From an uncultured Clostridia bacterium (GTDB lineage Bacteria; Bacillota; Clostridia; Christensenellales; CAG-917), in assembly GCA_947625225.1 (NCBI GenBank), contig CANQNQ010000007.1, positions 1 through 60,108 on the forward strand: 60,108 nucleotides of DNA, read 5' to 3'. The notes below the pieces were generated by a model. The model did no database searches. It had not been told where the DNA came from and saw only the letters and a list, made by a program, of their open reading frames with translations. Positions 1 to 60,108 of the stretch are shown piece by piece. The position numbers were made by a program, and so were the translations under genes. Position 1 is the stretch's first letter, and every line of letters begins with the position of its first letter.

Positions 1-148
1 CTTTCTTGAAGAAATCAAACACGCCGCTGACTTGCAAGGCGAGGCAAACCACCGCGCCCATTATTGCTATGATAAGCACAAATGCCACGATCCACTTGAT
101 TGTGTCTGCCGCTTTGTGCTTATGTAATTCGTTATTGTAATTGCTCAT
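1..148 (-). CDS. Small single-pass membrane protein, 3' end outside window
   Basis: This partial reading frame starts at ATG 148 and runs off the left edge; 49 codons are visible. The product begins MSNYNNELHKHKAADTIKW and then has one hydrophobic stretch (about residues 20-42) followed by FDFFKK. That pattern of a short charged head and one membrane helix is common for small accessory proteins encoded in Clostridia mobile elements and prophages, but I cannot name a function. An AGAGGT ribosome site lies rather far upstream (about 12 bases). The 246 bases between this gene and the next one upstream (149-394) show no convincing gene. It is read in the same direction as the next three small genes and may belong with them. 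Confidence 0.55.
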   Translation of the reverse strand, partial: MSNYNNELHKHKAADTIKWIVAFVLIIAIMGAVVCLALQVSGVFDFFKK

Positions 149-394
149 TTTTTTTATTTTACCTCTCAAAAATTTTTGTTTTGCGCTGTGCTTGACTCGC
201 CATGCACATTGCGCCTCGTTTGTCTATAATTGCTTCACCGACCGCCCACCCACCGCTGATAAATCTCAACTACTTATTCACATCACCTCGCTTGGGAAAA
301 GCAAAAGGCAGGGGAAATTGGTTTTTGCTTGTACGCTTTCACCGTTTCCGTCTGCCTTTTGAAAGTGTAATTTCAAGTTTTGCCGATTTATCCC

Positions 395-853
395 TTACGC
401 CGCCGCTTTGGGAAGCCCCGCGAGGATCATGCGCAGTATGGACTTGTCACTTTCTCTTGCGGGTTTCACCTTATAACTGAATATTTCGCCCGTTTCCTCG
501 TCCACGTCGCGCACCTCATATACGGTGTAGCGCGTTGTATTGCCTTTGTCGTCCGTCATTTCGTCCTCGAACATCGCAAGCGGGAGTTTGTCCTTGTCGC
601 CGAAGAGGATATCCAAAACTTCATAGCCGCCTTGATCTTTGGCGTTGAAGTCAACTTTGACGTCCCTTCCGCGCACTTTGCCCTTGACGCAGTATGAGAA
701 CATCTGTCTGCCGTCCTTTGCCTTGAAAGGCTCACGGATAAGGTCCAAAAGGACTTCTGCCTTTGCCGCCGTCTGCTCGGTCGCCTGTGCGTTCGTTTGC
801 TCTGCCGTCTGTTCGTTTGCCTTCTGCTCGTTCAAAATCTCTTTGTTTGCCAT
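395..853 (-). CDS. Hypothetical protein with Gln/Thr/Ala-rich head
   Basis: A 152-residue soluble protein of unknown function. The start MANKEIL at 853 is preferred over the longer frame (to 946) because AAAGGA sits six bases upstream. Residues 5-35 are low complexity (Q, T, A, E), followed by a compact acidic/basic domain with GRDVKVDF, GGYEVLDILF and TRYTVYEVRDVDEETGE, which looks like a small beta-rich fold. There is no signal peptide or membrane helix. It lies downstream of a SprT-like peptidase gene and another tiny gene in a run that resembles accessory DNA of a plasmid, phage or integrative element. I do not recognise the family. Confidence 0.6.
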   Translation of the reverse strand: MANKEILNEQKANEQTAEQTNAQATEQTAAKAEVLLDLIREPFKAKDGRQMFSYCVKGKVRGRDVKVDFNAKDQGGYEVLDILFGDKDKLPLAMFEDEMTDDKGNTTRYTVYEVRDVDEETGEIFSYKVKPARESDKSILRMILAGLPKAAA

Positions 854-993
854 TTTCGTTCCTTTGACGTAAGCCGTCACCTTGATTATTTGTCCCTTGC
901 GGGGATGCATGCGCGAGGGAAGGAGGGAAACCCCCGCCACATGCATTTCGTCTTAATTCTCAAAGACTCGTCAGCCCGCTTTGCATAAAGCAA

Positions 994-1245
994 TTAAGTT
1001 TTCTTTTTATCTCGAGACAGATACTTCGCACGATTGTTAGCTTTTTCACGGGTTTTATATCCATATTCGCCCTGCGCCCAACGTCCGTCCCTAGTATCAA
1101 AACCGCGACCGACCACATAATCTTTCGCTAGTGGACGTTCTATGACGGCATAAAGCCGACCATTTTTTGACCTATGCATATTGACAACACGCCAACCATT
1201 AACAGCATAGTTTTGATTGCTTCTTGTAAAATCGTAATTTTTCAT
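994..1245 (-). CDS. Small basic hypothetical protein
   Basis: An 83-residue basic protein with an excellent ribosome site (AAGGAG, seven bases before ATG), so it is very likely translated. It contains aromatic and basic patches (NGWRVVNMHRSKNGRLYAVIE and TREKANNRAKYLSRDKKKT). The C-terminal part is a probable basic helix, which would suit nucleic-acid or phosphate binding, but this is inference only. It ends 140 bases before the next gene downstream and begins 24 bases after the SprT-like gene ends, so the two are probably co-transcribed. Confidence 0.6.
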   Translation of the reverse strand: MKNYDFTRSNQNYAVNGWRVVNMHRSKNGRLYAVIERPLAKDYVVGRGFDTRDGRWAQGEYGYKTREKANNRAKYLSRDKKKT

Positions 1246-1269
1246 AGATATATCTCCTTATAAAATTTC

Positions 1270-1899
1270 TTATTCGACCTCTTGCATAATCTGTTGACAG
1301 TCCGCACAGATAAGGCGAACTTCCTTTGTCGCGCGCACGCTCATGCCACAGCAAGGACACTCATACTTGCGTGTGCTCGAACTCCGTCCCCTTACGCTTG
1401 CGAAACAGGGCGAGCGATACAGAATATTTGCGGGGTTATCTTTGACGAATTCGGCAATTATCGCTTTACTTGCCTCGGTGAGCGACGTTTGCGCCCACCC
1501 ATATGTCTTGACCTGCTCAACGATCAAGCCATGCTCGCTTGCTATCTTTGCAAACAGCTTGTTGTGGTACATCCCACTTCGAGAACAGTCTTGCATGTTG
1601 TGCATGTGCGCATACAGGTGGCATTGCTCGTGTATCATCGTCGCCGCGATGTCAAAGATGTCGCGATCGAGCGTTTGCGCTGTCATGTTGATTTCATGCG
1701 CGCCGTCTTTGTCATCTTTGCCATCGAACCACACGGGCTTTGTGGAAAACCAACCATATGTTTTGTTGCGCTCGTCCCTTTGAGCTGTGATAACAGGCTT
1801 GATAAGCTCGCCATTGAAAAATTTGTCGTTGCAAAAATTGAAAAGTTTTTCGAGATAGGACACCGTTTCAATGAGCCTTTCCGTCGGATTTTTTGTCAT
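1270..1899 (-). CDS. SprT-like zinc metallopeptidase
   Basis: A 209-residue SprT-like domain protein. The zinc-peptidase motif HEQCHLYAHMH lies at about residues 90-100 (HExxH with a third downstream His expected as zinc ligand), preceded by the typical helix IFDIAATMI. A C-terminal zinc ribbon CPCCG...CADC (about residues 175-200) matches SprT-like proteins of plasmids and phages. SprT-family proteins are related to SPRTN, which degrades DNA-protein crosslinks, but the bacterial role is poorly defined. A strong AAGGAG precedes the ATG. The 5' leader is unusual: an intrinsic terminator (1914-1968) lies directly upstream of the ribosome site, so expression seems to need read-through. The genes on either side of it read as accessory DNA. 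Confidence 0.8.
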   Translation of the reverse strand: MTKNPTERLIETVSYLEKLFNFCNDKFFNGELIKPVITAQRDERNKTYGWFSTKPVWFDGKDDKDGAHEINMTAQTLDRDIFDIAATMIHEQCHLYAHMHNMQDCSRSGMYHNKLFAKIASEHGLIVEQVKTYGWAQTSLTEASKAIIAEFVKDNPANILYRSPCFASVRGRSSSTRKYECPCCGMSVRATKEVRLICADCQQIMQEVE

Positions 1900-1913
1900 T
1901 GTCTTTTTCTCCT

Positions 1914-1968
1914 TAAAAAAATCTGATTGAACCAGTCGGGGAAGCTCCCTTCATGTTTCAATCAGATT
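1914..1968 (-). terminator. Intrinsic terminator/attenuator hairpin before the SprT-like gene
   Basis: Perfect 12-bp arms AATCTGATTGAA (1920-1931) and TTCAATCAGATT (1957-1968) enclose an internal loop and an apical GGGA-GCT-TCCC stem. On the minus strand the hairpin is followed directly by a run of seven T. It may end the sulfoquinovose operon, but the ribosome site of the SprT-like gene begins right after the T run, leaving no room for another promoter, so attenuation is possible. Confidence 0.75.
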
Positions 1969-2000
1969 GTACTAAAACACAACATAAATTTATATACTTA

Positions 2001-2029
2001 TTTATACTTTTTTCGCGCGCTCGCGACAA
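2001..2029 (-). promoter_or_regulatory. Possible promoter for the SprT-like gene cluster
   Basis: TTGTCG (2024-2029), a 17-base spacer and TATAAA (2001-2006) on the minus strand give a plausible vegetative promoter just after the stop codon of the ROK gene. The predicted transcript would cross the hairpin at 1920-1968 before reaching the SprT-like gene. The -35 is only a 4/6 match. Confidence 0.4.
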
Positions 2030-2032
2030 AGC

Positions 2033-3139
2033 TTATTGCGCGTTGAAAAACAGCTTTTCCGCGCAGATAGCCACAGCGCCTATATGGTTGCGCTTGTCAT
2101 TCAGCCGCGATATGGCAAGCGGCGCCGATCCCGTATAGTAACCGCCGATCAGCTCGGCAAGTTTGTTGCGGGTGCGCTCCCTTGAGAACATTGTGCCAAA
2201 CAGCACCACCTCGTTGGCGTTGAGGATGGTGGCGGTATTCAAAAGCGCGGGCGCTATAAGGCTCAGTCTGTCGTCCACTACGTCCATCGCCGCTCTTTCG
2301 TCGCTGACGGCAAGCTCGGCAAGCCCCATATGCAGCCCTTTTGTCTTTGCCATTTGCAGTATAGCCTCCTCGGAGACTTCCGTTTCAAGGCAGCCGTATC
2401 TGCCGCATCGGCACCTCTGTCCGTCACCGCGCACTATGTAGTGTCCTATCTCCGCCACGCCGCTGTCGTTGCCCGAAAAGACTCTGCCGTTGGCGACAAT
2501 GGATGAACCTACGCCCGGTCCCCACTTGAAAAACAGTACGGACTTGCTGTCTCGTATGTCGCCATACAGCAGTTCCGCCTCCGCGAAGGCGCGCACATTG
2601 TTGTCCACCACCGCCGTCACGCCAAATTCATGCGTAAACTTTGCGGCGAGGTCGTCGCACTGCCACACGCGGTACTCGGCGTCGTCGGGGGAACCTATTA
2701 TGCACACGCCAATCGCTTGCACGCGTTCGCCGCTTTCAAAAAGAAAGCTTTTTGCGGCGCGCACCACCTCGTCCACATCCGTCGTGAAGTTGATGGCGCT
2801 TGTGCACTTAAGTCCGCCCGCCATGTCGCACACGGAAAAAGTCACGCGATTGCGCTCGGCGTTGACGGCAAGCACATTGCGCTCGCAAAGCCTGAGCGTA
2901 AGCAATATCTCCGGACGGCCGCCATGTTTGTTGTCGGCGACGCCGCACTCCCTGATATAGCCGCCCTCGATGAGCTCCGCGCACAGCTTTGTAACAGCCG
3001 CGGGGGTAAGCCCCGTGCGCAGCGCCAACTCCTTACGGCTCATATCGCCCTGCTTGTTGAGCAGGTACAGAATGAGGCTCTTATTGCTGCGCCTCAGATT
3101 TTTTACATTCATGCCTTGATGCGACATTGCCTTCCCCAA
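2033..3139 (-). CDS. ROK-family transcriptional regulator
   Basis: A 368-residue NagC/XylR-type ROK regulator. An N-terminal winged helix-turn-helix (about residues 18-75: MSRKELALRTGLTPAAVTKL) is followed by the ROK sugar-kinase-like fold, with the zinc motif CRCGRYGCLE near residue 247 and the GPGVGSSIV phosphate loop near residue 205. I keep the TTG start at 3139 because AGGAG lies seven bases upstream; an internal ATG (MNVKNLRRSNK) would match the shortest family members. It is the last gene of the sulfoquinovose operon and the natural candidate to bind the palindrome at 9556-9572, probably relieved by sulfoquinovose or a pathway intermediate. Ligand and operator assignment are inference. 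Confidence 0.88.
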   Translation of the reverse strand: MGKAMSHQGMNVKNLRRSNKSLILYLLNKQGDMSRKELALRTGLTPAAVTKLCAELIEGGYIRECGVADNKHGGRPEILLTLRLCERNVLAVNAERNRVTFSVCDMAGGLKCTSAINFTTDVDEVVRAAKSFLFESGERVQAIGVCIIGSPDDAEYRVWQCDDLAAKFTHEFGVTAVVDNNVRAFAEAELLYGDIRDSKSVLFFKWGPGVGSSIVANGRVFSGNDSGVAEIGHYIVRGDGQRCRCGRYGCLETEVSEEAILQMAKTKGLHMGLAELAVSDERAAMDVVDDRLSLIAPALLNTATILNANEVVLFGTMFSRERTRNKLAELIGGYYTGSAPLAISRLNDKRNHIGAVAICAEKLFFNAQ

Positions 3140-3182
3140 AGTTTGACTCCTGTGTGCAAAATTGATATATGTATTGAGTTTT

Positions 3183-3953
3183 TTATTTGATAAACAGCGA
3201 TATGCCGCTTATTGCCATCAGCACGTAGGTCACCGCCATAAACGCCTTCCTGTTCAGCTTGCGCGCGACGAGGTTGCCCACCGCTACCGCCGCCAACAGC
3301 ACCACCATGCACGCCGCAAGCGCCGCCACCGTGCCCTCGGCAAAGTAGCCGTTCATGGCGTCGCTGAGCAGTATAAGTCCGTTGAGCACCACCCACACCG
3401 CGGACAGCGTTGTGCGAAACTCCTGTTTGTCCTTCAGTTTTCTGTCCGCATACAGCACCAGCAGCGGTCCGCCGCACACGAACATGCCGTGTACCACGCC
3501 CGCCACCGCCAGCGTGAGCAGTCCCGCCGCCTCGTCAAGCGCGTCTCCCTTGCGCTTTAGCTTGAACAGCATGGGCATGGATTTTTTTGTGAAAAACTCA
3601 TCTATACAGCCCAGCACCGTAAACAACAGCACCATCGCGCCAAGCAGTTTGTACAGCACGCCGGAGGTCACGCTTGAAAACATCATTATCAGCTCGCCGC
3701 CCAGTATGCCCACCGCCATGACAGACAGGATCTTGGTAAATTCGTGCTTGTTGACGGACTTTGGCGCGGAGGCAATGACGCCTATGGAAGCCGCTACGCC
3801 CAACACGTTGAGCACGGGCTTTGCAACGTCGTAACCCACCAGCATCAGCGAAAACGGCATGGCGAGCACCGTGCCCGCAAATCCCGTTATACACTGGATT
3901 ATATTGGATAAAAACACCACTGTGTAAAACAGCAGACTGTTTTTTGAGAACAT
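3183..3953 (-). CDS. TauE/SafE-family sulfonate exporter
   Basis: A 256-residue TauE/SafE permease with about eight membrane helices and the family's two-fold repeat. The head IIQCITGFAGTVLAMPFSLML is characteristic (QxxxGFG-like), and the second half has GVVHGMFVCGGPLLVLYAD. The family moves sulfite, sulfonates and sulfoacetate-type anions. In published sulfoglycolysis clusters a TauE-type exporter releases the C3-sulfonate end product, so here it most likely exports 2,3-dihydroxypropane-1-sulfonate, or sulfolactate if the C3 aldehyde is oxidised instead. It starts three bases after the isomerase-like gene; GAGGTG overlapping that stop codon is its ribosome site. No dedicated importer for sulfoquinovose is present in the operon. 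Confidence 0.88.
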   Translation of the reverse strand: MFSKNSLLFYTVVFLSNIIQCITGFAGTVLAMPFSLMLVGYDVAKPVLNVLGVAASIGVIASAPKSVNKHEFTKILSVMAVGILGGELIMMFSSVTSGVLYKLLGAMVLLFTVLGCIDEFFTKKSMPMLFKLKRKGDALDEAAGLLTLAVAGVVHGMFVCGGPLLVLYADRKLKDKQEFRTTLSAVWVVLNGLILLSDAMNGYFAEGTVAALAACMVVLLAAVAVGNLVARKLNRKAFMAVTYVLMAISGISLFIK

Positions 3954-3956
3954 TGC

Positions 3957-5279
3957 TCAGAACACCTCTATCCCCAGCATGTCGGCCACTGTCTTAAGCT
4001 CGCGCGAGATGTCGCCCATCGCCACCGCAAAGTGAGGCTCCCAGCCCGCTTTTACCGCGTTTTTCACAAGGCAGGTGACGTTTTTGTCCGTTTTGACCAC
4101 CATTGACGTGCCGTAATATTGTTGCGGCACATCGGGGGCGGAACCCGTCGCGATGAAAAATCTGAATTTGCCCTCGGAGTCCTTGCCTATGCGGAACACC
4201 GTCACGCGATCGCACCCTTTTACGCCGAATTCAAGCGTGGGACCAATTTTGCGGTTGCAATGCACTCCCGCGCAAGCGCCCTCGTCCGTGCGGGCAAGCG
4301 AACATGCGCCGGTGCCGCAATGCCAGAAGGTAAGCGTATTAGCCCTCTCGTTGATCGCCACGGGGTCTCCGAAGAACGCGGGGACGGAGGTGAGTTGCTG
4401 CGCCATATACATGCTCAGCGCTCCATACGTGTCCGCCTCGCACGCGGAGGCCACTCCCCTGTCGTTCATAAGCGCCAGCACCGCGCATACGGGGGTGCCG
4501 AAATCCACAAAGAAGTCCGGCCAGCAGCGAGTGGACAACGCGCCTATGTTGTTTGTCGCGGCATACTCCGCATACGCCTTGTACAGTCTCGCGAAGTCCT
4601 TCACGTTGTTTTGCGGCAGACGGTCAAGTCCCCTTATGCTGCCCCTAGCGCTTTCAAGATACGGCTCCACTTCGGCGTCCGTATATCCCTTTGCCATGGC
4701 GATAAGCTCTCTCGCCTCTATCGAGACGAGATTTGCGCCAAAAGTTGTCGCCATCTCCATATCCAGCGCGCGCCCGAAGCCGAAGCCCTGAGGAGTATGT
4801 CCTATCTGCAATATGTTGAGACGGCGTACGCTGTCTATCAGCCTGACCGCCTTAAGCGTGGCGGCGATAGCGCGCTTCACTTCCTCCTCGTCGGGATCGC
4901 CAAGCACGTACTCGAAGGGACGCCCGAAGGCGCGCAGCACGTTTGCCGCCGAAAACGCGCCCGTAAGCGAATTGAGCTTAAGCCTGCCGCCGTTGGTGAC
5001 GGGGTCGCGCAACGTCCAAAGCAGCACGGGGCAATCAAGGCGCCTTAGCGCCTCCGTCATATACGCGCCGTTGGCGAACGTGACGTTTTGCACGATGGCG
5101 AGCGACGGCTTTTTGTCCGAAATATACTGCGCGAGACTGCCCACGCCAAGCAATATCTCATCGGGCACGATTATGTCGCGATCGAGAGTTTTGAGCAACT
5201 CGATCGACTTGTTAAACTGCTTTTTTGCAAATTCGAGGTCAAATGTCGGCACGCCGACGGGAATGTACAATATCTCCAT
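3957..5279 (-). CDS. L-fucose/L-arabinose isomerase-like protein, candidate sulfoquinovose isomerase
   Basis: A 440-residue protein with the architecture of the L-fucose/L-arabinose isomerase superfamily: an N-terminal alpha/beta half (MEILYIPVGVPTFDLEFAK) and a C-terminal half with RCWPDFF, PVCAVLALMNDRG and CEADTYGALSMYMAQ. The acidic residues in the last motifs occupy the place of the metal-binding Glu/Asp of the family. In this operon it is one of two candidates for converting sulfoquinovose to 6-deoxy-6-sulfofructose; the DUF4867 protein next door is the other. GAGGT lies at the end of the DUF4867 gene and only one base separates the two genes, so they are translationally coupled. Confidence 0.75.
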   Translation of the reverse strand: MEILYIPVGVPTFDLEFAKKQFNKSIELLKTLDRDIIVPDEILLGVGSLAQYISDKKPSLAIVQNVTFANGAYMTEALRRLDCPVLLWTLRDPVTNGGRLKLNSLTGAFSAANVLRAFGRPFEYVLGDPDEEEVKRAIAATLKAVRLIDSVRRLNILQIGHTPQGFGFGRALDMEMATTFGANLVSIEARELIAMAKGYTDAEVEPYLESARGSIRGLDRLPQNNVKDFARLYKAYAEYAATNNIGALSTRCWPDFFVDFGTPVCAVLALMNDRGVASACEADTYGALSMYMAQQLTSVPAFFGDPVAINERANTLTFWHCGTGACSLARTDEGACAGVHCNRKIGPTLEFGVKGCDRVTVFRIGKDSEGKFRFFIATGSAPDVPQQYYGTSMVVKTDKNVTCLVKNAVKAGWEPHFAVAMGDISRELKTVADMLGIEVF

Positions 5280-5280
5280 A

Positions 5281-5943
5281 TCAATACCTCAACCTTTTGT
5301 TTTCTCCAATAAGTCCTATGTGCGCGCCCTGTTTCACCAGCGGTTCGCGTTCGGCGTGGGCGATCACCCATTTGTTGGTCATCAGCAGCAATTCCGCCTC
5401 GCCCACGGGGTCTTGCGGCTTTGTCTTGAGCGGCGTATTTGTGCCCTTTGCCAGCACTACCGCCGCCTTGAATCCCTCGTCGCGCACCTTAAGCGGCGAG
5501 AGGTGCAACGTGGTCTGAAACATCTCTATCGCCACGCCCGCGGGCACGTAAAACACCTTTTCGTTGCCAACGTAAAATTTGTTGTCCACAATCTGGTCGA
5601 GGCGCCCAAACACAAGCATAAAGTCGGTGGCGGCAACGTTGACCTCGGAGCATTTGTGATACTCGAAACCGTTGTATGTGCTGTTGCGTCCGTTGCAGTA
5701 GCCTATCTGTATGGGCATGCCGCCGTACACGACGTCGCGCAGCCATTCGAAGTCCTCGCCGCGCTCCATCTCCTCAACGGAGGGTACGTAAACGTTGCCG
5801 TCCGCGGGGACATCGGTATATTTGACAAGATAGTCTGTTATGCCGTCAAACTTGGCGTCCAGCACCCTGCCATAGGGCTTAAACTGCTCGTCATAAACGC
5901 TGTATATTTTCACGTCGTTGACACTGTTTAACCTCTCAAGCAT
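5281..5943 (-). CDS. DUF4867 (cupin-like) protein of sulfoglycolysis operon
   Basis: A 220-residue DUF4867 protein, a family related in fold to KduI/ureidoglycolate-lyase-type cupins. Visible features are GMPIQIGYCNG, NGFEYHKCSEVNVAATDFMLVFG and VFYVPAGVAIEMFQTTLHL, where the EYHKCSE block and the later Glu/His (EMFQTTLH) resemble a cupin metal site. DUF4867 genes are a recurring companion of sulfo-TAL clusters in Firmicutes. A role as sulfoquinovose isomerase, or a helper to it, is plausible, but I cannot decide between this protein and the fucose-isomerase-like one. It overlaps the reductase gene upstream by eight bases. Confidence 0.75.
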   Translation of the reverse strand: MLERLNSVNDVKIYSVYDEQFKPYGRVLDAKFDGITDYLVKYTDVPADGNVYVPSVEEMERGEDFEWLRDVVYGGMPIQIGYCNGRNSTYNGFEYHKCSEVNVAATDFMLVFGRLDQIVDNKFYVGNEKVFYVPAGVAIEMFQTTLHLSPLKVRDEGFKAAVVLAKGTNTPLKTKPQDPVGEAELLLMTNKWVIAHAEREPLVKQGAHIGLIGENKRLRY

Positions 5944-6802
5944 TGTAATCGCCTCTCACGACTTTGTAGGTGGCGCGGAAATCCTCCTTGCATATGCCCG
6001 CCTGCATGCCCTTGTCGTACACTGCCTTGGCGTTGAGCATGCCGGGCATATCAAGCCCCGCGCTCTCCGCCAGCCTTGTGCAGATGCCCAGGTCCTTGTG
6101 CATGTTTTCAAGGGAGAATGCCGTCGCCCAATTTTCGTTGTCTAAATTTTTCCACTGCCCGTCCAGATAGAAGTTCTGTCCGCCGCCGTAGGATATTGCC
6201 TTTGCAAAGTCCTCGGCACCTATGCCCATCTTCTTTGCCAACAGCAACGTTTCGTTGACGCCGTTTTGTATCTCGGCGACAAGCGTATTGTGGCAGATCT
6301 TCATCACAAGGCCGCTGCCGTTGCCGCCCATACGGATAATATTTGAGCCCATATAACTCAATACAGGTAGAATTTTGTCATACAGCTCCTCATCGCATCC
6401 GACGAGTATGCCCAGCGTGCCGCTTATTGCCGCGGGCTTGGATTTAACCACGGGGGCGTCCGCAAATTGCGCGCCCTTGGCCTTGACGGAGTTGGCCACC
6501 TCGACGGATACGTCGGGGTCGATGGTGCTCATGTCAATGCAAATTTTGCCGCCGTCTATATACGGCAGGATCTCTGCGTACACCGCCTTTACGTGCTCGG
6601 ACTTGGGCACCATGGTGATGATCAAGTCCGCGTTTTTTGCCACCTCGACGTTGCTTTGGCACGCGATCGCGCCAATCTCCGCCAATTTTTGCGCCTTTTG
6701 AGCGACGACGTCGCAGCAATACACTTTGTCGTCATGTTTTTTGACAATGTTTGCACACATGGACTCGCCCATTATGCCGAGTCCTATAAATCCTATCTTC
6801 AT
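5936..6802 (-). CDS. Beta-hydroxyacid dehydrogenase family, probable sulfolactaldehyde reductase
   Basis: A 288-residue member of the 3-hydroxyisobutyrate dehydrogenase family. The Rossmann motif GFIGLGIMGESMC is at residues 4-16; the catalytic lysine lies in SGLVMKICHNT (about residue 170). Where ordinary family members have DAPVSGG this protein has DAPVVKSKPAAISGTL, close to the corresponding loop of E. coli YihU, in which a positive residue holds the sulfonate. I therefore call it a reductase turning 3-sulfolactaldehyde into 2,3-dihydroxypropane-1-sulfonate with NADH. The opposite direction, oxidation to sulfolactate, is usually done by aldehyde dehydrogenases, absent here. An ATACAGGT octamer lies in frame at 6361-6368. 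Confidence 0.82.
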   Translation of the reverse strand: MKIGFIGLGIMGESMCANIVKKHDDKVYCCDVVAQKAQKLAEIGAIACQSNVEVAKNADLIITMVPKSEHVKAVYAEILPYIDGGKICIDMSTIDPDVSVEVANSVKAKGAQFADAPVVKSKPAAISGTLGILVGCDEELYDKILPVLSYMGSNIIRMGGNGSGLVMKICHNTLVAEIQNGVNETLLLAKKMGIGAEDFAKAISYGGGQNFYLDGQWKNLDNENWATAFSLENMHKDLGICTRLAESAGLDMPGMLNAKAVYDKGMQAGICKEDFRATYKVVRGDYNA

Positions 6803-6821
6803 TTTTCGCCTCTTTATACGA

Positions 6822-7508
6822 TTATTTTGTAGCTGTCTTGTCCCATGCGGCGCAGAATTTGCCTATGCCGTAGTCCGTGAATGGATGGTAGAAGCTGTCC
6901 TTGTACACCTGCAGACCCGCGGTGACTATGTCGGCGCCGGAAACGGCGCAGTCCACTATCTGCTTGCCCGTCCTTATCGCGGCGCAGATTATCTGAGTCC
7001 TGCCATAGTAGCCGTAGTTTTTGTAAATATTGACAATATCCGCTATATACTGCTTGCAGTCCTCGCCGGAGGATTCCTTCCAACCCACAAACGGGGACAC
7101 AAACAGCGACCCGTTTTTTGCCGCGATCAGCGCTTGCGAGGGCGAAAATACCAGCGTAAGGTTGGTTCTGACGCCCGCCTTTTCCAGCCTTCTTGCCGCC
7201 GCGACGCCGGCCTGCGTGCAAGGAATTTTTATAACAAAATTTGCGCACATGCCTGCAATTTTCGACCCCATTTCCACAATTTGATCAACGTCGTCAAGGT
7301 GCGGGTCTATCTCGACGGAGATGGGGAACTTGTCCCAACCCACAATGTTTTTTTCCTCCACAAACTGTTTGAGCTCGCCAAGCACTGTCAAAAAGGGCTT
7401 GCCTGAGTTCATGATGTGATTGGGATTGGTGGTCACGCCGTCAATGCCAAACGTTTCGTACGCCTCGCGGATCTCGTCGATCTTTGCGCTGTCAAGATAA
7501 TACTTCAT
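6822..7508 (-). CDS. sftT: 6-deoxy-6-sulfofructose transaldolase
   Basis: A 228-residue class I aldolase of the TalC/fructose-6-phosphate-aldolase branch. MKYYLDSAKIDEIREAYE and GVTTNPNHI are family signatures; the Schiff-base lysine lies in NFVIKIPCTQAG (about residue 90), and TLVFSPSQA and SPFVGW follow. Given its neighbours it should be the sulfofructose transaldolase that passes the dihydroxyacetone unit to glyceraldehyde 3-phosphate, giving fructose 6-phosphate and releasing 3-sulfolactaldehyde. The start at 7508 is chosen because AGGAGG lies just upstream; a longer frame exists but lacks such a site. It begins one base after the sulfoquinovosidase stop codon. Confidence 0.88.
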   Translation of the reverse strand: MKYYLDSAKIDEIREAYETFGIDGVTTNPNHIMNSGKPFLTVLGELKQFVEEKNIVGWDKFPISVEIDPHLDDVDQIVEMGSKIAGMCANFVIKIPCTQAGVAAARRLEKAGVRTNLTLVFSPSQALIAAKNGSLFVSPFVGWKESSGEDCKQYIADIVNIYKNYGYYGRTQIICAAIRTGKQIVDCAVSGADIVTAGLQVYKDSFYHPFTDYGIGKFCAAWDKTATK

Positions 7509-7509
7509 T

Positions 7510-9510
7510 TTATGCCTCCTCAAAAAGATGGTTTGCCATTTCAAGCACGCTGTCGTCCGCGTGCGCTCTTACAAATACGGGGATGCTGCCTATGGGCGCG
7601 TCCACCGTGAACCTTCCGCCCTCGTAGCGCTTGCCGCTTGGCAGATGTATCCAGCTATCGTCGGGCAAATACACCTCGCGCTTATCCGCGCCCGCCTTGA
7701 GCACGGGAGCGACAAGGATGTCCCTGCCCAAAAGATACTCGTACGCCTCCTCATACGCCTCTTTCTCGTCGTAGTAGAAGAACAGCGGCCTCATCACGCC
7801 CAGACCCTTTTCTGCGTTGAGCGCAACGGCCTGTTTGAGGTATGGCTTTAGCGCGGCGTGGATCCTGCTCATCTTTGCGCCGTGCGCCAACACCTGCTCG
7901 TCGCCGTCAAATTGCACGTTGAGGTCGGGATTGAGCCCCTCGTGTCCGCGCATTATGGGCGAAAACGCGTTCATCTCGCACCAGCGCATATAAAGCTCCG
8001 CGCTACGCTTGAGGTTGAGGAAGGTGGTGTAGCCGCCCACGTCCGAATGGGACAGCCCGAAGCCGCAACAGGTGAGGGACAGAGCCGCCGGGATGACGGA
8101 CGGCAAACCGAAGTCTATGGAAAAGTCCACGTGGTTGTCGCCGTTCCACATCATCGTGGAGTAGCGCGGCGTATCCGTATATCCCGCGCGCGTGAAAAAC
8201 ATTATCTCACCCAGCTTGCCGCTCTCCTCCACCGCCTCGCGGTTGAGCTTAGCCCACCTCGCCGGCCAGGTGTTGTGCACAAGCTCGGGATCCTCGCCGC
8301 TGAACAGCACGCAATCGGTGGGCAGATACTCTCCGAAGTCCGCCATCCAGCCCGCAAGACCAAGCTCTATCATGTTTTTCTTTATGACGCCCTTCAGCCA
8401 CTCATATGCCTCGGGATTGGTGAGGTCTATCATCGCCGCGGGGAAGGTGGTTATGGTCACATAGTAGTCCTCGCCCTCGGCGTTTTTGACGCAGTAGCCC
8501 TTGGCGCTCGCCTCCTTATACAGCGGCTTTTCCACCGCGAGGAAGGGGTTGCAGTAGCCCAGTACCTTCACGCCCTCTGCGGCGAGGCGCGCTATCTGCT
8601 TGTCGAGATCGGGATACAGCTCGCGGTCCCACTGCCAATTCCAGAACAGCTGCTTGCCGACGGCGGTGACGCGTCTGCCCTCCCAGTCCTGTATCCAAAG
8701 TCCGTTGACCTGTATGCCGTGCTCGCGCGCGACCTTCAACTTGTCAAGCATGACGTCGGTGCCGCCCTGCACGCCAAGGATGTGGCCGTCGTACACCCAA
8801 TCGGGCAACTGCGGCTGCCTGCCCACTATATCGGTGAGGCTTGTCAACAGCTGCTCAAAGTCGTCCCCAAAGCCTATGCAAAACGGCGCAATATTGTCGA
8901 TTTTGATGACATGTATTGACTTTTTTGTAAAATCAAACTCAGCCCGTGCGGTCGTGAAGGAGTGGAAAAAGTATTTCGCACTGCTCATGAACGTGGGCTG
9001 AGCATAGTAGGTTTCATAATTGGAAAATTTCTGTTTGCGCGTGGTGTTTTTTACGCCGAACACCTGCTTTATCAGCTTCTTTGCCACTTGCAAAGCGTTG
9101 ATGTGCTCCGCCACCCAGACGTTCAGCTTCTTGCCGCGCAGGTTGAACTCGCTGAAGTTTTCGCCGCCGCCATAGACGTACTCGCCCTCGCTTGCGGGCA
9201 GATTGATCCACATGCGGTTGTAGCCGTCAAGCCCTTGAGGCTCGAAGCGCACCACATCGCCCTCCGCCGTGACCGCCATAGCGCCCTCGCTCAGCTTCAT
9301 CACAACTCCGCCGCCGTCGCCGTGCTCGAAACCCTGCGTTTCAAGCGGCTCCTTTGCACCCAGCTTTTCGCGTATCTTGAAGGAGCCGTGACTCATGCGA
9401 TAGTCGTTGCTGCCCGTGCCCACCGCAAAACAGTAGGTGTCCAGCCGCATGACCTGTCGCCCGTCGCGCTCAATGACAAGATCGGTGCCATCCAAAACAA
9501 GTTTTACCAT
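7510..9510 (-). CDS. sftG: GH31 sulfoquinovosidase
   Basis: A 666-residue GH31 glycosidase closely resembling E. coli YihQ over its whole length. The block GLWIQDWEGRR (about residue 270) holds the sulfonate-contacting Gln; ADFGEYLPTD (about 389) carries the nucleophile Asp, and STMMWNGDNHVDF (about 453) the acid/base Asp. It hydrolyses sulfoquinovosyl glycerol and similar glycosides to free sulfoquinovose. No signal peptide is seen, so it acts in the cytoplasm. An oddity: where YihQ has the sulfonate-binding Arg of its RxxW motif, this enzyme reads KQLFWNW, a Gln, although the Trp is kept. It is first in the operon, with AGGGGAGGA as ribosome site and a strong promoter upstream. Confidence 0.92.
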   Translation of the reverse strand: MVKLVLDGTDLVIERDGRQVMRLDTYCFAVGTGSNDYRMSHGSFKIREKLGAKEPLETQGFEHGDGGGVVMKLSEGAMAVTAEGDVVRFEPQGLDGYNRMWINLPASEGEYVYGGGENFSEFNLRGKKLNVWVAEHINALQVAKKLIKQVFGVKNTTRKQKFSNYETYYAQPTFMSSAKYFFHSFTTARAEFDFTKKSIHVIKIDNIAPFCIGFGDDFEQLLTSLTDIVGRQPQLPDWVYDGHILGVQGGTDVMLDKLKVAREHGIQVNGLWIQDWEGRRVTAVGKQLFWNWQWDRELYPDLDKQIARLAAEGVKVLGYCNPFLAVEKPLYKEASAKGYCVKNAEGEDYYVTITTFPAAMIDLTNPEAYEWLKGVIKKNMIELGLAGWMADFGEYLPTDCVLFSGEDPELVHNTWPARWAKLNREAVEESGKLGEIMFFTRAGYTDTPRYSTMMWNGDNHVDFSIDFGLPSVIPAALSLTCCGFGLSHSDVGGYTTFLNLKRSAELYMRWCEMNAFSPIMRGHEGLNPDLNVQFDGDEQVLAHGAKMSRIHAALKPYLKQAVALNAEKGLGVMRPLFFYYDEKEAYEEAYEYLLGRDILVAPVLKAGADKREVYLPDDSWIHLPSGKRYEGGRFTVDAPIGSIPVFVRAHADDSVLEMANHLFEEA

Positions 9511-9555
9511 ATTTCCTCCCCTTTAACGGTAAGCGTCAATCCTCACATAAAGGTA

Positions 9556-9572
9556 AATTAACGCCGTTAATT
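9556..9572 (-). promoter_or_regulatory. Palindromic operator of the sulfoquinovose operon
   Basis: AATTAACG-C-CGTTAATT is a perfect 17-base palindrome between the -10 box (9579-9584) and the sulfoquinovosidase start. It covers the predicted transcription start, a classic repressor position. The ROK regulator encoded at the end of the same operon is the obvious candidate ligand. A related half-site TTAACGG lies closer to the gene (about 9521-9530). Confidence 0.7.
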
Positions 9573-9578
9573 AAATAT

Positions 9579-9607
9579 ATTAAACCACATTTCAATTTGC
9601 CTGTCAA
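9579..9607 (-). promoter_or_regulatory. Promoter of the sulfoquinovose operon
   Basis: On the minus strand TTGACA (9602-9607), 17 bases, TTTAAT (9579-9584, 5 of 6 to consensus), embedded in very AT-rich DNA. The leader to the ATG at 9510 is about 60 bases and contains the operator palindrome. Confidence 0.85.
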
Positions 9608-9799
9608 TATGTATTATATTTTTTATTAAAAAAAAATTATTTATATAAATCAATTATTTTGCTATCAGCCAAATGTGATTTGAATTCAAAAAATTTTAAG
9701 CTTGAGAAAAGCAAAATTGTGGAGTATGAGCGGTGGAATGAGAAAGGAAGAGACATGAGCGGGATAAAGGAGGCGCCTCGATAAGGGGGTGTCATAATT

Positions 9800-9869
9800 G
9801 GGGACGGAGCAAAAATGTTACATTTGCCTTTGTCAAATCTAACATTTCAGGCGGTGTTCCTCCGTCCCC
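9800..9869 (-). repeat. 70-nt palindromic element A, copy 1
   Basis: It starts GGGGACGGAG (9800-9809) and ends CTCCGTCCCC (9860-9869): perfect 10-bp terminal inverted repeats. Inside is a second stem built from AAATGTTA/TAACATTT. The same element, in the other orientation and also exactly 70 nt long, occurs at 59632-59701, 59865-59934 and 59989-60058. Confidence 0.9.
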
Positions 9870-9889
9870 CAAGCGGAAAAATATGTTTT

Positions 9890-10028
9890 GTGAAACAGAT
9901 TAAAGACAAGGAAAAACTTTACAACTATTTTTCAAAAAACTGTGTGATTTAGATGTATAGCGCGAAAGAGGGGTTTGCCGAGCCGCCCAATGTACTTGCT
10001 GTACATGACGGTGAAGGCAAACCCCTCT
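9890..10028 (+). repeat. Variable-arm hairpin C, copy 1, with shared flank
   Basis: A flank GTGAAACAGATTAAAGACAA (starting 9890) is shared with copy 2. The hairpin itself has 13-bp perfect arms AGAGGGGTTTGCC (9967-9979) and GGCAAACCCCTCT (10016-10028) around a 30-nt core (9982-10011) containing ATGTAC-TTGCT-GTACAT. The core is identical to that of copy 2 at 29 of 30 bases, but the arms are unrelated. Confidence 0.85.
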
Positions 10029-10050
10029 GACAAAGCTAGACGCCCATTTA

Positions 10051-10087
10051 CCCCACAAAATTATTTCATAATTTCGCGGGGACCCCC
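10051..10087 (-). repeat. Diverged copy of hairpin repeat B
   Basis: Read on the minus strand this 37-base stretch aligns without gaps to the right part of the B copies near 59540-59572. The 9-bp stem is preserved although several bases differ: one pair changes C-G to T-A on both sides, and two others change to allowed pairs. Confidence 0.75.
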
Positions 10088-10111
10088 ATTATTTGCACGC
10101 CTACAAACTGC

Positions 10112-10219
10112 GTGAAACAGATGAAAGACAAGGAAAAGCCCTTGTGTACGCCGCCCAATGTACTTGTTGTACATGACGGCGTAACACAAGGGCTTTGACG
10201 CAGTATTTCGCTGTTTCAC
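10112..10219 (+). repeat. Variable-arm hairpin C, copy 2, beyond the pfkA stop
   Basis: An outer inverted repeat GTGAAACAG (10112-10120) / CTGTTTCAC (10211-10219) encloses arms AAGCCCTTGTGT (10136-10147) and ACACAAGGGCTT (10184-10195), then ACGCC/GGCGT, then the 30-nt core (10150-10179). It lies seven bases beyond the pfkA stop codon, so on the minus strand it could also act as that gene's terminator; only a short T run follows the hairpin. Confidence 0.85.
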
Positions 10220-10226
10220 ACAGTTT

Positions 10227-11210
10227 TTATTTGCTGATGGTGATTGCCAACTTATACAACCGCTCATCAAACTCCTTCGGCAGACGGAGCGCTTCGGAGA
10301 CGGTGGTGTCGTAGATATCGCCGCCGCGCACTCCTACGACGCGGCCGGACTGACCGCACTGAACAAGTTCGACGGCGCGCTGCGCCATACGTGCGGCGAG
10401 GACGCGGTCCGCCATGGTGGGGATGCCGCCGCGCTGCATATAGCTGAGCGCGATGTGGTTGACGCGGCGATTGGTGGCGTCGGCGACCTTTTGCATAAGC
10501 TCGTCCTTAAGGTAGTTTTTGCCCTCGGCGAGCAGAATTATCGTTGAAGTCTTGCCCTTCTCGAAGCCGCGCTTGACGCTTTGAGCGATCTCGTCCACGT
10601 CCGCGGGCGCTTCGGGCACGATGACGTACTCGGCGCCGCCGGCGACTGCGGAGTTGAGCGCTATATTGCCGCTCTCCCTGCCCATGACCTCGATGATCAT
10701 GATTCGGCCGTGAGAAGTGATGGTATCGCGCAGCTTGATGATGGCGTCCACGACGGTGTTGCAGGCGGTATCGAATCCTATAGTATAGTCCGTATAGCCC
10801 ATATCGTTGTCGATCGTACCGGGGATGCCGATGACGTTGAGGTCGCTGTGCTCGTGCATATCCTGCACGCCGCGGAAGGAACCGTCGCCGCCGATGACGA
10901 TGAGGTTCTCGATGCCGCGCTTGAGCAGATTGTTGACGCCCTTGAGCATCACGTCCCTCTCCTTGAATTCGGGACATCTGGACGTGCGCAAAATAGTTCC
11001 GCCGTTGTGCACGCAGTTGGACACGGAGCTGTACTCCATGGGGAACACCTCGTCGTTGATAAGTCCCGTATAGCCGTGCTTGACGCCGTACATTTCAAAG
11101 CCGTTGTTCAATCCGAAACGCACGACCGCGCGGATGCAAGCGTTCATGCCGGAGGCGTCGCCACCGCTGGTGAGGACAGCCAACTTGTTACATTTGGTAT
11201 GTTTTGCCAT
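10227..11210 (-). CDS. pfkA: ATP-dependent 6-phosphofructokinase
   Basis: A 327-residue PfkA. VLTSGGDASGMNACIRAVV is the nucleotide-binding head, GGDGSFRG (about residue 103) the ATP loop whose Gly after Asp marks an ATP rather than a pyrophosphate enzyme, and PGTIDNDM (about residue 125) carries the catalytic Asp. EVMGRESGNIAL and RGGIPTMADRVLA are further family blocks. It phosphorylates fructose 6-phosphate, committing carbon to glycolysis, and so would use the fructose 6-phosphate made by the neighbouring sulfoquinovose operon, although it has a separate transcription unit. GAGGTG precedes the ATG. A nested hairpin lies just beyond the stop codon. Confidence 0.96.
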   Translation of the reverse strand: MAKHTKCNKLAVLTSGGDASGMNACIRAVVRFGLNNGFEMYGVKHGYTGLINDEVFPMEYSSVSNCVHNGGTILRTSRCPEFKERDVMLKGVNNLLKRGIENLIVIGGDGSFRGVQDMHEHSDLNVIGIPGTIDNDMGYTDYTIGFDTACNTVVDAIIKLRDTITSHGRIMIIEVMGRESGNIALNSAVAGGAEYVIVPEAPADVDEIAQSVKRGFEKGKTSTIILLAEGKNYLKDELMQKVADATNRRVNHIALSYMQRGGIPTMADRVLAARMAQRAVELVQCGQSGRVVGVRGGDIYDTTVSEALRLPKEFDERLYKLAITISK

Positions 11211-11248
11211 AATACACCTCGCAAGGTAAATTTGTTTGTATTTTTGAA

Positions 11249-11298
11249 TACATGTATTACATTTTCAAGCGAAAAACGCAATACAGGTATGCATTTCA
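11249..11298 (-). repeat. Dispersed ACCTGTAT element at the dnaE stop
   Basis: An imperfect inverted repeat, ACATGTATTACATTTTC against GCAATACAGGT with a short loop. The core ATACAGGT is at 11281-11288. On the minus strand it reads CTGAAATGC then ACCTGTATTGC, where TGA is the dnaE stop codon. The same junction occurs at the stop of the J-domain gene (21346-21363). Confidence 0.7.
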
Positions 11299-14200
11299 GC
11301 GGATTATCAGCTTCACGCGCCCGGCGGTGAGCAGCTGTTGCAACCTAAGCATCAACTCGTCGCAGACCTCTACTCTTTCGGGGAATTCCACCAATTTGGA
11401 GGCGCCCTTGACGCTTACCTGCGCGCGACAGCGGGTGGGACCGGGATACATGGCAAGCACGCTGGACACCATCTCGCGCTCGTTTGCGTTGGAGATAAGC
11501 ACGTACAGCACGCTGCCGTCCTCCTTCTGCGCGGGAGCGGCGGGCGCGTCGTCCTTTACCCACACTTCTATCTTGTCCACGACCACTTTGGGTTCGCTCT
11601 CGTCGCTAAGATCCATCCTGCCGCTGACTTTCAGCGGAGTTTCGCCGTCCAAAAGCGCGCCGTACTTCTCATATGCGCGGGAGTACATTGTAAAGGATAT
11701 GGATCCTTCCCTGTCCTCCAGCCTGCCCACGGCGAATTTTTGCTGCTTTTTGGTCAGCTTCTTTTCAAATGAGGACACTATGCAGCCAAAATACACATTC
11801 CTGCCCGCCAGCGTCTGGTCCACGACCACATCCGAATCGCCAAACTCGTCCGCCGACTCAACATACAGCATGCCCGTGTTAAAATCAAACTCCCGTCGCG
11901 AGTCGTTGTAATCGTCAAGCGGATGCCCCGACACGTACATGCCCAGAACCTCCTTTTCAAAGGACAGCAATTGCGCCTTGGCGTATTCGGGCACTTCGGT
12001 ATATGTTATCTCCTCCTCGACAACAAGCTCGTCAAACAGGGAGAGCTGCCCGGACATCTTGCTCTTTTTATCCGCAAGCACGGTGTCGAGTATGCGCTCG
12101 TATGACGCCATAAGCGTTGCGCGCGTCTGCCCGAAGCCGTCCAACGCGCCGCCCTTGATGAGGCTTTCTATCATGCGCTTGTTGAGCTGGCCGCAGCAAC
12201 GCTCCATCAGATCGCGGATATTTTTGAACTCACCTGCGCGTTTGCGCTCCTCAAGGATAAATTCCATCGCCTGCTCGCCCACGTTTTTGATGCCCATAAG
12301 TCCGTAACGCACATTGTTGCCCTCTATGGAGAACAGCTTTTGTGAGCGGTTGATGTCCGGCGGCAGTATTTTCACGCCCGTGCGGCGCAGGTAGTTGATG
12401 TAGTGCTTGACCTCGTCGAGGTTGGTGATGCGGTTGTTGACCACCGCCACAATGAAGTGTACGGGATAGTACAGTTTGAGATACGCAGTCTGATACGTCA
12501 GCAGCGTATACGCCGCGGCGTGCGACTTGTTGAACGCGTACTCCGCAAACTTCATTATCTGGTCGAAGAGGTGGTTGGCGATATCCTCGCTGACCCCGTT
12601 TGCGACCGCGCCGGGGATGTGTTTGGTCTCCGCTCCGTACTTGATGTCCGCGCCGTGCAGGAATATCTCGCGCTGTTGCTCAAGCACGTCCTTCTTCTTT
12701 TTGGACACAGCTCGGCGCATTATGTCCGCGCCGCCGAAGGTGAAGCCCGCCATCTTTTGCGCGATCTGCATGACCTGCTCCTGATACACAATACAGCCGT
12801 AGGTCTTTTCAAGTATCTCCTTGAGCAGCGGATGGGCGTACTTTACCTTGTCGGGGTGCCGTTTGCCCTCCAAAAACTCGTCTATAAACTGCATGGGGCC
12901 GGGGCGGTACATGGATATGCCCGCTATGACGTCCTCTATGCAGTCGGGTTGCAGCTGGGTCATAAACTTCTTCATGCCGCTGTTTTCAAGTTGGAACACT
13001 GCCTCGCAATCGCCCGACGCAATGAGCTCGAACACCTTTTTGTCGTCGTAGCCCAGCTTGTGGAAGTCAAGCTCCACGCCCTTGTCCGCCTTGATAAGCT
13101 TGAGCGCCTCGTCGATATCCGTCAACGTTTTCAGACCGAGAAAGTCCATCTTGAGCAGTCCCAGCTCCTCGATCATATTCTTGTCGAACTGAGTGGTGAT
13201 AAAGGGACCGTTGCGCGAAAGCGCGCAATATTCCACCACCGGGTCGCGGCAGATGACCACGCCCGCAGCGTGCATGGAGGTCTGTCTGGGCATGCCCTCC
13301 AGCTTCATGGCGGCGTCTATCACCTCTCTTGCGCGGTCGTTGCCATCATACAGCTTTTTGAAGTCGTCGCTGTAGCAGGAGCTGCCCGGCTTGAGCACCT
13401 CGGGCAACAGCACCTTGCCTTTGGGGATGTCGTTCACCCACTGCGCCGCCTCGTTGTAAGGCACGTCCATAACGCGCGCGACGTCCTTGACCACCGCCTT
13501 TGCGCTCATAGTGGAGTAGGCGATGATCTGCGTGACCTTGTCCTTGCCGTATTTTTGTATGCAGTAGTCTATTATCTCCTGCCTGCGCACAAAGCAGAAG
13601 TCCACGTCGAAGTCGGGCATGGAAACGCGCTCCTCACTGAGGAACCTTTCAAACAGCAACTCGTATCTAAGCGGCTCTATGTCGGTGATGCCTATGCAAT
13701 ACGCCACTATACTGCCGCAACCGCTGCCTCTGCCCGGTCCGACGGGGATGCCCATATTTTTCGCCGCATTGACGTAGTCCCAAACGATCAGGAAGTAGCC
13801 GTCAAAGCCGCACTTGTGTATGACGCCCAGCTCGTACGTCAGCCTCGCCTTGACCTCGTCGGTAAGCTCGGGGTACTTGCGCGCGGCGCCCTCCCATGCC
13901 AGATCGTGCAAATATTGCGCCTCGTCGCGGTCGCCCATGTCGTCATTTCTGTATACAGGTATGATATTTTTGTCGCGCTTGACAATGAAGTAGTCCTCCA
14001 CCTTGTCCGCGATCTCGCGGGTGGAAGTTATCGCCTCGGGACACCAGCTGAACAACTGAGCCATCTCGTCGCCGCTCTTGAGATAGTACTCGTCCTCCGT
14101 AAAGCGCGCGGACGACGCCTTGTCGTCGGTCTTTTTGCAGCCCAGCGTGATGCACATCATGGTGTCCTGCACGTCGGCGTCCTCTTTGTTGATGTAGTGG

Positions 14201-14862
14201 ACGTCGTTGGTGGCGACCACCTTTACGCCTATCTCTTTGGCAATGCGGCAGAGAGGATTGAGCACTATCTTGTCCTCCTCCATGCCGTGATCCTGCAACT
14301 CTATGTAAAAATCGCCGGGCGCAAACATGTCGCGCATGGTTATGGCGTACTGCTTTGCCTCCTCATACCTGCCCTGCAGCAGCAGTTTGGGAATCTTGCC
14401 CGCAAGGCACGCGGACAGACAGATCAGCCCTTCGCTGTGCTCGCTGAGGCGCTTGAGATCTATGCGCGGACGCATATAGAACCCGTCCACAAAGGCGATA
14501 GAGCTGAGATACATCAGGTTTTTGTAGCCCACTTCGTTTTTGGCAAGCAGAATGAGGTGATACCTCTCCTTGAGCACCTCCGGCGTCTTGACGTACATAT
14601 CCTCCGCAACGTAAAATTCCTCGCCGATTATGGGCTTGATATGATCCTTGCGCAGCGTATCCACAAAGGTGTGCACGCCGTACATATTGCCGTGATCGGT
14701 GATCGCGACCGCGTCCATGCCCAGCGCCTTGAGCGCCTCGGACAGCGGATGCTTCTTTACAGCCTTGCCCGACTCGTCCGTGCCGGTGACTTGCAACAAG
14801 CGCACCGCGCCGTCAAGCAGGCTGTACTCGGTATGCAGATGAAGATGTACAAAATCCGTCAT
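11296..14862 (-). CDS. dnaE: DNA polymerase III alpha subunit (DnaE)
   Basis: A 1188-residue DnaE. The PHP domain opens the protein (FVHLHLHTEYSLLDG), the palm carries PGRGSGCGSIVAY and PDFDVDF (about residue 417, two catalytic Asp), and KMDFLGLKTLTDID (about 571) follows. The tandem helix-hairpin-helix and C-terminal OB region (about 1000-1130) complete the family length. It is a replicative or lesion-tolerant polymerase; Firmicutes normally also carry PolC, which is not in this window. The ATG at 14862 has GAGGA nine bases upstream. It lies downstream of whiA. An ATACAGGT octamer occurs in frame at 13953-13960. Confidence 0.96.
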   Translation of the reverse strand: MTDFVHLHLHTEYSLLDGAVRLLQVTGTDESGKAVKKHPLSEALKALGMDAVAITDHGNMYGVHTFVDTLRKDHIKPIIGEEFYVAEDMYVKTPEVLKERYHLILLAKNEVGYKNLMYLSSIAFVDGFYMRPRIDLKRLSEHSEGLICLSACLAGKIPKLLLQGRYEEAKQYAITMRDMFAPGDFYIELQDHGMEEDKIVLNPLCRIAKEIGVKVVATNDVHYINKEDADVQDTMMCITLGCKKTDDKASSARFTEDEYYLKSGDEMAQLFSWCPEAITSTREIADKVEDYFIVKRDKNIIPVYRNDDMGDRDEAQYLHDLAWEGAARKYPELTDEVKARLTYELGVIHKCGFDGYFLIVWDYVNAAKNMGIPVGPGRGSGCGSIVAYCIGITDIEPLRYELLFERFLSEERVSMPDFDVDFCFVRRQEIIDYCIQKYGKDKVTQIIAYSTMSAKAVVKDVARVMDVPYNEAAQWVNDIPKGKVLLPEVLKPGSSCYSDDFKKLYDGNDRAREVIDAAMKLEGMPRQTSMHAAGVVICRDPVVEYCALSRNGPFITTQFDKNMIEELGLLKMDFLGLKTLTDIDEALKLIKADKGVELDFHKLGYDDKKVFELIASGDCEAVFQLENSGMKKFMTQLQPDCIEDVIAGISMYRPGPMQFIDEFLEGKRHPDKVKYAHPLLKEILEKTYGCIVYQEQVMQIAQKMAGFTFGGADIMRRAVSKKKKDVLEQQREIFLHGADIKYGAETKHIPGAVANGVSEDIANHLFDQIMKFAEYAFNKSHAAAYTLLTYQTAYLKLYYPVHFIVAVVNNRITNLDEVKHYINYLRRTGVKILPPDINRSQKLFSIEGNNVRYGLMGIKNVGEQAMEFILEERKRAGEFKNIRDLMERCCGQLNKRMIESLIKGGALDGFGQTRATLMASYERILDTVLADKKSKMSGQLSLFDELVVEEEITYTEVPEYAKAQLLSFEKEVLGMYVSGHPLDDYNDSRREFDFNTGMLYVESADEFGDSDVVVDQTLAGRNVYFGCIVSSFEKKLTKKQQKFAVGRLEDREGSISFTMYSRAYEKYGALLDGETPLKVSGRMDLSDESEPKVVVDKIEVWVKDDAPAAPAQKEDGSVLYVLISNANEREMVSSVLAMYPGPTRCRAQVSVKGASKLVEFPERVEVCDELMLRLQQLLTAGRVKLIIR

Positions 14863-14958
14863 ATATGTTGTTCCTCAGATTTACTCGTTGTGTATGCTTT
14901 GTCAAAACGCCGCTGTTATATGCGCATTTCGACATATTAAAACGCATGTTTTGCTCGT

Positions 14959-15933
14959 TTACTCTATTTCGTCCGCCAGCTGTTCAAGCTTTTGCAATCT
15001 ATGACTCAGACAGCTTTTTGTAATGCCCATGATGGCGGCAAGCTCGTTGAGAGAGGTCTCGGGATATTCCCCTCTCATCTGTGCGGTCAGCTTGAGTTGC
15101 GCGGGCAGCGAGTCGAACAGTCCATTGCTCCTCAGCTTTGCGATGGCTATCATCTGTCTTGAGGACGCGCTGTACGTCTTGTCCAGGTTTGCCGTCTCGC
15201 AAATTATAGTCCTGTTCAGCACGTTTGCCGCCTCGCGGTCGTCTATGATGGCTTTAAGTCTCAGTACGCTCTCTGCTAGGTCCAGCGTGGCAAGCGCCGC
15301 CAGCACGTCGTCCTTGTCCTTTGCGTACACCAACTTAAGCTCTCTGCGTTCGCTCATGCGCGTGTTTATGCGAAGGTCGCTCATCAGTTCCATCACGTCG
15401 TCCGCAAGCACGCTGTCCTCCACGCAGATCTCGAAGTGGTAGCCCTCCTTCTTCTGTCCTCTGTTGGACACATCGGGCACGTAAACGCTGCCGCCCGCAA
15501 GGAAAAGCCCCTTGAAATACGCCTTTTTGCAGCACCCCTTACGCAACAGGTCCTGCGGCATGCCCTGCACAAATCCAAAGAAGCTGCCGTCCTCCTCGCG
15601 CATAAGTTCAAAATCGCTCAGCGCCTGCTTTGCAAAGCCCATGGGCACGCGCAAAACGCACACCTGCTTTGCGTTTTTTTGATTTTTTTGTCTTTCGACG
15701 CTCAGTTCTATATCCGTGGGATACAGCTTTTTGAACAGCTCGGTCAGCTTCAGCGCCACCTCGTAGCTGTCCAGCCTCAGGCACAGATTTATCCTGCGCG
15801 CGGCTATCTCTATGCTGCCCGCCAGCCGCGAGACCGCCGACAAAAACGCCCTCACACAGCAATCTTCTGAGGGTAAGACGTCAAGCAATTCGCGCTTGGC
15901 AAGATCTTTGAATGTCAGACCGTCGGTTTCCAT
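14959..15933 (-). CDS. whiA: WhiA, sporulation/cell-division DNA-binding protein
   Basis: A 324-residue WhiA. The N-terminal two thirds are a degenerate LAGLIDADG homing-endonuclease fold (FFKGLFLAGGSVYVPD-like block FKGLFLAGGSVYV near residue 140), and the C-terminal helix-turn-helix is ELAAIMGITKSCLSHRLQKL. WhiA is needed for sporulation in actinomycetes and affects chromosome segregation and division in Bacillus. In most Firmicutes it follows rapZ and yvcK; here it follows a PHP-domain gene (19-base overlap) and precedes dnaE, and neither rapZ nor yvcK is in the window. AAAGGA is its ribosome site. Confidence 0.93.
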   Translation of the reverse strand: METDGLTFKDLAKRELLDVLPSEDCCVRAFLSAVSRLAGSIEIAARRINLCLRLDSYEVALKLTELFKKLYPTDIELSVERQKNQKNAKQVCVLRVPMGFAKQALSDFELMREEDGSFFGFVQGMPQDLLRKGCCKKAYFKGLFLAGGSVYVPDVSNRGQKKEGYHFEICVEDSVLADDVMELMSDLRINTRMSERRELKLVYAKDKDDVLAALATLDLAESVLRLKAIIDDREAANVLNRTIICETANLDKTYSASSRQMIAIAKLRSNGLFDSLPAQLKLTAQMRGEYPETSLNELAAIMGITKSCLSHRLQKLEQLADEIE

Positions 15934-16688
15934 TGGCTTTTGTCCTTAAATACGGGCGCATTGCCGTCCACGCCGAATATCCTGTCGGCGGGGATATCGT
16001 GCTTTTTTATAAATTTTTTCAGGCCGTCGAAGTCGCCCAGCTTTTTTACGCGGTGGGCGTCCGTGCCTATGATGAAGTTGACTCCCTCGTCCAGCAGCGC
16101 GTCCATGCCGTCGTCTATGCCCGCGGTGTCGAAGATGTGCTTGGCGTTGAGCTCGATGTACACGCCTTGCGCTTTTGCCGCCCTGCCCACTTGCCTGAAA
16201 TCCAGCGGAGTGCGGTGCCCTATATGCGCAATGACGTCCACGGGATAGCGCTCTATGACCTTTACAAACGCCTCCGTGTTGACGTCAAACAGCTTGTTTT
16301 TCATGCTTCTGCTGCCAAAGCCGTTGACCATTATAAACTCGCGCGCGTCGTATATCTTTGACAGCGCGACAAACCTGTGGTATCCCGCAATAAGTATGTC
16401 GCAGCGACGGATTATGTCGTCGGGGACGTCCAGCGTGCCCTGCCCGTTGAGGATATTTCCCTCCACGCCGTGTAAAATTTTTACTCCGCAGCCCTCAAGC
16501 GCGGCGATCTGCCTCTCCTGCGCCGCAAACTTCTCCTCCGTCATATGGCGCGCGGCGCTGAAAAAACTGTGATCGGTGATGGCAAACGCGTCAAGCCCAA
16601 GCTCCTTGGCGCGGGGAACGTAATCGGAAATCTCGGCGTGACCGTCGCTGGCGCGCGTATGCGCGTGGTAGTTGCCCGTAAATTTCAT
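15915..16688 (-). CDS. PHP-domain phosphoesterase (YcdX-like)
   Basis: A 257-residue PHP protein. The four metal motifs are visible: NYHAHTRASDGH (residues 6-17), ITDHSFF (about 37), HGVEGNIL (about 75) and a late IIGTDAHR (about 210), with IAGYHRF and VIAHIGHR between them. This full set predicts an active trinuclear-metal phosphatase, in the YcdX/PolX-like subgroup rather than histidinol phosphatase. The substrate is not evident. GGAGG lies before the ATG; the 3' end overlaps whiA, so both are translated from one message with murB upstream. Confidence 0.88.
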   Translation of the reverse strand: MKFTGNYHAHTRASDGHAEISDYVPRAKELGLDAFAITDHSFFSAARHMTEEKFAAQERQIAALEGCGVKILHGVEGNILNGQGTLDVPDDIIRRCDILIAGYHRFVALSKIYDAREFIMVNGFGSRSMKNKLFDVNTEAFVKVIERYPVDVIAHIGHRTPLDFRQVGRAAKAQGVYIELNAKHIFDTAGIDDGMDALLDEGVNFIIGTDAHRVKKLGDFDGLKKFIKKHDIPADRIFGVDGNAPVFKDKSQWKPTV

Positions 16689-16714
16689 AGTTCCTCCTTT
16701 TCCGCAGAGCGGGA

Positions 16715-17599
16715 TCAGTGTATAAGCACAAATTCTCTTGCCAGAGTGACGCCGAAGCGATCGAGTACTTCTCTTTCACACAGCTCGACAAGCCCAAGAA
16801 AGTCCGCCGACGTCGCGCCGCCCGCGTTGACGATGAAGTTGGCGTGCACCTCGGATATCTGCGCGCCGCCCAGCCGCACGCCCTTCAGTCCGCACTGCTC
16901 TATCAGCTTGCCGGAGGGCGTTTTGCCGTTGACAAACACGCTTCCGCAGGAGGGCTGACGGGGCTGTCTTTCACGCCTGTACGCCATATATCGCCTTGCT
17001 TGCGCCTCACTTTCGACCATGCTCATCTCGCTCAGGCGGAATGTGGCGGAAAGTATGGGCTCAGATATGCCACGCCTGTATTCAAACGCGTTCCTTGCGC
17101 TCATCGCCGTCTTTTGAACGTGCGCTGCGCCGCAAAAATCGCACCTGTATTGCAAAATTTGCACCTGCTCGACGTATTTTGACATATCCTCGCCAAATGC
17201 GCCCGCATTGCTGTACAGCGCGCCGCCCACCGTGGCGGGTACGCCGCTCAAAAACTCGAACGCGCCCAGCCCGCGCATATGCGCCTCACGTCTTATGTCC
17301 GCAAGCCTTGCGCCCGCAAGCGCGCGTACGCTGTCGCCGTCAAACTCTATCTTGCTAAGCTCTCGCGTGGATATAAGCAGGGTGCGCGCCTCGCCGTCCG
17401 TAATTATGGTGTTGGAGCCTCCGCCCAGCAGTCTGTACTGCGCGCCGCTGCCCTCAAGCCGCTCCATAAGTTCAACAAATTCCGCCTCGTCCTTTGGCAA
17501 CGCGACGATCGCGTGCCCGCCGCCCTTGAATGTGGTTATGTCTGCGGCGCTTTGCCTTGAATACTTTATACCACAACTCTCAAGTATATCCCTGTACAT
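16715..17599 (-). CDS. murB: UDP-N-acetylenolpyruvoylglucosamine reductase
   Basis: A 294-residue MurB, the FAD enzyme that completes UDP-MurNAc for peptidoglycan. LLGGGSNTII binds FAD; FLSGVPATVGGALYSNAGAFG, the catalytic Tyr in FEYRRG, Ser in CGSVFVNG and Glu in SEVHANFI are present. The start at 17599 is chosen by family length; the frame stays open upstream for 59 codons. No good ribosome site is seen. An oddity: the loop after the VEQV strand (residues about 146-160) is encoded by an in-frame copy of the dispersed repeat (core 17143-17150) and is a few residues longer than usual. Confidence 0.93.
   Translation of the reverse strand: MYRDILESCGIKYSRQSAADITTFKGGGHAIVALPKDEAEFVELMERLEGSGAQYRLLGGGSNTIITDGEARTLLISTRELSKIEFDGDSVRALAGARLADIRREAHMRGLGAFEFLSGVPATVGGALYSNAGAFGEDMSKYVEQVQILQYRCDFCGAAHVQKTAMSARNAFEYRRGISEPILSATFRLSEMSMVESEAQARRYMAYRRERQPRQPSCGSVFVNGKTPSGKLIEQCGLKGVRLGGAQISEVHANFIVNAGGATSADFLGLVELCEREVLDRFGVTLAREFVLIH
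17133..17165 (-). repeat. Dispersed ACCTGTAT element inside murB
   Basis: GCACCTGTATTGCAAAATTT (17141-17160) is almost the same sequence as the arms of the palindromic copy at 21314-21353, but here it is read through in frame and supplies the residues ILQYRC of MurB. Confidence 0.7.
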
Positions 17600-17632
17600 A
17601 CCAAAGCATATGTCAAGGCGATGTAGTATATT

Positions 17633-17661
17633 ATTATACAATATATTTTTTCGTAATACAA
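17633..17661 (-). promoter_or_regulatory. murB: Promoter of the murB-PHP-whiA unit
   Basis: TTGTAT (17656-17661), 17 bases, TATAAT (17633-17638) on the minus strand, 33 bases upstream of the chosen MurB start. It supports the short start at 17599, because the longer frame would contain the promoter. Confidence 0.75.
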
Positions 17662-17775
17662 GAGAAAAACAAAAGACGGCAAATAATATCTTGCCGCCGC
17701 GCCTACTCTTCAATGTCATATGCGCCGCCGCGCACACGATCGCGCCTGTGCCGTTATCCCGCTTAAAATTGCGCA

Positions 17776-17817
17776 CATGTGTTGCAAATTATTGCAGATT
17801 TTGCAATACAGGTATCA
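17776..17817 (-). repeat. Dispersed ACCTGTAT element at the uvrC stop
   Basis: An imperfect inverted repeat (ACATGTGTTGCAAATT against TTTTGCAATACAGGTAT) with core 17806-17813. Its edge reads AATTGATACC on the minus strand, so the last sense codon and TGA stop of uvrC (17815-17817) lie inside the element. Confidence 0.7.
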
Positions 17818-19692
17818 ATTTTCGTCATTTCCGTCCTCGGCTTCAGCTGTTTGTTCGAAGGTGTCTGACTCGTCGGATCTCCCTTCGTTTTCCGCAGCGA
17901 GAAGCGATTTGAGGATATATTCCGCCTTTTTAAGCGACACGCCCTCCACCTCGCTTATCTCCTCGGCGGTCCTGTGCTTTATCTCCTCCGCGGAGCCGAA
18001 GCGCTTCAGCAGCTTCGCCGCGGTCTTTTCGCCCACGCCGTCAATGTTCCTCAGCACGCTTTCGCTAAGATGCTTGCTGCGCAAATTGCGGTGGAACGTG
18101 ATGGCAAAGCGGTGCGCCTCGTCCCTGACGCGCTGTAACAGCTGAAGCGCGACGCTGTCCTTTGGCAGAATTACCGCATTGGTGGGGTCGCTGCCCAAAA
18201 ACACTTCCTCCTCTCGCTTGGCAAGGGACAATATCTCTATGTCCTCCCTGCCCGTTTCCGCCTGCGCCTCCTTGGCGTACGCAAGCTGCCCCTTGCCGCC
18301 GTCTATCAACAACAAGTCGGGGATGGTGGAGAAGCTCTCGTCCTCATCGTCAAGCTTAAGCAGTCTGCGGGTGAGCACTTCCTTCATGCTGGCGAAGTCG
18401 TTGTTGCCCTCCACGGTCTTTATCTTGAATTTGCGGTAGTGCGCCTTTTTGGGCATGCCGCCCTCAAACACCACCATGCTTGCCACCTTGTCCGTGCCGG
18501 AGATGTGCGAAATGTCGTACGCCTCTATGCGGTTTGGCAGCGTGCGCAAATTGAGCAGTTGTGCCAATTGCCGCACCGCTCCCTCCGTGCGAAGGGTGCG
18601 CCGCTCGTCCTGCGTACCGTGCTTGGTCATGGCGTCGTAGGCGTTTGAGTGGGCAAGCTCCAGCAGTTGCTTGCGCACGCCCTGTTTTGGCTCCACCACT
18701 CTGACGGTATGCTCGCACAGCCTGCCTATCGCCTGCTCGAGACTGCGCGCGGCCTCCACGCCGTCCGTCACTATCTCGTCGCAGAGGGGAGGATTGTTGT
18801 GGTAATATTGATATATGTACGCCGCAAGGTCGTCCTCGGCGGTGGTTGAGGTGAAGTTTTCGCCGCCCACCAGCTTGCCCGCGCGCACCACCAGCATATT
18901 GACCGCAGAGATTATTCCGTTTGTCTCAAACGCGAATATGTCCAGATTGAAGTCCTTGGGCAGCGCGCTGACCTGCTTGCGCACAATCTTGTCGAGCACC
19001 TTGAGCTTGTCGCGGTAGCTCATCGCCACCTCGTAGTTTTCCTCCTCCGAAAACTTCTGCATTTTGGCGGTGAGGACGCGCTCCACTTCCCTGTCGTTGC
19101 CGCGCAAAAAGTCTATGACCTTTTGCATCTCCGCCTTGTACTGCTCGCTTGTGACTTTGCCGGAGCAGGGCGCCATGCACCGCCCCAAATGACTGCTGAG
19201 GCAGGGGCGGGAGGGCTTTGAGAGGTCGCGCTTGCAATCGCGCACGCAAAACGCGGTGTGTATAAGCTCAAATATATCCTTGATGTTGACGGACTGCATG
19301 TACGGCCCGAAATATTTTGCGCCGTCGTTTTTAAGTCTGCGCACCAGCTCTATGCGCGGGAAAGGCTCACGCATATCTATGCGCAGAAATGGGTACGCTT
19401 TGTCGTCCTTAAGCAGGATGTTGTACCTTGGAGCGTACTTCTTGATGAGGTTGTTTTCGGTAAGCAGCGCGTCGACTTCGCTTGCGCAGATAATATAACG
19501 AAAATCCGCCACGTGCTCAAGCATGGCGGCGACTTTCGCGGCGCGCGTAGCCATATTGACAAAGTACGAGCGCAGCCTGTTTTTAAGATTTTTTGCCTTG
19601 CCGACGTAGATTATCTCCCCCGCCTCGTCCGACATGAGATACACGCCGGGATCGTTTGGGACATCCTTCAGCTTGGCCTTGAAGTCGACCAT
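17815..19692 (-). CDS. uvrC: Excinuclease ABC subunit C
   Basis: A 625-residue UvrC, the dual-incision nuclease of nucleotide excision repair. Order: GIY-YIG domain (PGVYLMSDEAGEIIYVGKAK, about residues 14-33), Cys cluster CKRDLSKPSRPCLSSHLGRC, UVR helix (about 200-235), RNase-H-like domain with LLLIDGGKGQL (about 462), and tandem helix-hairpin-helix motifs at the end. The start MVDFKAK at 19692 is supported by a promoter whose -10 box ends only six bases upstream; no ribosome site exists, so a leaderless mRNA is predicted. The stop codon lies inside a dispersed repeat. Confidence 0.95.
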   Translation of the reverse strand: MVDFKAKLKDVPNDPGVYLMSDEAGEIIYVGKAKNLKNRLRSYFVNMATRAAKVAAMLEHVADFRYIICASEVDALLTENNLIKKYAPRYNILLKDDKAYPFLRIDMREPFPRIELVRRLKNDGAKYFGPYMQSVNIKDIFELIHTAFCVRDCKRDLSKPSRPCLSSHLGRCMAPCSGKVTSEQYKAEMQKVIDFLRGNDREVERVLTAKMQKFSEEENYEVAMSYRDKLKVLDKIVRKQVSALPKDFNLDIFAFETNGIISAVNMLVVRAGKLVGGENFTSTTAEDDLAAYIYQYYHNNPPLCDEIVTDGVEAARSLEQAIGRLCEHTVRVVEPKQGVRKQLLELAHSNAYDAMTKHGTQDERRTLRTEGAVRQLAQLLNLRTLPNRIEAYDISHISGTDKVASMVVFEGGMPKKAHYRKFKIKTVEGNNDFASMKEVLTRRLLKLDDEDESFSTIPDLLLIDGGKGQLAYAKEAQAETGREDIEILSLAKREEEVFLGSDPTNAVILPKDSVALQLLQRVRDEAHRFAITFHRNLRSKHLSESVLRNIDGVGEKTAAKLLKRFGSAEEIKHRTAEEISEVEGVSLKKAEYILKSLLAAENEGRSDESDTFEQTAEAEDGNDEN

Positions 19693-19698
19693 GGCTAC

Positions 19699-19727
19699 AT
19701 TATACCCCATGCAAAGGCGAATGTAAA
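19699..19727 (-). promoter_or_regulatory. uvrC: uvrC promoter, leaderless configuration
   Basis: TTTACA (19722-19727), 17 bases, perfect TATAAT (19699-19704), then GTAGCC and the ATG. Transcription would start at or next to the A of the start codon. Confidence 0.82.
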
Positions 19728-19829
19728 GTTTTATCCCTCAAAATCACACGCTCAAAATATCACGCGCATATGGGCGGTTTTGCGACAAAAACACGCAAAT
19801 TCCGCACTCAGGTGCCAATTTTATAAAAT

Positions 19830-20009
19830 TTACGCCGTCTTGTTGCAAAAGCAATTTGTGGTGGCGGTCGCCTCGTTTTCACCGTTGGTGACGGTAAGCG
19901 CAAACAATATGCCCAACATCACCGCGGCTTCGCGCCCGCTTATTTCTCCGTCCGCAAAAAACGCCAACATCACTATCAACAAAAACAAATACCAATTGTC
20001 GTTGAACAT
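19830..20009 (-). CDS. 59-residue single-helix membrane protein
   Basis: A short gene with an excellent GGAGGAG ribosome site five bases before ATG 20009 and a plausible promoter further up. The product starts MFNDNWYLFLLIVMLAFFAD, a short polar head with one membrane helix, then GEISGREAAVMLGILFALTV, a second hydrophobic stretch, and an NCFCNKTA tail with a C-x-C pair. Small MFNDNW-type membrane proteins are frequent in Clostridia genomes and have no assigned function that I know. It lies between uvrC and arsR, divergent from arsR. Confidence 0.75.
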   Translation of the reverse strand: MFNDNWYLFLLIVMLAFFADGEISGREAAVMLGILFALTVTNGENEATATTNCFCNKTA

Positions 20010-20083
20010 AGTCTCCTCCAGCGCTTCAACATATGCCGCGGCGTCAACGAATGTTCATCTTTACAGCTTTGAATATAAACATA

Positions 20084-20112
20084 ATTATGCAAAAATACGC
20101 CATATTCGGCAA
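20084..20112 (-). promoter_or_regulatory. Probable promoter for the 59-residue protein
   Basis: TTGCCG (20107-20112), 17 bases, CATAAT (20084-20089) on the minus strand. It faces away from arsR; the palindromic CATAATTATG (about 20080-20089) in the -10 region could be a regulator site. Confidence 0.5.
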
Positions 20113-20143
20113 AAAAGCGCCGCGCGCGGAAGTCTTAAGCGTG

Positions 20144-20149
20144 TAAAAT
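20144..20149 (+). promoter_or_regulatory. -10 box of arsR, leaderless configuration
   Basis: TAAAAT at 20144-20149 is followed by exactly six bases and then the ATG of the ArsR gene; no ribosome site is present. No convincing -35 hexamer is visible upstream, where the DNA is GC-rich. Confidence 0.5.
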
Positions 20150-20155
20150 GCAGTT

Positions 20156-20488
20156 ATGGAAAAGTTGATAGATATCGAAACGGAAAACACAGTGCTGCGC
20201 TACCTGCCCCGCAACGCGCTGCTCAGCAAACTTGCGGACTTCTTTTCGGCATGCAGCGACGCCACACGCGCAAAGATAATCTGCGCGCTCAGCCTGTCCG
20301 AGATGTGCGTAAGCGACCTAAGCCGCATCCTCAACATAAATCAAACCACCTGCTCACATCAACTGCGCCTGCTGCGCGCCGCGGACATAGTGCAACAGCG
20401 CCGCGAGGGCAAAGTAATATTCTACTCCCTCAAAAACAGAAAGATAGAGGAAGTGTTGATGGCGGGCGTGGATTTTTTGGATCTGTAA
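20156..20488 (+). CDS. ArsR-family transcriptional regulator
   Basis: A 110-residue ArsR/SmtB winged-helix protein: FFSACSDATRAKIICALSLSEMCVSDLSRIL, then the recognition helix NQTTCSHQLRLLR and the wing REGKVIFYSL. Only one Cys is present in the alpha-3 metal region (EMCVSDL, versus ELCVCDL in arsenic/cadmium sensors), and one in the recognition helix (TTCSHQ), so metal sensing of the classic type is uncertain. No efflux pump or reductase is adjacent; it is one of only two plus-strand genes. It seems to be transcribed without a leader. It converges on the membrane protein gene with 24 AT-rich bases between. Confidence 0.88.
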   Translation: MEKLIDIETENTVLRYLPRNALLSKLADFFSACSDATRAKIICALSLSEMCVSDLSRILNINQTTCSHQLRLLRAADIVQQRREGKVIFYSLKNRKIEEVLMAGVDFLDL

Positions 20489-20512
20489 AAAATTTATAGA
20501 ATAAAAATATTT

Positions 20513-21289
20513 TTATTTGCTCTCGTCTTTGTAATTATCGACGTCATTTTGAGGCTTTTCATCGCAATTTTCGACCCCATTCTGCATTTCGACCGCCTCT
20601 GACCGCCCTTCTTCGTCCTCTGACGGGACGTCGCTATTTTGGGGATCTTCACGTTTTTTGAAGATAACGGGCTTGTACAGCTCCTCCTCAAAGGGATCAT
20701 CGTCGTCCATATCGACTTCGGCAGTTTGATCGCGTTTTGCGCCCTTATCCCCCACCTTGCGCAGCGCCTTGTCCACCAGCGGAATGAGTTTTCTGTACGC
20801 AAGCACCTGCACCGCGTCGATGGCAAGCAGTATCACCGTGCCCACAAGCGCAAGCGCCCAGTACGGCACGCTTTCGATAAGCGAGATGTCCAACACAAAT
20901 GTGCCGCCCACAAAGTACAACAGAGCCAGCACTCCGTTGATGAACACCGCCTTGATTGGCAGTGCAAAATACCACTTGAGACGGACGTTGTAAAGTATGC
21001 CGGACAACAGCGCGATGGGTCCGAAGTACGCCACATAGCCCAGCACGGTGAATATGTCGCCCGCAATCACAAAGCCCAGCGCCGCCGACGCACCGTACGC
21101 GAAAAACGCGGAAACGTAGTAACGCTTTGACAGCGGGATCATCAGCGCCAGCCCCGCCGCAACGTAAAAGGCGATCGTGCTGTAGCGCACAAGCACGCTA
21201 AGCCCCACCGCCAACAGCGCGATAGCGGCGGATATGCCCGCCAACGCCAGTCTGTATATGGCCTCCTGCCTTGTCAACTTTGCTTTCAT
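20513..21289 (-). CDS. Polytopic membrane protein with acidic cytoplasmic tail
   Basis: A 258-residue protein of unknown function. Residues about 10-170 form five or six membrane helices (IYRLALAGISAAIALLAVGL, YSTIAFYVAAGLALMIPL, AYGASAALGFVIAG and so on). The C-terminal 85 residues are hydrophilic and very acidic (AEVDMDDDDPFEEELY). The helices recall ECF-type substrate-binding subunits or similar small permeases, but no diagnostic motif is visible. AAGG lies five bases before the ATG. It follows the J-domain gene, separated by a palindromic dispersed repeat. Confidence 0.7.
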   Translation of the reverse strand: MKAKLTRQEAIYRLALAGISAAIALLAVGLSVLVRYSTIAFYVAAGLALMIPLSKRYYVSAFFAYGASAALGFVIAGDIFTVLGYVAYFGPIALLSGILYNVRLKWYFALPIKAVFINGVLALLYFVGGTFVLDISLIESVPYWALALVGTVILLAIDAVQVLAYRKLIPLVDKALRKVGDKGAKRDQTAEVDMDDDDPFEEELYKPVIFKKREDPQNSDVPSEDEEGRSEAVEMQNGVENCDEKPQNDVDNYKDESK

Positions 21290-21311
21290 ATGGCCTTCAA
21301 GATAAAAAATA

Positions 21312-21363
21312 ACACCTGTATGCCAAAATTATGCCAAATTTTGCAATACAGGTGCGCATTTCA
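21312..21363 (-). repeat. Palindromic copy of the ACCTGTAT element
   Basis: Cores ACCTGTAT (21314-21321) and ATACAGGT (21346-21353) are the outer ends of an 18-base inverted repeat that matches at 16 positions; the arms continue into AAAATT/AATTTT. This is the most complete copy and suggests that other copies are half-elements. The stop codon of the J-domain gene (21361-21363) lies at its edge within CTGAAATGC. Confidence 0.8.
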
Positions 21364-21999
21364 GCAGCAACGGATGAGGTCGCCGCCCATGCATTCGCAG
21401 CAGCAATCCATGCACCACAACGTCTGGCATGCGGCACAGCAGCCGTCCGTGGCATCCGCCGTCTGGGTGTACGTCCTCTGCGTGGCGGGATTGGCGTTTG
21501 CGCCGTACACGCCGTTTGAACCTTCCTTATCGTAGGGGCGGGAGCCGTCTATCTTCTTTTTGAGGTTGTTGAGCGCGCGAGTGTACTTGTCGTTTTGCGG
21601 GTCCATCTGCAGCGCTATCTCCAACTGTTTTTTGCTGTCGTTCAGCCAATTTTTTTCATAAAAGACAATGGATTGATAGTAGTGCCACTCCGCGTCCCTG
21701 TACGATATGCCATCCAGCGCCTGCTGAGCGCGCGCGGTATCCTTGTCCCTTATCGCCTGACGCACAGGCTCAAATCCGTCGCCCTCGCCGGACACGGTCG
21801 CCTTTTCGTGCGAAAGCTCCATCGCCTGTTGGTACGCGTTTTCAAGCAGTTCGAGATTGCGCGCCGCCTCTGCGCCCGCCTCGCCCTCGTCAAAGACGTG
21901 CTGTTTGAGATAGTCGCGCTTTTTTTCGTATGCCTCCTGGATCTCGCTTTGGGTGGCGTCCTTGTCCACTTCCAAAATCACATACGGGTTATTTGGCAT
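21361..21999 (-). CDS. J-domain-like protein with Cys-rich tail
   Basis: A 212-residue protein. The first 65 residues resemble a DnaJ domain (NPYVILEVDKDATQSEIQEAYEKKRDYLKQ) but the HPD tripeptide that stimulates DnaK is absent. The middle (about 95-150) looks like TPR-type helices (AEWHYYQSIVFYEKNWLNDSKK). The last 26 residues contain nine Cys (CCAACQTLWCMDCCCECM...CC), a probable metal-binding or disulfide knot. Its start overlaps the end of the DUF5685 gene by 22 bases; the two families are often neighbours in Clostridia. Function unknown. Confidence 0.78.
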   Translation of the reverse strand: MPNNPYVILEVDKDATQSEIQEAYEKKRDYLKQHVFDEGEAGAEAARNLELLENAYQQAMELSHEKATVSGEGDGFEPVRQAIRDKDTARAQQALDGISYRDAEWHYYQSIVFYEKNWLNDSKKQLEIALQMDPQNDKYTRALNNLKKKIDGSRPYDKEGSNGVYGANANPATQRTYTQTADATDGCCAACQTLWCMDCCCECMGGDLIRCC

Positions 22000-22838
22000 T
22001 TTTCCTCTCCTTTGAGCAATTTGTCCATTTGCATCTTCAGTCCGAGGTAGACGGTGTTGCTCAGCACCCCCTCGTACAGCACAATATTCATTTGGTTGTA
22101 GCTGCCCACCAGTTTGTTGTAGGTGGAGCCCAGCACAAAATTAAGCTCCTCCGCGTTGTCGGCAAGATATTTCGCCTTGTCCTCGCACTTGCCGTAGTTT
22201 AACAACAGCGGATTATATCTGCCCTTGTCGCTGTCCTTTTGAAGGTCGTCGACGGCGTCCATGAGATAGACGAGACGGCCGAGGTTGTACGTGAAGTCGT
22301 CGATCACGCCGTCGGTGGGGATAAGCTCCCGCGTGACGTCCCGCATAAGCGAGGCGAAAGTGTCCGCCACCCTGTCTATGCTGTCGCACTTCTCCTTTTC
22401 AAGCGTGGCAAGGGCGGCAAAGTTGTCCTTCATCAGCGCGTCCACTTTGGGCATACGTTTTGCGGCGGCGCGCTTGCGCAGAGCAAGCCTCCACGCAATG
22501 ACCGCGCGCATAGGTTTGCCGTCGTGCACGTCGTCAAGCACGTTGTAGTACATCAACAGCACTGCAAGATCCGCCATTTTGCGGGACAGATCGTCCACGC
22601 ACACGGACACTTTGCGACGCATGTTGTATGCGCACACCTTCCTTTCAAACTGCACTTCAACGCCCATAAGGCTGTGAAGCAGGATGTTGTAAAAGGTCAG
22701 ATCGTAGTTGGTGCAAAGCCGCGTTGCCTGCGAACCCGTCTTGGACAGCGCCCTGCACAACCCGCAATAAAAGGACCGGAACACGTTGAAGTCCCTTATA
22801 TACATATTATTTTTGTCAGGTATCACATATCCAAACAT
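21978..22838 (-). CDS. DUF5685 family protein
   Basis: A 286-residue protein of the DUF5685 family: MFGYVIPDKNNMYIRDF at the N-terminus, FYCGLCRAL and RLCTNYDLTFYNILL near residues 25-50, and DDVHDGKPMRAV and LGRLVYLMDAVDDLQKD further on. The conserved Cys and the repeated Asp pairs in helices suggest a helical metal-binding protein reminiscent of isoprenoid-synthase-like all-alpha folds, but this is speculation. It is first of a two-gene unit with the J-domain protein. The ribosome site is weak. Confidence 0.8.
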   Translation of the reverse strand: MFGYVIPDKNNMYIRDFNVFRSFYCGLCRALSKTGSQATRLCTNYDLTFYNILLHSLMGVEVQFERKVCAYNMRRKVSVCVDDLSRKMADLAVLLMYYNVLDDVHDGKPMRAVIAWRLALRKRAAAKRMPKVDALMKDNFAALATLEKEKCDSIDRVADTFASLMRDVTRELIPTDGVIDDFTYNLGRLVYLMDAVDDLQKDSDKGRYNPLLLNYGKCEDKAKYLADNAEELNFVLGSTYNKLVGSYNQMNIVLYEGVLSNTVYLGLKMQMDKLLKGEEKCQITRM

Positions 22839-22939
22839 ATCCGCTCACTTTGACGCGCAAAGACATATTATTGCAACTTTAGCACACTTTTATTAAACCG
22901 ATATTAAACGCTTGCAATGCGCGCGCATACCGCCTTTTG

Positions 22940-22976
22940 CTCAAAATTATGCCAAAATGCGCACCTGTATGTCAAA
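22940..22976 (+). repeat. Dispersed ACCTGTAT element at the trpS stop
   Basis: AAAATTATGCC then AAAATGCGCACCTGTAT (core 22963-22970) followed by GTCAAAATTGC. It abuts and overlaps the trpS stop codon at 22972-22974, in the orientation opposite to the copy at the J-domain stop. Confidence 0.65.
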
Positions 22977-23979
22977 ATTGCACAAATCCCACCTTCTTTT
23001 TGACCTTGCGCAAAGTCTTTTCGGCAATATAGGCGGCGTGCTGCGCGCCCTCGGCGGCAGTCTGCTGCAAATACGCTTTGTCCGCCATAAAGCGCGCGTA
23101 CTCCTCGCGTATGGGCTTGAACTTTGCCGCTACCGCCTCGCCCACTTTAAGCTTGAAATCGCCGTAGCCGCTGCCCTCAAACTCGCGCTCGACGGCGTCC
23201 GTGGTCTTGCCTTCGATGGCGGCATAGATGGTGATGAGGTTGCTTATGCCGGGTTTGTCCTCGCGCATAATTATTTCGCTGCCGCTGTCGGTGACGGCGC
23301 GCTTGAAACGCCTGACTATCGTCGCCTCATCGTCGATGACGGATACGCCCGCGTTGGGATCGGGGTCGGATTTGGACATCTTGACAGTGGGATCCTGCAA
23401 GGAGCATATCTTTGCACCCAGCGTGGGGATGTACGGCTCCGGCACGGTGAAAGTTTGCCCATATCTGTTGTTGAAACGTATGGCAATGTCGCGGGTAAGC
23501 TCAAGATGCTGCTTCTGGTCTATGCCCACCGGCACAAGGTCGGTCTGAAACAACAAAATATCCGCCGCCATCAGCACGGGATAGTCCATCAGCCCCATGT
23601 TGATGTTGTCGGCGTGTTTGGCGCTCTTATCCTTGAATTGGGTCATGCGCGACGCCTCGCCGACGTAGGTGTTGCAGTTGAGTATCCACTGAAGCTCCGC
23701 ATGCTGGTGCACGTGGGATTGGAAGTAGATTATGCTGCGCTTTGGGTCAAGTCCGCAGGCGAGGTACTGCGCAAAAAAGCTGAGGCTGGTCTGCCTGAAC
23801 TCCTGCGGCTCCCGCCTGACCGTGAGGGCGTGCATGTCCGCAATGAAATATATGCAGTCAAACTCCTCCTGCATTTTGCGCCAATTCTGCACTGCGCCAA
23901 GGTAGTTTCCAAGCGTGACGGTGCCTGTGGGCTGAATGCCGCTGAGTATGACTTTTCTTTTTTCGCTAGCGTTGTCCAT
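22972..23979 (-). CDS. trpS: Tryptophanyl-tRNA synthetase
   Basis: A 335-residue class I TrpRS. The HIGH-type signature is GTVTLGNYLGA (about residues 16-26), the KMSKS loop is VKMSKSDPDPNAG (about 198), and HVHQHAELQWILNCNT and MADILLFQTDLVPVG lie between. It charges tRNA-Trp. The start MDNASEKRK at 23979 has AGAGGA upstream; a 21-residue longer frame lacks one. It stands alone between the threonine-synthase-like gene and the DUF5685 unit. Confidence 0.95.
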   Translation of the reverse strand: MDNASEKRKVILSGIQPTGTVTLGNYLGAVQNWRKMQEEFDCIYFIADMHALTVRREPQEFRQTSLSFFAQYLACGLDPKRSIIYFQSHVHQHAELQWILNCNTYVGEASRMTQFKDKSAKHADNINMGLMDYPVLMAADILLFQTDLVPVGIDQKQHLELTRDIAIRFNNRYGQTFTVPEPYIPTLGAKICSLQDPTVKMSKSDPDPNAGVSVIDDEATIVRRFKRAVTDSGSEIIMREDKPGISNLITIYAAIEGKTTDAVEREFEGSGYGDFKLKVGEAVAAKFKPIREEYARFMADKAYLQQTAAEGAQHAAYIAEKTLRKVKKKVGFVQF

Positions 23980-24102
23980 ATATCCTCTTAAAATCGCACC
24001 CATCAGCGTATTTTGAAGTGTTTTACGGTCAAAATGTGCCAATGGGGTACGGATGGTTATCTACATTCAAACCGCTCCCCATTACCCCAAAAGCGGCTGA
24101 GT

Positions 24103-25548
24103 TCACTTGATGGCGAGCTCAAACACAAACTGCTTTACGTCCTCGCCCTTTACGGCGGCAAAGTACGTCTCATCGGCGAAGGCAAGGTCCGAAAGGCAGT
24201 CGGGGCACTCTATAGCGGTAAGTGCGGTCAGCTTGTCGATAGCCCTCAACTTGTCCCTCTCCCTTGTGCCCAGCGCGTCAAGCGTGGCGCTTGCCGTCCT
24301 GCACGCGTTGGCGACAGACAGCAACAACGTGGGCGTGTCGTCCTCCGTCTCGCAGGAGTAGTCGTTGTATACGCTTGCCGCGACAGCCGAATTGGCGTCG
24401 AATATGTAGTCGTCGAGGTCAAAAAAGGCGAAGGTAGCCTGTTTTGCGTCCTCTTCATCCGCCCAACCCGCTCTGAAGCGGTCTTTGGACTCGATATCAT
24501 CCTCGTCTATCGCAAATCCGCCCGTCCTCTCATATGAGCGCATGGCGGCAGAGGTCACCTCGCAGTCGCGCCCCACAAACTCAAACACAAAGCGCTCAAG
24601 CTCTGAGGGGACAAGCACGTCCAGTTCCGTAGAGGACGTTCTGAAAAAGTCGCGGTCGCTGTCAAACTCGCCGCGCTCCACAAGATCCGTCACGGCGTTG
24701 TTGGCGTTTGAGGCAAGTATAAACGTCTTTACGGGGACGCCCATGCGCATTGCATAGCAGCCCGCCACGGCAAGGTCAAGCCCGCCCGCGGGAAGCGCAA
24801 GGTTGAAACTCTGCCCCTCTTCAAGCTCGCCCGCAGCCACCAAATCGCAATATGCGGACGCAAAAATTGCGACCTGTATGAGGATCTTCAATATATCGTT
24901 GCTGTTTTCCACGCAGAGCAGCACGCCCTTTTTGCGCAGTATTTGTCTGAAGTTTTCATCGTCCCTGACGTCCTTCAACGCTGCGGCAAGCTCCTTGGCG
25001 GAGCCTTCGAATTCCACAACTTTTGCGCTGTCGTCGCCGGCAGTGGTCAGTTGCAACCTGTCAAATGCGCCCACGCCGTCCTTGGCGACAAACGCCGTCG
25101 CTCCGCCCGCCGAAGCAAAGCCGCGCAAGACGGATCCGGCATGGACGTCGCAGCCGTTGACAACGGCATACGGTTTCAGGTCGCTGAGGGCAGCAAGTAT
25201 GTGCGGATAAAGCGCGTACACTATGTCCGCCGCGCTGCCGCGCTCCCCGTGCCACAGCTCCGCGACGTACAACCCGTCCTCTATCTTGACAAGCGGGCAC
25301 ACGTCCTCAAACTGCGCATACGCCATATTGGCGATGTTGAGCAACTTCTCGAAGCCGAGGCTGTCGATAAACAGGGACAGCACCTTTGCCACGCGCTCCT
25401 GAAAAGTCTGCCGCGCGAGGTCGACGATGTCACCCTTTAATGCGGGAAACGACGATGGCACATAATTTTTGCCGTCGCCGCAAGTCCCTTTGAGTATTGC
25501 ATCCTCGGCGCTGACTGCGCTGCCGTCCGAAGTACAAATAAATTTCAT
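24103..25548 (-). CDS. Threonine-synthase-like pseudoenzyme
   Basis: A 481-residue protein with the length and order of threonine synthase: MKFICTSDGS head, NYVPSSFPAL, NIANMAYAQFEDVCPL, AELWHGERGSAAD, NGVLLCVEN-like NSNDILKILIQ, LPAGGLDLAVAG, ILASNANNAV and TELDVLVPSELERFVFE. Yet the PLP-binding lysine of the HGPTxAFKD block is Ala (HGERGSAAD), the SGDTG phosphate loop is degenerate (NGCDVHAG), and GNFG has become GGLD. It should therefore not bind PLP. The frame is intact, so it is not an ordinary pseudogene. It is co-transcribed with a small P-loop ATPase. Start 25548 matches ThrC length. Confidence 0.82.
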   Translation of the reverse strand: MKFICTSDGSAVSAEDAILKGTCGDGKNYVPSSFPALKGDIVDLARQTFQERVAKVLSLFIDSLGFEKLLNIANMAYAQFEDVCPLVKIEDGLYVAELWHGERGSAADIVYALYPHILAALSDLKPYAVVNGCDVHAGSVLRGFASAGGATAFVAKDGVGAFDRLQLTTAGDDSAKVVEFEGSAKELAAALKDVRDDENFRQILRKKGVLLCVENSNDILKILIQVAIFASAYCDLVAAGELEEGQSFNLALPAGGLDLAVAGCYAMRMGVPVKTFILASNANNAVTDLVERGEFDSDRDFFRTSSTELDVLVPSELERFVFEFVGRDCEVTSAAMRSYERTGGFAIDEDDIESKDRFRAGWADEEDAKQATFAFFDLDDYIFDANSAVAASVYNDYSCETEDDTPTLLLSVANACRTASATLDALGTRERDKLRAIDKLTALTAIECPDCLSDLAFADETYFAAVKGEDVKQFVFELAIK

Positions 25549-25564
25549 ATCCGCCTCAAAATCC

Positions 25565-25981
25565 TCAATATTTCTTGAGAAATTCCGGGAAGTTTTTCTC
25601 GTCCTCGCTAACGGTGAGGATGATCTGCGTTTCGGTTGCCATGGCGATGTCGTGCATGTCGTTGAAGAAGTCCTCCATCTCGTGCACGGTCTTTTTGAGC
25701 ATCCTGTGCGCGCCGTCAATATAGAGGCTCTCTATGTCGTGGTTGCCCGCAAGTATGCCCTTGATAAACCCTATCAAAGCTTGTTCGTCTATGGGAGCGT
25801 CGCCTCGCTTGAGACACGTTGCGTTGATGATGCGCACCTGATAGCGCAGCGAGTACATATATCTGTCGGTATCGGTGACGAACACAATGTCGCCCTTGGC
25901 GGTTTCGACGTTGGCATTTGCCATGTCGATGATTATCTTGGTTTTGCCGGTGCCCTTGGCTCCTGTGATAAGCTTTATCAT
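25565..25981 (-). CDS. Small P-loop ATPase
   Basis: A 138-residue protein beginning MIKLITGAKGTGKTKIIIDM, a Walker A motif at residues 7-14, with a Walker-B-like strand ESLYIDGAHRML (about 85) and a final strand IILTVSEDE. The order resembles a compact RecA-like or thymidine-kinase-like NTPase. Homologous short ATP-binding proteins are widespread in Clostridia and usually annotated as hypothetical. GGAGG precedes the ATG and a good promoter lies upstream; the threonine-synthase-like gene follows after 16 bases, suggesting a joint function. Confidence 0.82.
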   Translation of the reverse strand: MIKLITGAKGTGKTKIIIDMANANVETAKGDIVFVTDTDRYMYSLRYQVRIINATCLKRGDAPIDEQALIGFIKGILAGNHDIESLYIDGAHRMLKKTVHEMEDFFNDMHDIAMATETQIILTVSEDEKNFPEFLKKY

Positions 25982-26003
25982 AGTCTTATACCTCCATAGT
26001 TTT

Positions 26004-26032
26004 ATTGTATACTATATGAGAGCATATTTCAA
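26004..26032 (-). promoter_or_regulatory. Promoter of the P-loop ATPase / ThrC-like operon
   Basis: TTGAAA (26027-26032), 17 bases, TACAAT (26004-26009) on the minus strand, about 25 bases before the gene. The rest of the gap to prfA holds an ACCTGTAT core at 26099-26106. Confidence 0.72.
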
Positions 26033-26137
26033 GTGTTAAATTTTTTACGCGACCGCAATTTGCCGTCCAAAAAGACGACACATATCGCCGTTTTTGATAC
26101 CTGTATGCGGTTTTTTGGCATTTTGTGCGCGTTTTTG

Positions 26138-27226
26138 TCACGCGTCCACGTTTTCAAGCAGCTTGTTTTGCAGCGCTATCTGAAGCGCGTCTATCATCTC
26201 GTCCATCTCGCCAAGCATAAACTTGTCAAGCGAGTACAGTGTGAGCCCTATGCGGTGGTCCGTCACCCTGCCCTGCGGGAAGTTGTAGGTGCGGATGCGC
26301 TCGCTCCTGTCGCCGGTGCCCACCTGCTCGCGCCTGTTTTGGGCGTACTCCTTTTGCGCCTGCGATTGATAAAAGTCGTACACGCGCGATTTGAGCACTT
26401 TGAGCGCCTTCTCCCTGTTTTTTATCTGGCTGCGCTCGTCCTGGCACTCCACCACGATGCCCGTGGGCAGATGAGTCATGCGGATGGCACTCTCCGTCTT
26501 GTTGACGTGCTGACCGCCCGCGCCGCCGCTGCGGTAGGTGTCCACCTTGATGTCCTTTTCGTCCAAATTGACCTCGACGTCCTCCGCCTGAGGCAGCACC
26601 GCCACAGTGACGGTGGAGGTGTGCACTCTGCCCTGCGATTCCGTCTCGGGCACTCGCTGCACCCTGTGCACGCCGCTTTCGAACTTCAGCTTGCCGTAAG
26701 CGCCTCTGCCGGTGATCATAAACACCAGCTCTTTTGCGCCGCCAAGCTCGGTGTAGTTCATATTGACTTCCTCCACACGCCAACGTTTGGCGTCGGCGTA
26801 GTGGCGATACATCTTCATAAGCTCGGTGCCGAAAAGCGCGGCTTCGTCGCCGCCCGCGCCCGCGCGTATCTCCATGACCACGCTGCTGTCCTCGTTGGGA
26901 TCCTTGGGAAGCAGGGCGAGGCGCAGGTTGTTGATGTCCGCGTCCATCGCCTCGCGCAGTTCGTCCGCCTCGTCGCGGGCAAGCGCGCGCATCTCCTGAT
27001 CGACGTCCTCTGACAGCATCACCTGTATGTCGTCAAACTGCGCCCTGTGCTCCTTGAATACCGAGTACAGCTCCACGATGGGCGTGAGATCGGAATGCTC
27101 CTTTGAAAGCGCCTTGAAAGCGTCCTGATCGGATAGCACCCCCGGATCGGACAGCAGATCGCCCAGCTCGCGCCAGCGGCAGTCTATCTTGTCAAGTCGG
27201 GCGACAAAGCCCTCGCTCACTTTCAT
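26138..27226 (-). CDS. prfA: Peptide chain release factor 1
   Basis: A 362-residue RF1. The GGQ catalytic motif lies in [13 protein letters not shown] (about residue 233), with VRAGAGG-type block [14 protein letters not shown] (about 113) and [12 protein letters not shown] after it. It terminates translation at UAA and UAG. It overlaps the end of the prmC fusion gene by four bases (ATGA), which couples the factor to the enzyme that methylates its GGQ glutamine. Confidence 0.96.
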
Positions 27227-29103
27227 TTTGACCTCACAACGGCAATGCGCTCGACGCCCTCGACGTCCTTGAATATCTCCACGTCGAAGTCGGCGAATAT
27301 ATCTCTTATGCTCTCCGCCTGCCCAATGCCTATCTCCGCGACAAGGCAGCCACCGTCGTTTAAGTGCGAGGCAAGCCCGTCGTGCAATATCCTGTAAAAC
27401 TTCAGCCCGTCAGCCCCGCCGTCAAGCGCGGAGAGCGGCTCGAAGTCCTTGACCTTTTTGTCCAGCGCGGAAATGTCGCCGCTTGGGATATAGGGCGGAT
27501 TTGAAACTACCACGTCAAACCGCTCCTGTCCCACCGCCTGCCACATATCGCCCACGCGGAAGTCCACGTCAAGCCCCAGCGTCAGCGCGTTTGCCTTGGC
27601 GACGTCCACCGCCTGCGCGCTTATGTCGCTTGCCACTACGCTTGCGCCCGCAAAACGCTTGACAGCCAGCGCAATGGCGCCGCTGCCCGTGCACATATCC
27701 AACACATGGGGCACATATTTTGCCGCCTGCTCATCGCAATTTTGCAATACAGGTAGCGATTTTACAATTTCTATTGCCGTCTTGGCGACCTCTTCCGTTT
27801 CGGGTCTGGGGATGAGGACGCACCTGTTGAGGTTGAGCCTCAGCCCATAAAATTCCGTATATTCCAGCGCGTACTGAAGCGGCATGCCGCCCTTCATCTT
27901 TGCGGCGACGCCCAGCGCGTACTCAAATTGCTCCTTTGAAAAGCGCGCGGACTTAAGCTCGCTGCGCTTGAGGCGAGACGCCTCCACAAGTATCCAATCC
28001 ACGTCAGACTCATCAAGCGTGGGCGCGACTTCCTTGAGGCGCTCGCTTGCCATATCATAGGGCAAGCTGACCTCGAATTTTGTCTCGGGCATCGTGGGAT
28101 CGGCGTCCATCGCCTGCACGCGCTTGAACGCGGCGATGGCGACCTCCAGCATATCGTCGGTAGGCTCCTTGGTCGTGAGCAATTGCAACGCCATGCCCGG
28201 CGCGCGCAGAATGCGCACAAACAGGCAGTCGCTTTTTGCAAGCAGCTTGAGAAGCTCGTAGGAAAAGCCCGCCACTACGGGCAAAAACAGCAGTTTGAAG
28301 CCAAGTTTGATCAGCGCGTTGAGTATCTTTGCGCCGCTGACGCCGTCCGCGACGAGCAGTCCGCACTCAGACAGCATAAAGTTGACAAGCACAAACACGA
28401 TTATGCTGACGCTTATGACAAAAAACAGGAATGTCGTCCCGCAGCGGCTGTGCTCGCGCTTCATGGTTTTGGCGTTCTCCACGGTAAGCTCCAACCCGTG
28501 CTCGAAGCAATTGATGGTCTTGTGCTCCGCGCCGTGGTACATAAACACCCTGCGCACGTCCTTCATCAGCGTGACGGCAAGGATGTAGCACACAAATATG
28601 GTCAGCATAAATCCGCCCTCGATGAGGCTGTACCACAGACTTTCCAGCCTGCTGCCGTGTATGGCGGTATGGTCGCAGATGAGGCTTGAGAGCAGATTGG
28701 GCAAAAACACAAACAGCGCCACCGCCAACACGACGCCCAACAGCACAGAGAAGGTCATAAGTATCTTCATGGGGTCGACTTTCAGCTTTTTGGCTACGTC
28801 CTTTTCGGCCTTGGAAGGCTCGCTGAATTCGCCGTAGACCTCGGCGGAACGCATGATTATGCCCGTGCCCTGCACAAGCTGTGTGAACAGATTTACCACG
28901 CCGCGCACAAAGGGTAGGCGGAAAAAGACGTTGCGCTCCTTGGGGCTCTTTATGCGCTTGGATTCAATGGTGATCTCCCCGCCGGGAGCGCGCACCGCCG
29001 TCGCCATGGAGCGTTCGCCCTTCATCATCACGCCCTCCAGCACCGCCTGTCCGCCGATGGACGTGCGGCACGTGGGTTTGGACTGTTTACATTGTTTGCT
29101 CAT
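27223..29103 (-). CDS. prmC: DUF1385 membrane protein fused to PrmC methyltransferase
   Basis: A 626-residue fusion. Residues about 10-330 are a DUF1385 (YqhQ-type) domain: [47 protein letters not shown] and several membrane helices. Residues about 345-626 are Prm[39 protein letters not shown] (SAM site) and NPPYIPSGD (catalytic). PrmC methylates the glutamine of the release-factor GGQ loop. In most Firmicutes these are two separate adjacent genes. PrmC carries about twelve extra residues before its SAM motif, coded by an in-frame dispersed repeat (core 27747-27754). The start at 29103 lacks a good ribosome site. Confidence 0.88.
27735..27765 (-). repeat. prmC: Dispersed ACCTGTAT element inside prmC
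   Basis: GCAATTTTGCAATACAGGT (from 27736) with core ATACAGGT at 27747-27754. On the minus strand it is read in frame and supplies residues LPVLQNC just before the SAM-binding strand of PrmC. Confidence 0.65.
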
Positions 29104-29148
29104 AATTTTTATACCGCTATGCGCTTGGACGCGCCCTTCGCGCGCCAA

Positions 29149-29180
29149 AAAAGTAAAAATGCAGACACGCTGTGCCTGCA
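29149..29180 (-). terminator. Intrinsic terminator after rpmE
   Basis: TGCAGGCAC-AGC-GTGTCTGCA (29160-29180, minus strand; nine pairs with one wobble) followed by TTTTTACTTTTTT. It separates rpmE from the DUF1385-PrmC gene, which would then depend on read-through or a weak internal promoter. Confidence 0.85.
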
Positions 29181-29186
29181 CCCTTA

Positions 29187-29393
29187 TCAGTTGAGATTGT
29201 ATCTCTTCTTGAACTTGTCGACGCGTCCGCCTGTGTCAACCAGCTTCTGCTTGCCAGTAAAGTAGGGATGGCACTTGGAGCAGATTTCCACCTTGAGCTC
29301 GGACACATTCTTGGTGGTGCCGGTCATAAAGGTGTTGCCGCATGCACAGGTGACGGTGACGTCATGATAATTGGGATGGATACCCTCTTTCAT
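29187..29393 (-). CDS. rpmE: 50S ribosomal protein L31
   Basis: A 68-residue L31 starting [12 protein letters not shown] with AGGAGAG upstream. Cys residues in CACGN and CSKCHPYF form the zinc site, so this is the zinc-containing type, which bacteria often replace under zinc starvation. [20 protein letters not shown] is the conserved tail. It has its own consensus promoter and is followed by a terminator; prmC and prfA lie downstream in the usual order. Confidence 0.95.
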
Positions 29394-29465
29394 CGTTGCT
29401 CTCCTATTCCGTTTTTTTACGCCCACACGCGCCAGATTTACGCGTATATGACATAAAGTTTCTTT

Positions 29466-29494
29466 ATTATAAACATAAAAGCGCGCCGTGTCAA
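29466..29494 (-). promoter_or_regulatory. rpmE: Consensus promoter of rpmE
   Basis: TTGACA (29489-29494), 17 bases, TATAAT (29466-29471) on the minus strand: a perfect match at both hexamers and spacing, as expected for a ribosomal protein gene. Confidence 0.9.
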
Positions 29495-29532
29495 GCGCTT
29501 TGAGCGCGTACGCCCAATATTTTTAATAAACG

Positions 29533-30252
29533 CTAGTCAACGTCGGCGTAAAGAGTGGCAAGCAGTCTCTCCCTTGTGCCGTTCAGCGCGGGGTCGTCCA
29601 GCCTGCGGGAATGTTTGTCGATATCTATCCTGCCCTCAAGCGCCGTTTGCGCGGGACTGCCCGCCAGCACCGTGTAGTTGTCGGCGCACATGAGGCACTC
29701 GTCTATGGCGTGGGTGACAAACAGCACCGTGCGCGGATTTATATCGTTGAGGCGTATAAGCTCCTTTATAAGCCTAAGCTTCAGCGCAACATCCAGTCCC
29801 TTGAACGGCTCGTCCATAAGCAGCACGTTGCCGTCGGTGAGGTACGCCCTCGCCATGGACACACGCTGCGCCTGCCCGCCGCTGAGCGCCGTGGGCAGCT
29901 TTTTGTATTGGTCGGCGACGCCAAGCAATTCCAGCATATCCATGATGCGGCGCTTGCGCTCCGCCCTGTCCTTGACTGTCGCCCTAAGCGTCAGATCAAG
30001 GTTTTTATACACAGAAATTGCGGGTATCAACCTGTCGTTTTGAAAAATGTAGCTTATCCCGTCGCGGTCGTAACCTATGCGTCCGCTGTAGGGCACAAGC
30101 CCGCATACCGCGTTGAGCAATGTGGTTTTGCCAACGCCGCTGCCGCCCAGAATGACATTTATCTCGCCGCCCGCGAACTCCGCGTCAAAGCCGTCGAACA
30201 CCGCTTTGTCGCCGTAAGCTACGCGCAGACCCGAAATTGACACGCCGTTCAT
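29533..30252 (-). CDS. ABC transporter ATP-binding protein (SsuB/TauB/ThiZ type)
   Basis: A 239-residue ABC ATPase. Walker A is GGSGVGKTT (about residues 34-42), the signature LSGGQAQRVSMARA (about 128), Walker B VLLMDEPFKGLD (about 150) and the switch VLFVTHAIDE. The FQNDRL Q-loop and the FKGLD D-loop are typical for importers of sulfonates, nitrate or thiamine precursors. The ATG at 30252 overlaps the permease stop by four bases, with GGGAGGTGA as ribosome site. It powers the importer formed by the permease and lipoprotein upstream. Confidence 0.9.
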   Translation of the reverse strand: MNGVSISGLRVAYGDKAVFDGFDAEFAGGEINVILGGSGVGKTTLLNAVCGLVPYSGRIGYDRDGISYIFQNDRLIPAISVYKNLDLTLRATVKDRAERKRRIMDMLELLGVADQYKKLPTALSGGQAQRVSMARAYLTDGNVLLMDEPFKGLDVALKLRLIKELIRLNDINPRTVLFVTHAIDECLMCADNYTVLAGSPAQTALEGRIDIDKHSRRLDDPALNGTRERLLATLYADVD

Positions 30253-31031
30253 CTTGTCACCTCCCACAGCTTTTTGAGCAGGCTGACCGCGCCCTCCAGC
30301 ACAAAGCTGAACACGATGGCGATCAGCGTCCACGCCAGCAAAAACGGAAGGTCCGCAAACGTGGAGTACGCGTACTGTATCCTGCCGCCGATGCTGTACG
30401 CTATATTGGTCAATATCTCCGCCGCTATCACCACCTTAAGCGTGAGCGACAGCGTGGAGCGCGACGTATCGAACAGCGCGGGCGCGATCATGGGCAGATA
30501 TATGCAAAACACCTTGTCCACCGCCCTGACCTTGTACAGTTTTGCCATATCCAGCAGGTCGCCGTCCACGCCGTTTATAGCGCTGTAAAAGGCGGAATAC
30601 ATCAGCGGAAACGCGATGAGAAAGCCCACCAGCACCGCCAATTCCTCCCGCTGCATAAACGCGTACAGCACAAGTATCACCGCCACGGTCGGCGCCGCCC
30701 TCAAAAAGGAAACTACAGGCGAAAGCAGTTTGTGCAAAGGCTTGCACAGCGAGCCAAGCGCCGCCATGCCCAGCGCGCATACAAAGGAGATGGCAAAGCA
30801 CAAAAACGTCCTTAGCAGCGTACTGCCCACGCTGCGCCAGAACATCCTCTCCCCGCCCAGACGGAAAAACCGCTCCAGCACGGATGCAGGTGCGGGCAAC
30901 ACAAATTTGTCGTCGACGCACAGGGCGGCGATCGCCCACACCGCAAGCATAATGCTCAGCGCAAGCAACGGATACCCTATGTTTTCCAGCAACATTTTTG
31001 CCGTTTTGTTTTGGACGGAAAGTTTTTTCAT
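30249..31031 (-). CDS. ABC transporter permease (SsuC/TauC/ThiX type)
   Basis: A 260-residue permease with six predicted membrane helices and the binding-protein-dependent transport EAA-type loop around AFYSAINGVDGDLLDMAKLYKV, which docks on the ATPase. The order lipoprotein-permease-ATPase identifies the SsuABC/TauABC/ThiYXZ superfamily. No good ribosome site precedes the ATG at 31031; a strong hairpin (31047-31076) lies between it and the lipoprotein gene, so its translation is probably lower than that of the lipoprotein. Confidence 0.88.
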   Translation of the reverse strand: MKKLSVQNKTAKMLLENIGYPLLALSIMLAVWAIAALCVDDKFVLPAPASVLERFFRLGGERMFWRSVGSTLLRTFLCFAISFVCALGMAALGSLCKPLHKLLSPVVSFLRAAPTVAVILVLYAFMQREELAVLVGFLIAFPLMYSAFYSAINGVDGDLLDMAKLYKVRAVDKVFCIYLPMIAPALFDTSRSTLSLTLKVVIAAEILTNIAYSIGGRIQYAYSTFADLPFLLAWTLIAIVFSFVLEGAVSLLKKLWEVTR

Positions 31032-31046
31032 TTTACAGTAGCGTTT

Positions 31047-31076
31047 GCAAAACGCGCGGTTTAACGCGCGTTTTGC
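31047..31076 (-). other. Perfect 12-bp hairpin between lipoprotein and permease genes
   Basis: GCAAAACGCGCG (31047-31058) and CGCGCGTTTTGC (31065-31076) with a six-base loop. No T run follows on the minus strand. Such intercistronic hairpins behind binding-protein genes commonly stabilise the upstream message and lower distal expression. Confidence 0.75.
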
Positions 31077-31101
31077 GCATTATAAACTGTTGTTTTGTAT
31101 A

Positions 31102-32130
31102 TCAGAACAGTTTGCCCCTCAAACCGTTCCAATCGATGGCGTTGTCGTTTGCGTCCTTTGGCGCGATGACTTGAAGGAATGCGATTATCTCGTTTTTCTC
31201 CTCCTCGTCCAATCTCTCGCAGTCTATGGCGCAGCGCGGTATGCTCGCCGCGGGGAAGGAAGCCGCCTCGTACAGATGCGCCTTTGCAAACGCGTCCACT
31301 TCCGCGGGATGAGCCTCCACCCAATCTTCACTTGCGTCAAGAGCCTCGAACAGCGCGTTCATAAACGTCGCGTTGCTTGCAAGCGAAGCGCGCACAAACA
31401 GCCCCGCCTGCGGATAGTTGTCGTCGTCAAGCTGCGCGGTGGACAGGCTGTACAGCCTCTGGATGTCCATCTCCGCGTTCAGTCTGGGATTTTTGGAGAG
31501 CATGGTGGTCGCGGCGGGTTCGCCCACGACGATATAGTCCACCTGTCCGCCGTTGAAACGCTGTCCCGCGGCGTTGCCGTCGGCAGCATACTCCACGTAA
31601 ACCTCGTTATTTTCCGCGGAGGGCGTGCCTTCGGATATTATGGTCATATTGTTTTTGCCAAGCACATACCTGAACACAAGTCCGGGCACGGCGTTTTGAC
31701 CTATGCACGCAACGCGTTTGCCCTTGAGGTCGTTTACGGTGATCGACGCGCCGCCCTCCTTGTTGCCAAGCAGATACAAGCTGCCCTCGACCGCTACGCT
31801 GACCAGTTTGAACTCCCTGCCCTGCATGATGAGGTTCGCGCCCGCGTTGATGGGCATGATGACTATGTCGGATTTGCCCATTTCGGCGTTGATGACGTTG
31901 GGTTTTACCACCTCATACTGCATGGACGCGCCGCCAATAGTGGGGTTGTCTGTGACAAGCCTTAGCATCGCGAGCGCGGGAGTACCCTCCGGCGCGACGA
32001 AGCGAAGCGTGGCGCCGTCAAGTCTTTTGGTATCGTTCTTGTCGTTGCACGCCGCAAACGCAAGCGTAAGCGCCGCGGCAAGCACGGCAATGAGAAGCGC
32101 TGCTACAAATGTTTTTAAAAGTCTTTTCAT
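31102..32130 (-). CDS. ABC transporter substrate-binding lipoprotein (NMT1/SsuA-like)
   Basis: A 342-residue lipoprotein. The signal peptide MKRLLKTFVAALLIAVLAAA ends in the lipobox FAAC (Cys about residue 28). The mature part has the two-lobed NMT1/THI5/SsuA fold: LRFVAPEGTPALAMLRLV, SDIVIMPINAGANLI, DLKGKRVACIGQ and GQVDYIVVGEPAAT. Members bind sulfonates, nitrate or thiamine pyrimidine precursors; the ligand cannot be read from sequence. Given the sulfonate theme of the window, a sulfonate is worth considering. GAGGTG lies before the ATG; the TM1266-like gene precedes it by 37 bases. Confidence 0.88.
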   Translation of the reverse strand: MKRLLKTFVAALLIAVLAAALTLAFAACNDKNDTKRLDGATLRFVAPEGTPALAMLRLVTDNPTIGGASMQYEVVKPNVINAEMGKSDIVIMPINAGANLIMQGREFKLVSVAVEGSLYLLGNKEGGASITVNDLKGKRVACIGQNAVPGLVFRYVLGKNNMTIISEGTPSAENNEVYVEYAADGNAAGQRFNGGQVDYIVVGEPAATTMLSKNPRLNAEMDIQRLYSLSTAQLDDDNYPQAGLFVRASLASNATFMNALFEALDASEDWVEAHPAEVDAFAKAHLYEAASFPAASIPRCAIDCERLDEEEKNEIIAFLQVIAPKDANDNAIDWNGLRGKLF

Positions 32131-32167
32131 ATTGCACCTCTGAAAATTGTTTCCATTATATATATGG

Positions 32168-32419
32168 CTATTCCACCTCGGCGGAGGTCAGCGCGGACTT
32201 CACGGACAGATTGCCAAGCCTGCCCAGCCTGCCCGTCAGCGCGGACAGCCTTTCCTGCTCCCCCTCGACGATCAGCGCTATGGTATTTACGCTCTTTCTG
32301 GGCACGCCCATCCTGCCCACGATGATGTCCGCAAAATCGCTTAGCACGCGCTGCATATCCAGCACCGCGTCCTTGTCGCCGCCGGTGACGACTATGCCCA
32401 CTACGCCTATCCTTTTCAT
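32168..32419 (-). CDS. TM1266-family (iron-only hydrogenase system regulator) protein
   Basis: An 83-residue ACT-like protein: MKRIGVVGIVVTGGDKDAVL, DIIVGRMGVPRKSVNTIALIVEG and LTGRLGRLGNLSVKSA match the TM1266 family, annotated as a putative regulator of the [FeFe]-hydrogenase system, related to the NikR C-terminal fold. No hydrogenase or HydEFG gene is present here; the gene is instead first in an ABC-importer operon, and it lies behind a 240-base structured leader. AAGGAG is its ribosome site. The ACT-like fold suggests that it binds a small molecule. Confidence 0.85.
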   Translation of the reverse strand: MKRIGVVGIVVTGGDKDAVLDMQRVLSDFADIIVGRMGVPRKSVNTIALIVEGEQERLSALTGRLGRLGNLSVKSALTSAEVE

Positions 32420-32655
32420 GCTTTCTCCTTTTTACAGCGAACAAAGCGTCATGATCCTTCAAAATGCGCGCCTGTATCGAGTTTTTGCGCCGATAAGCCT
32501 TTGAAAATAAAAGACGCACCGCGTAAAACGACAGTGCGAAAAATGCTTGCCTATGTCGTCCTACGCTCCGATATATACGCCTCTTGAGCCATCGCGCGGG
32601 ACAAGTCCCGTCCTCCGTTTTAAGGCGCGATCATCGCTTCAGATCGCTTTGATTT
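32420..32655 (-). ncRNA. Riboswitch-like structured leader of the TM1266/ABC operon
   Basis: The predicted transcript starts near 32655 and runs about 235 bases before the first start codon. In order on the minus strand: a GCGATC/GATCGC hairpin (32627-32647), a CGGGAC-TT-GTCCCG hairpin (32597-32610), then a 13-bp helix between 32554-32566 and 32521-32533 (two G-U pairs). That helix excludes a terminator stem CGCAC/GTGCG (32515-32519 with 32534-32538) followed by TCTTTTATTTT (32504-32514). Mutually exclusive antiterminator and terminator are the hallmark of an attenuation riboswitch. I do not recognise any known aptamer class. A variant of the dispersed repeat (about 32462-32478) lies downstream. 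Confidence 0.6.
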
Positions 32656-32660
32656 TTTAT

Positions 32661-32689
32661 ATTTTACAACATTGCGCGCGCTTTGTCAA
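32661..32689 (-). promoter_or_regulatory. Promoter of the TM1266/ABC operon
   Basis: TTGACA (32684-32689), 17 bases, TAAAAT (32661-32666) on the minus strand, just beyond the stop codon of the lipoprotein gene. It is 240 bases from the first gene, which defines the long leader. Confidence 0.82.
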
Positions 32690-32699
32690 CTTAAATAAC

Positions 32700-34511
32700 T
32701 CACGCGATAAGCTGGAAAAGCAAGCTGAGCAGGATTATAAATCCGCCCGCGCCGCTGTCCAACACGGTCTGCACGTATTGTTGCGCGGTCTCCTCGTCGG
32801 GCTCCGCCGTCAAAAACTCTCTATTGGCAAGGTCCTCCAGCAGCTTGCGCCTGTCGGGAGAGTTGTAGTAGTCGTCCAAAAACGCGATAAGGTCGTCGCA
32901 TATCTTCTCGTTGAGCGCCAGATTGAGCTGTTGCACCTTGCTTACTCCCGTCACGTTGTAGGACTCGTACCAAAGGCGTATCAGCTCGTCGTTGACGGAG
33001 CTGCCCAAATCGACGCTGTTGTGCGCGCCGAGGTCCTCGAAGTTGCACCTGTTTGCGGCGGACACAAGGTCTATCAGCGTGGCAAGCCCGTTTTGATAGA
33101 GGTAGTACGTCTGCCTGAACTTGCCTATGTTGAAGTGGAAACCTATTATGTTCACCATGTTTTCAAGATAGCTGTCGTCCATGATGTCCTTGTGCACGGG
33201 CAGCAGCAGATCCTCGTCGTTTTCCACGCCTATGTTGACGGAAAGATTGAGGATGAGGTCTATGATTATCGCGGGCACCGTCTTCTGGTAGTCCGCCTTG
33301 CCCTGCGCGCGTATGTTGTTGACCACAGAGACAAACTTGTCGCGGGTGAAGCTGTTCATAATCTCAACGATTATCTTCGAGGCAAATATGGTTGTGTTAA
33401 GTCCGTATGCCACGCTGTCGGAGTCGGCGCTGCCCGCCACAACCGTCCTGAATTGTTCCACAAACTGCGTGGTCTTGAACAGCTCCGCCGCGGAAGTCGC
33501 CATGTCGCACATGAAGGGTATCACCCCCACCACCATGTTGGCGTACTTTGCAAATTGCACCACCTGCGCGTACAGTTGCGAGTACAGCGCGGACGGCAAA
33601 AAGTCCTTGTCGAAGTTGGCGATGACAAGCCCTATCGCCTTGTCAAGTTTTTCAAGTTCGCTGTCCGTAAGCGAGTCCTTTAGCTCGACAATGTTTTGCG
33701 AAAGCGCGTTTACGATGGTGGACAGCTCCGCGTCCGTCACGTCGGACAGCGCGCCATCGCCCGTCAGCATATTTTCAAGCATCTCGTCCGTAAACGCCGA
33801 CGACGACATGTTGTAAACAAAGGCAATGAGGTTGGTTATCGCGCCCTTTGCGCCCTCAAGCGCGCCAAGCAGTTCCGCCTTTGCGTCCCCCTTTGGCACA
33901 AGCGTATCTCTGGCGCTGTTGATGGTGGTTATGGCGCCGTCTATGCTGGCTCTCCCCGCGGAAGTCCCCACGCCGGGCAGCGAACGCAACGCCTGCAGGC
34001 GCGCAAGTATGCCGTTCATCACGTTGCCGCTGTCGCTCACCAGCGACGTCAGCAGCAGGTAGAACAGTCCCGACACGTCGTCGCGCGTGAAATCCACCAT
34101 GTTGAATATGGGCACAATGCGGTCTAGGTTGCTGTCAAAGTCCGCTAGCAGCGCCTTGCCGTCCTCGCTTTCCACGGCGTCCGCAAGCACCTTCAGCTTG
34201 CCCGTCAACAGCTCTGACTTTTTGAGGATATCCGCCGCAAAGTCCGCCACGCCGCGAGCTACAACATACTCGCCCGCGTCGTCAAGTTTGAGTATCTGCT
34301 CGTCGCTGAGGCCCGCCTCCCAGCCCTCGCCGAGGGAGGAAAGCAGCGCGTTGCTCACCCGCGTCACGCTGGTCTGCCTGAGCGCGGCGTCGTCCTCCAC
34401 GTTTTGCTTATGCTTGTTGCACGCCGCCAGCATGATACAGCACAGCGCCGCCAATACGGCCGCCGTGACAAGGGTCGCCGCCTTAAGGATTTTGCGTTTT
34501 GTCAAATTCAT
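32700..34511 (-). CDS. Large helical lipoprotein of unknown function
   Basis: A 603-residue predicted lipoprotein. A basic head and hydrophobic segment lead to the lipobox MLAAC (Cys about residue 22). The remainder is rich in Ala, Leu, Asp and Ser and looks mainly alpha-helical, without repeats I can name; the last 17 residues (GGFIILLSLLFQLIA part) are hydrophobic. AGAGG precedes the ATG. It lies downstream of an FtsX-type permease and a LolD-type ATPase and may be their extracytoplasmic partner. A hairpin (34567-34585) sits between the permease stop and this gene. Confidence 0.7.
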   Translation of the reverse strand: MNLTKRKILKAATLVTAAVLAALCCIMLAACNKHKQNVEDDAALRQTSVTRVSNALLSSLGEGWEAGLSDEQILKLDDAGEYVVARGVADFAADILKKSELLTGKLKVLADAVESEDGKALLADFDSNLDRIVPIFNMVDFTRDDVSGLFYLLLTSLVSDSGNVMNGILARLQALRSLPGVGTSAGRASIDGAITTINSARDTLVPKGDAKAELLGALEGAKGAITNLIAFVYNMSSSAFTDEMLENMLTGDGALSDVTDAELSTIVNALSQNIVELKDSLTDSELEKLDKAIGLVIANFDKDFLPSALYSQLYAQVVQFAKYANMVVGVIPFMCDMATSAAELFKTTQFVEQFRTVVAGSADSDSVAYGLNTTIFASKIIVEIMNSFTRDKFVSVVNNIRAQGKADYQKTVPAIIIDLILNLSVNIGVENDEDLLLPVHKDIMDDSYLENMVNIIGFHFNIGKFRQTYYLYQNGLATLIDLVSAANRCNFEDLGAHNSVDLGSSVNDELIRLWYESYNVTGVSKVQQLNLALNEKICDDLIAFLDDYYNSPDRRKLLEDLANREFLTAEPDEETAQQYVQTVLDSGAGGFIILLSLLFQLIA

Positions 34512-34566
34512 ATATGCCTCTTGCCTGTATGCCGTCAATATGCAAAAACGGCATTTTTACGCACAT

Positions 34567-34585
34567 GACTTGAGTTTTTCAAGTC
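34567..34585 (-). other. Intercistronic hairpin
   Basis: GACTTGA-GTTTT-TCAAGTC, seven perfect pairs, between the FtsX-type permease and lipoprotein genes. No T run follows on the minus strand, so it is more likely a processing or stability element than a terminator. A weak relative of the dispersed repeat (CTGTATTTTGCAATTTTG, from 34585) lies beside it. Confidence 0.5.
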
Positions 34586-34624
34586 TGTATTTTGCAATTT
34601 TGTTGCACATTTGCCCCGCGGACA

Positions 34625-37054
34625 TTATACCCGCTTTACGGAGTATTTCTTTTTGAAGTTGAACACAAGCGGCACCGCCGTATAGCCCAGCGCCATCGCT
34701 ATGCCAACCACGGCGACCACCCACTCCGAATACATAAATTCGAAGTAAAGCCCAAACAGCCTAAGCGCATGGATGAGGCACGCCGTCAGCGGCACGCTCA
34801 ACACAAAGGACAGCGCAAAAGCCGTCAGTGCGACGAGGGCGTGCTCGCCTATCTCCGCGCCGAGCAGCATGCCCTCGGACATGCCCGCGTTGAGGTACGC
34901 AACTCGATTTCTCTCCTCGGTTGATCTGCCCACCAGCGTGGCGGCAATGCCCACTGCGAGGATAAACGCCGTCACCACCGCGGCAAGCGTGCCCACAAGG
35001 TCGAACACCGCTTGCGTGCTCTGCATCTCCCACCTGTACGCCTCCAGCGCCTCAACCACATAGTAGTTGCGGCTGGCGAACTTCTCGCTGAGCGCGCCCA
35101 CCGTCTTTGTCATATCGCCGTCCACGCAAGCCAGCACCGTGTCGGGAGATATGCCGTACTGTGCCTCTATCACGTCCGCGGAAACCACCGCGTACAGACC
35201 GTTGAACAGACGGTGGCGAAGTATGCCGCCCACCTCCAACTCGCGCGGGACGTCGTCTATTACAAGGCTTATTTTGTCGCCCTTGCCGATGCCGTACAAC
35301 TGCTGCACCGCGTAGTCGATGAACACATAAGGTTTGCCGCTGTTTATCAGCGATTCCACCTCGTCCTTTGGGGTCATATACTCGAAGTCGGCAAGCTCCA
35401 GCGCGCCCGCCGAGCCAAGCACGTTGACCGTCTTGTCCACGCCCTCCGCCTTGAGAGAGCCCTGTTTCCATACTATATGAGTGGCAAAGCTGACGCCCTC
35501 CACCTCCGTAAACTCGTTTACGTCGGCGTTTGCGCGCACGTTGGACACAAACACCATGCCGGAAAAGTCCTGCACGTAGCCCGTGAACACATCCGTTGTG
35601 ACCGACCACGCCATAAACAGCAACATGCTTACCGTCATGCCCACCGTAAGCAGGCTCACCGAGCGTGCGTGGCGCCTGTTGCGTCTAAGGTCATAGGACG
35701 CAACTTTAAGGGTGGGGTCGGAAATTTTGCCCATTCCGCTTGCCGCCGCGTGCAGCAGAGGTCCCGCCGCCGTAGCCGCCAACACAAACAGCAAAACTAT
35801 GCCTACGATGCCAAGCACGGCCGTTCCCGCCGTTCCGGCGACTCCGCCGAATTCCACGCCCACCAGCACGGCGAGCGCCGCCGCCACTACTATGGGAATT
35901 ATAAATCTCAGCTTACCGCCCGCGCTCAAACTCAGCTGATTTTGTCTTATGCTGCCCCTCATGGACTTGAAGATGGGGTACAGCGAGCTGACTATCGCCG
36001 CGACAAAGCCTATCGCCATCGCGCCCAACAGCTTGCCCGCCGAAATGGCGTAGGAGACGGACATGGACAGCGTAAACTTGCATATCGCCGTAAATATGCC
36101 AACCGCCAGTCCCGCGCCCAAAACCACGCCCGCAAGCGCGAGCATTCCGCTTTCGGCAAGGAATATGCCCAGCAGCTGTCCCCGCGTTGCGCCGACGACG
36201 CTGAGGCGGGAGATCAGGTTGACCTTTTCCTGTTCGCTCATCATAAACAACAGCACTATTATGGCAATGCCCAGCGCGAACACCGCCGCGCCCGCAAGCA
36301 CCACGGGAGCGGTCAGCGAGGAGGTCTGCTCCTCTATATATCCGTTGTCACCCGTCGCCTGCACAAGCAGATCTTTATACGCGGGAAGCGCACAAATGCA
36401 CGCCATCACGTCGTTCACATCGTAGCCGTCCGCTGCCTCGACATATATCTCGTTGCAAAAGCTGTCCTGCTCGGGCATGCCGAGCAGTCTGCCCACGCCC
36501 GCGATCCTGCCGTAGACCTTGTAGGGCGAATCGGACAGAAAATATCCGCTTGCTTGAGAAATTCCCGCCACGTAAAAGTTTATCTTTATACTGCCAAGCG
36601 ACAGCTCTATCCTGTCTCCGACGCCCGCGCCGAACTTGTCCGCCGCCGCCTTTGAGATCACCACTTGGTCAATGCCGATGTTGTCAACGCTGCCCGCGAC
36701 AAGCTCTATATCCTGCAGGTTTTCCATATCCCCCTGCCTGAAGCCGCGCACCTGCACGTACTCGCCGCCCAACGTCGCGTACAACGACAGCGACGGGGTG
36801 ACGCGCCCTACGCCTTCCACCTCGTCGAGGGGTCCGCCTATGTCCACGATGCGCGAGGACGAGGACGTGGTGGCAATGCGTATGTCCGCCGCGCCCGAAG
36901 CCGAAGTTTCGCTGGCAAGAATAAAATCATACACCGCCGCCTTGAAGGAAAGCATGGCAAAGATCATCGCCACCGCGATTGCGATAGCGAGCGCCGTTGC
37001 CAAAGCCCTGCCCGGCTTGGAGGTTATATTTCTCAGCGCCAGCTTAAACGTCAT
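34625..37054 (-). CDS. FtsX-like ABC transporter permease
   Basis: An 809-residue permease of the FtsX/MacB-type family. It opens with FKLALRNITSKPGRALATAL, the usual FtsX entry, has a first membrane helix, a large extracytoplasmic domain (about 50-240), three helices around 255-370, further helices near 390-450, a second external domain (about 490-690) and three helices at the end. Such permeases do not import solutes but transduce mechanical force or release lipoproteins, peptides or antibiotics. AGAGG precedes the ATG. It follows the LolD-type ATPase by nine bases. Confidence 0.88.
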   Translation of the reverse strand: MTFKLALRNITSKPGRALATALAIAIAVAMIFAMLSFKAAVYDFILASETSASGAADIRIATTSSSSRIVDIGGPLDEVEGVGRVTPSLSLYATLGGEYVQVRGFRQGDMENLQDIELVAGSVDNIGIDQVVISKAAADKFGAGVGDRIELSLGSIKINFYVAGISQASGYFLSDSPYKVYGRIAGVGRLLGMPEQDSFCNEIYVEAADGYDVNDVMACICALPAYKDLLVQATGDNGYIEEQTSSLTAPVVLAGAAVFALGIAIIVLLFMMSEQEKVNLISRLSVVGATRGQLLGIFLAESGMLALAGVVLGAGLAVGIFTAICKFTLSMSVSYAISAGKLLGAMAIGFVAAIVSSLYPIFKSMRGSIRQNQLSLSAGGKLRFIIPIVVAAALAVLVGVEFGGVAGTAGTAVLGIVGIVLLFVLAATAAGPLLHAAASGMGKISDPTLKVASYDLRRNRRHARSVSLLTVGMTVSMLLFMAWSVTTDVFTGYVQDFSGMVFVSNVRANADVNEFTEVEGVSFATHIVWKQGSLKAEGVDKTVNVLGSAGALELADFEYMTPKDEVESLINSGKPYVFIDYAVQQLYGIGKGDKISLVIDDVPRELEVGGILRHRLFNGLYAVVSADVIEAQYGISPDTVLACVDGDMTKTVGALSEKFASRNYYVVEALEAYRWEMQSTQAVFDLVGTLAAVVTAFILAVGIAATLVGRSTEERNRVAYLNAGMSEGMLLGAEIGEHALVALTAFALSFVLSVPLTACLIHALRLFGLYFEFMYSEWVVAVVGIAMALGYTAVPLVFNFKKKYSVKRV

Positions 37055-37063
37055 ATCCGCCTC

Positions 37064-37756
37064 TTACAGACTGCCCTCGCCTATGTCTGCGATCATGCCG
37101 TCCTCCATGCGCACGATGCGACTTGCGTATTTGGCGTGCGCGGGCGAGTGTGTGACCATGACCAGCGCCACGCCGCGGCGAGCGTTGATGTCCTTGAGCA
37201 GCTCCATGACCTGTCTGCCGCGCTCCTTGTCAAGACTGCCCGTAGGCTCGTCCAAAAATATGATCTTGGGCGAAGTGGCAAGCGCGCGCGCAATGGCTAC
37301 GCGCTGTTGTTCGCCTCCGCTGAGCTGGCGGGGATAGCTCTTGAGGCGATCCGAAAGCCCCAGATACTCCACGATCTCCTTTACGCTGTCCGCAAATTCC
37401 GCGGGTTTGCGCTTGTCAAGCATAAGCGGCAGAGTGATGTTTTCGTAAACGGTGAGGTTGGGCACAAGATTGTCAAATTGGTACACAAAGGAAAAGTCCC
37501 TGCGGCGCATCTGCGCCAGCATTGCCTTGTCCGCGCCCGCGATGTCCTTGCCCAACAACGTGACGATGCCCTCGGTGGGCGAATCTATGCCCGCCAAGAT
37601 ATACAGCAAGGTGGATTTGCCTGAGCCGCTTTCGCCGACTATGGCGACAAATTCGCCCTCGTTGAGGCTGATATCCACGCCTTTGAGCACCTCGGCGACC
37701 ACTTCGCCGACGGCAAAGCTCTTCTTTATGTTTTTGGCAACCAACACTTCCGCCAT
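37064..37756 (-). CDS. ABC transporter ATP-binding protein (LolD/MacB type)
   Basis: A 230-residue ATPase: Walker A GESGSGKST (about residues 38-46), Q-loop FVYQFDNL, signature LSGGEQQRVAIARAL, Walker B IIFLDEPTGSLD and switch MVTHSPAHAKYA. The GSLD ending and close spacing to an FtsX-like permease place it in the MacB/LolD/YxdL class. GGAGG precedes ATG 37756 and a promoter lies at 37804-37832. It heads the operon ATPase-permease-lipoprotein. Confidence 0.92.
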   Translation of the reverse strand: MAEVLVAKNIKKSFAVGEVVAEVLKGVDISLNEGEFVAIVGESGSGKSTLLYILAGIDSPTEGIVTLLGKDIAGADKAMLAQMRRRDFSFVYQFDNLVPNLTVYENITLPLMLDKRKPAEFADSVKEIVEYLGLSDRLKSYPRQLSGGEQQRVAIARALATSPKIIFLDEPTGSLDKERGRQVMELLKDINARRGVALVMVTHSPAHAKYASRIVRMEDGMIADIGEGSL

Positions 37757-37803
37757 AGCTACCTCCGCGCGCGATTGCGCGTGAAAACTTTCTATAATAG
37801 TAA

Positions 37804-37832
37804 AGTATAACATATCCTGCGCGTTTTAACAA
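37804..37832 (-). promoter_or_regulatory. Promoter of the LolD/FtsX/lipoprotein operon
   Basis: TTGTTA (37827-37832), 17 bases, TATACT (37804-37809) on the minus strand. It diverges from the queH promoter about 65 bases away. Confidence 0.65.
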
Positions 37833-37895
37833 TAGCAAATTGACCTAAGCCGCATTATGAAAAATTTCTCCTCGCCCAAAAGAGACAAAATGTGA

Positions 37896-37923
37896 TTGAA
37901 AAATGTTCAAACCCTGCTATAAT
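37896..37923 (+). promoter_or_regulatory. queH: queH promoter, leaderless configuration
   Basis: TTGAAA (37896-37901), 16 bases, perfect TATAAT (37918-37923), then six bases and the ATG. There is no ribosome site. No preQ1-type leader can fit. Confidence 0.78.
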
Positions 37924-37929
37924 AAAGCT

Positions 37930-38523
37930 ATGAAAAGCGTTGATGAAAACACCATAGAGCGCTATGTGGACGCGCCATCCCCCATCAAGCCGAGGCTGCT
38001 GTTGCACGCTTGCTGCGGGCCTTGCACGCTGGGAGCGCTGGACTTCATGCGGGACGCGTTTGACGTCACGGTGTTTTTCTACAATCCAAATATTTTGCCA
38101 AAAGAGGAGTTTATCCGCCGACTTGACGCGCTTAAAACAGTTGTTTCGCACTATGACGGCGTAAAGCTGATAGTGCCGGAACAGTCCGAGGCGGATTATC
38201 TGCCGCGTGTTGACGGCATGCATGCGCTGGGCGAGGGCGGGGCGAGATGCTCCGTCTGCTTTGACCTTAGGCTTGGCGCCACCGCCGCATACCTCGCCGC
38301 GCACAAAGACGAGTACGACTTTTTTGCGACAACGCTGACGGTCAGCCCGCACAAGAACGCCGCGCTTATAAACGAGATAGGCGAACGCGTCGCGGCAAGG
38401 GAGGGCGTAAGATATCTGCGCTCCGACTTCAAAAAGCGGGACGGCTACCTGCACAGCACGCAGCTGTCAAGACAGTTGGGCATATACAGGCAAAACTACT
38501 GCGGCTGTCGCTTTGACGACTGA
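37930..38523 (+). CDS. queH: Epoxyqueuosine reductase QueH
   Basis: A 197-residue QueH (DUF208), which performs the last step of queuosine synthesis in tRNA, reducing epoxyqueuosine. The Fe-S/metal Cys motifs are all present: LLHACCGPC (about residue 23), GARCSVCF and NYCGCRF at the end; YNPNILPKEEF, FFATTLTVSPHKN and DFKKRDGYLHS are the other family blocks. It is one of two plus-strand genes, seems to be transcribed without a leader, and converges on the formate/nitrite transporter with a shared terminator at 38645-38676. Confidence 0.95.
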   Translation: MKSVDENTIERYVDAPSPIKPRLLLHACCGPCTLGALDFMRDAFDVTVFFYNPNILPKEEFIRRLDALKTVVSHYDGVKLIVPEQSEADYLPRVDGMHALGEGGARCSVCFDLRLGATAAYLAAHKDEYDFFATTLTVSPHKNAALINEIGERVAAREGVRYLRSDFKKRDGYLHSTQLSRQLGIYRQNYCGCRFDD

Positions 38524-38644
38524 TTTTCAAAAATCCCCACAAAAAAAAAGCAAATGGGAAGCAGTTTTCAATCCTACATGGATCGATTGGTCGGGCATCC
38601 ACGGCGCAAAGACAGGCGCAAGTGAGCCGTAAAAAAATTATGCG

Positions 38645-38676
38645 AAAACAGCGAGGAAAGATTTCCTCGCTGTTTT
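38645..38676. terminator. Bidirectional terminator between queH and the FNT transporter
   Basis: AAAACAGCGAGGAAA and TTTCCTCGCTGTTTT form a perfect 15-bp stem with a tiny loop, flanked by A runs on the left and T runs on the right, so it works for both convergent genes. The 120 bases between queH and this hairpin hold no gene but look structured. Confidence 0.92.
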
Positions 38677-38744
38677 TGTGACTCGCCCAAAGACGTTATT
38701 TAAGTTTTTATTGATTTTATATAAAACACACTCGTTGTCCGCTT

Positions 38745-39431
38745 TTATTTCTCCTCGTCCTCGTCCGCGGCGGCCTCTGCCATAAGGGCTGCCTTGGGTT
38801 GGGGACTCTTCTTTTTGAAGAGGTCGTCCAGCTTTGACAGCCGGCTGATGACGGGTATGACCAATCCTCCCACGGAGTTGCCCAGCACGATTAGGAATAT
38901 AAACAGCACCGTCTTGCCTGAGGCTATGCCCGACGCGGCGAAGTAGAACATGTCCGCAATGGAGTGCTCGTATCCGCTGAGGATGAACGCGGGGATGCAC
39001 AGCAGCACGCCCAGCGGGGTCTTGTTTTGCGTCTTGAAGATGTCCACCGCAAGGTAGATGAGGATGCCGCAGAATACCGCCCTGATGAAGTCCTGCAGAT
39101 AGCCCTGCTCCAGCTTAGCTTCGCACAGCGCCACCGCCGCCGTCTTTATATTGGGTATGGCGTACGCCAACAGATAGCCCGCGATTATCGTGGCTATGGC
39201 GTTGCCCAACAGACCCAAGAACAGCACGGAGATGTCCTCCTTGGAGTGTTTTTCCAGCACCAGACCTATCTTGCCCGTGTACAGCGAATAGCCCTTCCAA
39301 CACACGCACAGCAGTCCCACGCAGAACAGCACCGCGCCCACCACTTTTTGCTGCGGATAGCAGGCGAGGAACACCGCCCCGCCCAGCGAGATCATAAGAC
39401 CGGCAAATATGCCGTCGACGACTTTTTTCAT
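38745..39431 (-). CDS. Formate/nitrite transporter family protein
   Basis: A 228-residue FNT channel, shorter than the 270-290 typical, with six predicted helices. SLGGAVFLACYPQQKVVG, YSLYTGKIGL, FCGILIYLAVDIF, LSGYEHSIADMFYFA (the pore His is within YEHSIADM) and LGNSVGG are family motifs. It would move formate, nitrite or a similar small anion; in a fermenting anaerobe formate export is most likely. An acidic cytoplasmic tail (AAADEDEEK) closes it. AGAGGA precedes the ATG. It lies directly after the V-ATPase operon but beyond its terminator. Confidence 0.88.
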   Translation of the reverse strand: MKKVVDGIFAGLMISLGGAVFLACYPQQKVVGAVLFCVGLLCVCWKGYSLYTGKIGLVLEKHSKEDISVLFLGLLGNAIATIIAGYLLAYAIPNIKTAAVALCEAKLEQGYLQDFIRAVFCGILIYLAVDIFKTQNKTPLGVLLCIPAFILSGYEHSIADMFYFAASGIASGKTVLFIFLIVLGNSVGGLVIPVISRLSKLDDLFKKKSPQPKAALMAEAAADEDEEK

Positions 39432-39483
39432 AACGATCCTCTGTTTATCATCAATATTTGTATATATAAACTGCCGTTTTCAA

Positions 39484-39510
39484 AAATAAACGCGTCCTTT
39501 TATTGGACGC
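39484..39510 (-). terminator. Terminator of the V-ATPase operon
   Basis: GCGTCC (39505-39510 complement) and GGACGC (39492-39497 complement) form a six-pair stem with loop AATAAAA, followed on the minus strand by GTTTATTTTT. The stop codon of ntpD is inside the loop. Confidence 0.82.
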
Positions 39511-40141
39511 CGTTTTGTTGTTCGAGCATGCTTTTGACCTTCATCAACCTTGTCGTTGCGCCGCGCTCGTTTTCGTCAAGTTTCATGGTGATATACTTGA
39601 TGGTCTCCTCCAGCTGAGGGATCATCACATATTCCAGCGCGTTGACGCGGCGACGATTCTTTTCTATCTCATCGGCAAGCATGTTGCAGGTCTTTTCCAC
39701 TTCCGCAAGTTTGAGCAATTTGGGCATAAGCTCCGCAAGCGACGCGATCGCGCCGTCCAGCTCCGCCGTGACGGTGGCAAACGAGTAGGGATACAGCTCG
39801 CCGCCCTCCTCCTTGGTTATCTCAAACACGGGCACGTCCACGCTCATGATGTTCTGCGAGGACGCCGACAGCTTAAGGCGGGTGCCCGGCATGGACACAG
39901 CCTCCTCTATCGCCGCGTCAGAGGACACCGCGCGCGCAAGCATAAAGGAATTGAGGGACGCTTGCAGCTCCCCTTCCACCTCCTCTCTGAGGCGCAGATT
40001 TTCACGAATGTACAGCATAAAGCGGCGGATCATCTCGTCCGATTTATCTTTGAGCAGCTTGTGCCCGCGGGTGGCCGTCTTGAGGCGATCCTTGAGGCGG
40101 CGCAGCTCCATTCGCGTTGGATTTACGTTGAGTTTTGCCAT
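39500..40141 (-). CDS. ntpD: V-type ATPase subunit D
   Basis: A 213-residue central-stalk subunit D. MAKLNVNPTRMELRRLKDRL opens a long coiled coil, and EKNRRRVNALEYVMIPQLEETIKYI is the second helix of the hairpin that turns inside the A3B3 ring. The start at 40141 is chosen because the family begins with this segment; the frame extends 30 codons into subunit B. Two bases separate it from the subunit B stop. It is the last gene of the operon, with the terminator overlapping its stop codon. Confidence 0.93.
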   Translation of the reverse strand: MAKLNVNPTRMELRRLKDRLKTATRGHKLLKDKSDEMIRRFMLYIRENLRLREEVEGELQASLNSFMLARAVSSDAAIEEAVSMPGTRLKLSASSQNIMSVDVPVFEITKEEGGELYPYSFATVTAELDGAIASLAELMPKLLKLAEVEKTCNMLADEIEKNRRRVNALEYVMIPQLEETIKYITMKLDENERGATTRLMKVKSMLEQQNGVQ

Positions 40142-40143
40142 TG

Positions 40144-41520
40144 TCAGTTCTTTTTGTCGAGATATTTGTCTATATACTCGTCGCGGATACGTTTCAGCTC
40201 GGACTTGGGCAGCAGCCTGAGCAGTTCCCAACCCAGGTCCAGCGTCTCTATGACGGAGCGGTCGGTGCCAAAGCCCTGCGAGATGTAGCGCTTTTCAAAC
40301 TCCTCCGCAAACTTTGCAAACTGTTTGTCTGTCTCGGTAAGCGCGGCGTCGCCCAATATGGAGGACAGCTCCTTTGCTTCCTTGCCCTGCGCATACGCGC
40401 TGAACAGCTGGTTCATTGTGTCGGCGTGGTCCTCCCTCGTCTTGCCCTTGCCAATGCCCTTGTCCTTAAGACGGGACAGAGACGGCAGCACGTCGATGGG
40501 CGGCACGATACCCTTTTTGTACAGCTCGCGCGAGATGATTATCTGCCCCTCTGTGATATATCCCGTGAGGTCGGGGATGGGGTGCGTCTTGTCGTCCTCG
40601 GGCATGGTCAGTATGGGTATCTGGGTGATGGAGCCCTTTTTGCCCACTATCCTGCCCGCGCGCTCGTACATACTTGCGAGGTCGGTGTACATATATCCGG
40701 GATAGCCGCGGCGACCGGGGACCTCCTTGCGGGCGGCGGACACTTCACGCAACGCCTCGGCGTAGTTGGTGATGTCCGTCATGATTACCAGCACGTGCAT
40801 ATCCTTTTCAAAGGCGAGGTATTCGGCCGCTGTCAGAGCCATACGCGGCGTGGATATACGCTCCACTGCGGGGTCGTTGGCGAGGTTTATAAACATCACC
40901 GCGCGTTCTATCGCGCCCGTCTTGCGGAAGTCGGAGATGAAGAAGTCCGCTTCCTCAAACGTGATGCCCATTGCCGCAAACACGACCGCGAATTTTTCGT
41001 CCGTGCCCAGCACTTTTGCCTGCCTTGCTATCTGCGCGGCAAGCTCCGCATGCGGCATACCGGACATGGAGAACACGGGCAGCTTTTGACCCCTGACCAG
41101 CGTGTTGAGTCCGTCTATTGCGCTTATGCCCGTCTGGATAAACTCATTGGGATAGTCCCTCGCGACGGGATTTATGGGCTGACCGTTGATGTCAAGCTTC
41201 ATATCGGGGATGATGGGCGAGCCTCCGTCGCGGGGTCTGCCCATGCCGTCGAAAACTCTGCCCAGCATGTCCTCGCTGACGCCAAGCTCTATGCCGTGCC
41301 CCAAAAATCTTGCCTTTGCGGTTGCCATCTTGATGCCCTGCGACGGCTCGAACAGCTGCACCAGCGCCTTGTCACGGTTGACCTCAAGCACTTTGCCGCT
41401 GCGCACTTCGCCGTTTTGTTGGCGTATCTCGACAAGCTCATTGTATTTGACGCCGTCCACGCCCTCGACAAGCATAAGCGGTCCGACAATTTCGCGTATG
41501 GTATTATATTCCTTTAACAT
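40144..41520 (-). CDS. ntpB: V-type ATPase subunit B
   Basis: A 458-residue non-catalytic subunit [21 protein letters not shown] is the beta-barrel head; the P-loop is absent, as normal for [38 protein letters not shown] and [15 protein letters not shown] are signatures. It alternates with subunit A in the cytoplasmic ring. Its ATG overlaps the subunit A stop by one base. Confidence 0.95.
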
Positions 41521-43286
41521 CAGAACTCCCCTCCTTGGTCGTCAAGCGCGAGAATTTGCTTTTTTATCTCGCCAAGCAGCAGCTCAAATCTATTCATATC
41601 GCTCTCGGGTATATATTTCGCCCTGCCTATCTGCTCTCTTATGGGCAGCTCGAGGATGTCCTCGATATCCACGTTTTTGTCCAGCGCTTCGTTTGCGAGG
41701 CGGTCGAACTCAAGTATGCAGCGCAACATATACTCCTGCTTTTTGAGCGAGGAATAGGTATCCACCTCGTGGAAGGCGTTTTGATGCAGGTAGTCCTCGC
41801 GTATGGACTTTGCGGTCTCCATCGTCAACCTGTTGGCGGGCGATAAGGCGTCCATACCCACAAGGCGCACTATCTCGTTGAGTTGCGCCTCCTCCTGCAA
41901 TATGCGCATGCACGCGCCGCGCAAACTCACCCAATTGTCGCTGACATGCTCGCCGTACCAATCGGACAGCCTGTCCGCATACAGCGAGTAGCTGGTCAGC
42001 CAATCCACCGCGGGGAAATGCCTCTTGTACGCCAACGACGCGCTGAGGCCCCAGAACACCTTGACTATCCTCAGCGTAGCCTGTGACACGGGCTCGGACA
42101 GGTCGCCGCCGGGAGGCGAGACCGCGCCGATTGCCGTTATCGCGCCCTCCGTGTCGGGCTGCCCCAACACCTTGACCTTGCCCGCGCGCTCGTAAAACTC
42201 CGCCAGACGGGAACTGAGATATGCGGGATAGCCTTCCTCGCCGGGCATTTCCTCAAGACGGCCGGACATCTCTCTGAGCGCTTCAGCCCAACGCGACGTG
42301 GAGTCCGCCATGATAGCCACCGAGTAGCCCATATCCCTGAAATATTCCGCGATGGTGATGCCCGTGTATATTGACGCTTCGCGCGCCGCGACGGGCATAT
42401 CCGACGTGTTTGCAATAAGCACCGTGCGCTTCATAAGCGGCTGGCCGCTGCGCGGGTCGGTAAGCGCGGGGAACTCGTTGAGGACGTCCGTCATCTCGTT
42501 GCCGCGTTCGCCGCAGCCAACGTACACGATTATGTCCGCGTCCGCCCACTTTGCCAGCTGATGTTGCACGACTGTCTTGCCGCTTCCGAAGGGGCCGGGG
42601 ACCGCCGCCACGCCGCCCTTTGCGATGGGGAACAGTGTGTCTATGACGCGCTGCCCCGTGATGAGCGGCTCGACGGGCGCCATCTTTTCAAGATAGGGTC
42701 TGCCGCGACGCACGGGCCACTTTTGCAGCATGGTGAGCTGTCTGTCGCCGTCCGCGCACGCGACGACCGCCACGGTCTCGTCCACCGTGAACGCGCCGCT
42801 CTTTATTTCCTTCACGGCGCCTTCCACTCCGTTTGGCACCATGATCTTATGCAAGATAAGTTCGTTTTCCTGCACCGTACCAAGCACGGCGCCCGCGGAC
42901 ACTCTTGTCCCCGCGCTGACGCAAGGCTTGAACTCCCACTTCTTCTCGTGGTCGACTGCAGGCAGGTATACGCCGCGCTCTATGCGGTCGCCCGCCATTT
43001 CCCTCAGCCTGGACAGAGGGCGCTGGATGCCGTCGTATATACCCTCAATAAGTCCCGGAGCCAGCTCTACGGACAGCGGTTCGCCCGTGGAATACACACC
43101 CTCGCCGGGGCCGAGTCCACTGGTTTCCTCGTAGACCTGAATGGAGGCGCGGTCGCCTCTGAGCTCGATTATCTCGCCGATCAGCTTTTTGTCGCTGACG
43201 TGTACGACGTCGTACATTTTGCTGTCCGCCATACCCTCCGCGATGATCAACGGTCCGGAAACTTTAACTATTTTCCCTGTTTTCAT
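41520..43286 (-). CDS. ntpA: V-type ATPase catalytic subunit A
   Basis: A 588-residue catalytic subunit. The P-loop GPFGSGKTV is near residue 232; the family's extra non-homologous insert (about 110-190) precedes it, and [29 protein letters not shown] is the classic central signature. It hydrolyses or makes ATP in the A3B3 ring. The start overlaps subunit F by four bases. Confidence 0.96.
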
Positions 43287-43615
43287 TGTTTGTCCTCTTT
43301 GTTGAATAAGATATCTGCGCCTATTGCCTTTTCCACATTTGCGCGAATGCCGCTCACGCCAAGCCCCATGCCGCCCTCCGCGGACGGGATGGGCACCACG
43401 ACGGGATACGCCCTCGCCTTGTAACGTTTGAGATACATCTCGGCCCAGATCGCCACCTGCTCGGTGACAAATATAACGGAATGCGTACGCGCAAGCGCGT
43501 GCACCCTTTCCTTTGCTTCCTCCTCGTCGGAAACGGGAAAGACGTCCACGCCGATCGCCTTGAATGCAAGCACCGAATCCTTGTCGCCGACCACGGCGAT
43601 CAACCCATCACGCAT
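43283..43615 (-). CDS. ntpG: V-type ATPase subunit F
   Basis: A 110-residue subunit F (NtpG in Enterococcus naming): [20 protein letters not shown], an alpha/beta head that sits on subunit D, with VIFVTEQVA and [11 protein letters not shown] in the second half. The start is set at MRDGLIA (43615), where the family begins. It overlaps subunit C by eight bases upstream and subunit A by four downstream. Confidence 0.92.
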
Positions 43616-44567
43616 ACAGATCACGCATCCTTTCTCTGATTATTTCAGGCTTAACGCCGTTTTTGACGCCCGAAATTATAAGTTTTGCTACCTTTATCTC
43701 GGTGCATCTTGACAGATAGTAACATACAATGGGCGCCTCCGAAAACATGTCGTCCCTCTCGGCGCGCCACATCCTTAGCAGCGCGTTGTCCGCGGCGACC
43801 TCGTATGCGGCAAATTTGCCGTCGTCAAGCGCCTTTGCCGCTATGTCGTAGTACGCAGTGCCCTTCAGCCTGTCCTTCAACTGCTCGTCCGTCGCCTCAT
43901 ACAGCGCGTCGAGGCCCTTAAGCTCGCCAACGCCGAGCAAGCTTTCCTGCACAAACTGTTTGCTCAGCCCCAACTTGCGCGCGCGCATGAGCGTCAGCAA
44001 GTCCGCAAAGTCCGCCTTGCGGGTGAAGTACTGTCTCATCAGCTTGTTCTGCTTCTTTATGGAGGCAAAGATGCACTCGTACATCTTTTTGTCCGTCAGC
44101 GAGTCCACGTAGTGAGGCGTCACGTTTGCGCCCTTAAGCACGCCCACGATGACGTCCTTGAAGTAAGGCGGCAATTTCTCCTCGTCCTCTTCCGCGATCC
44201 AACCCTTTATGCTATCCGCGCCGTAAAGCCCCTCGTAGGGGACGTTTGTCGAGTCCTTGCCCGTCAGTTTTGCCTTGAGCAGCGCCTTAAGCGCGAGGAA
44301 ATCGTACTGCAGCAAAAACGCGTTCAGCGCGCCGTCCACGTTGAACTCGTTGAGGAATGCCACGGTCTTTTGTTCCTCGTATTCAAACACGCTGTCAAAG
44401 TCGCAATTGTCCACGCTTATCCCCGCGGCAAAGCCCATGTCCAGCAACGTCCTGAACGCCGCGTCGAGAGACTCGCATTCGCTCAGCCTCAACATAGACT
44501 GAGTGGACAGGAGTTTCACTTCCATGGACTTTATGCGTGCATTTTGATAGATAAACTTGTCAGACAT
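43608..44567 (-). CDS. ntpC: V-type ATPase subunit C (rotor adaptor)
   Basis: A 319-residue subunit C/d, the helical funnel joining the membrane rotor to the stalk. It begins FIYQNARIKSMEVKLLSTQSMLRL and ends with SRCTEIKVAKLIISGVKNG, both conserved in the family. It is placed between subunits E and F as in Enterococcus. Confidence 0.9.
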   Translation of the reverse strand: MSDKFIYQNARIKSMEVKLLSTQSMLRLSECESLDAAFRTLLDMGFAAGISVDNCDFDSVFEYEEQKTVAFLNEFNVDGALNAFLLQYDFLALKALLKAKLTGKDSTNVPYEGLYGADSIKGWIAEEDEEKLPPYFKDVIVGVLKGANVTPHYVDSLTDKKMYECIFASIKKQNKLMRQYFTRKADFADLLTLMRARKLGLSKQFVQESLLGVGELKGLDALYEATDEQLKDRLKGTAYYDIAAKALDDGKFAAYEVAADNALLRMWRAERDDMFSEAPIVCYYLSRCTEIKVAKLIISGVKNGVKPEIIRERMRDLYA

Positions 44568-44573
44568 ACGTTT

Positions 44574-45149
44574 TCAGCCGAAAATTTCCTTGGCGATATC
44601 CGCCTCCAGGGACTCGCGCAGCATGGCGACTTCCACCTCGAATGTGAGGTTTTTGTCCACGCCGCCGCCGCTTATTATCATGCCGCCCGCAAAGGCGCCG
44701 TACTGCTTGGACAGGGTGAGGGATATGCCGCGCTTCGCCGCGTGATCCGCCACGTCCTTTGCCGTAAGCACGTCCTTTGCCGCCGCCGACAGAGTGACCG
44801 TGTCGCCGTCCTCCGCGCTGTCAAGCATAGCCGTCAACACCGCCTTCATCTGCGGCTTGTCCAGCGCCTTGAGCTTGTCAAGCGCGCGCTCGAACACCTT
44901 GTCAAGCACGGTTATCTTTGCCGCGAGCAGCTGCTTTTTGGCGTCAAGCTCCGCAACCGTGCGGGAGCGGGACAATACGTCCTCCGCCAGCTTTTGCGTG
45001 TCGCGCCCACTCTCAAGACGGTATTTGTCGCACTTCTCCTCGGATTCCGCGGTTATCTGCGCGGCAATCTGAGACTGCTCGGCGGTGTACGCGTCCGCTT
45101 TTTCGCGCGCGTCGGACATTATTTTGTCGATTATTGCCTGTTTGCTCAT
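44574..45149 (-). CDS. ntpE: V-type ATPase subunit E
   Basis: A 191-residue peripheral-stalk subunit E. The first 85 residues are a charged coiled coil (DAREKADAYTAEQSQIAAQ and following) that pairs with NtpF; the C-terminal globular part has MIISGGGVDKNLTFEVEVAM. It lies one base downstream of ntpK. Confidence 0.88.
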   Translation of the reverse strand: MSKQAIIDKIMSDAREKADAYTAEQSQIAAQITAESEEKCDKYRLESGRDTQKLAEDVLSRSRTVAELDAKKQLLAAKITVLDKVFERALDKLKALDKPQMKAVLTAMLDSAEDGDTVTLSAAAKDVLTAKDVADHAAKRGISLTLSKQYGAFAGGMIISGGGVDKNLTFEVEVAMLRESLEADIAKEIFG

Positions 45150-45150
45150 A

Positions 45151-47683
<2,533 letters not shown>

Positions 47684-47697
47684 TTCAACGATCATAC

Positions 47698-48036
47698 TTA
47701 AAGCTGAGGCTTATATTTTTCAACCAGCCTTGCCACCACCTCGTCGGCGGCGTCCTCTATCTTTGAATTGTTGTTGTCTATCAGATCCTGAGCTGCCTCG
47801 GCGCCCTTGCGCAAAATAGCTGCGCGTCTGTCGCGCGCCTGCTCCTCCGCCTCATTGAGGGCGTCCTTGCGCTGCTGCTTGCACTGCGCCACGGTATCGG
47901 CATAACGCTTGTCGGCGTCCGCCTGCGCGCCCAGCACGGCGTCCCTGCCCGCTTGAGCGGCGTCCTTGACAAGTTGTTCCGCCGCCGCTTCGGCGTCTCT
48001 GATCTCCACCAAAACGTTGTCTATGCTTTCTCTCAT
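47698..48036 (-). CDS. ntpF: V-type ATPase peripheral-stalk subunit G/H
   Basis: A 112-residue coiled-coil protein, [20 protein letters not shown] onward, rich in Ala, Glu, Lys, Gln. Position and length fit NtpF, which pairs with subunit E. The frame is open much further upstream, but that part is the wrong frame of rpiB; the ATG at 48036 overlaps the rpiB stop by four bases (ATGA), which fixes the start. Confidence 0.85.
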
Positions 48037-48485
48037 TTGAAATACTCGTCCTCTATGCTGTCTATCATTGCCACTCTGCGGGCGTGCCTGCCGCCCTCGA
48101 ACTCGGCGCAGAACCATGCCTTGACGATGGCTTCCGCCTCGTCGGGAGTTATCACCCTGCCGCCCAGAGCGAGCACGTTGGCGTTGTTGTGACGGCGCGT
48201 GAACTCCGCCATAAAGGTGTTTGTCGCCACCGCCGCGCGTATGCCGCGCACCTTGTTTGCGGCAATGGAGATGCCAATGCCCGTGCCGCACATCACCACG
48301 CCCAGCGCGCAACTGCCGTCGGCGACCGCACGCGCCACCTTCAGCCCAAACTCGGGATAATCCACGGATACGTCCGCGCTGTCGCAGCCCATATCCACAA
48401 TTTCCGCGCCCAGCGCGGTGAGGGTCGCGACGACCCTGTCCTTGAGCACATATCCGCCGTGATCGCAGCCGACTGCGACTTTCAT
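48033..48485 (-). CDS. rpiB: Ribose-5-phosphate isomerase B
   Basis: A 150-residue RpiB/LacAB-type isomerase: MKVAVGCDHGGYVLKDRV, ADVSVDYPEFG, MCGTGIGISIAANKVRGIRAA (the Cys is the catalytic base) and TRRHNNANVLALGGRVI. It interconverts ribose 5-phosphate and ribulose 5-phosphate; a relative acting on allose or sulfosugar phosphates cannot be excluded. It is the first gene of the V-ATPase transcription unit, translationally coupled to ntpF. GGAGGAG precedes the ATG. Confidence 0.93.
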   Translation of the reverse strand: MKVAVGCDHGGYVLKDRVVATLTALGAEIVDMGCDSADVSVDYPEFGLKVARAVADGSCALGVVMCGTGIGISIAANKVRGIRAAVATNTFMAEFTRRHNNANVLALGGRVITPDEAEAIVKAWFCAEFEGGRHARRVAMIDSIEDEYFK

Positions 48486-48521
48486 AAGCTCCTCCGGGTG
48501 GGCATTTTGCCACATATATTG

Positions 48522-48550
48522 ATTATACACCCAAATGAGCGAGTATGCAA
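48522..48550 (-). promoter_or_regulatory. Promoter of the rpiB-V-ATPase operon
   Basis: TTGCAT (48545-48550), 17 bases, TATAAT (48522-48527) on the minus strand, about 30 bases upstream of the rpiB start region. TTAGTTGC and GCAACTAA upstream (about 48565-48600) form an eight-pair inverted repeat that might be a regulator site. Confidence 0.82.
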
Positions 48551-48682
48551 GATTTTTTAGTTGCAGCGCATATAATTTAACCGCGGCAACTAACTCCCCG
48601 CACAAAAAGCTCCTCTGTATGGTCATATTTTTAAGGCGAACGGCAAAAAGTCTGAAAAAAATTTAACATTGCGCATAAAGAA

Positions 48683-48705
48683 GCGCGGCGGATGTTCCGC
48701 CGCGC
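48683..48705 (-). terminator. Terminator of the giant surface-protein gene
   Basis: GCGCGGCGGA-TGT-TCCGCCGCGC, ten perfect GC-rich pairs, located 21 bases beyond the stop codon; on the minus strand it is followed by TTCTTTAT, a modest T run. Confidence 0.78.
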
Positions 48706-48726
48706 CCTCGCGTTTAAGGTTGTTTA

Positions 48727-51700
48727 TCAGAATATTCTGTCGATGTGGTACAGCTTGATCTTCCTCACTATCAGAGTTATGACCAGCCACACCATGAACA
48801 GCAGCACCAGCGCGCCGACCGCGACCAGCGTCCACACAGCCCACATCGGGAAGGGAGCGGGCGCCACGTCGACAAACACTATTGCGCCGAGGAAGTCGGT
48901 GGTGAATGTCAGCACGCCGTCCTTGAACTCGTAGGTGCCCATCGCGCCCTCTGCCGCGCTGCCCGCCTCGCCGGACGCACCCGCAGGCAACAATTTACGC
49001 AAGCTGCCGTCGGGCTGTTGCACGTACACGGCGGTGTTGGCAAGGTCGGACTTGACGTCGGTGGGTATCCTGATGCTGAGCGTCATGGACACGCCGTTTG
49101 TATCGGTGATGATGACGTTGTCGTACTTCAGCGATACGCGCAGCACCGCGGACACGGACGCTTCGTTGTCGATGTGCGGCATAAACTGCTCTATCGCGTG
49201 GTACAGCGCGAGGTCCTCGCCGGTGCCCGTAGACTTCTGCACTCTGCGGACGATAAGTTCGTTTGCGATGATGTTGGAGCCTTCTGCAAACACCAGGCTG
49301 TCCCTCACCTCGCCCTCGTCGTCGGTGGTGGTGAGCGTCGTAGCGGTCAGTTCAAGTATACCGTCCGCGCCGATAAACTCGTAGTTGTCGTAGATGGACG
49401 CGTCGTTGGGCGTGATACGGAAGCTGTACTTGCCCGCGCCCGTGATGTCCGTCTCGGACGACACGTTCTCGCGGAAGAAGTGGACGCCCAGCATGGCGGG
49501 AGTTATCGCGAACTCGCTGCCGGTCAGCGCATGGTTCTCTATGGTGTACTCAATGGGGTACTGCCTGCCGTCGACGTACACGCTTGCCAGTTTGACGACG
49601 CCCGTTGCGCCGCCGTTGACGGTGCTCATCTCGTAGTTGCCCTCAAGTATCGAGATGTCAATGGGCGCCCTGGAGATGGTGACGGTCGCGGTGGTGGATT
49701 CCGCTGCGAAGTTGGAATATTCGCGCTCAAACGCCTCGGTCAGGAACACCGTCACGCGGTAGGTGCCCGCGCCCATAATGCTGTCCACAGACGAGTAGTT
49801 GCCGTCCGCGCCCAGCTTCTCGGCGGTGTATTCTATCATACCCTCCGTAAGCTCATCAAATTCGAATCCTGCAATTTGGTTGAGCAGTTGCACGTAGGAG
49901 CTGCCCAGCACGGGATACTCGCGCACCCTGCCGTTGTAGCTTGCGCTGGCGTTGCGCGCGGTCAGTTGCGGGCTTGCCTTGGTGATGTTGATGCGGATGT
50001 CCACGGGAGAAGTCCACTCGACAGCGTAGTTGTTGGGGTCGTCCGCGTCCACCTTGATGTATCTCTTGACCACCAGCTTGCCGTTGTGCTCGCCAACCAG
50101 CTGCGCGATGTGATCCGCGGAGTCTGCATAGTGCACTTCGTCGCCCTCCAGCAGGCCTGCCAGCACGTGCGGAGTGTGATTTTCGCCGTTGAACACGACG
50201 TCCGTGTTGTCTGACACAACGCTGATGTTGAAGGAATCCGCCGAAGGCAGCACCACATTCAGCGTGGAAGCCGCCGGCTTCATGCTGCCGAAGTCCGCAT
50301 AGAACTTGGAATCTTCCTCACTCAGCGCGTCCACGAAGTGGAATTTATAGTTGGTTATCTCGTCATAGCTGTTGCCCGCGATGACCTTTGCATAGTAGGT
50401 CTTGTTGATGTCGGGATACTTGCCCATCGGGTTGCCTTCGCTGTCCACCCATTGTATGACGGGGCCGATGTCCACGCCGTTCTTATCGATGAACACGTTG
50501 GTGTAAGTCTCCCAAGGAGCGAAGTTGGACGGATTGCCGTTTGCGTCGAAGAAGGTGATGTCAAACTGCGGATCCGCGCCCGCGTATATCTTGGTGAAGC
50601 TTCCGCCCATCGTTGCGACATACAGTTCCATGGGCAGCACTTCGACTTTGATGTTGCCGTCGACGGAGGAGTCGTGGTAGACAAAGTTGAAGTTGGTAGC
50701 ATAGCCGCCGCTGAGCGTGTAGCTTTGGGTCGATTCGCCCGCGTTGGGTCTTGAGGTGGAGTTTTTGAACATTATTGTCGCGACAGGCAGCGATTCGAAG
50801 TTGCCGCCCAGCCTGATGTACTCGCCCTTTGCGCCTTCAAACGCGTCGACATAGCTGCCGAGGTCGTATGCCATATCCTTCAGTTGCTGAATGTATGCGG
50901 CGTCGGCATAGTCGGCGTCTTTATACGTTTTGCCCTCCGCAATGGTCGCAAACGCGCCCTCTTCTATCATGTATTTGACGTATTCCTCAAAGCTCATATA
51001 GAAGCTTGCGCCGTCGTAGGTCACCGCGTGTGTGCCGAGGCTGAAGGTGATGTCCTTGCCTATCTCGGCAACGAGGTCGGCGATGTTGGTGCCGTATGTC
51101 ATCTCTCTGCCGGCGAGGTTTGCCGTCAGGTCGCGCTTGGTGATGGAAGCGGACAGCGTGGCTGTCACCAGCTCCCAGGTCCAGTAGTAGTTGTCGGCGT
51201 CCTTACCTTCTATCTCCGCAAGGTTGAATTGCACGTAGGTGGTGCTGGTGTCCGCGCCGCCGAATTCAGCCGCGACTTTAGCTATATTGACGTCGTCGCC
51301 CTTGACCAAGCCGCTTATGCCGTTTGTGTTGTTGACAATGAAGTCGGTGTCGCGCACGCCGAAGAACTTGGTGGTGCCGTCGTAGGGTTTTACATACGCC
51401 GTGGAGTCGGCCGCCTTGGAGATAGCGGTGCCTCTCAGGAACACCTGCTTTTGCGTGATTTTACCGAAGGAACGCACGTAAGTCATGGCGTCCATGGACT
51501 GCACTGCGTCCACGCCCGAGACGTCTGCCTTGGAGTCTATCGCATAGCCCTCCGTGCCGTTGTACTCGATGTAGCCCACGATGCCGCCGTGCAGTTTGTC
51601 GATCGCGTCGGCATTCTCGTTCGGTTTGGCCGCCAACTCTTCGTAAGCGGTCTTCTCTATCATCTTGTCCGCGACGGGCAGTTCGTAGTAGTACTTGTCA

Positions 51701-54700
51701 ACGCCCTCTTCGGGAGCGGAGCTTGCCACCACTATTTCACCGCCGCCGGAGTATGCGTACAGCGTGGCTGTCTTGTCCGGCTCGGTGGCGGCGTAAGTCA
51801 GTTGATAGTTGACCACGCCCGTCATCGTGTTGCGCAGTGTGGGCGCATATATGGCGCCGAGTTTGGTGTCGGCGATCGCCTTGCCTGCCTCGTCATATTG
51901 TATTGCGCCGCCCACCCTCTTCAGTTGGACATTCTTGTCCTCGAAGTAGGCGCCGTTTCTTATCTGCACGGCGTAAGCGCTGCTCTCGCCTGAGATGAAT
52001 CCGCTTTCATCCACGCCGGCGTTTGCCACACCGCTTCTGACCGCGGCGGAGCCGTCGTAGACCTTTTCGCCAAGATAGCCGTAGGTCTTTATGCCGTTGA
52101 TCACGGTCTCGCTCTCCTCAAGCGCGACGGGTCTTGCAAGGATGTTGCCGTAGTGGCGCACGGTGTAAGGCATCAGCCTGTAGTTGGCAAGCATTGTCGC
52201 CTCGTCCGCGCCGTCCTTGACGTTGTTGACGACAAGCTCGATTCCGCTAAGCGAGATCGCGATGTTGGAGCCGACGTTTGCTCTGACGAAGTTTGCGGTT
52301 GCGGTGATGCTGAAGTTGCCGTTTTTGCTATCGCTCTCGACGATGTCGCCGTCGGACAGGTTGATGGTGACGGTTGCGTTTCTGGTGCCGTCATAGACCT
52401 TGTCGGGGATGACGACGTTGTTTTGCACTATTGCGATGGGCTTTTGCGTGACCGTCAGCGCGTCGAGCAGCTCGTAGGCGTCAACTTCACTGCCGCTTTC
52501 AAGCTTGTCGGCGACTGCCACGTATTCGCTGCCGACATATCTGAAGCCGCTAAGCACGTAGTTGTTGAGGTCGACGCCGTCGGATGTGATGGTCAGGCCG
52601 CTTATCATGACGTTGTGAGCGACCACTGCGCCGTCACGGAACATAACGTTTGCGTTCGCCTCGCCGTTTAGAGACAGCAGGATGGAGGCGCCGCTCAGCG
52701 TCATCTGCGCCAGCTCGTACGCCAGCATCTCGCTGTAGTTGACGGTGGTCAGCGCATTGAGCTCATAGCCAAGCTCCGCCAAGCCGTTGTAGACCATGTC
52801 CGTAAAGGTGATGTTGGGCAGCAGTTTCGCCTTTTTGATGGTCACCTTGGTGACGCCGTCGCCGAACTTCGCCTTGAAGCTGTCGAAGTCGAGGCCGTAG
52901 TTGGCGTCCGCAAAGTTGTAGGCGTCAAAGTTGACATTGTGCGTGCCCGCGTTCTTAGATTCGGCATTGGTCGTGAAGGTCAAGCCGACGGACTGCATGC
53001 TGTCGCCCGTTGCGAGCGCGTCGGCGGCGTATGCGTACACCACTCCGACGGAAGTGGACCCGTTGTAGTCGCGATCGACCGCGGTGACGGATTCGAAGTC
53101 GTCGCCCGTCAACACTTTCTGGTTGACCCTGACGGCGATGTTTCTGATGGTGATGACAAATGCTCCGCTCACAGAGGTGTTATCGATGGTGATATCGGGC
53201 TCGTTGATCCTGTCGGTCGCGTCCGCATTGTTGAGCACGCTGTAGCCGTTTGCGTCGTCCACTTTGAAGGTCAGCTTGATGGTGGTGACGTAGGCGCCCA
53301 CGTTTGTGCTGTAAAGCGGAATGAACTCGTCCAGCGTGACCATGCCCTTATCCAGCGCCTCGAACAGCACCCTCGTGCCGCCCTCGCCCTCGCGGTTGGT
53401 GAGCGTGATGTTGCCAAGCGAGATATCGAAGGTGTTGTCGTATATCTTGACGATGGAGAAGTCCGTCTTATACAGACCTATGCTGCCCGCCATAATATAG
53501 ATATGTTGTAGTTGATAACTATTATCTATATAATATATATAGACGACGATCTCGTTGCCCTCGAATTCCACGGGGGTATCGACATCCGCTGTCATGGAAT
53601 TGGATTCCAACACGTCGTTTTCCTCGCCGGGCGCACCCGTGCCGAGCTGCGGGGCAGTGTTGACGATGGTGCCCAGCACGTAGTTGACCGCCCTGTCGCC
53701 CGCAAGCGCGATGTTGCTTATCTTGATGCCGACGGCGGTCCTGTGCGACGGTACGCCGATATCGGTGTACTCCGAGTCAAAGGTGAGGTACACGGCGGTG
53801 TTCTGGTCGTCGCACACAAGCAGACCTTCTGCAAACAGGTCATACAGCAATGTGCTGCCCCACTTGACCTCCTTGGTACCGTCGTAGGAGCGGTTGATAC
53901 CTCTGAAGAATTTGACGTCGAGGTCAATGACCTTTTTGGTGATCTCGAAGCGCCATTCCTTGTATTCCGTGTCGTCAATGGATATGGTTTGCACAAAGTT
54001 GCCGCCGAACGTGTTGCTCAGCGTTAAGCCGGAAGTATACAAGCCGTAGTACTTGCCTTTGTCGGTGTTGACGACATAGTCCCCGTCGGTCACAAAGTCT
54101 TTGTTTGTGCCCAATTGGTCAAAGTTGCCGTTGCCGGAGTTGAATATCGCCCTGGAGAAGGTGCCTCTGATGGCTGCGTACAGTGTATCGTAGTCATAGT
54201 CGCCCCAGGTCATACCTTTGGAGAATTCCTTTCCTCCGATCTCGGTGATGTCAAACGAGATGACATACTCTTCGTCCGTCTCGCCGTACACCCTGGTGAG
54301 CTTATCAATGGTGGGTTTGACGGTAACGGTGACGGGGGTTATACGCAGCGTGAAGTCGTTTACTGCGACATAGTTTTCAAGCTGCGCGTCGCCGTTGTAG
54401 ACCTTGACGTTTGTCAGCGTGATGGTGTAGTCGCCGACGGAGAGGTACTTGTCGTCCTCTACTTTCTGCATGGTCGCGTCAACAGCCGAGGCTTCCCATT
54501 CGACCCTGTCAAACGTAAAGCCTTCCGCCTCGCTTTGAAGATGTATAGACCCACTGTACTTTTCGTAAGTGAATTCGCTTGCTATCCACTTCTCGCTGCC
54601 GTACGGGATGGTGATCACGTCCGCTGAGACTATGATGGCGTTGCCACTGAGGATAGTGAACGTATACACATGCGGCTCGCCCAGCGTAAACACATAGTTG

Positions 54701-57700
54701 TCCGTATTATAGGCACCGTCTTTGTGGTTCCGGAACAATATGGTATATGTATATATCTTCGAGAAGTTCTTATTTTCAGGGTCTTCATTGACTACGGGGT
54801 TCGCAGCCAGATAGAAATCGCCGGATTTGAGTATGCCTTGTATTTCCGTCAGTAGCGCGGCGTCCGCATCTGTAACGCCGTAGATGATGGTAACGCTGTT
54901 CACATACGAGTTGGGGTCGCTGCCCTGCCTCAAAATCATCGAGTTACTGCTGGGGAAGGTCAGCACGACATTCCTCTTTGTGATGGTGAACTTGACGTCC
55001 GTTACGTCCATCGTGACGTTGTAGTTGTCCCTGTCTATGGCAAGACGCGATATGTCGTTGACAAAATCGTACTCTCCCGCGGGGTCCTTTGTACGGTCGG
55101 AGCCGCCGTTGCGCGAGATGGCGCCGTTGGAGTTGAACAGATATTTGCTGCCCTCATGCCTCTCATACGCTATGCCGAACATATTTTTCAACACGGCGTC
55201 CTTTTTCAATGCCATATCGTCGGTCAGCCAATCCAGCCACGTCAGCTGATCCTCGTCCAACTCAAAGTAGAGGTCGGGATCGATATCGCCGTATTGCTTC
55301 TGGGCGGCGACGGGTCTGATGGTTATATCGCGCTGCGACACCACCCAACCGGTGCCCGCGACCGAATATGTATTGTTATGGATGTTGTAGTCGTAGTTGT
55401 TGCACGGCTCTATACTCGCGCTCACGCTGTATGAGCCTACGGGCAGCAACTCGCTGTCTGCGGCGACCTTATCCCAATTGCCGTAGTTGAGCGAAAGCAC
55501 TATTTTGATGCCCTCAGCTTCGAGGACGTCATTTTCGGGTTTATTTTCGGGATTTTCCAACCCTTCCAGCGTATAGCTCAGCACGACTTTGTCGCCGTAC
55601 ACGGATGTGCCCGCCTGCACATTCACCGTCAAATACGCCTTTCTTATTTCGAAGTTGTGCGGCTCGGCGGTGTCGGCGGTATCTTCCGTACTCTTATAAC
55701 CCATGACGAAATTGGGATCCTCTTTGTCATAGTAGAAGTACAGCACATACTTGCCCACGTCTTTGGGTGCGGCGATCAGCTCGCCGGGAGCGTCCGCCGA
55801 AGCGTACTTCGCTTTCAACGCTTCAAAAGCGGCGTCCTTTTCGGCAACGTTCAAATTGTTCTTGAGGTTGTTAGCGAAAATACTATCCTTATATGTATTG
55901 AAGTCCAGCGGCAGTGCGGTATATGGAGTACCGGTGTCCACGTTGAACGTCACGGTCTCCCTGCACTCGTACACAAACTTGAGGCTTGTGTCGCCGCCCA
56001 TGGCGCCCAGGCTGTTGGGATCGTCCAGCGCGTAGCTGAACTTGACATGCTCCAAGCCATATTCTCCAAAGTCCTCAAGGTATGACTTATATGTCTCATT
56101 TGCAAAGAATTGCCTTATAGAGGTATAGTTGTACAGCAGCAGGTCGCCCGTGCCCTTTTCGCCTTTCCACATCTTGAATGGCACATGGCCGTCATTAATG
56201 CTGATGTCAAACGCTATCTTGTCGCCGCGGTGGAAGACGTTTCCTTCCCCGCCGGAAAGCGAAATAACGGTCCCGTCGCCGGTCAGCTTGTTACCCGCCT
56301 TCACCGCCGTCACGGAATATTCGGTTGTGTCCGCCAGCACATAGTACGCGGAGAGCGGCGAGACGTTGCCCGCCTCGTCCACGACCCACACGTAGATCAC
56401 CCTCATGCCGGGGGTGGTGCCCGTCAAGCCGAAGGGTTCGCTATATGTATACGTGCCGACACCATCGGTTGTTTTTGTAAACCCGTCTATGTGGAAGGGC
56501 AAGCCCGTAAAGCCTGTAATTATGATATCTCCTTCCCTGTCGGCGCCTGTGATGCCGCTGTACCCATTCTCGATATTTCTCTTAAAGAGTTTATCCATCG
56601 ATGTCAAATCGGTGACCAGCGCTTGCGCAAAGTATATGCGGACGTCGTTGTCGTCCTTCAAATACTTTTCGATTGCCCCAGTCGCGCCCAGCTTATCCGT
56701 CAAATTCACCACGAAGCCGTCTATGGAGTAGCTGTCATGCCACACTCTTTCGCTCTGCTGAGGCAACTGATAACCTTTGCGGACCTCGTTTTCAACGGTC
56801 CTGTCGTTGTCGAAGTTCTTGAAATATTCAAGCGTACCGAAATATGCGTTGTTCGGCGCGTTGCGGTCGATCAACACCTGCACGCCGTCTTTCCACTCAT
56901 TGTCGGAATTTGCCGACACGGCGGTATCGCCTTCGGGCTTGCCGTCATTGGTCAAGGCTGTCGCGCCGCCCGCATACGCCGTGAATGTGGACTGGAACAT
57001 AACGTCCGCAAACAGATCGCCCGTCTTGTCGGAGCTGAACGTCATCGTAAACGTCATGCTGGCTCTGTCAAACGTCACGGCAACATACGTCGGATCTGCC
57101 TCGGTGAGTATATACAAGTTGGCTGTTTTCTTATCCTCCGTTATCGTACTTGGCTTGCTCGAATCGCCCGTGGTGGGTGATATACCCACAAATTCGCCCT
57201 TCTCGTTCACCGAGAAGAAGTATTTATATGCGTTTTGTCCCGGATCGGTCGTAAACACTATCGTGTTGCCCGACGGATTAAGTTGCGCAAACGTGATGGT
57301 GATGTTGGTCTCGGCGTTTGACCACGTGCCGTTTTTGTTTGAATCTATGGTCTGGCTGCCGTTGATGGTCAGCGTGAAGTCCGGCGTTTGATAGTCCACG
57401 CACGCGTAGATGTTGGTCACGCCGCCGTAGTTGCCCGCCAAATCGAACAGATACAGCGTGAAGCAATAGTATCCCGAGCCTGTCACGCCATAGCTTATCT
57501 GTTGGCTGTTGTACCCTATCGCTGTGCCGTCCTTAAAGTTGTATCTCAATTCATCCAACGAGCCCACCGCAAGCGGAGCCACGGCGGCCTGCCCATCGAT
57601 CATCAATTTTTCCAGTGTATTATATTTGATGTCTGCCGCCGTTATCGGGCTGTCGCTCTTCTGCACTGACATAAACCAAACGTACGGCGCCACGCTGTCG

Positions 57701-59349
57701 TCGCTGCCCTTGCTGAAGGTCAGCTTGGTTTTTATATTGTCCGTCCTTATCCATTTCTTGTCGGAAGGCAAGTTTGTCGTGGCAAAGAAACCCGCGTTTT
57801 CGTCTTGCGGGTTAATCCCCACCGTCCCGCTTGGTGCGACCGTGTCTATACCGCCTACTTTAAGTGTATACGAACGCGCATTGCCACCATTGTCTTTAAC
57901 TTCTATCGGCAAATCCATATTTACTTCCAGATAGTATTCAACTGTGACAATTCCAAATTCAGTTACTGTAAATTTGGCTCTTGCGACTTCCTTGCCGCTG
58001 GAATAAATATAATATGTACTGCTACTGACGCCGCTCATTGAAACTGTTGTATCGGCTATTTTGAACGACCCAATACCCGACGCCAACTTTTTCCACTGAT
58101 CTGCGTCATCCCAGCTCCACTTATCGGTCAACTTTTTGCCGTATGCGCCCGCCACTTTCTTTTTATCTTCGTTTACGGTGCTATTGGGCCCCAATTCATC
58201 GGAACCACCGCCAAAATTGCCATAATCGAACAAGTCATAGTATGTAATTGTCGCTTTTTTATAGTAAGTAAAATCTGTTTCCGTTCCCTTTGCGCTCTGA
58301 TATGATTGCAGAACGCCTGCGCTGTCCTTAACCCTGTTCAGGTCATTTGACAGTTGCGGATGCCATACCGGCCAGTTGTCGGTGTTTGAAGTGGTTTCGT
58401 TTGCCCTGTAAGGATCGTATTTGTCCCCCTCATCAGAAAGATTCATTTCGGATGCCATCACAGGAGCGGCTCCGTCATCGTATGAACCCGATGCTGCTGC
58501 CGTAGTATTACGTGTTATGGTAAATACAAGGGTTAATACACGCAAACGCAACCATTTATTCTGACGCCAATCACCATTATAATCCGCATAAACGCCAAGG
58601 TGTACATACTCACATCCCGATGATGATAGCGTCGCCGTATTAGAGCTAACGCCAGTATGCTTATTATCAGTGTTTACCGATATGCTATTACCGCTATTTT
58701 TTGTAGTATTATAAAAAGTCTCCGTTGCAGCTGTTATTGAATTTGAACCGGTCACATACATCTTCGCGCTTTTGATACAGTTGTTATTTGTATCCTCAAA
58801 ATGCGCTGTAACTTTGACTGTAAAGTTCGGATTTTTGACAATACTTTTTATAATATCTGGGATATTGATGTTGAGTGCCAAACTCATATCATGATCTGCC
58901 CATGAATCCTCGACGCCAAAAAGCCAAGCATTAGTACTGCCGCAATCCGCACCCTTACCTTCATCTGTGTACAACTGGAAATTATTATTGCCGCCGGTCT
59001 TAAACATACTTTGATTATCTTTTGTCGGCGCAACAGAAGTAAATTTTTCAGTCCATGTCCAGGATGTGGTCGTAGTTGAAGTCCCGGGGAAATTAAAATC
59101 GCCTCCTTTTAGACTCTGACCATTGTCGCCCCAAAAACTTTTTGGGGTTGAGTTGTAAGTTTCTTTGCCAGAATTAGAATGCCCAAAAAAAGAATCACCA
59201 AGAGCTTCTGCGGTTCCATGTAATGTATCATTGAAAAAACCGCTCCCAAAAGCAATCGTCAAGCCGAATACCAACGCAAAGCACAGCGCCAACACTCCGA
59301 TTTTTGCGAATGATGCAATTCGTTTTTGCATATTGCCGGAAGTTCTCAT
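48727..59349 (-). CDS. Giant MBG-repeat surface protein
   Basis: A 3540-residue secreted protein. Residues 1-45 form a signal peptide (KRIASFAKIGVLALCFALVF). About 45-330 is a less repetitive, AT-richer N-terminal part; about 330-1000 holds Ig-like beta domains; from about 1200 to 3150 run some dozen MBG-type units marked by Y-D-G or similar (RSYDGTKEV, KIYDNTFDI, RDYNGSTSV, KVYDGTRNA, KVYDGSAAV, KPYDGTTKF, KIYAGADPQ, ASYNGRVRE). The C-terminus has a membrane helix (about 3500-3525) and a short basic tail, not an LPXTG motif. It is probably an adhesin or matrix protein held in the membrane. GAGGTGGG precedes the ATG; a promoter lies at 59439-59467. Confidence 0.85.
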   Translation of the reverse strand: MRTSGNMQKRIASFAKIGVLALCFALVFGLTIAFGSGFFNDTLHGTAEALGDSFFGHSNSGKETYNSTPKSFWGDNGQSLKGGDFNFPGTSTTTTSWTWTEKFTSVAPTKDNQSMFKTGGNNNFQLYTDEGKGADCGSTNAWLFGVEDSWADHDMSLALNINIPDIIKSIVKNPNFTVKVTAHFEDTNNNCIKSAKMYVTGSNSITAATETFYNTTKNSGNSISVNTDNKHTGVSSNTATLSSSGCEYVHLGVYADYNGDWRQNKWLRLRVLTLVFTITRNTTAAASGSYDDGAAPVMASEMNLSDEGDKYDPYRANETTSNTDNWPVWHPQLSNDLNRVKDSAGVLQSYQSAKGTETDFTYYKKATITYYDLFDYGNFGGGSDELGPNSTVNEDKKKVAGAYGKKLTDKWSWDDADQWKKLASGIGSFKIADTTVSMSGVSSSTYYIYSSGKEVARAKFTVTEFGIVTVEYYLEVNMDLPIEVKDNGGNARSYTLKVGGIDTVAPSGTVGINPQDENAGFFATTNLPSDKKWIRTDNIKTKLTFSKGSDDSVAPYVWFMSVQKSDSPITAADIKYNTLEKLMIDGQAAVAPLAVGSLDELRYNFKDGTAIGYNSQQISYGVTGSGYYCFTLYLFDLAGNYGGVTNIYACVDYQTPDFTLTINGSQTIDSNKNGTWSNAETNITITFAQLNPSGNTIVFTTDPGQNAYKYFFSVNEKGEFVGISPTTGDSSKPSTITEDKKTANLYILTEADPTYVAVTFDRASMTFTMTFSSDKTGDLFADVMFQSTFTAYAGGATALTNDGKPEGDTAVSANSDNEWKDGVQVLIDRNAPNNAYFGTLEYFKNFDNDRTVENEVRKGYQLPQQSERVWHDSYSIDGFVVNLTDKLGATGAIEKYLKDDNDVRIYFAQALVTDLTSMDKLFKRNIENGYSGITGADREGDIIITGFTGLPFHIDGFTKTTDGVGTYTYSEPFGLTGTTPGMRVIYVWVVDEAGNVSPLSAYYVLADTTEYSVTAVKAGNKLTGDGTVISLSGGEGNVFHRGDKIAFDISINDGHVPFKMWKGEKGTGDLLLYNYTSIRQFFANETYKSYLEDFGEYGLEHVKFSYALDDPNSLGAMGGDTSLKFVYECRETVTFNVDTGTPYTALPLDFNTYKDSIFANNLKNNLNVAEKDAAFEALKAKYASADAPGELIAAPKDVGKYVLYFYYDKEDPNFVMGYKSTEDTADTAEPHNFEIRKAYLTVNVQAGTSVYGDKVVLSYTLEGLENPENKPENDVLEAEGIKIVLSLNYGNWDKVAADSELLPVGSYSVSASIEPCNNYDYNIHNNTYSVAGTGWVVSQRDITIRPVAAQKQYGDIDPDLYFELDEDQLTWLDWLTDDMALKKDAVLKNMFGIAYERHEGSKYLFNSNGAISRNGGSDRTKDPAGEYDFVNDISRLAIDRDNYNVTMDVTDVKFTITKRNVVLTFPSSNSMILRQGSDPNSYVNSVTIIYGVTDADAALLTEIQGILKSGDFYLAANPVVNEDPENKNFSKIYTYTILFRNHKDGAYNTDNYVFTLGEPHVYTFTILSGNAIIVSADVITIPYGSEKWIASEFTYEKYSGSIHLQSEAEGFTFDRVEWEASAVDATMQKVEDDKYLSVGDYTITLTNVKVYNGDAQLENYVAVNDFTLRITPVTVTVKPTIDKLTRVYGETDEEYVISFDITEIGGKEFSKGMTWGDYDYDTLYAAIRGTFSRAIFNSGNGNFDQLGTNKDFVTDGDYVVNTDKGKYYGLYTSGLTLSNTFGGNFVQTISIDDTEYKEWRFEITKKVIDLDVKFFRGINRSYDGTKEVKWGSTLLYDLFAEGLLVCDDQNTAVYLTFDSEYTDIGVPSHRTAVGIKISNIALAGDRAVNYVLGTIVNTAPQLGTGAPGEENDVLESNSMTADVDTPVEFEGNEIVVYIYYIDNSYQLQHIYIMAGSIGLYKTDFSIVKIYDNTFDISLGNITLTNREGEGGTRVLFEALDKGMVTLDEFIPLYSTNVGAYVTTIKLTFKVDDANGYSVLNNADATDRINEPDITIDNTSVSGAFVITIRNIAVRVNQKVLTGDDFESVTAVDRDYNGSTSVGVVYAYAADALATGDSMQSVGLTFTTNAESKNAGTHNVNFDAYNFADANYGLDFDSFKAKFGDGVTKVTIKKAKLLPNITFTDMVYNGLAELGYELNALTTVNYSEMLAYELAQMTLSGASILLSLNGEANANVMFRDGAVVAHNVMISGLTITSDGVDLNNYVLSGFRYVGSEYVAVADKLESGSEVDAYELLDALTVTQKPIAIVQNNVVIPDKVYDGTRNATVTINLSDGDIVESDSKNGNFSITATANFVRANVGSNIAISLSGIELVVNNVKDGADEATMLANYRLMPYTVRHYGNILARPVALEESETVINGIKTYGYLGEKVYDGSAAVRSGVANAGVDESGFISGESSAYAVQIRNGAYFEDKNVQLKRVGGAIQYDEAGKAIADTKLGAIYAPTLRNTMTGVVNYQLTYAATEPDKTATLYAYSGGGEIVVASSAPEEGVDKYYYELPVADKMIEKTAYEELAAKPNENADAIDKLHGGIVGYIEYNGTEGYAIDSKADVSGVDAVQSMDAMTYVRSFGKITQKQVFLRGTAISKAADSTAYVKPYDGTTKFFGVRDTDFIVNNTNGISGLVKGDDVNIAKVAAEFGGADTSTTYVQFNLAEIEGKDADNYYWTWELVTATLSASITKRDLTANLAGREMTYGTNIADLVAEIGKDITFSLGTHAVTYDGASFYMSFEEYVKYMIEEGAFATIAEGKTYKDADYADAAYIQQLKDMAYDLGSYVDAFEGAKGEYIRLGGNFESLPVATIMFKNSTSRPNAGESTQSYTLSGGYATNFNFVYHDSSVDGNIKVEVLPMELYVATMGGSFTKIYAGADPQFDITFFDANGNPSNFAPWETYTNVFIDKNGVDIGPVIQWVDSEGNPMGKYPDINKTYYAKVIAGNSYDEITNYKFHFVDALSEEDSKFYADFGSMKPAASTLNVVLPSADSFNISVVSDNTDVVFNGENHTPHVLAGLLEGDEVHYADSADHIAQLVGEHNGKLVVKRYIKVDADDPNNYAVEWTSPVDIRINITKASPQLTARNASASYNGRVREYPVLGSSYVQLLNQIAGFEFDELTEGMIEYTAEKLGADGNYSSVDSIMGAGTYRVTVFLTEAFEREYSNFAAESTTATVTISRAPIDISILEGNYEMSTVNGGATGVVKLASVYVDGRQYPIEYTIENHALTGSEFAITPAMLGVHFFRENVSSETDITGAGKYSFRITPNDASIYDNYEFIGADGILELTATTLTTTDDEGEVRDSLVFAEGSNIIANELIVRRVQKSTGTGEDLALYHAIEQFMPHIDNEASVSAVLRVSLKYDNVIITDTNGVSMTLSIRIPTDVKSDLANTAVYVQQPDGSLRKLLPAGASGEAGSAAEGAMGTYEFKDGVLTFTTDFLGAIVFVDVAPAPFPMWAVWTLVAVGALVLLFMVWLVITLIVRKIKLYHIDRIF
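53495..53531 (-). repeat. AT-rich inverted repeat inside the giant gene
   Basis: ATATAGAT (53495-53502) and ATCTATAT (53524-53531) flank AGTTGATAACT. The surrounding 60 bases are strongly AT-rich inside GC-rich coding DNA, yet stay in frame, adding a Tyr/Ile-rich segment (VVYIYYIDNSYQLQHIYIM) before an MBG unit. Confidence 0.7.
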
Positions 59350-59362
59350 TTTCCCACCTCAC

Positions 59363-59379
59363 GCCGCCTGCACAGCGGC
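59363..59379 (-). promoter_or_regulatory. Leader hairpin before the giant gene
   Basis: GCCGC (59363-59367) and GCGGC (59375-59379) form a stem a few bases upstream of the ribosome site GAGGTGGG, which may modulate translation. Confidence 0.4.
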
Positions 59380-59438
59380 ACCCTTTTTTTATAATTTATA
59401 TTTTATATTTATGCGCGCATATATACATATGCAATAAT

Positions 59439-59467
59439 ATGATACCTCCTCTTTTTCCATTTGTCAA
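59439..59467 (-). promoter_or_regulatory. Promoter of the giant surface-protein gene
   Basis: TTGACA (59462-59467), 17 bases, TATCAT (59439-59444) on the minus strand; the leader is about 85 bases and very AT-rich. Confidence 0.8.
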
Positions 59468-59512
59468 TATCCAATTTTGCCAATCTCACTTGGTTTTAAG
59501 GCTTTTTTTCTC

Positions 59513-59590
59513 TGCTCCCCTTCCGGGGACTTCATCGGGGTCCCCGCAAAATTACGCAGTGATTTTGTGGGGTGATACTAGCAACACCGC
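59513..59590 (+). repeat. Hairpin repeat B, copy 1
   Basis: CCGGGGACTTCATCGGGG then TCCCCGC, giving a GGGGAC/GTCCCC stem, followed by CAAAATTAC-GCA-GTGATTTTG (nine pairs with one wobble) and TGGGGTGATACTAGCAACACC. The same sequence recurs at 59725-59792 and begins again at 60082. Confidence 0.88.
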
Positions 59591-59631
59591 TCCACCGCTT
59601 AGGGGACGCGAGCACACCCCTTTTCCGCTTA

Positions 59632-59701
59632 GGGGACGGAGGAACACCGCTTGAAATGTTAGATTTGACAAAGGCAAATGTAACATTTTTGCTCCGTCCC
59701 C
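59632..59701 (+). repeat. 70-nt palindromic element A, copy 2
   Basis: GGGGACGGAG (59632-59641) and CTCCGTCCCC (59692-59701) as perfect ends. The inner stem AAATGTTAGATTTG / CAAATGTAACATTT has 13 of 14 pairs. Confidence 0.9.
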
Positions 59702-59724
59702 AACATTTCAACTCCTCTTTCTCT

Positions 59725-59792
59725 CCGGGGACTTCATCGGGGTCCCCGCAAAATTACGCAGTGATTTTGTGGGGTGATACTAGCAACACCGC
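59725..59792 (+). repeat. Hairpin repeat B, copy 2
   Basis: Matches copy 1 without change from CCGGGGACTTCATCGGGG to CAACACCGC. It runs straight into a left-truncated A element. Confidence 0.88.
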
Positions 59793-59839
59793 CTGAAATG
59801 TTAGCTCGCGAAGAGAGGTAACATTTTTGCTCCGTCCCC
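59786..59839 (+). repeat. Left-truncated element A with replaced inner stem
   Basis: It keeps AAATGTTA/TAACATTT and the right end CTCCGTCCCC (59830-59839), but the inner part is GCTCGCGAAGAGAGG instead of the usual GATTTG...CAAATG, with CTC/GAG still able to pair. The left 10-bp arm is missing. Confidence 0.75.
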
Positions 59840-59864
59840 AAATATGGCTCCCCTTTTCCTCTTA

Positions 59865-59934
59865 GGGGACGGAGGAACACCGCCTGAAATGTTAGATTTG
59901 ACAAAGGCAAATGTAACATTTTTGCTCCGTCCCC
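59865..59934 (+). repeat. 70-nt palindromic element A, copy 4
   Basis: Perfect ends GGGGACGGAG (59865-59874) and CTCCGTCCCC (59925-59934); the inside differs from copy 2 only near GAACACCGCCTG. Confidence 0.9.
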
Positions 59935-59988
59935 AACTTTACCCCGCTTTTCCGCTTAGGGGACGCGAGCACACCGCCTTTCCGCTTA

Positions 59989-60058
59989 GGGGACGGAGGA
60001 ACACCGCCTGAAATGTTAGATTTGGCAAAGACAAATGTAACATTTTTGCTCCGTCCCC
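59989..60058 (+). repeat. 70-nt palindromic element A, copy 5
   Basis: Perfect ends at 59989-59998 and 60049-60058. The apical loop reads GGCAAAGACAAAT where other copies have GACAAAGGCAAAT, so changes fall in the loop and not in the stem. Confidence 0.9.
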
Positions 60059-60081
60059 AACATTTCAACTCCTCTTTCTCT

Positions 60082-60108
60082 CCGGGGACTTCATCGGGGT
60101 CCCCGCAA
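60082..60108 (+). repeat. Hairpin repeat B, copy 3, cut by the window edge
   Basis: CCGGGGACTTCATCGGGG then TCCCCGCAA, identical to the start of copies 1 and 2, so the repeat nest continues beyond the window. Confidence 0.88.

Follow-up and report, generated by a model that had tools for sequence, protein, structure and literature searches.

Transcription-terminating riboswitches combine a 5' sensor domain with an exchange between antiterminator and terminator and can occupy the leader of a transporter operon. In protein-controlled attenuators such as those of PyrR and HutP, the regulator is encoded by the first gene. The leader described here lies on the minus strand of a 60,108-nucleotide stretch of DNA from an uncultured Clostridia bacterium (the window). 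It shares all these features with the riboswitches, but differs from them in having no Rfam family at the gathering score and a single gene context. Like the PyrR and HutP leaders, it is directly followed by the gene of a small putative regulator, here of the TM1266 family; unlike them, it lies in a window without a match to the PyrR model, and RNA binding by TM1266 is only putative. We regard it as an RNA without an Rfam match whose kind, attenuator or riboswitch-like, is already known.

The leader extends from a sigma-70-type promoter (32689-32661) to the TM1266 gene at 32419. The promoter, with TTGACA at 32689-32684, a spacer of 17 and TAAAAT at 32666-32661, had been placed 240 nt ahead of the TM1266 start by the original prediction, and it was recovered on the minus strand with 11/12 matches and a predicted transcription start near 32654. 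Promoter-like sites in 32000-33000 numbered 2, compared with a shuffle mean of 0.6. A ribosome-binding site, AAGGAG (32430-32425), precedes the TM1266 gene (32419-32168), which encodes 83 amino acids and matches PF21699 (3e-20) and, above its cut-off, TIGR03959; the structure match was 2nzc (E 1.7e-4). TM1266 proteins have a ferredoxin-like fold and are not known to contain a DNA-binding domain. The genes of a substrate-binding lipoprotein (32130-31102), an ABC permease (31031-30249, PF00528) and an ABC ATPase (30333-29533, PF00005, its true start possibly inside the listed frame) follow on the same strand, in the same order as in the family loci. The lipoprotein was assigned an SsuA/ThiY-like fold by fold match, TIGR01728 being far below its cut-off (28.7 of 163.5 bits). 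Its predicted model had a pLDDT of 92.5, and the closest solved structure was 3hn0 (5.6e-30), which its depositors call 'Nitrate transport protein'; among the other proteins of matching fold are PqqT, SsuA, TauA, a thiamin-binding protein and the HMP synthase Thi5. The binding protein is apparently circularly permuted in five loci (L056, L061, L065, L070 and L110), where a block corresponding to residues 174-309 of the window's protein comes before one corresponding to about 41-164. Upstream of the leader, a 612-aa lipoprotein-like frame on the minus strand (32700-34538) had no Pfam match, and frames with 28-32% identity to it occur in the genus loci.

In the window, the model of the conserved RNA motif (R1) matched 32650-32552 with 29.3 bits (E 3.7e-5 in 465 kb). 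Sequence and comparison with relatives place the 5' strand of the sensor domain, AUCUGAAGCGAUGAU, at 32644-32630 and its 3' strand, UCGGAGCGUAGGA, at 32571-32559. The second helix contains an inverted second copy, CGGAGGA-hairpin-CGCGAUGG (32617-32589), a long form found in the window's genus as CGGAG-hairpin-CGAUGA. When 14 long forms were folded freely, the full arrangement was obtained for the window and four others (L033, L035, L043 and L048), and the remaining ones gave the inner part only or another fold. The original prediction contained neither the sensor domain nor the inverted copy. Its 13-bp helix was present in the sequence, with 32566-32554 pairing to 32533-32521 through two G-U pairs among the 13; the 5' strand of this antiterminator overlaps the sensor 3' strand, and its 3' strand overlaps the terminator stem. 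The intrinsic terminator (32538-32504) has a stem of seven pairs, one of them U-G (32538-32532/32521-32515), followed by UCUUUUAUUUU with the U-rich run at 32514-32504; terminator-like sites numbered 3, compared with 1.3 in shuffles. Because helix and terminator stem both need bases 32533-32532 and 32521, they are mutually exclusive, as had been claimed.

The leader of the window alone is no more stable than chance. Its folding energy was -73.4 kcal/mol, compared with a shuffle mean of -66.8 (sd 4.9), which gives a z of -1.34, and a DNA similarity search among 59 relatives found no sequence similar to the leader. Only a structure-aware comparison could therefore be decisive, and the support for a real RNA rests on that comparison since the fold of the window by itself is unremarkable. 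About 44 nt of the window (32447-32490) are 84% identical to G000:C6:16137-16179 (L002). A reading of the leader as a repeat was rejected, as this copy, which lies at the end of a gene resembling lspA in another part of the genome, concerns the stretch behind the terminator and not the motif.

For the comparison, the DNA upstream of 38 TM1266 loci from the same family was collected. They have a common motif of about 30 nt, which lies close behind the promoter and would form the 5' end of the transcript. Of the 28 distinct short pieces obtained, L036 and L047 were omitted, where the last CRAUGA is part of the inner copy, and the other 26 were aligned with MAFFT. The structure was written by hand and comprises P1 (columns 6-9/41-44), a two-pair helix (14-15/35-36) and P2 (19-21/29-31) with internal loops between them. 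In these 26 short forms 84.4% of the cells were paired, compared with 72.3 after shuffling, a count biased towards the hand-written structure. The covariation score was 0.228, compared with 0.068 for shuffled and at most 0.074 for slid versions; for the 76 distinct rows that the model recovered it was 0.217, compared with 0.066 and at most 0.082. Conservation and covariation among relatives, which the original prediction had named as its check, were thus both observed, and the 5' leader contains a conserved covarying domain as expected of a riboswitch. The count of further pair types was not above that of shuffles (218 and 406 of 500 shuffles reached it). P1 was paired in only 69% of the cells, and three of its pairs as well as pair 10-41 (U-A 43, C-G 8, unpaired 25) were unpaired in at least a third of the rows. 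A quick permease-ATPase protein tree was built with 75 rows, taken from the 77 of the model plus six hand-entered long forms after those poor in protein had been dropped. Pair 14-37 was U-A, A-U or G-C in 74/75 rows and had changed at least 5 times on this tree, compared with 3 changes for the second pair of P2 (20-31).

Paired and unpaired letters that are invariant or nearly so in 77 rows are C9, A13, C15, A17, U18, G19, C32, G33, G34, G36, G38, A40 and G42, and the two internal loops show strong letter conservation. This conservation exceeds what a plain terminator needs and argues against a constitutive attenuator or another non-ligand sensor, for example of temperature; such a device, which would fit the fact that no ligand could be identified from the sequence, appears unlikely. 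The CGAUGA/GGAG elements were also considered as a kink-turn, which has tandem sheared G-A pairs after a three-base loop. However, the A of the second helix pairs with U in 73/76 rows, and the remaining 3 have a U-A pair in its place. This exchange indicates a standard pair and speaks against a kink-turn.

The leader had originally been called unassigned, and the search with Rfam 15 agrees with this: at the gathering score no family was found in the window or in 20 loci of the order, which include 15 motif-bearing loci of the family. When three motif leaders were scanned permissively, nothing exceeded the threshold of any family. Among the candidates set aside, rox2 and snoR72 in the window were below the family thresholds. 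L053 had four sub-threshold matches, the best being L10-leader with 24.1 bits compared with a threshold of 44, aligned mainly at the terminator; L013 had five matches, all sub-threshold, and L137 had none. No publication joining TM1266 with a riboswitch was found in a paper library that covers part of the riboswitch literature, and an excerpt of PMC11109978 names other candidates.

The switch elements were then compared across a leader set from 130 sources, of which 124 had the motif together with TM1266 and 90 were distinct. A terminator better than -6 kcal/mol was present in 85/90 distinct leaders, compared with 37/180 shuffles. The attenuator layout of the original prediction is accordingly conserved and covarying, and a conserved attenuator as such is highly probable. 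A promoter was found at most 95 nt upstream of the motif in 77/89 leaders, compared with 79/445 mononucleotide shuffles, and in 62 of the 77 promoter-bearing leaders the distance from the end of the -10 box to CRAUGA is 13-24 nt, so that the motif would start the transcript. The AUG of CRAUGA, present in 88/90 leaders, might be taken as the start of a regulatory peptide for leader-peptide attenuation. Its frame relative to the conserved 3' strand varies, however (43, 26 and 19 of 88), and 83/88 leaders have no Shine-Dalgarno sequence by the pattern of our script. This reading was rejected as very improbable, there being no conserved reading frame with a ribosome-binding site.

The 3' strand of the sensor domain is complementary to the 5' arm of the terminator. 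In 84 leaders, the mean pairing energy of the sensor strand with its own arm was -13.9 kcal/mol, compared with -10.2 for shuffled arms and -11.2 for arms of other leaders (Wilcoxon p 4e-14 and 4e-10, respectively, with relatedness ignored). The own pairing was better than 95% of the shuffled arms in 39/84 leaders and better than 95% of the foreign arms in only 17/84, the window not being among the latter (rank 0.096); the complementarity is therefore partly generic. In the window, the antiterminator fold had -47.5 kcal/mol, compared with -37.9 for the sensor plus terminator. By sequence and folding energy, the leader has an expression platform that is exclusive with the sensor domain.

From these elements we infer a repressing transcription attenuator. 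Without effector, the sensor 3' strand would pair with the terminator 5' arm as an antiterminator, and the operon would be on by default. Binding of the effector would fold the 5' sensor domain and free the terminator 5' arm; the terminator could then form and transcription of the operon would stop. The effector would most likely be a small molecule related to the substrate that the importer takes up. We give this reading, with the small molecule as its likely effector, a probability of roughly 55%. By analogy, a metabolite as direct effector seems somewhat likelier than TM1266 as the sensor. Several points count against the reading. Effector binding or kinetic effects during transcription would have to make up for the gap of about 10 kcal/mol between the two folds, the changes at pairs 14-37 and 20-31 are few (5 and 3), and the constant linkage to TM1266 fits control by a protein equally well. 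Further points are the partly generic complementarity, the incomplete pairing of P1 and of pair 10-41, the unremarkable count of further pair types, and the family loci L039 and L054, which have TM1266-ABC genes but no motif, and L047 with its weak match.

This linkage was followed with R1 in 396 genomes of the order. The motif was found in 65 of them with one match each, and in 64/65 it lies directly before TM1266 (27/28 family genomes and 37/37 others); in the sole exception, G060, the match is on another contig, near a contig end. In the class sample, 3/391 genomes had matches. One of these is a family member and two are marginal, with no operon genes downstream, and these two show how many matches arise by chance. 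R1 matched 34 of the 38 family loci at E < 0.01 and L047 at E 0.23; no match was found in L039, L054 and L064, the last of which is cut by a contig end. The window's own match was missed by a stricter genome scan, probably because of the long form. When GTDB was scanned with a pattern, 46 stretches were obtained, some of them in genomes already covered by the order scan. TM1266 followed in 43 of them, and the others were two on contig ends (L170, L181) and one in a Flavobacteriia record without TM1266 (L167). By their titles, the records with pattern matches are from Christensenella, Christensenellaceae, other uncultured Clostridia/Clostridiales, one Erysipelotrichaceae and one Firmicutes, many of them from rumen or gut. 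The tie of the leader to TM1266-ABC operons proposed at the outset was borne out by both scans, and in TM1266 a gene for a putative regulator adjoins the leader that would be its target.

The TM1266 protein, perhaps only with its ligand, might itself bind the motif and repress its own operon by attenuation. This alternative is tentative but has to be weighed seriously. The gene order is in its favour, and a symmetric binder would suit the inverted copy that leaders of the window's genus contain. On the other hand, the protein is not clearly basic (mean pI 7.6, with a pI >8 in 13/23 proteins), and L039 and L054 have TM1266-ABC genes without the motif.

TM1266 also occurs in a hydrogenase setting. 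Among 100 relatives, HydE, HydF and HydG were above the cut-off in 13, 11 and 12, respectively, and in none of the motif-bearing genomes. TM1266 is located beside HydE or HydG in 11 of the 13 relatives with HydE above cut-off, the exceptions being G072 and G094. A PF02906 protein was present in 91/100 relatives. In 6/7 PF02906 genes read from seven genomes, the first motif is TSCSP and not TSCCP, and the motif-bearing genome G098 has one TSCCP copy. The genes with TSCSP include those of G057, a genome with maturases, and of G036, a genome lacking TM1266. The absence of maturases from motif-bearing genomes, together with the frequent PF02906 proteins, had suggested that the importer takes up a precursor of the hydrogenase cofactor; the TSCSP findings weakened this idea, and it is no longer the main reading.

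In 21/30 class loci a HydE/HydG-like gene lies downstream of TM1266, and at least 11 of those 21 have a leader of a second kind. It has the form CUGA-helix-AAAG, and its terminator arm can pair with GAAAGGC. Twelve examples, chosen and trimmed by eye (L009, L202, L206, L207, L213, L214, L216, L221, L223 and L227-L229), were aligned with MAFFT for a second model, R2. Their covariation score was 0.648, compared with 0.175 after shuffling. By eye or by a weak match, this second leader was also assigned to L003, L004, L010, L014, L018, L201, L219, L220 and L225. A scan of 196 genomes with R2 gave 37 matches in 36 genomes at E 0.05 or better. As read by hand from the coordinates, 19/37 lie just upstream of TM1266; they comprise 11 leaders from which the model was built and 8 new ones, so that 8/26 matches beyond the sources directly precede TM1266. 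For the remaining 18, the E-value would predict about 10, and those in G530 and G539 lie just behind TM1266. The second leader has no Rfam match: in 20 additional loci whose TM1266 leaders differ from the window's motif, a tRNA was the sole result at the gathering score. In L013, L015, L017 and L022, paired CCUGA..AAAGG strands lie upstream of TM1266, which is followed by a binding protein; by eye, these are possibly a form of the second leader.

The R2 leaders resemble the motif of the window in preceding TM1266 and, by eye, in a CUGA-like 5' strand, an AAAG-like 3' strand and a complementary terminator arm, here like GYGCCUUUC, but their helix and loops are different and cross-matches are weak. 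Since many TM1266-HydE/HydG loci carry another covarying leader, the leaders seem to track TM1266 and not the importer, which is in favour of TM1266 as the binder. Against it, the covariance models do not join the two kinds into one motif: R2 had 0 matches at the leader of 32 motif-bearing loci, and the best match of R1 in 38 loci of the TM1266-HydE/HydG type was the L213 leader with E 0.2. A single family for both kinds is not favoured, as cross-detection by R1 and R2 is unreliable, though the two may be kin. In a broader and rather doubtful form of the idea, TM1266 would be an RNA-binding co-sensor without a DNA-binding domain. In complex with its ligand it would hold short RNA helices that have two opposed purine loops and so terminate the transcript that encodes it. 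Across Clostridia, importer operons and operons for [FeFe]-hydrogenase maturation would each have a leader family of their own.

The leader is a compact orphan regulatory RNA that is well supported and has one well-defined gene context; its favoured effector is a small molecule related to what the importer takes up. It offers a handle on two questions, the role of the TM1266 family and the cargo of the partner importer. Because the motif-bearing relatives lack the maturases that adjoin TM1266 elsewhere, the identity of the effector would show the link between the importer and the hydrogenase-maturase settings of TM1266.
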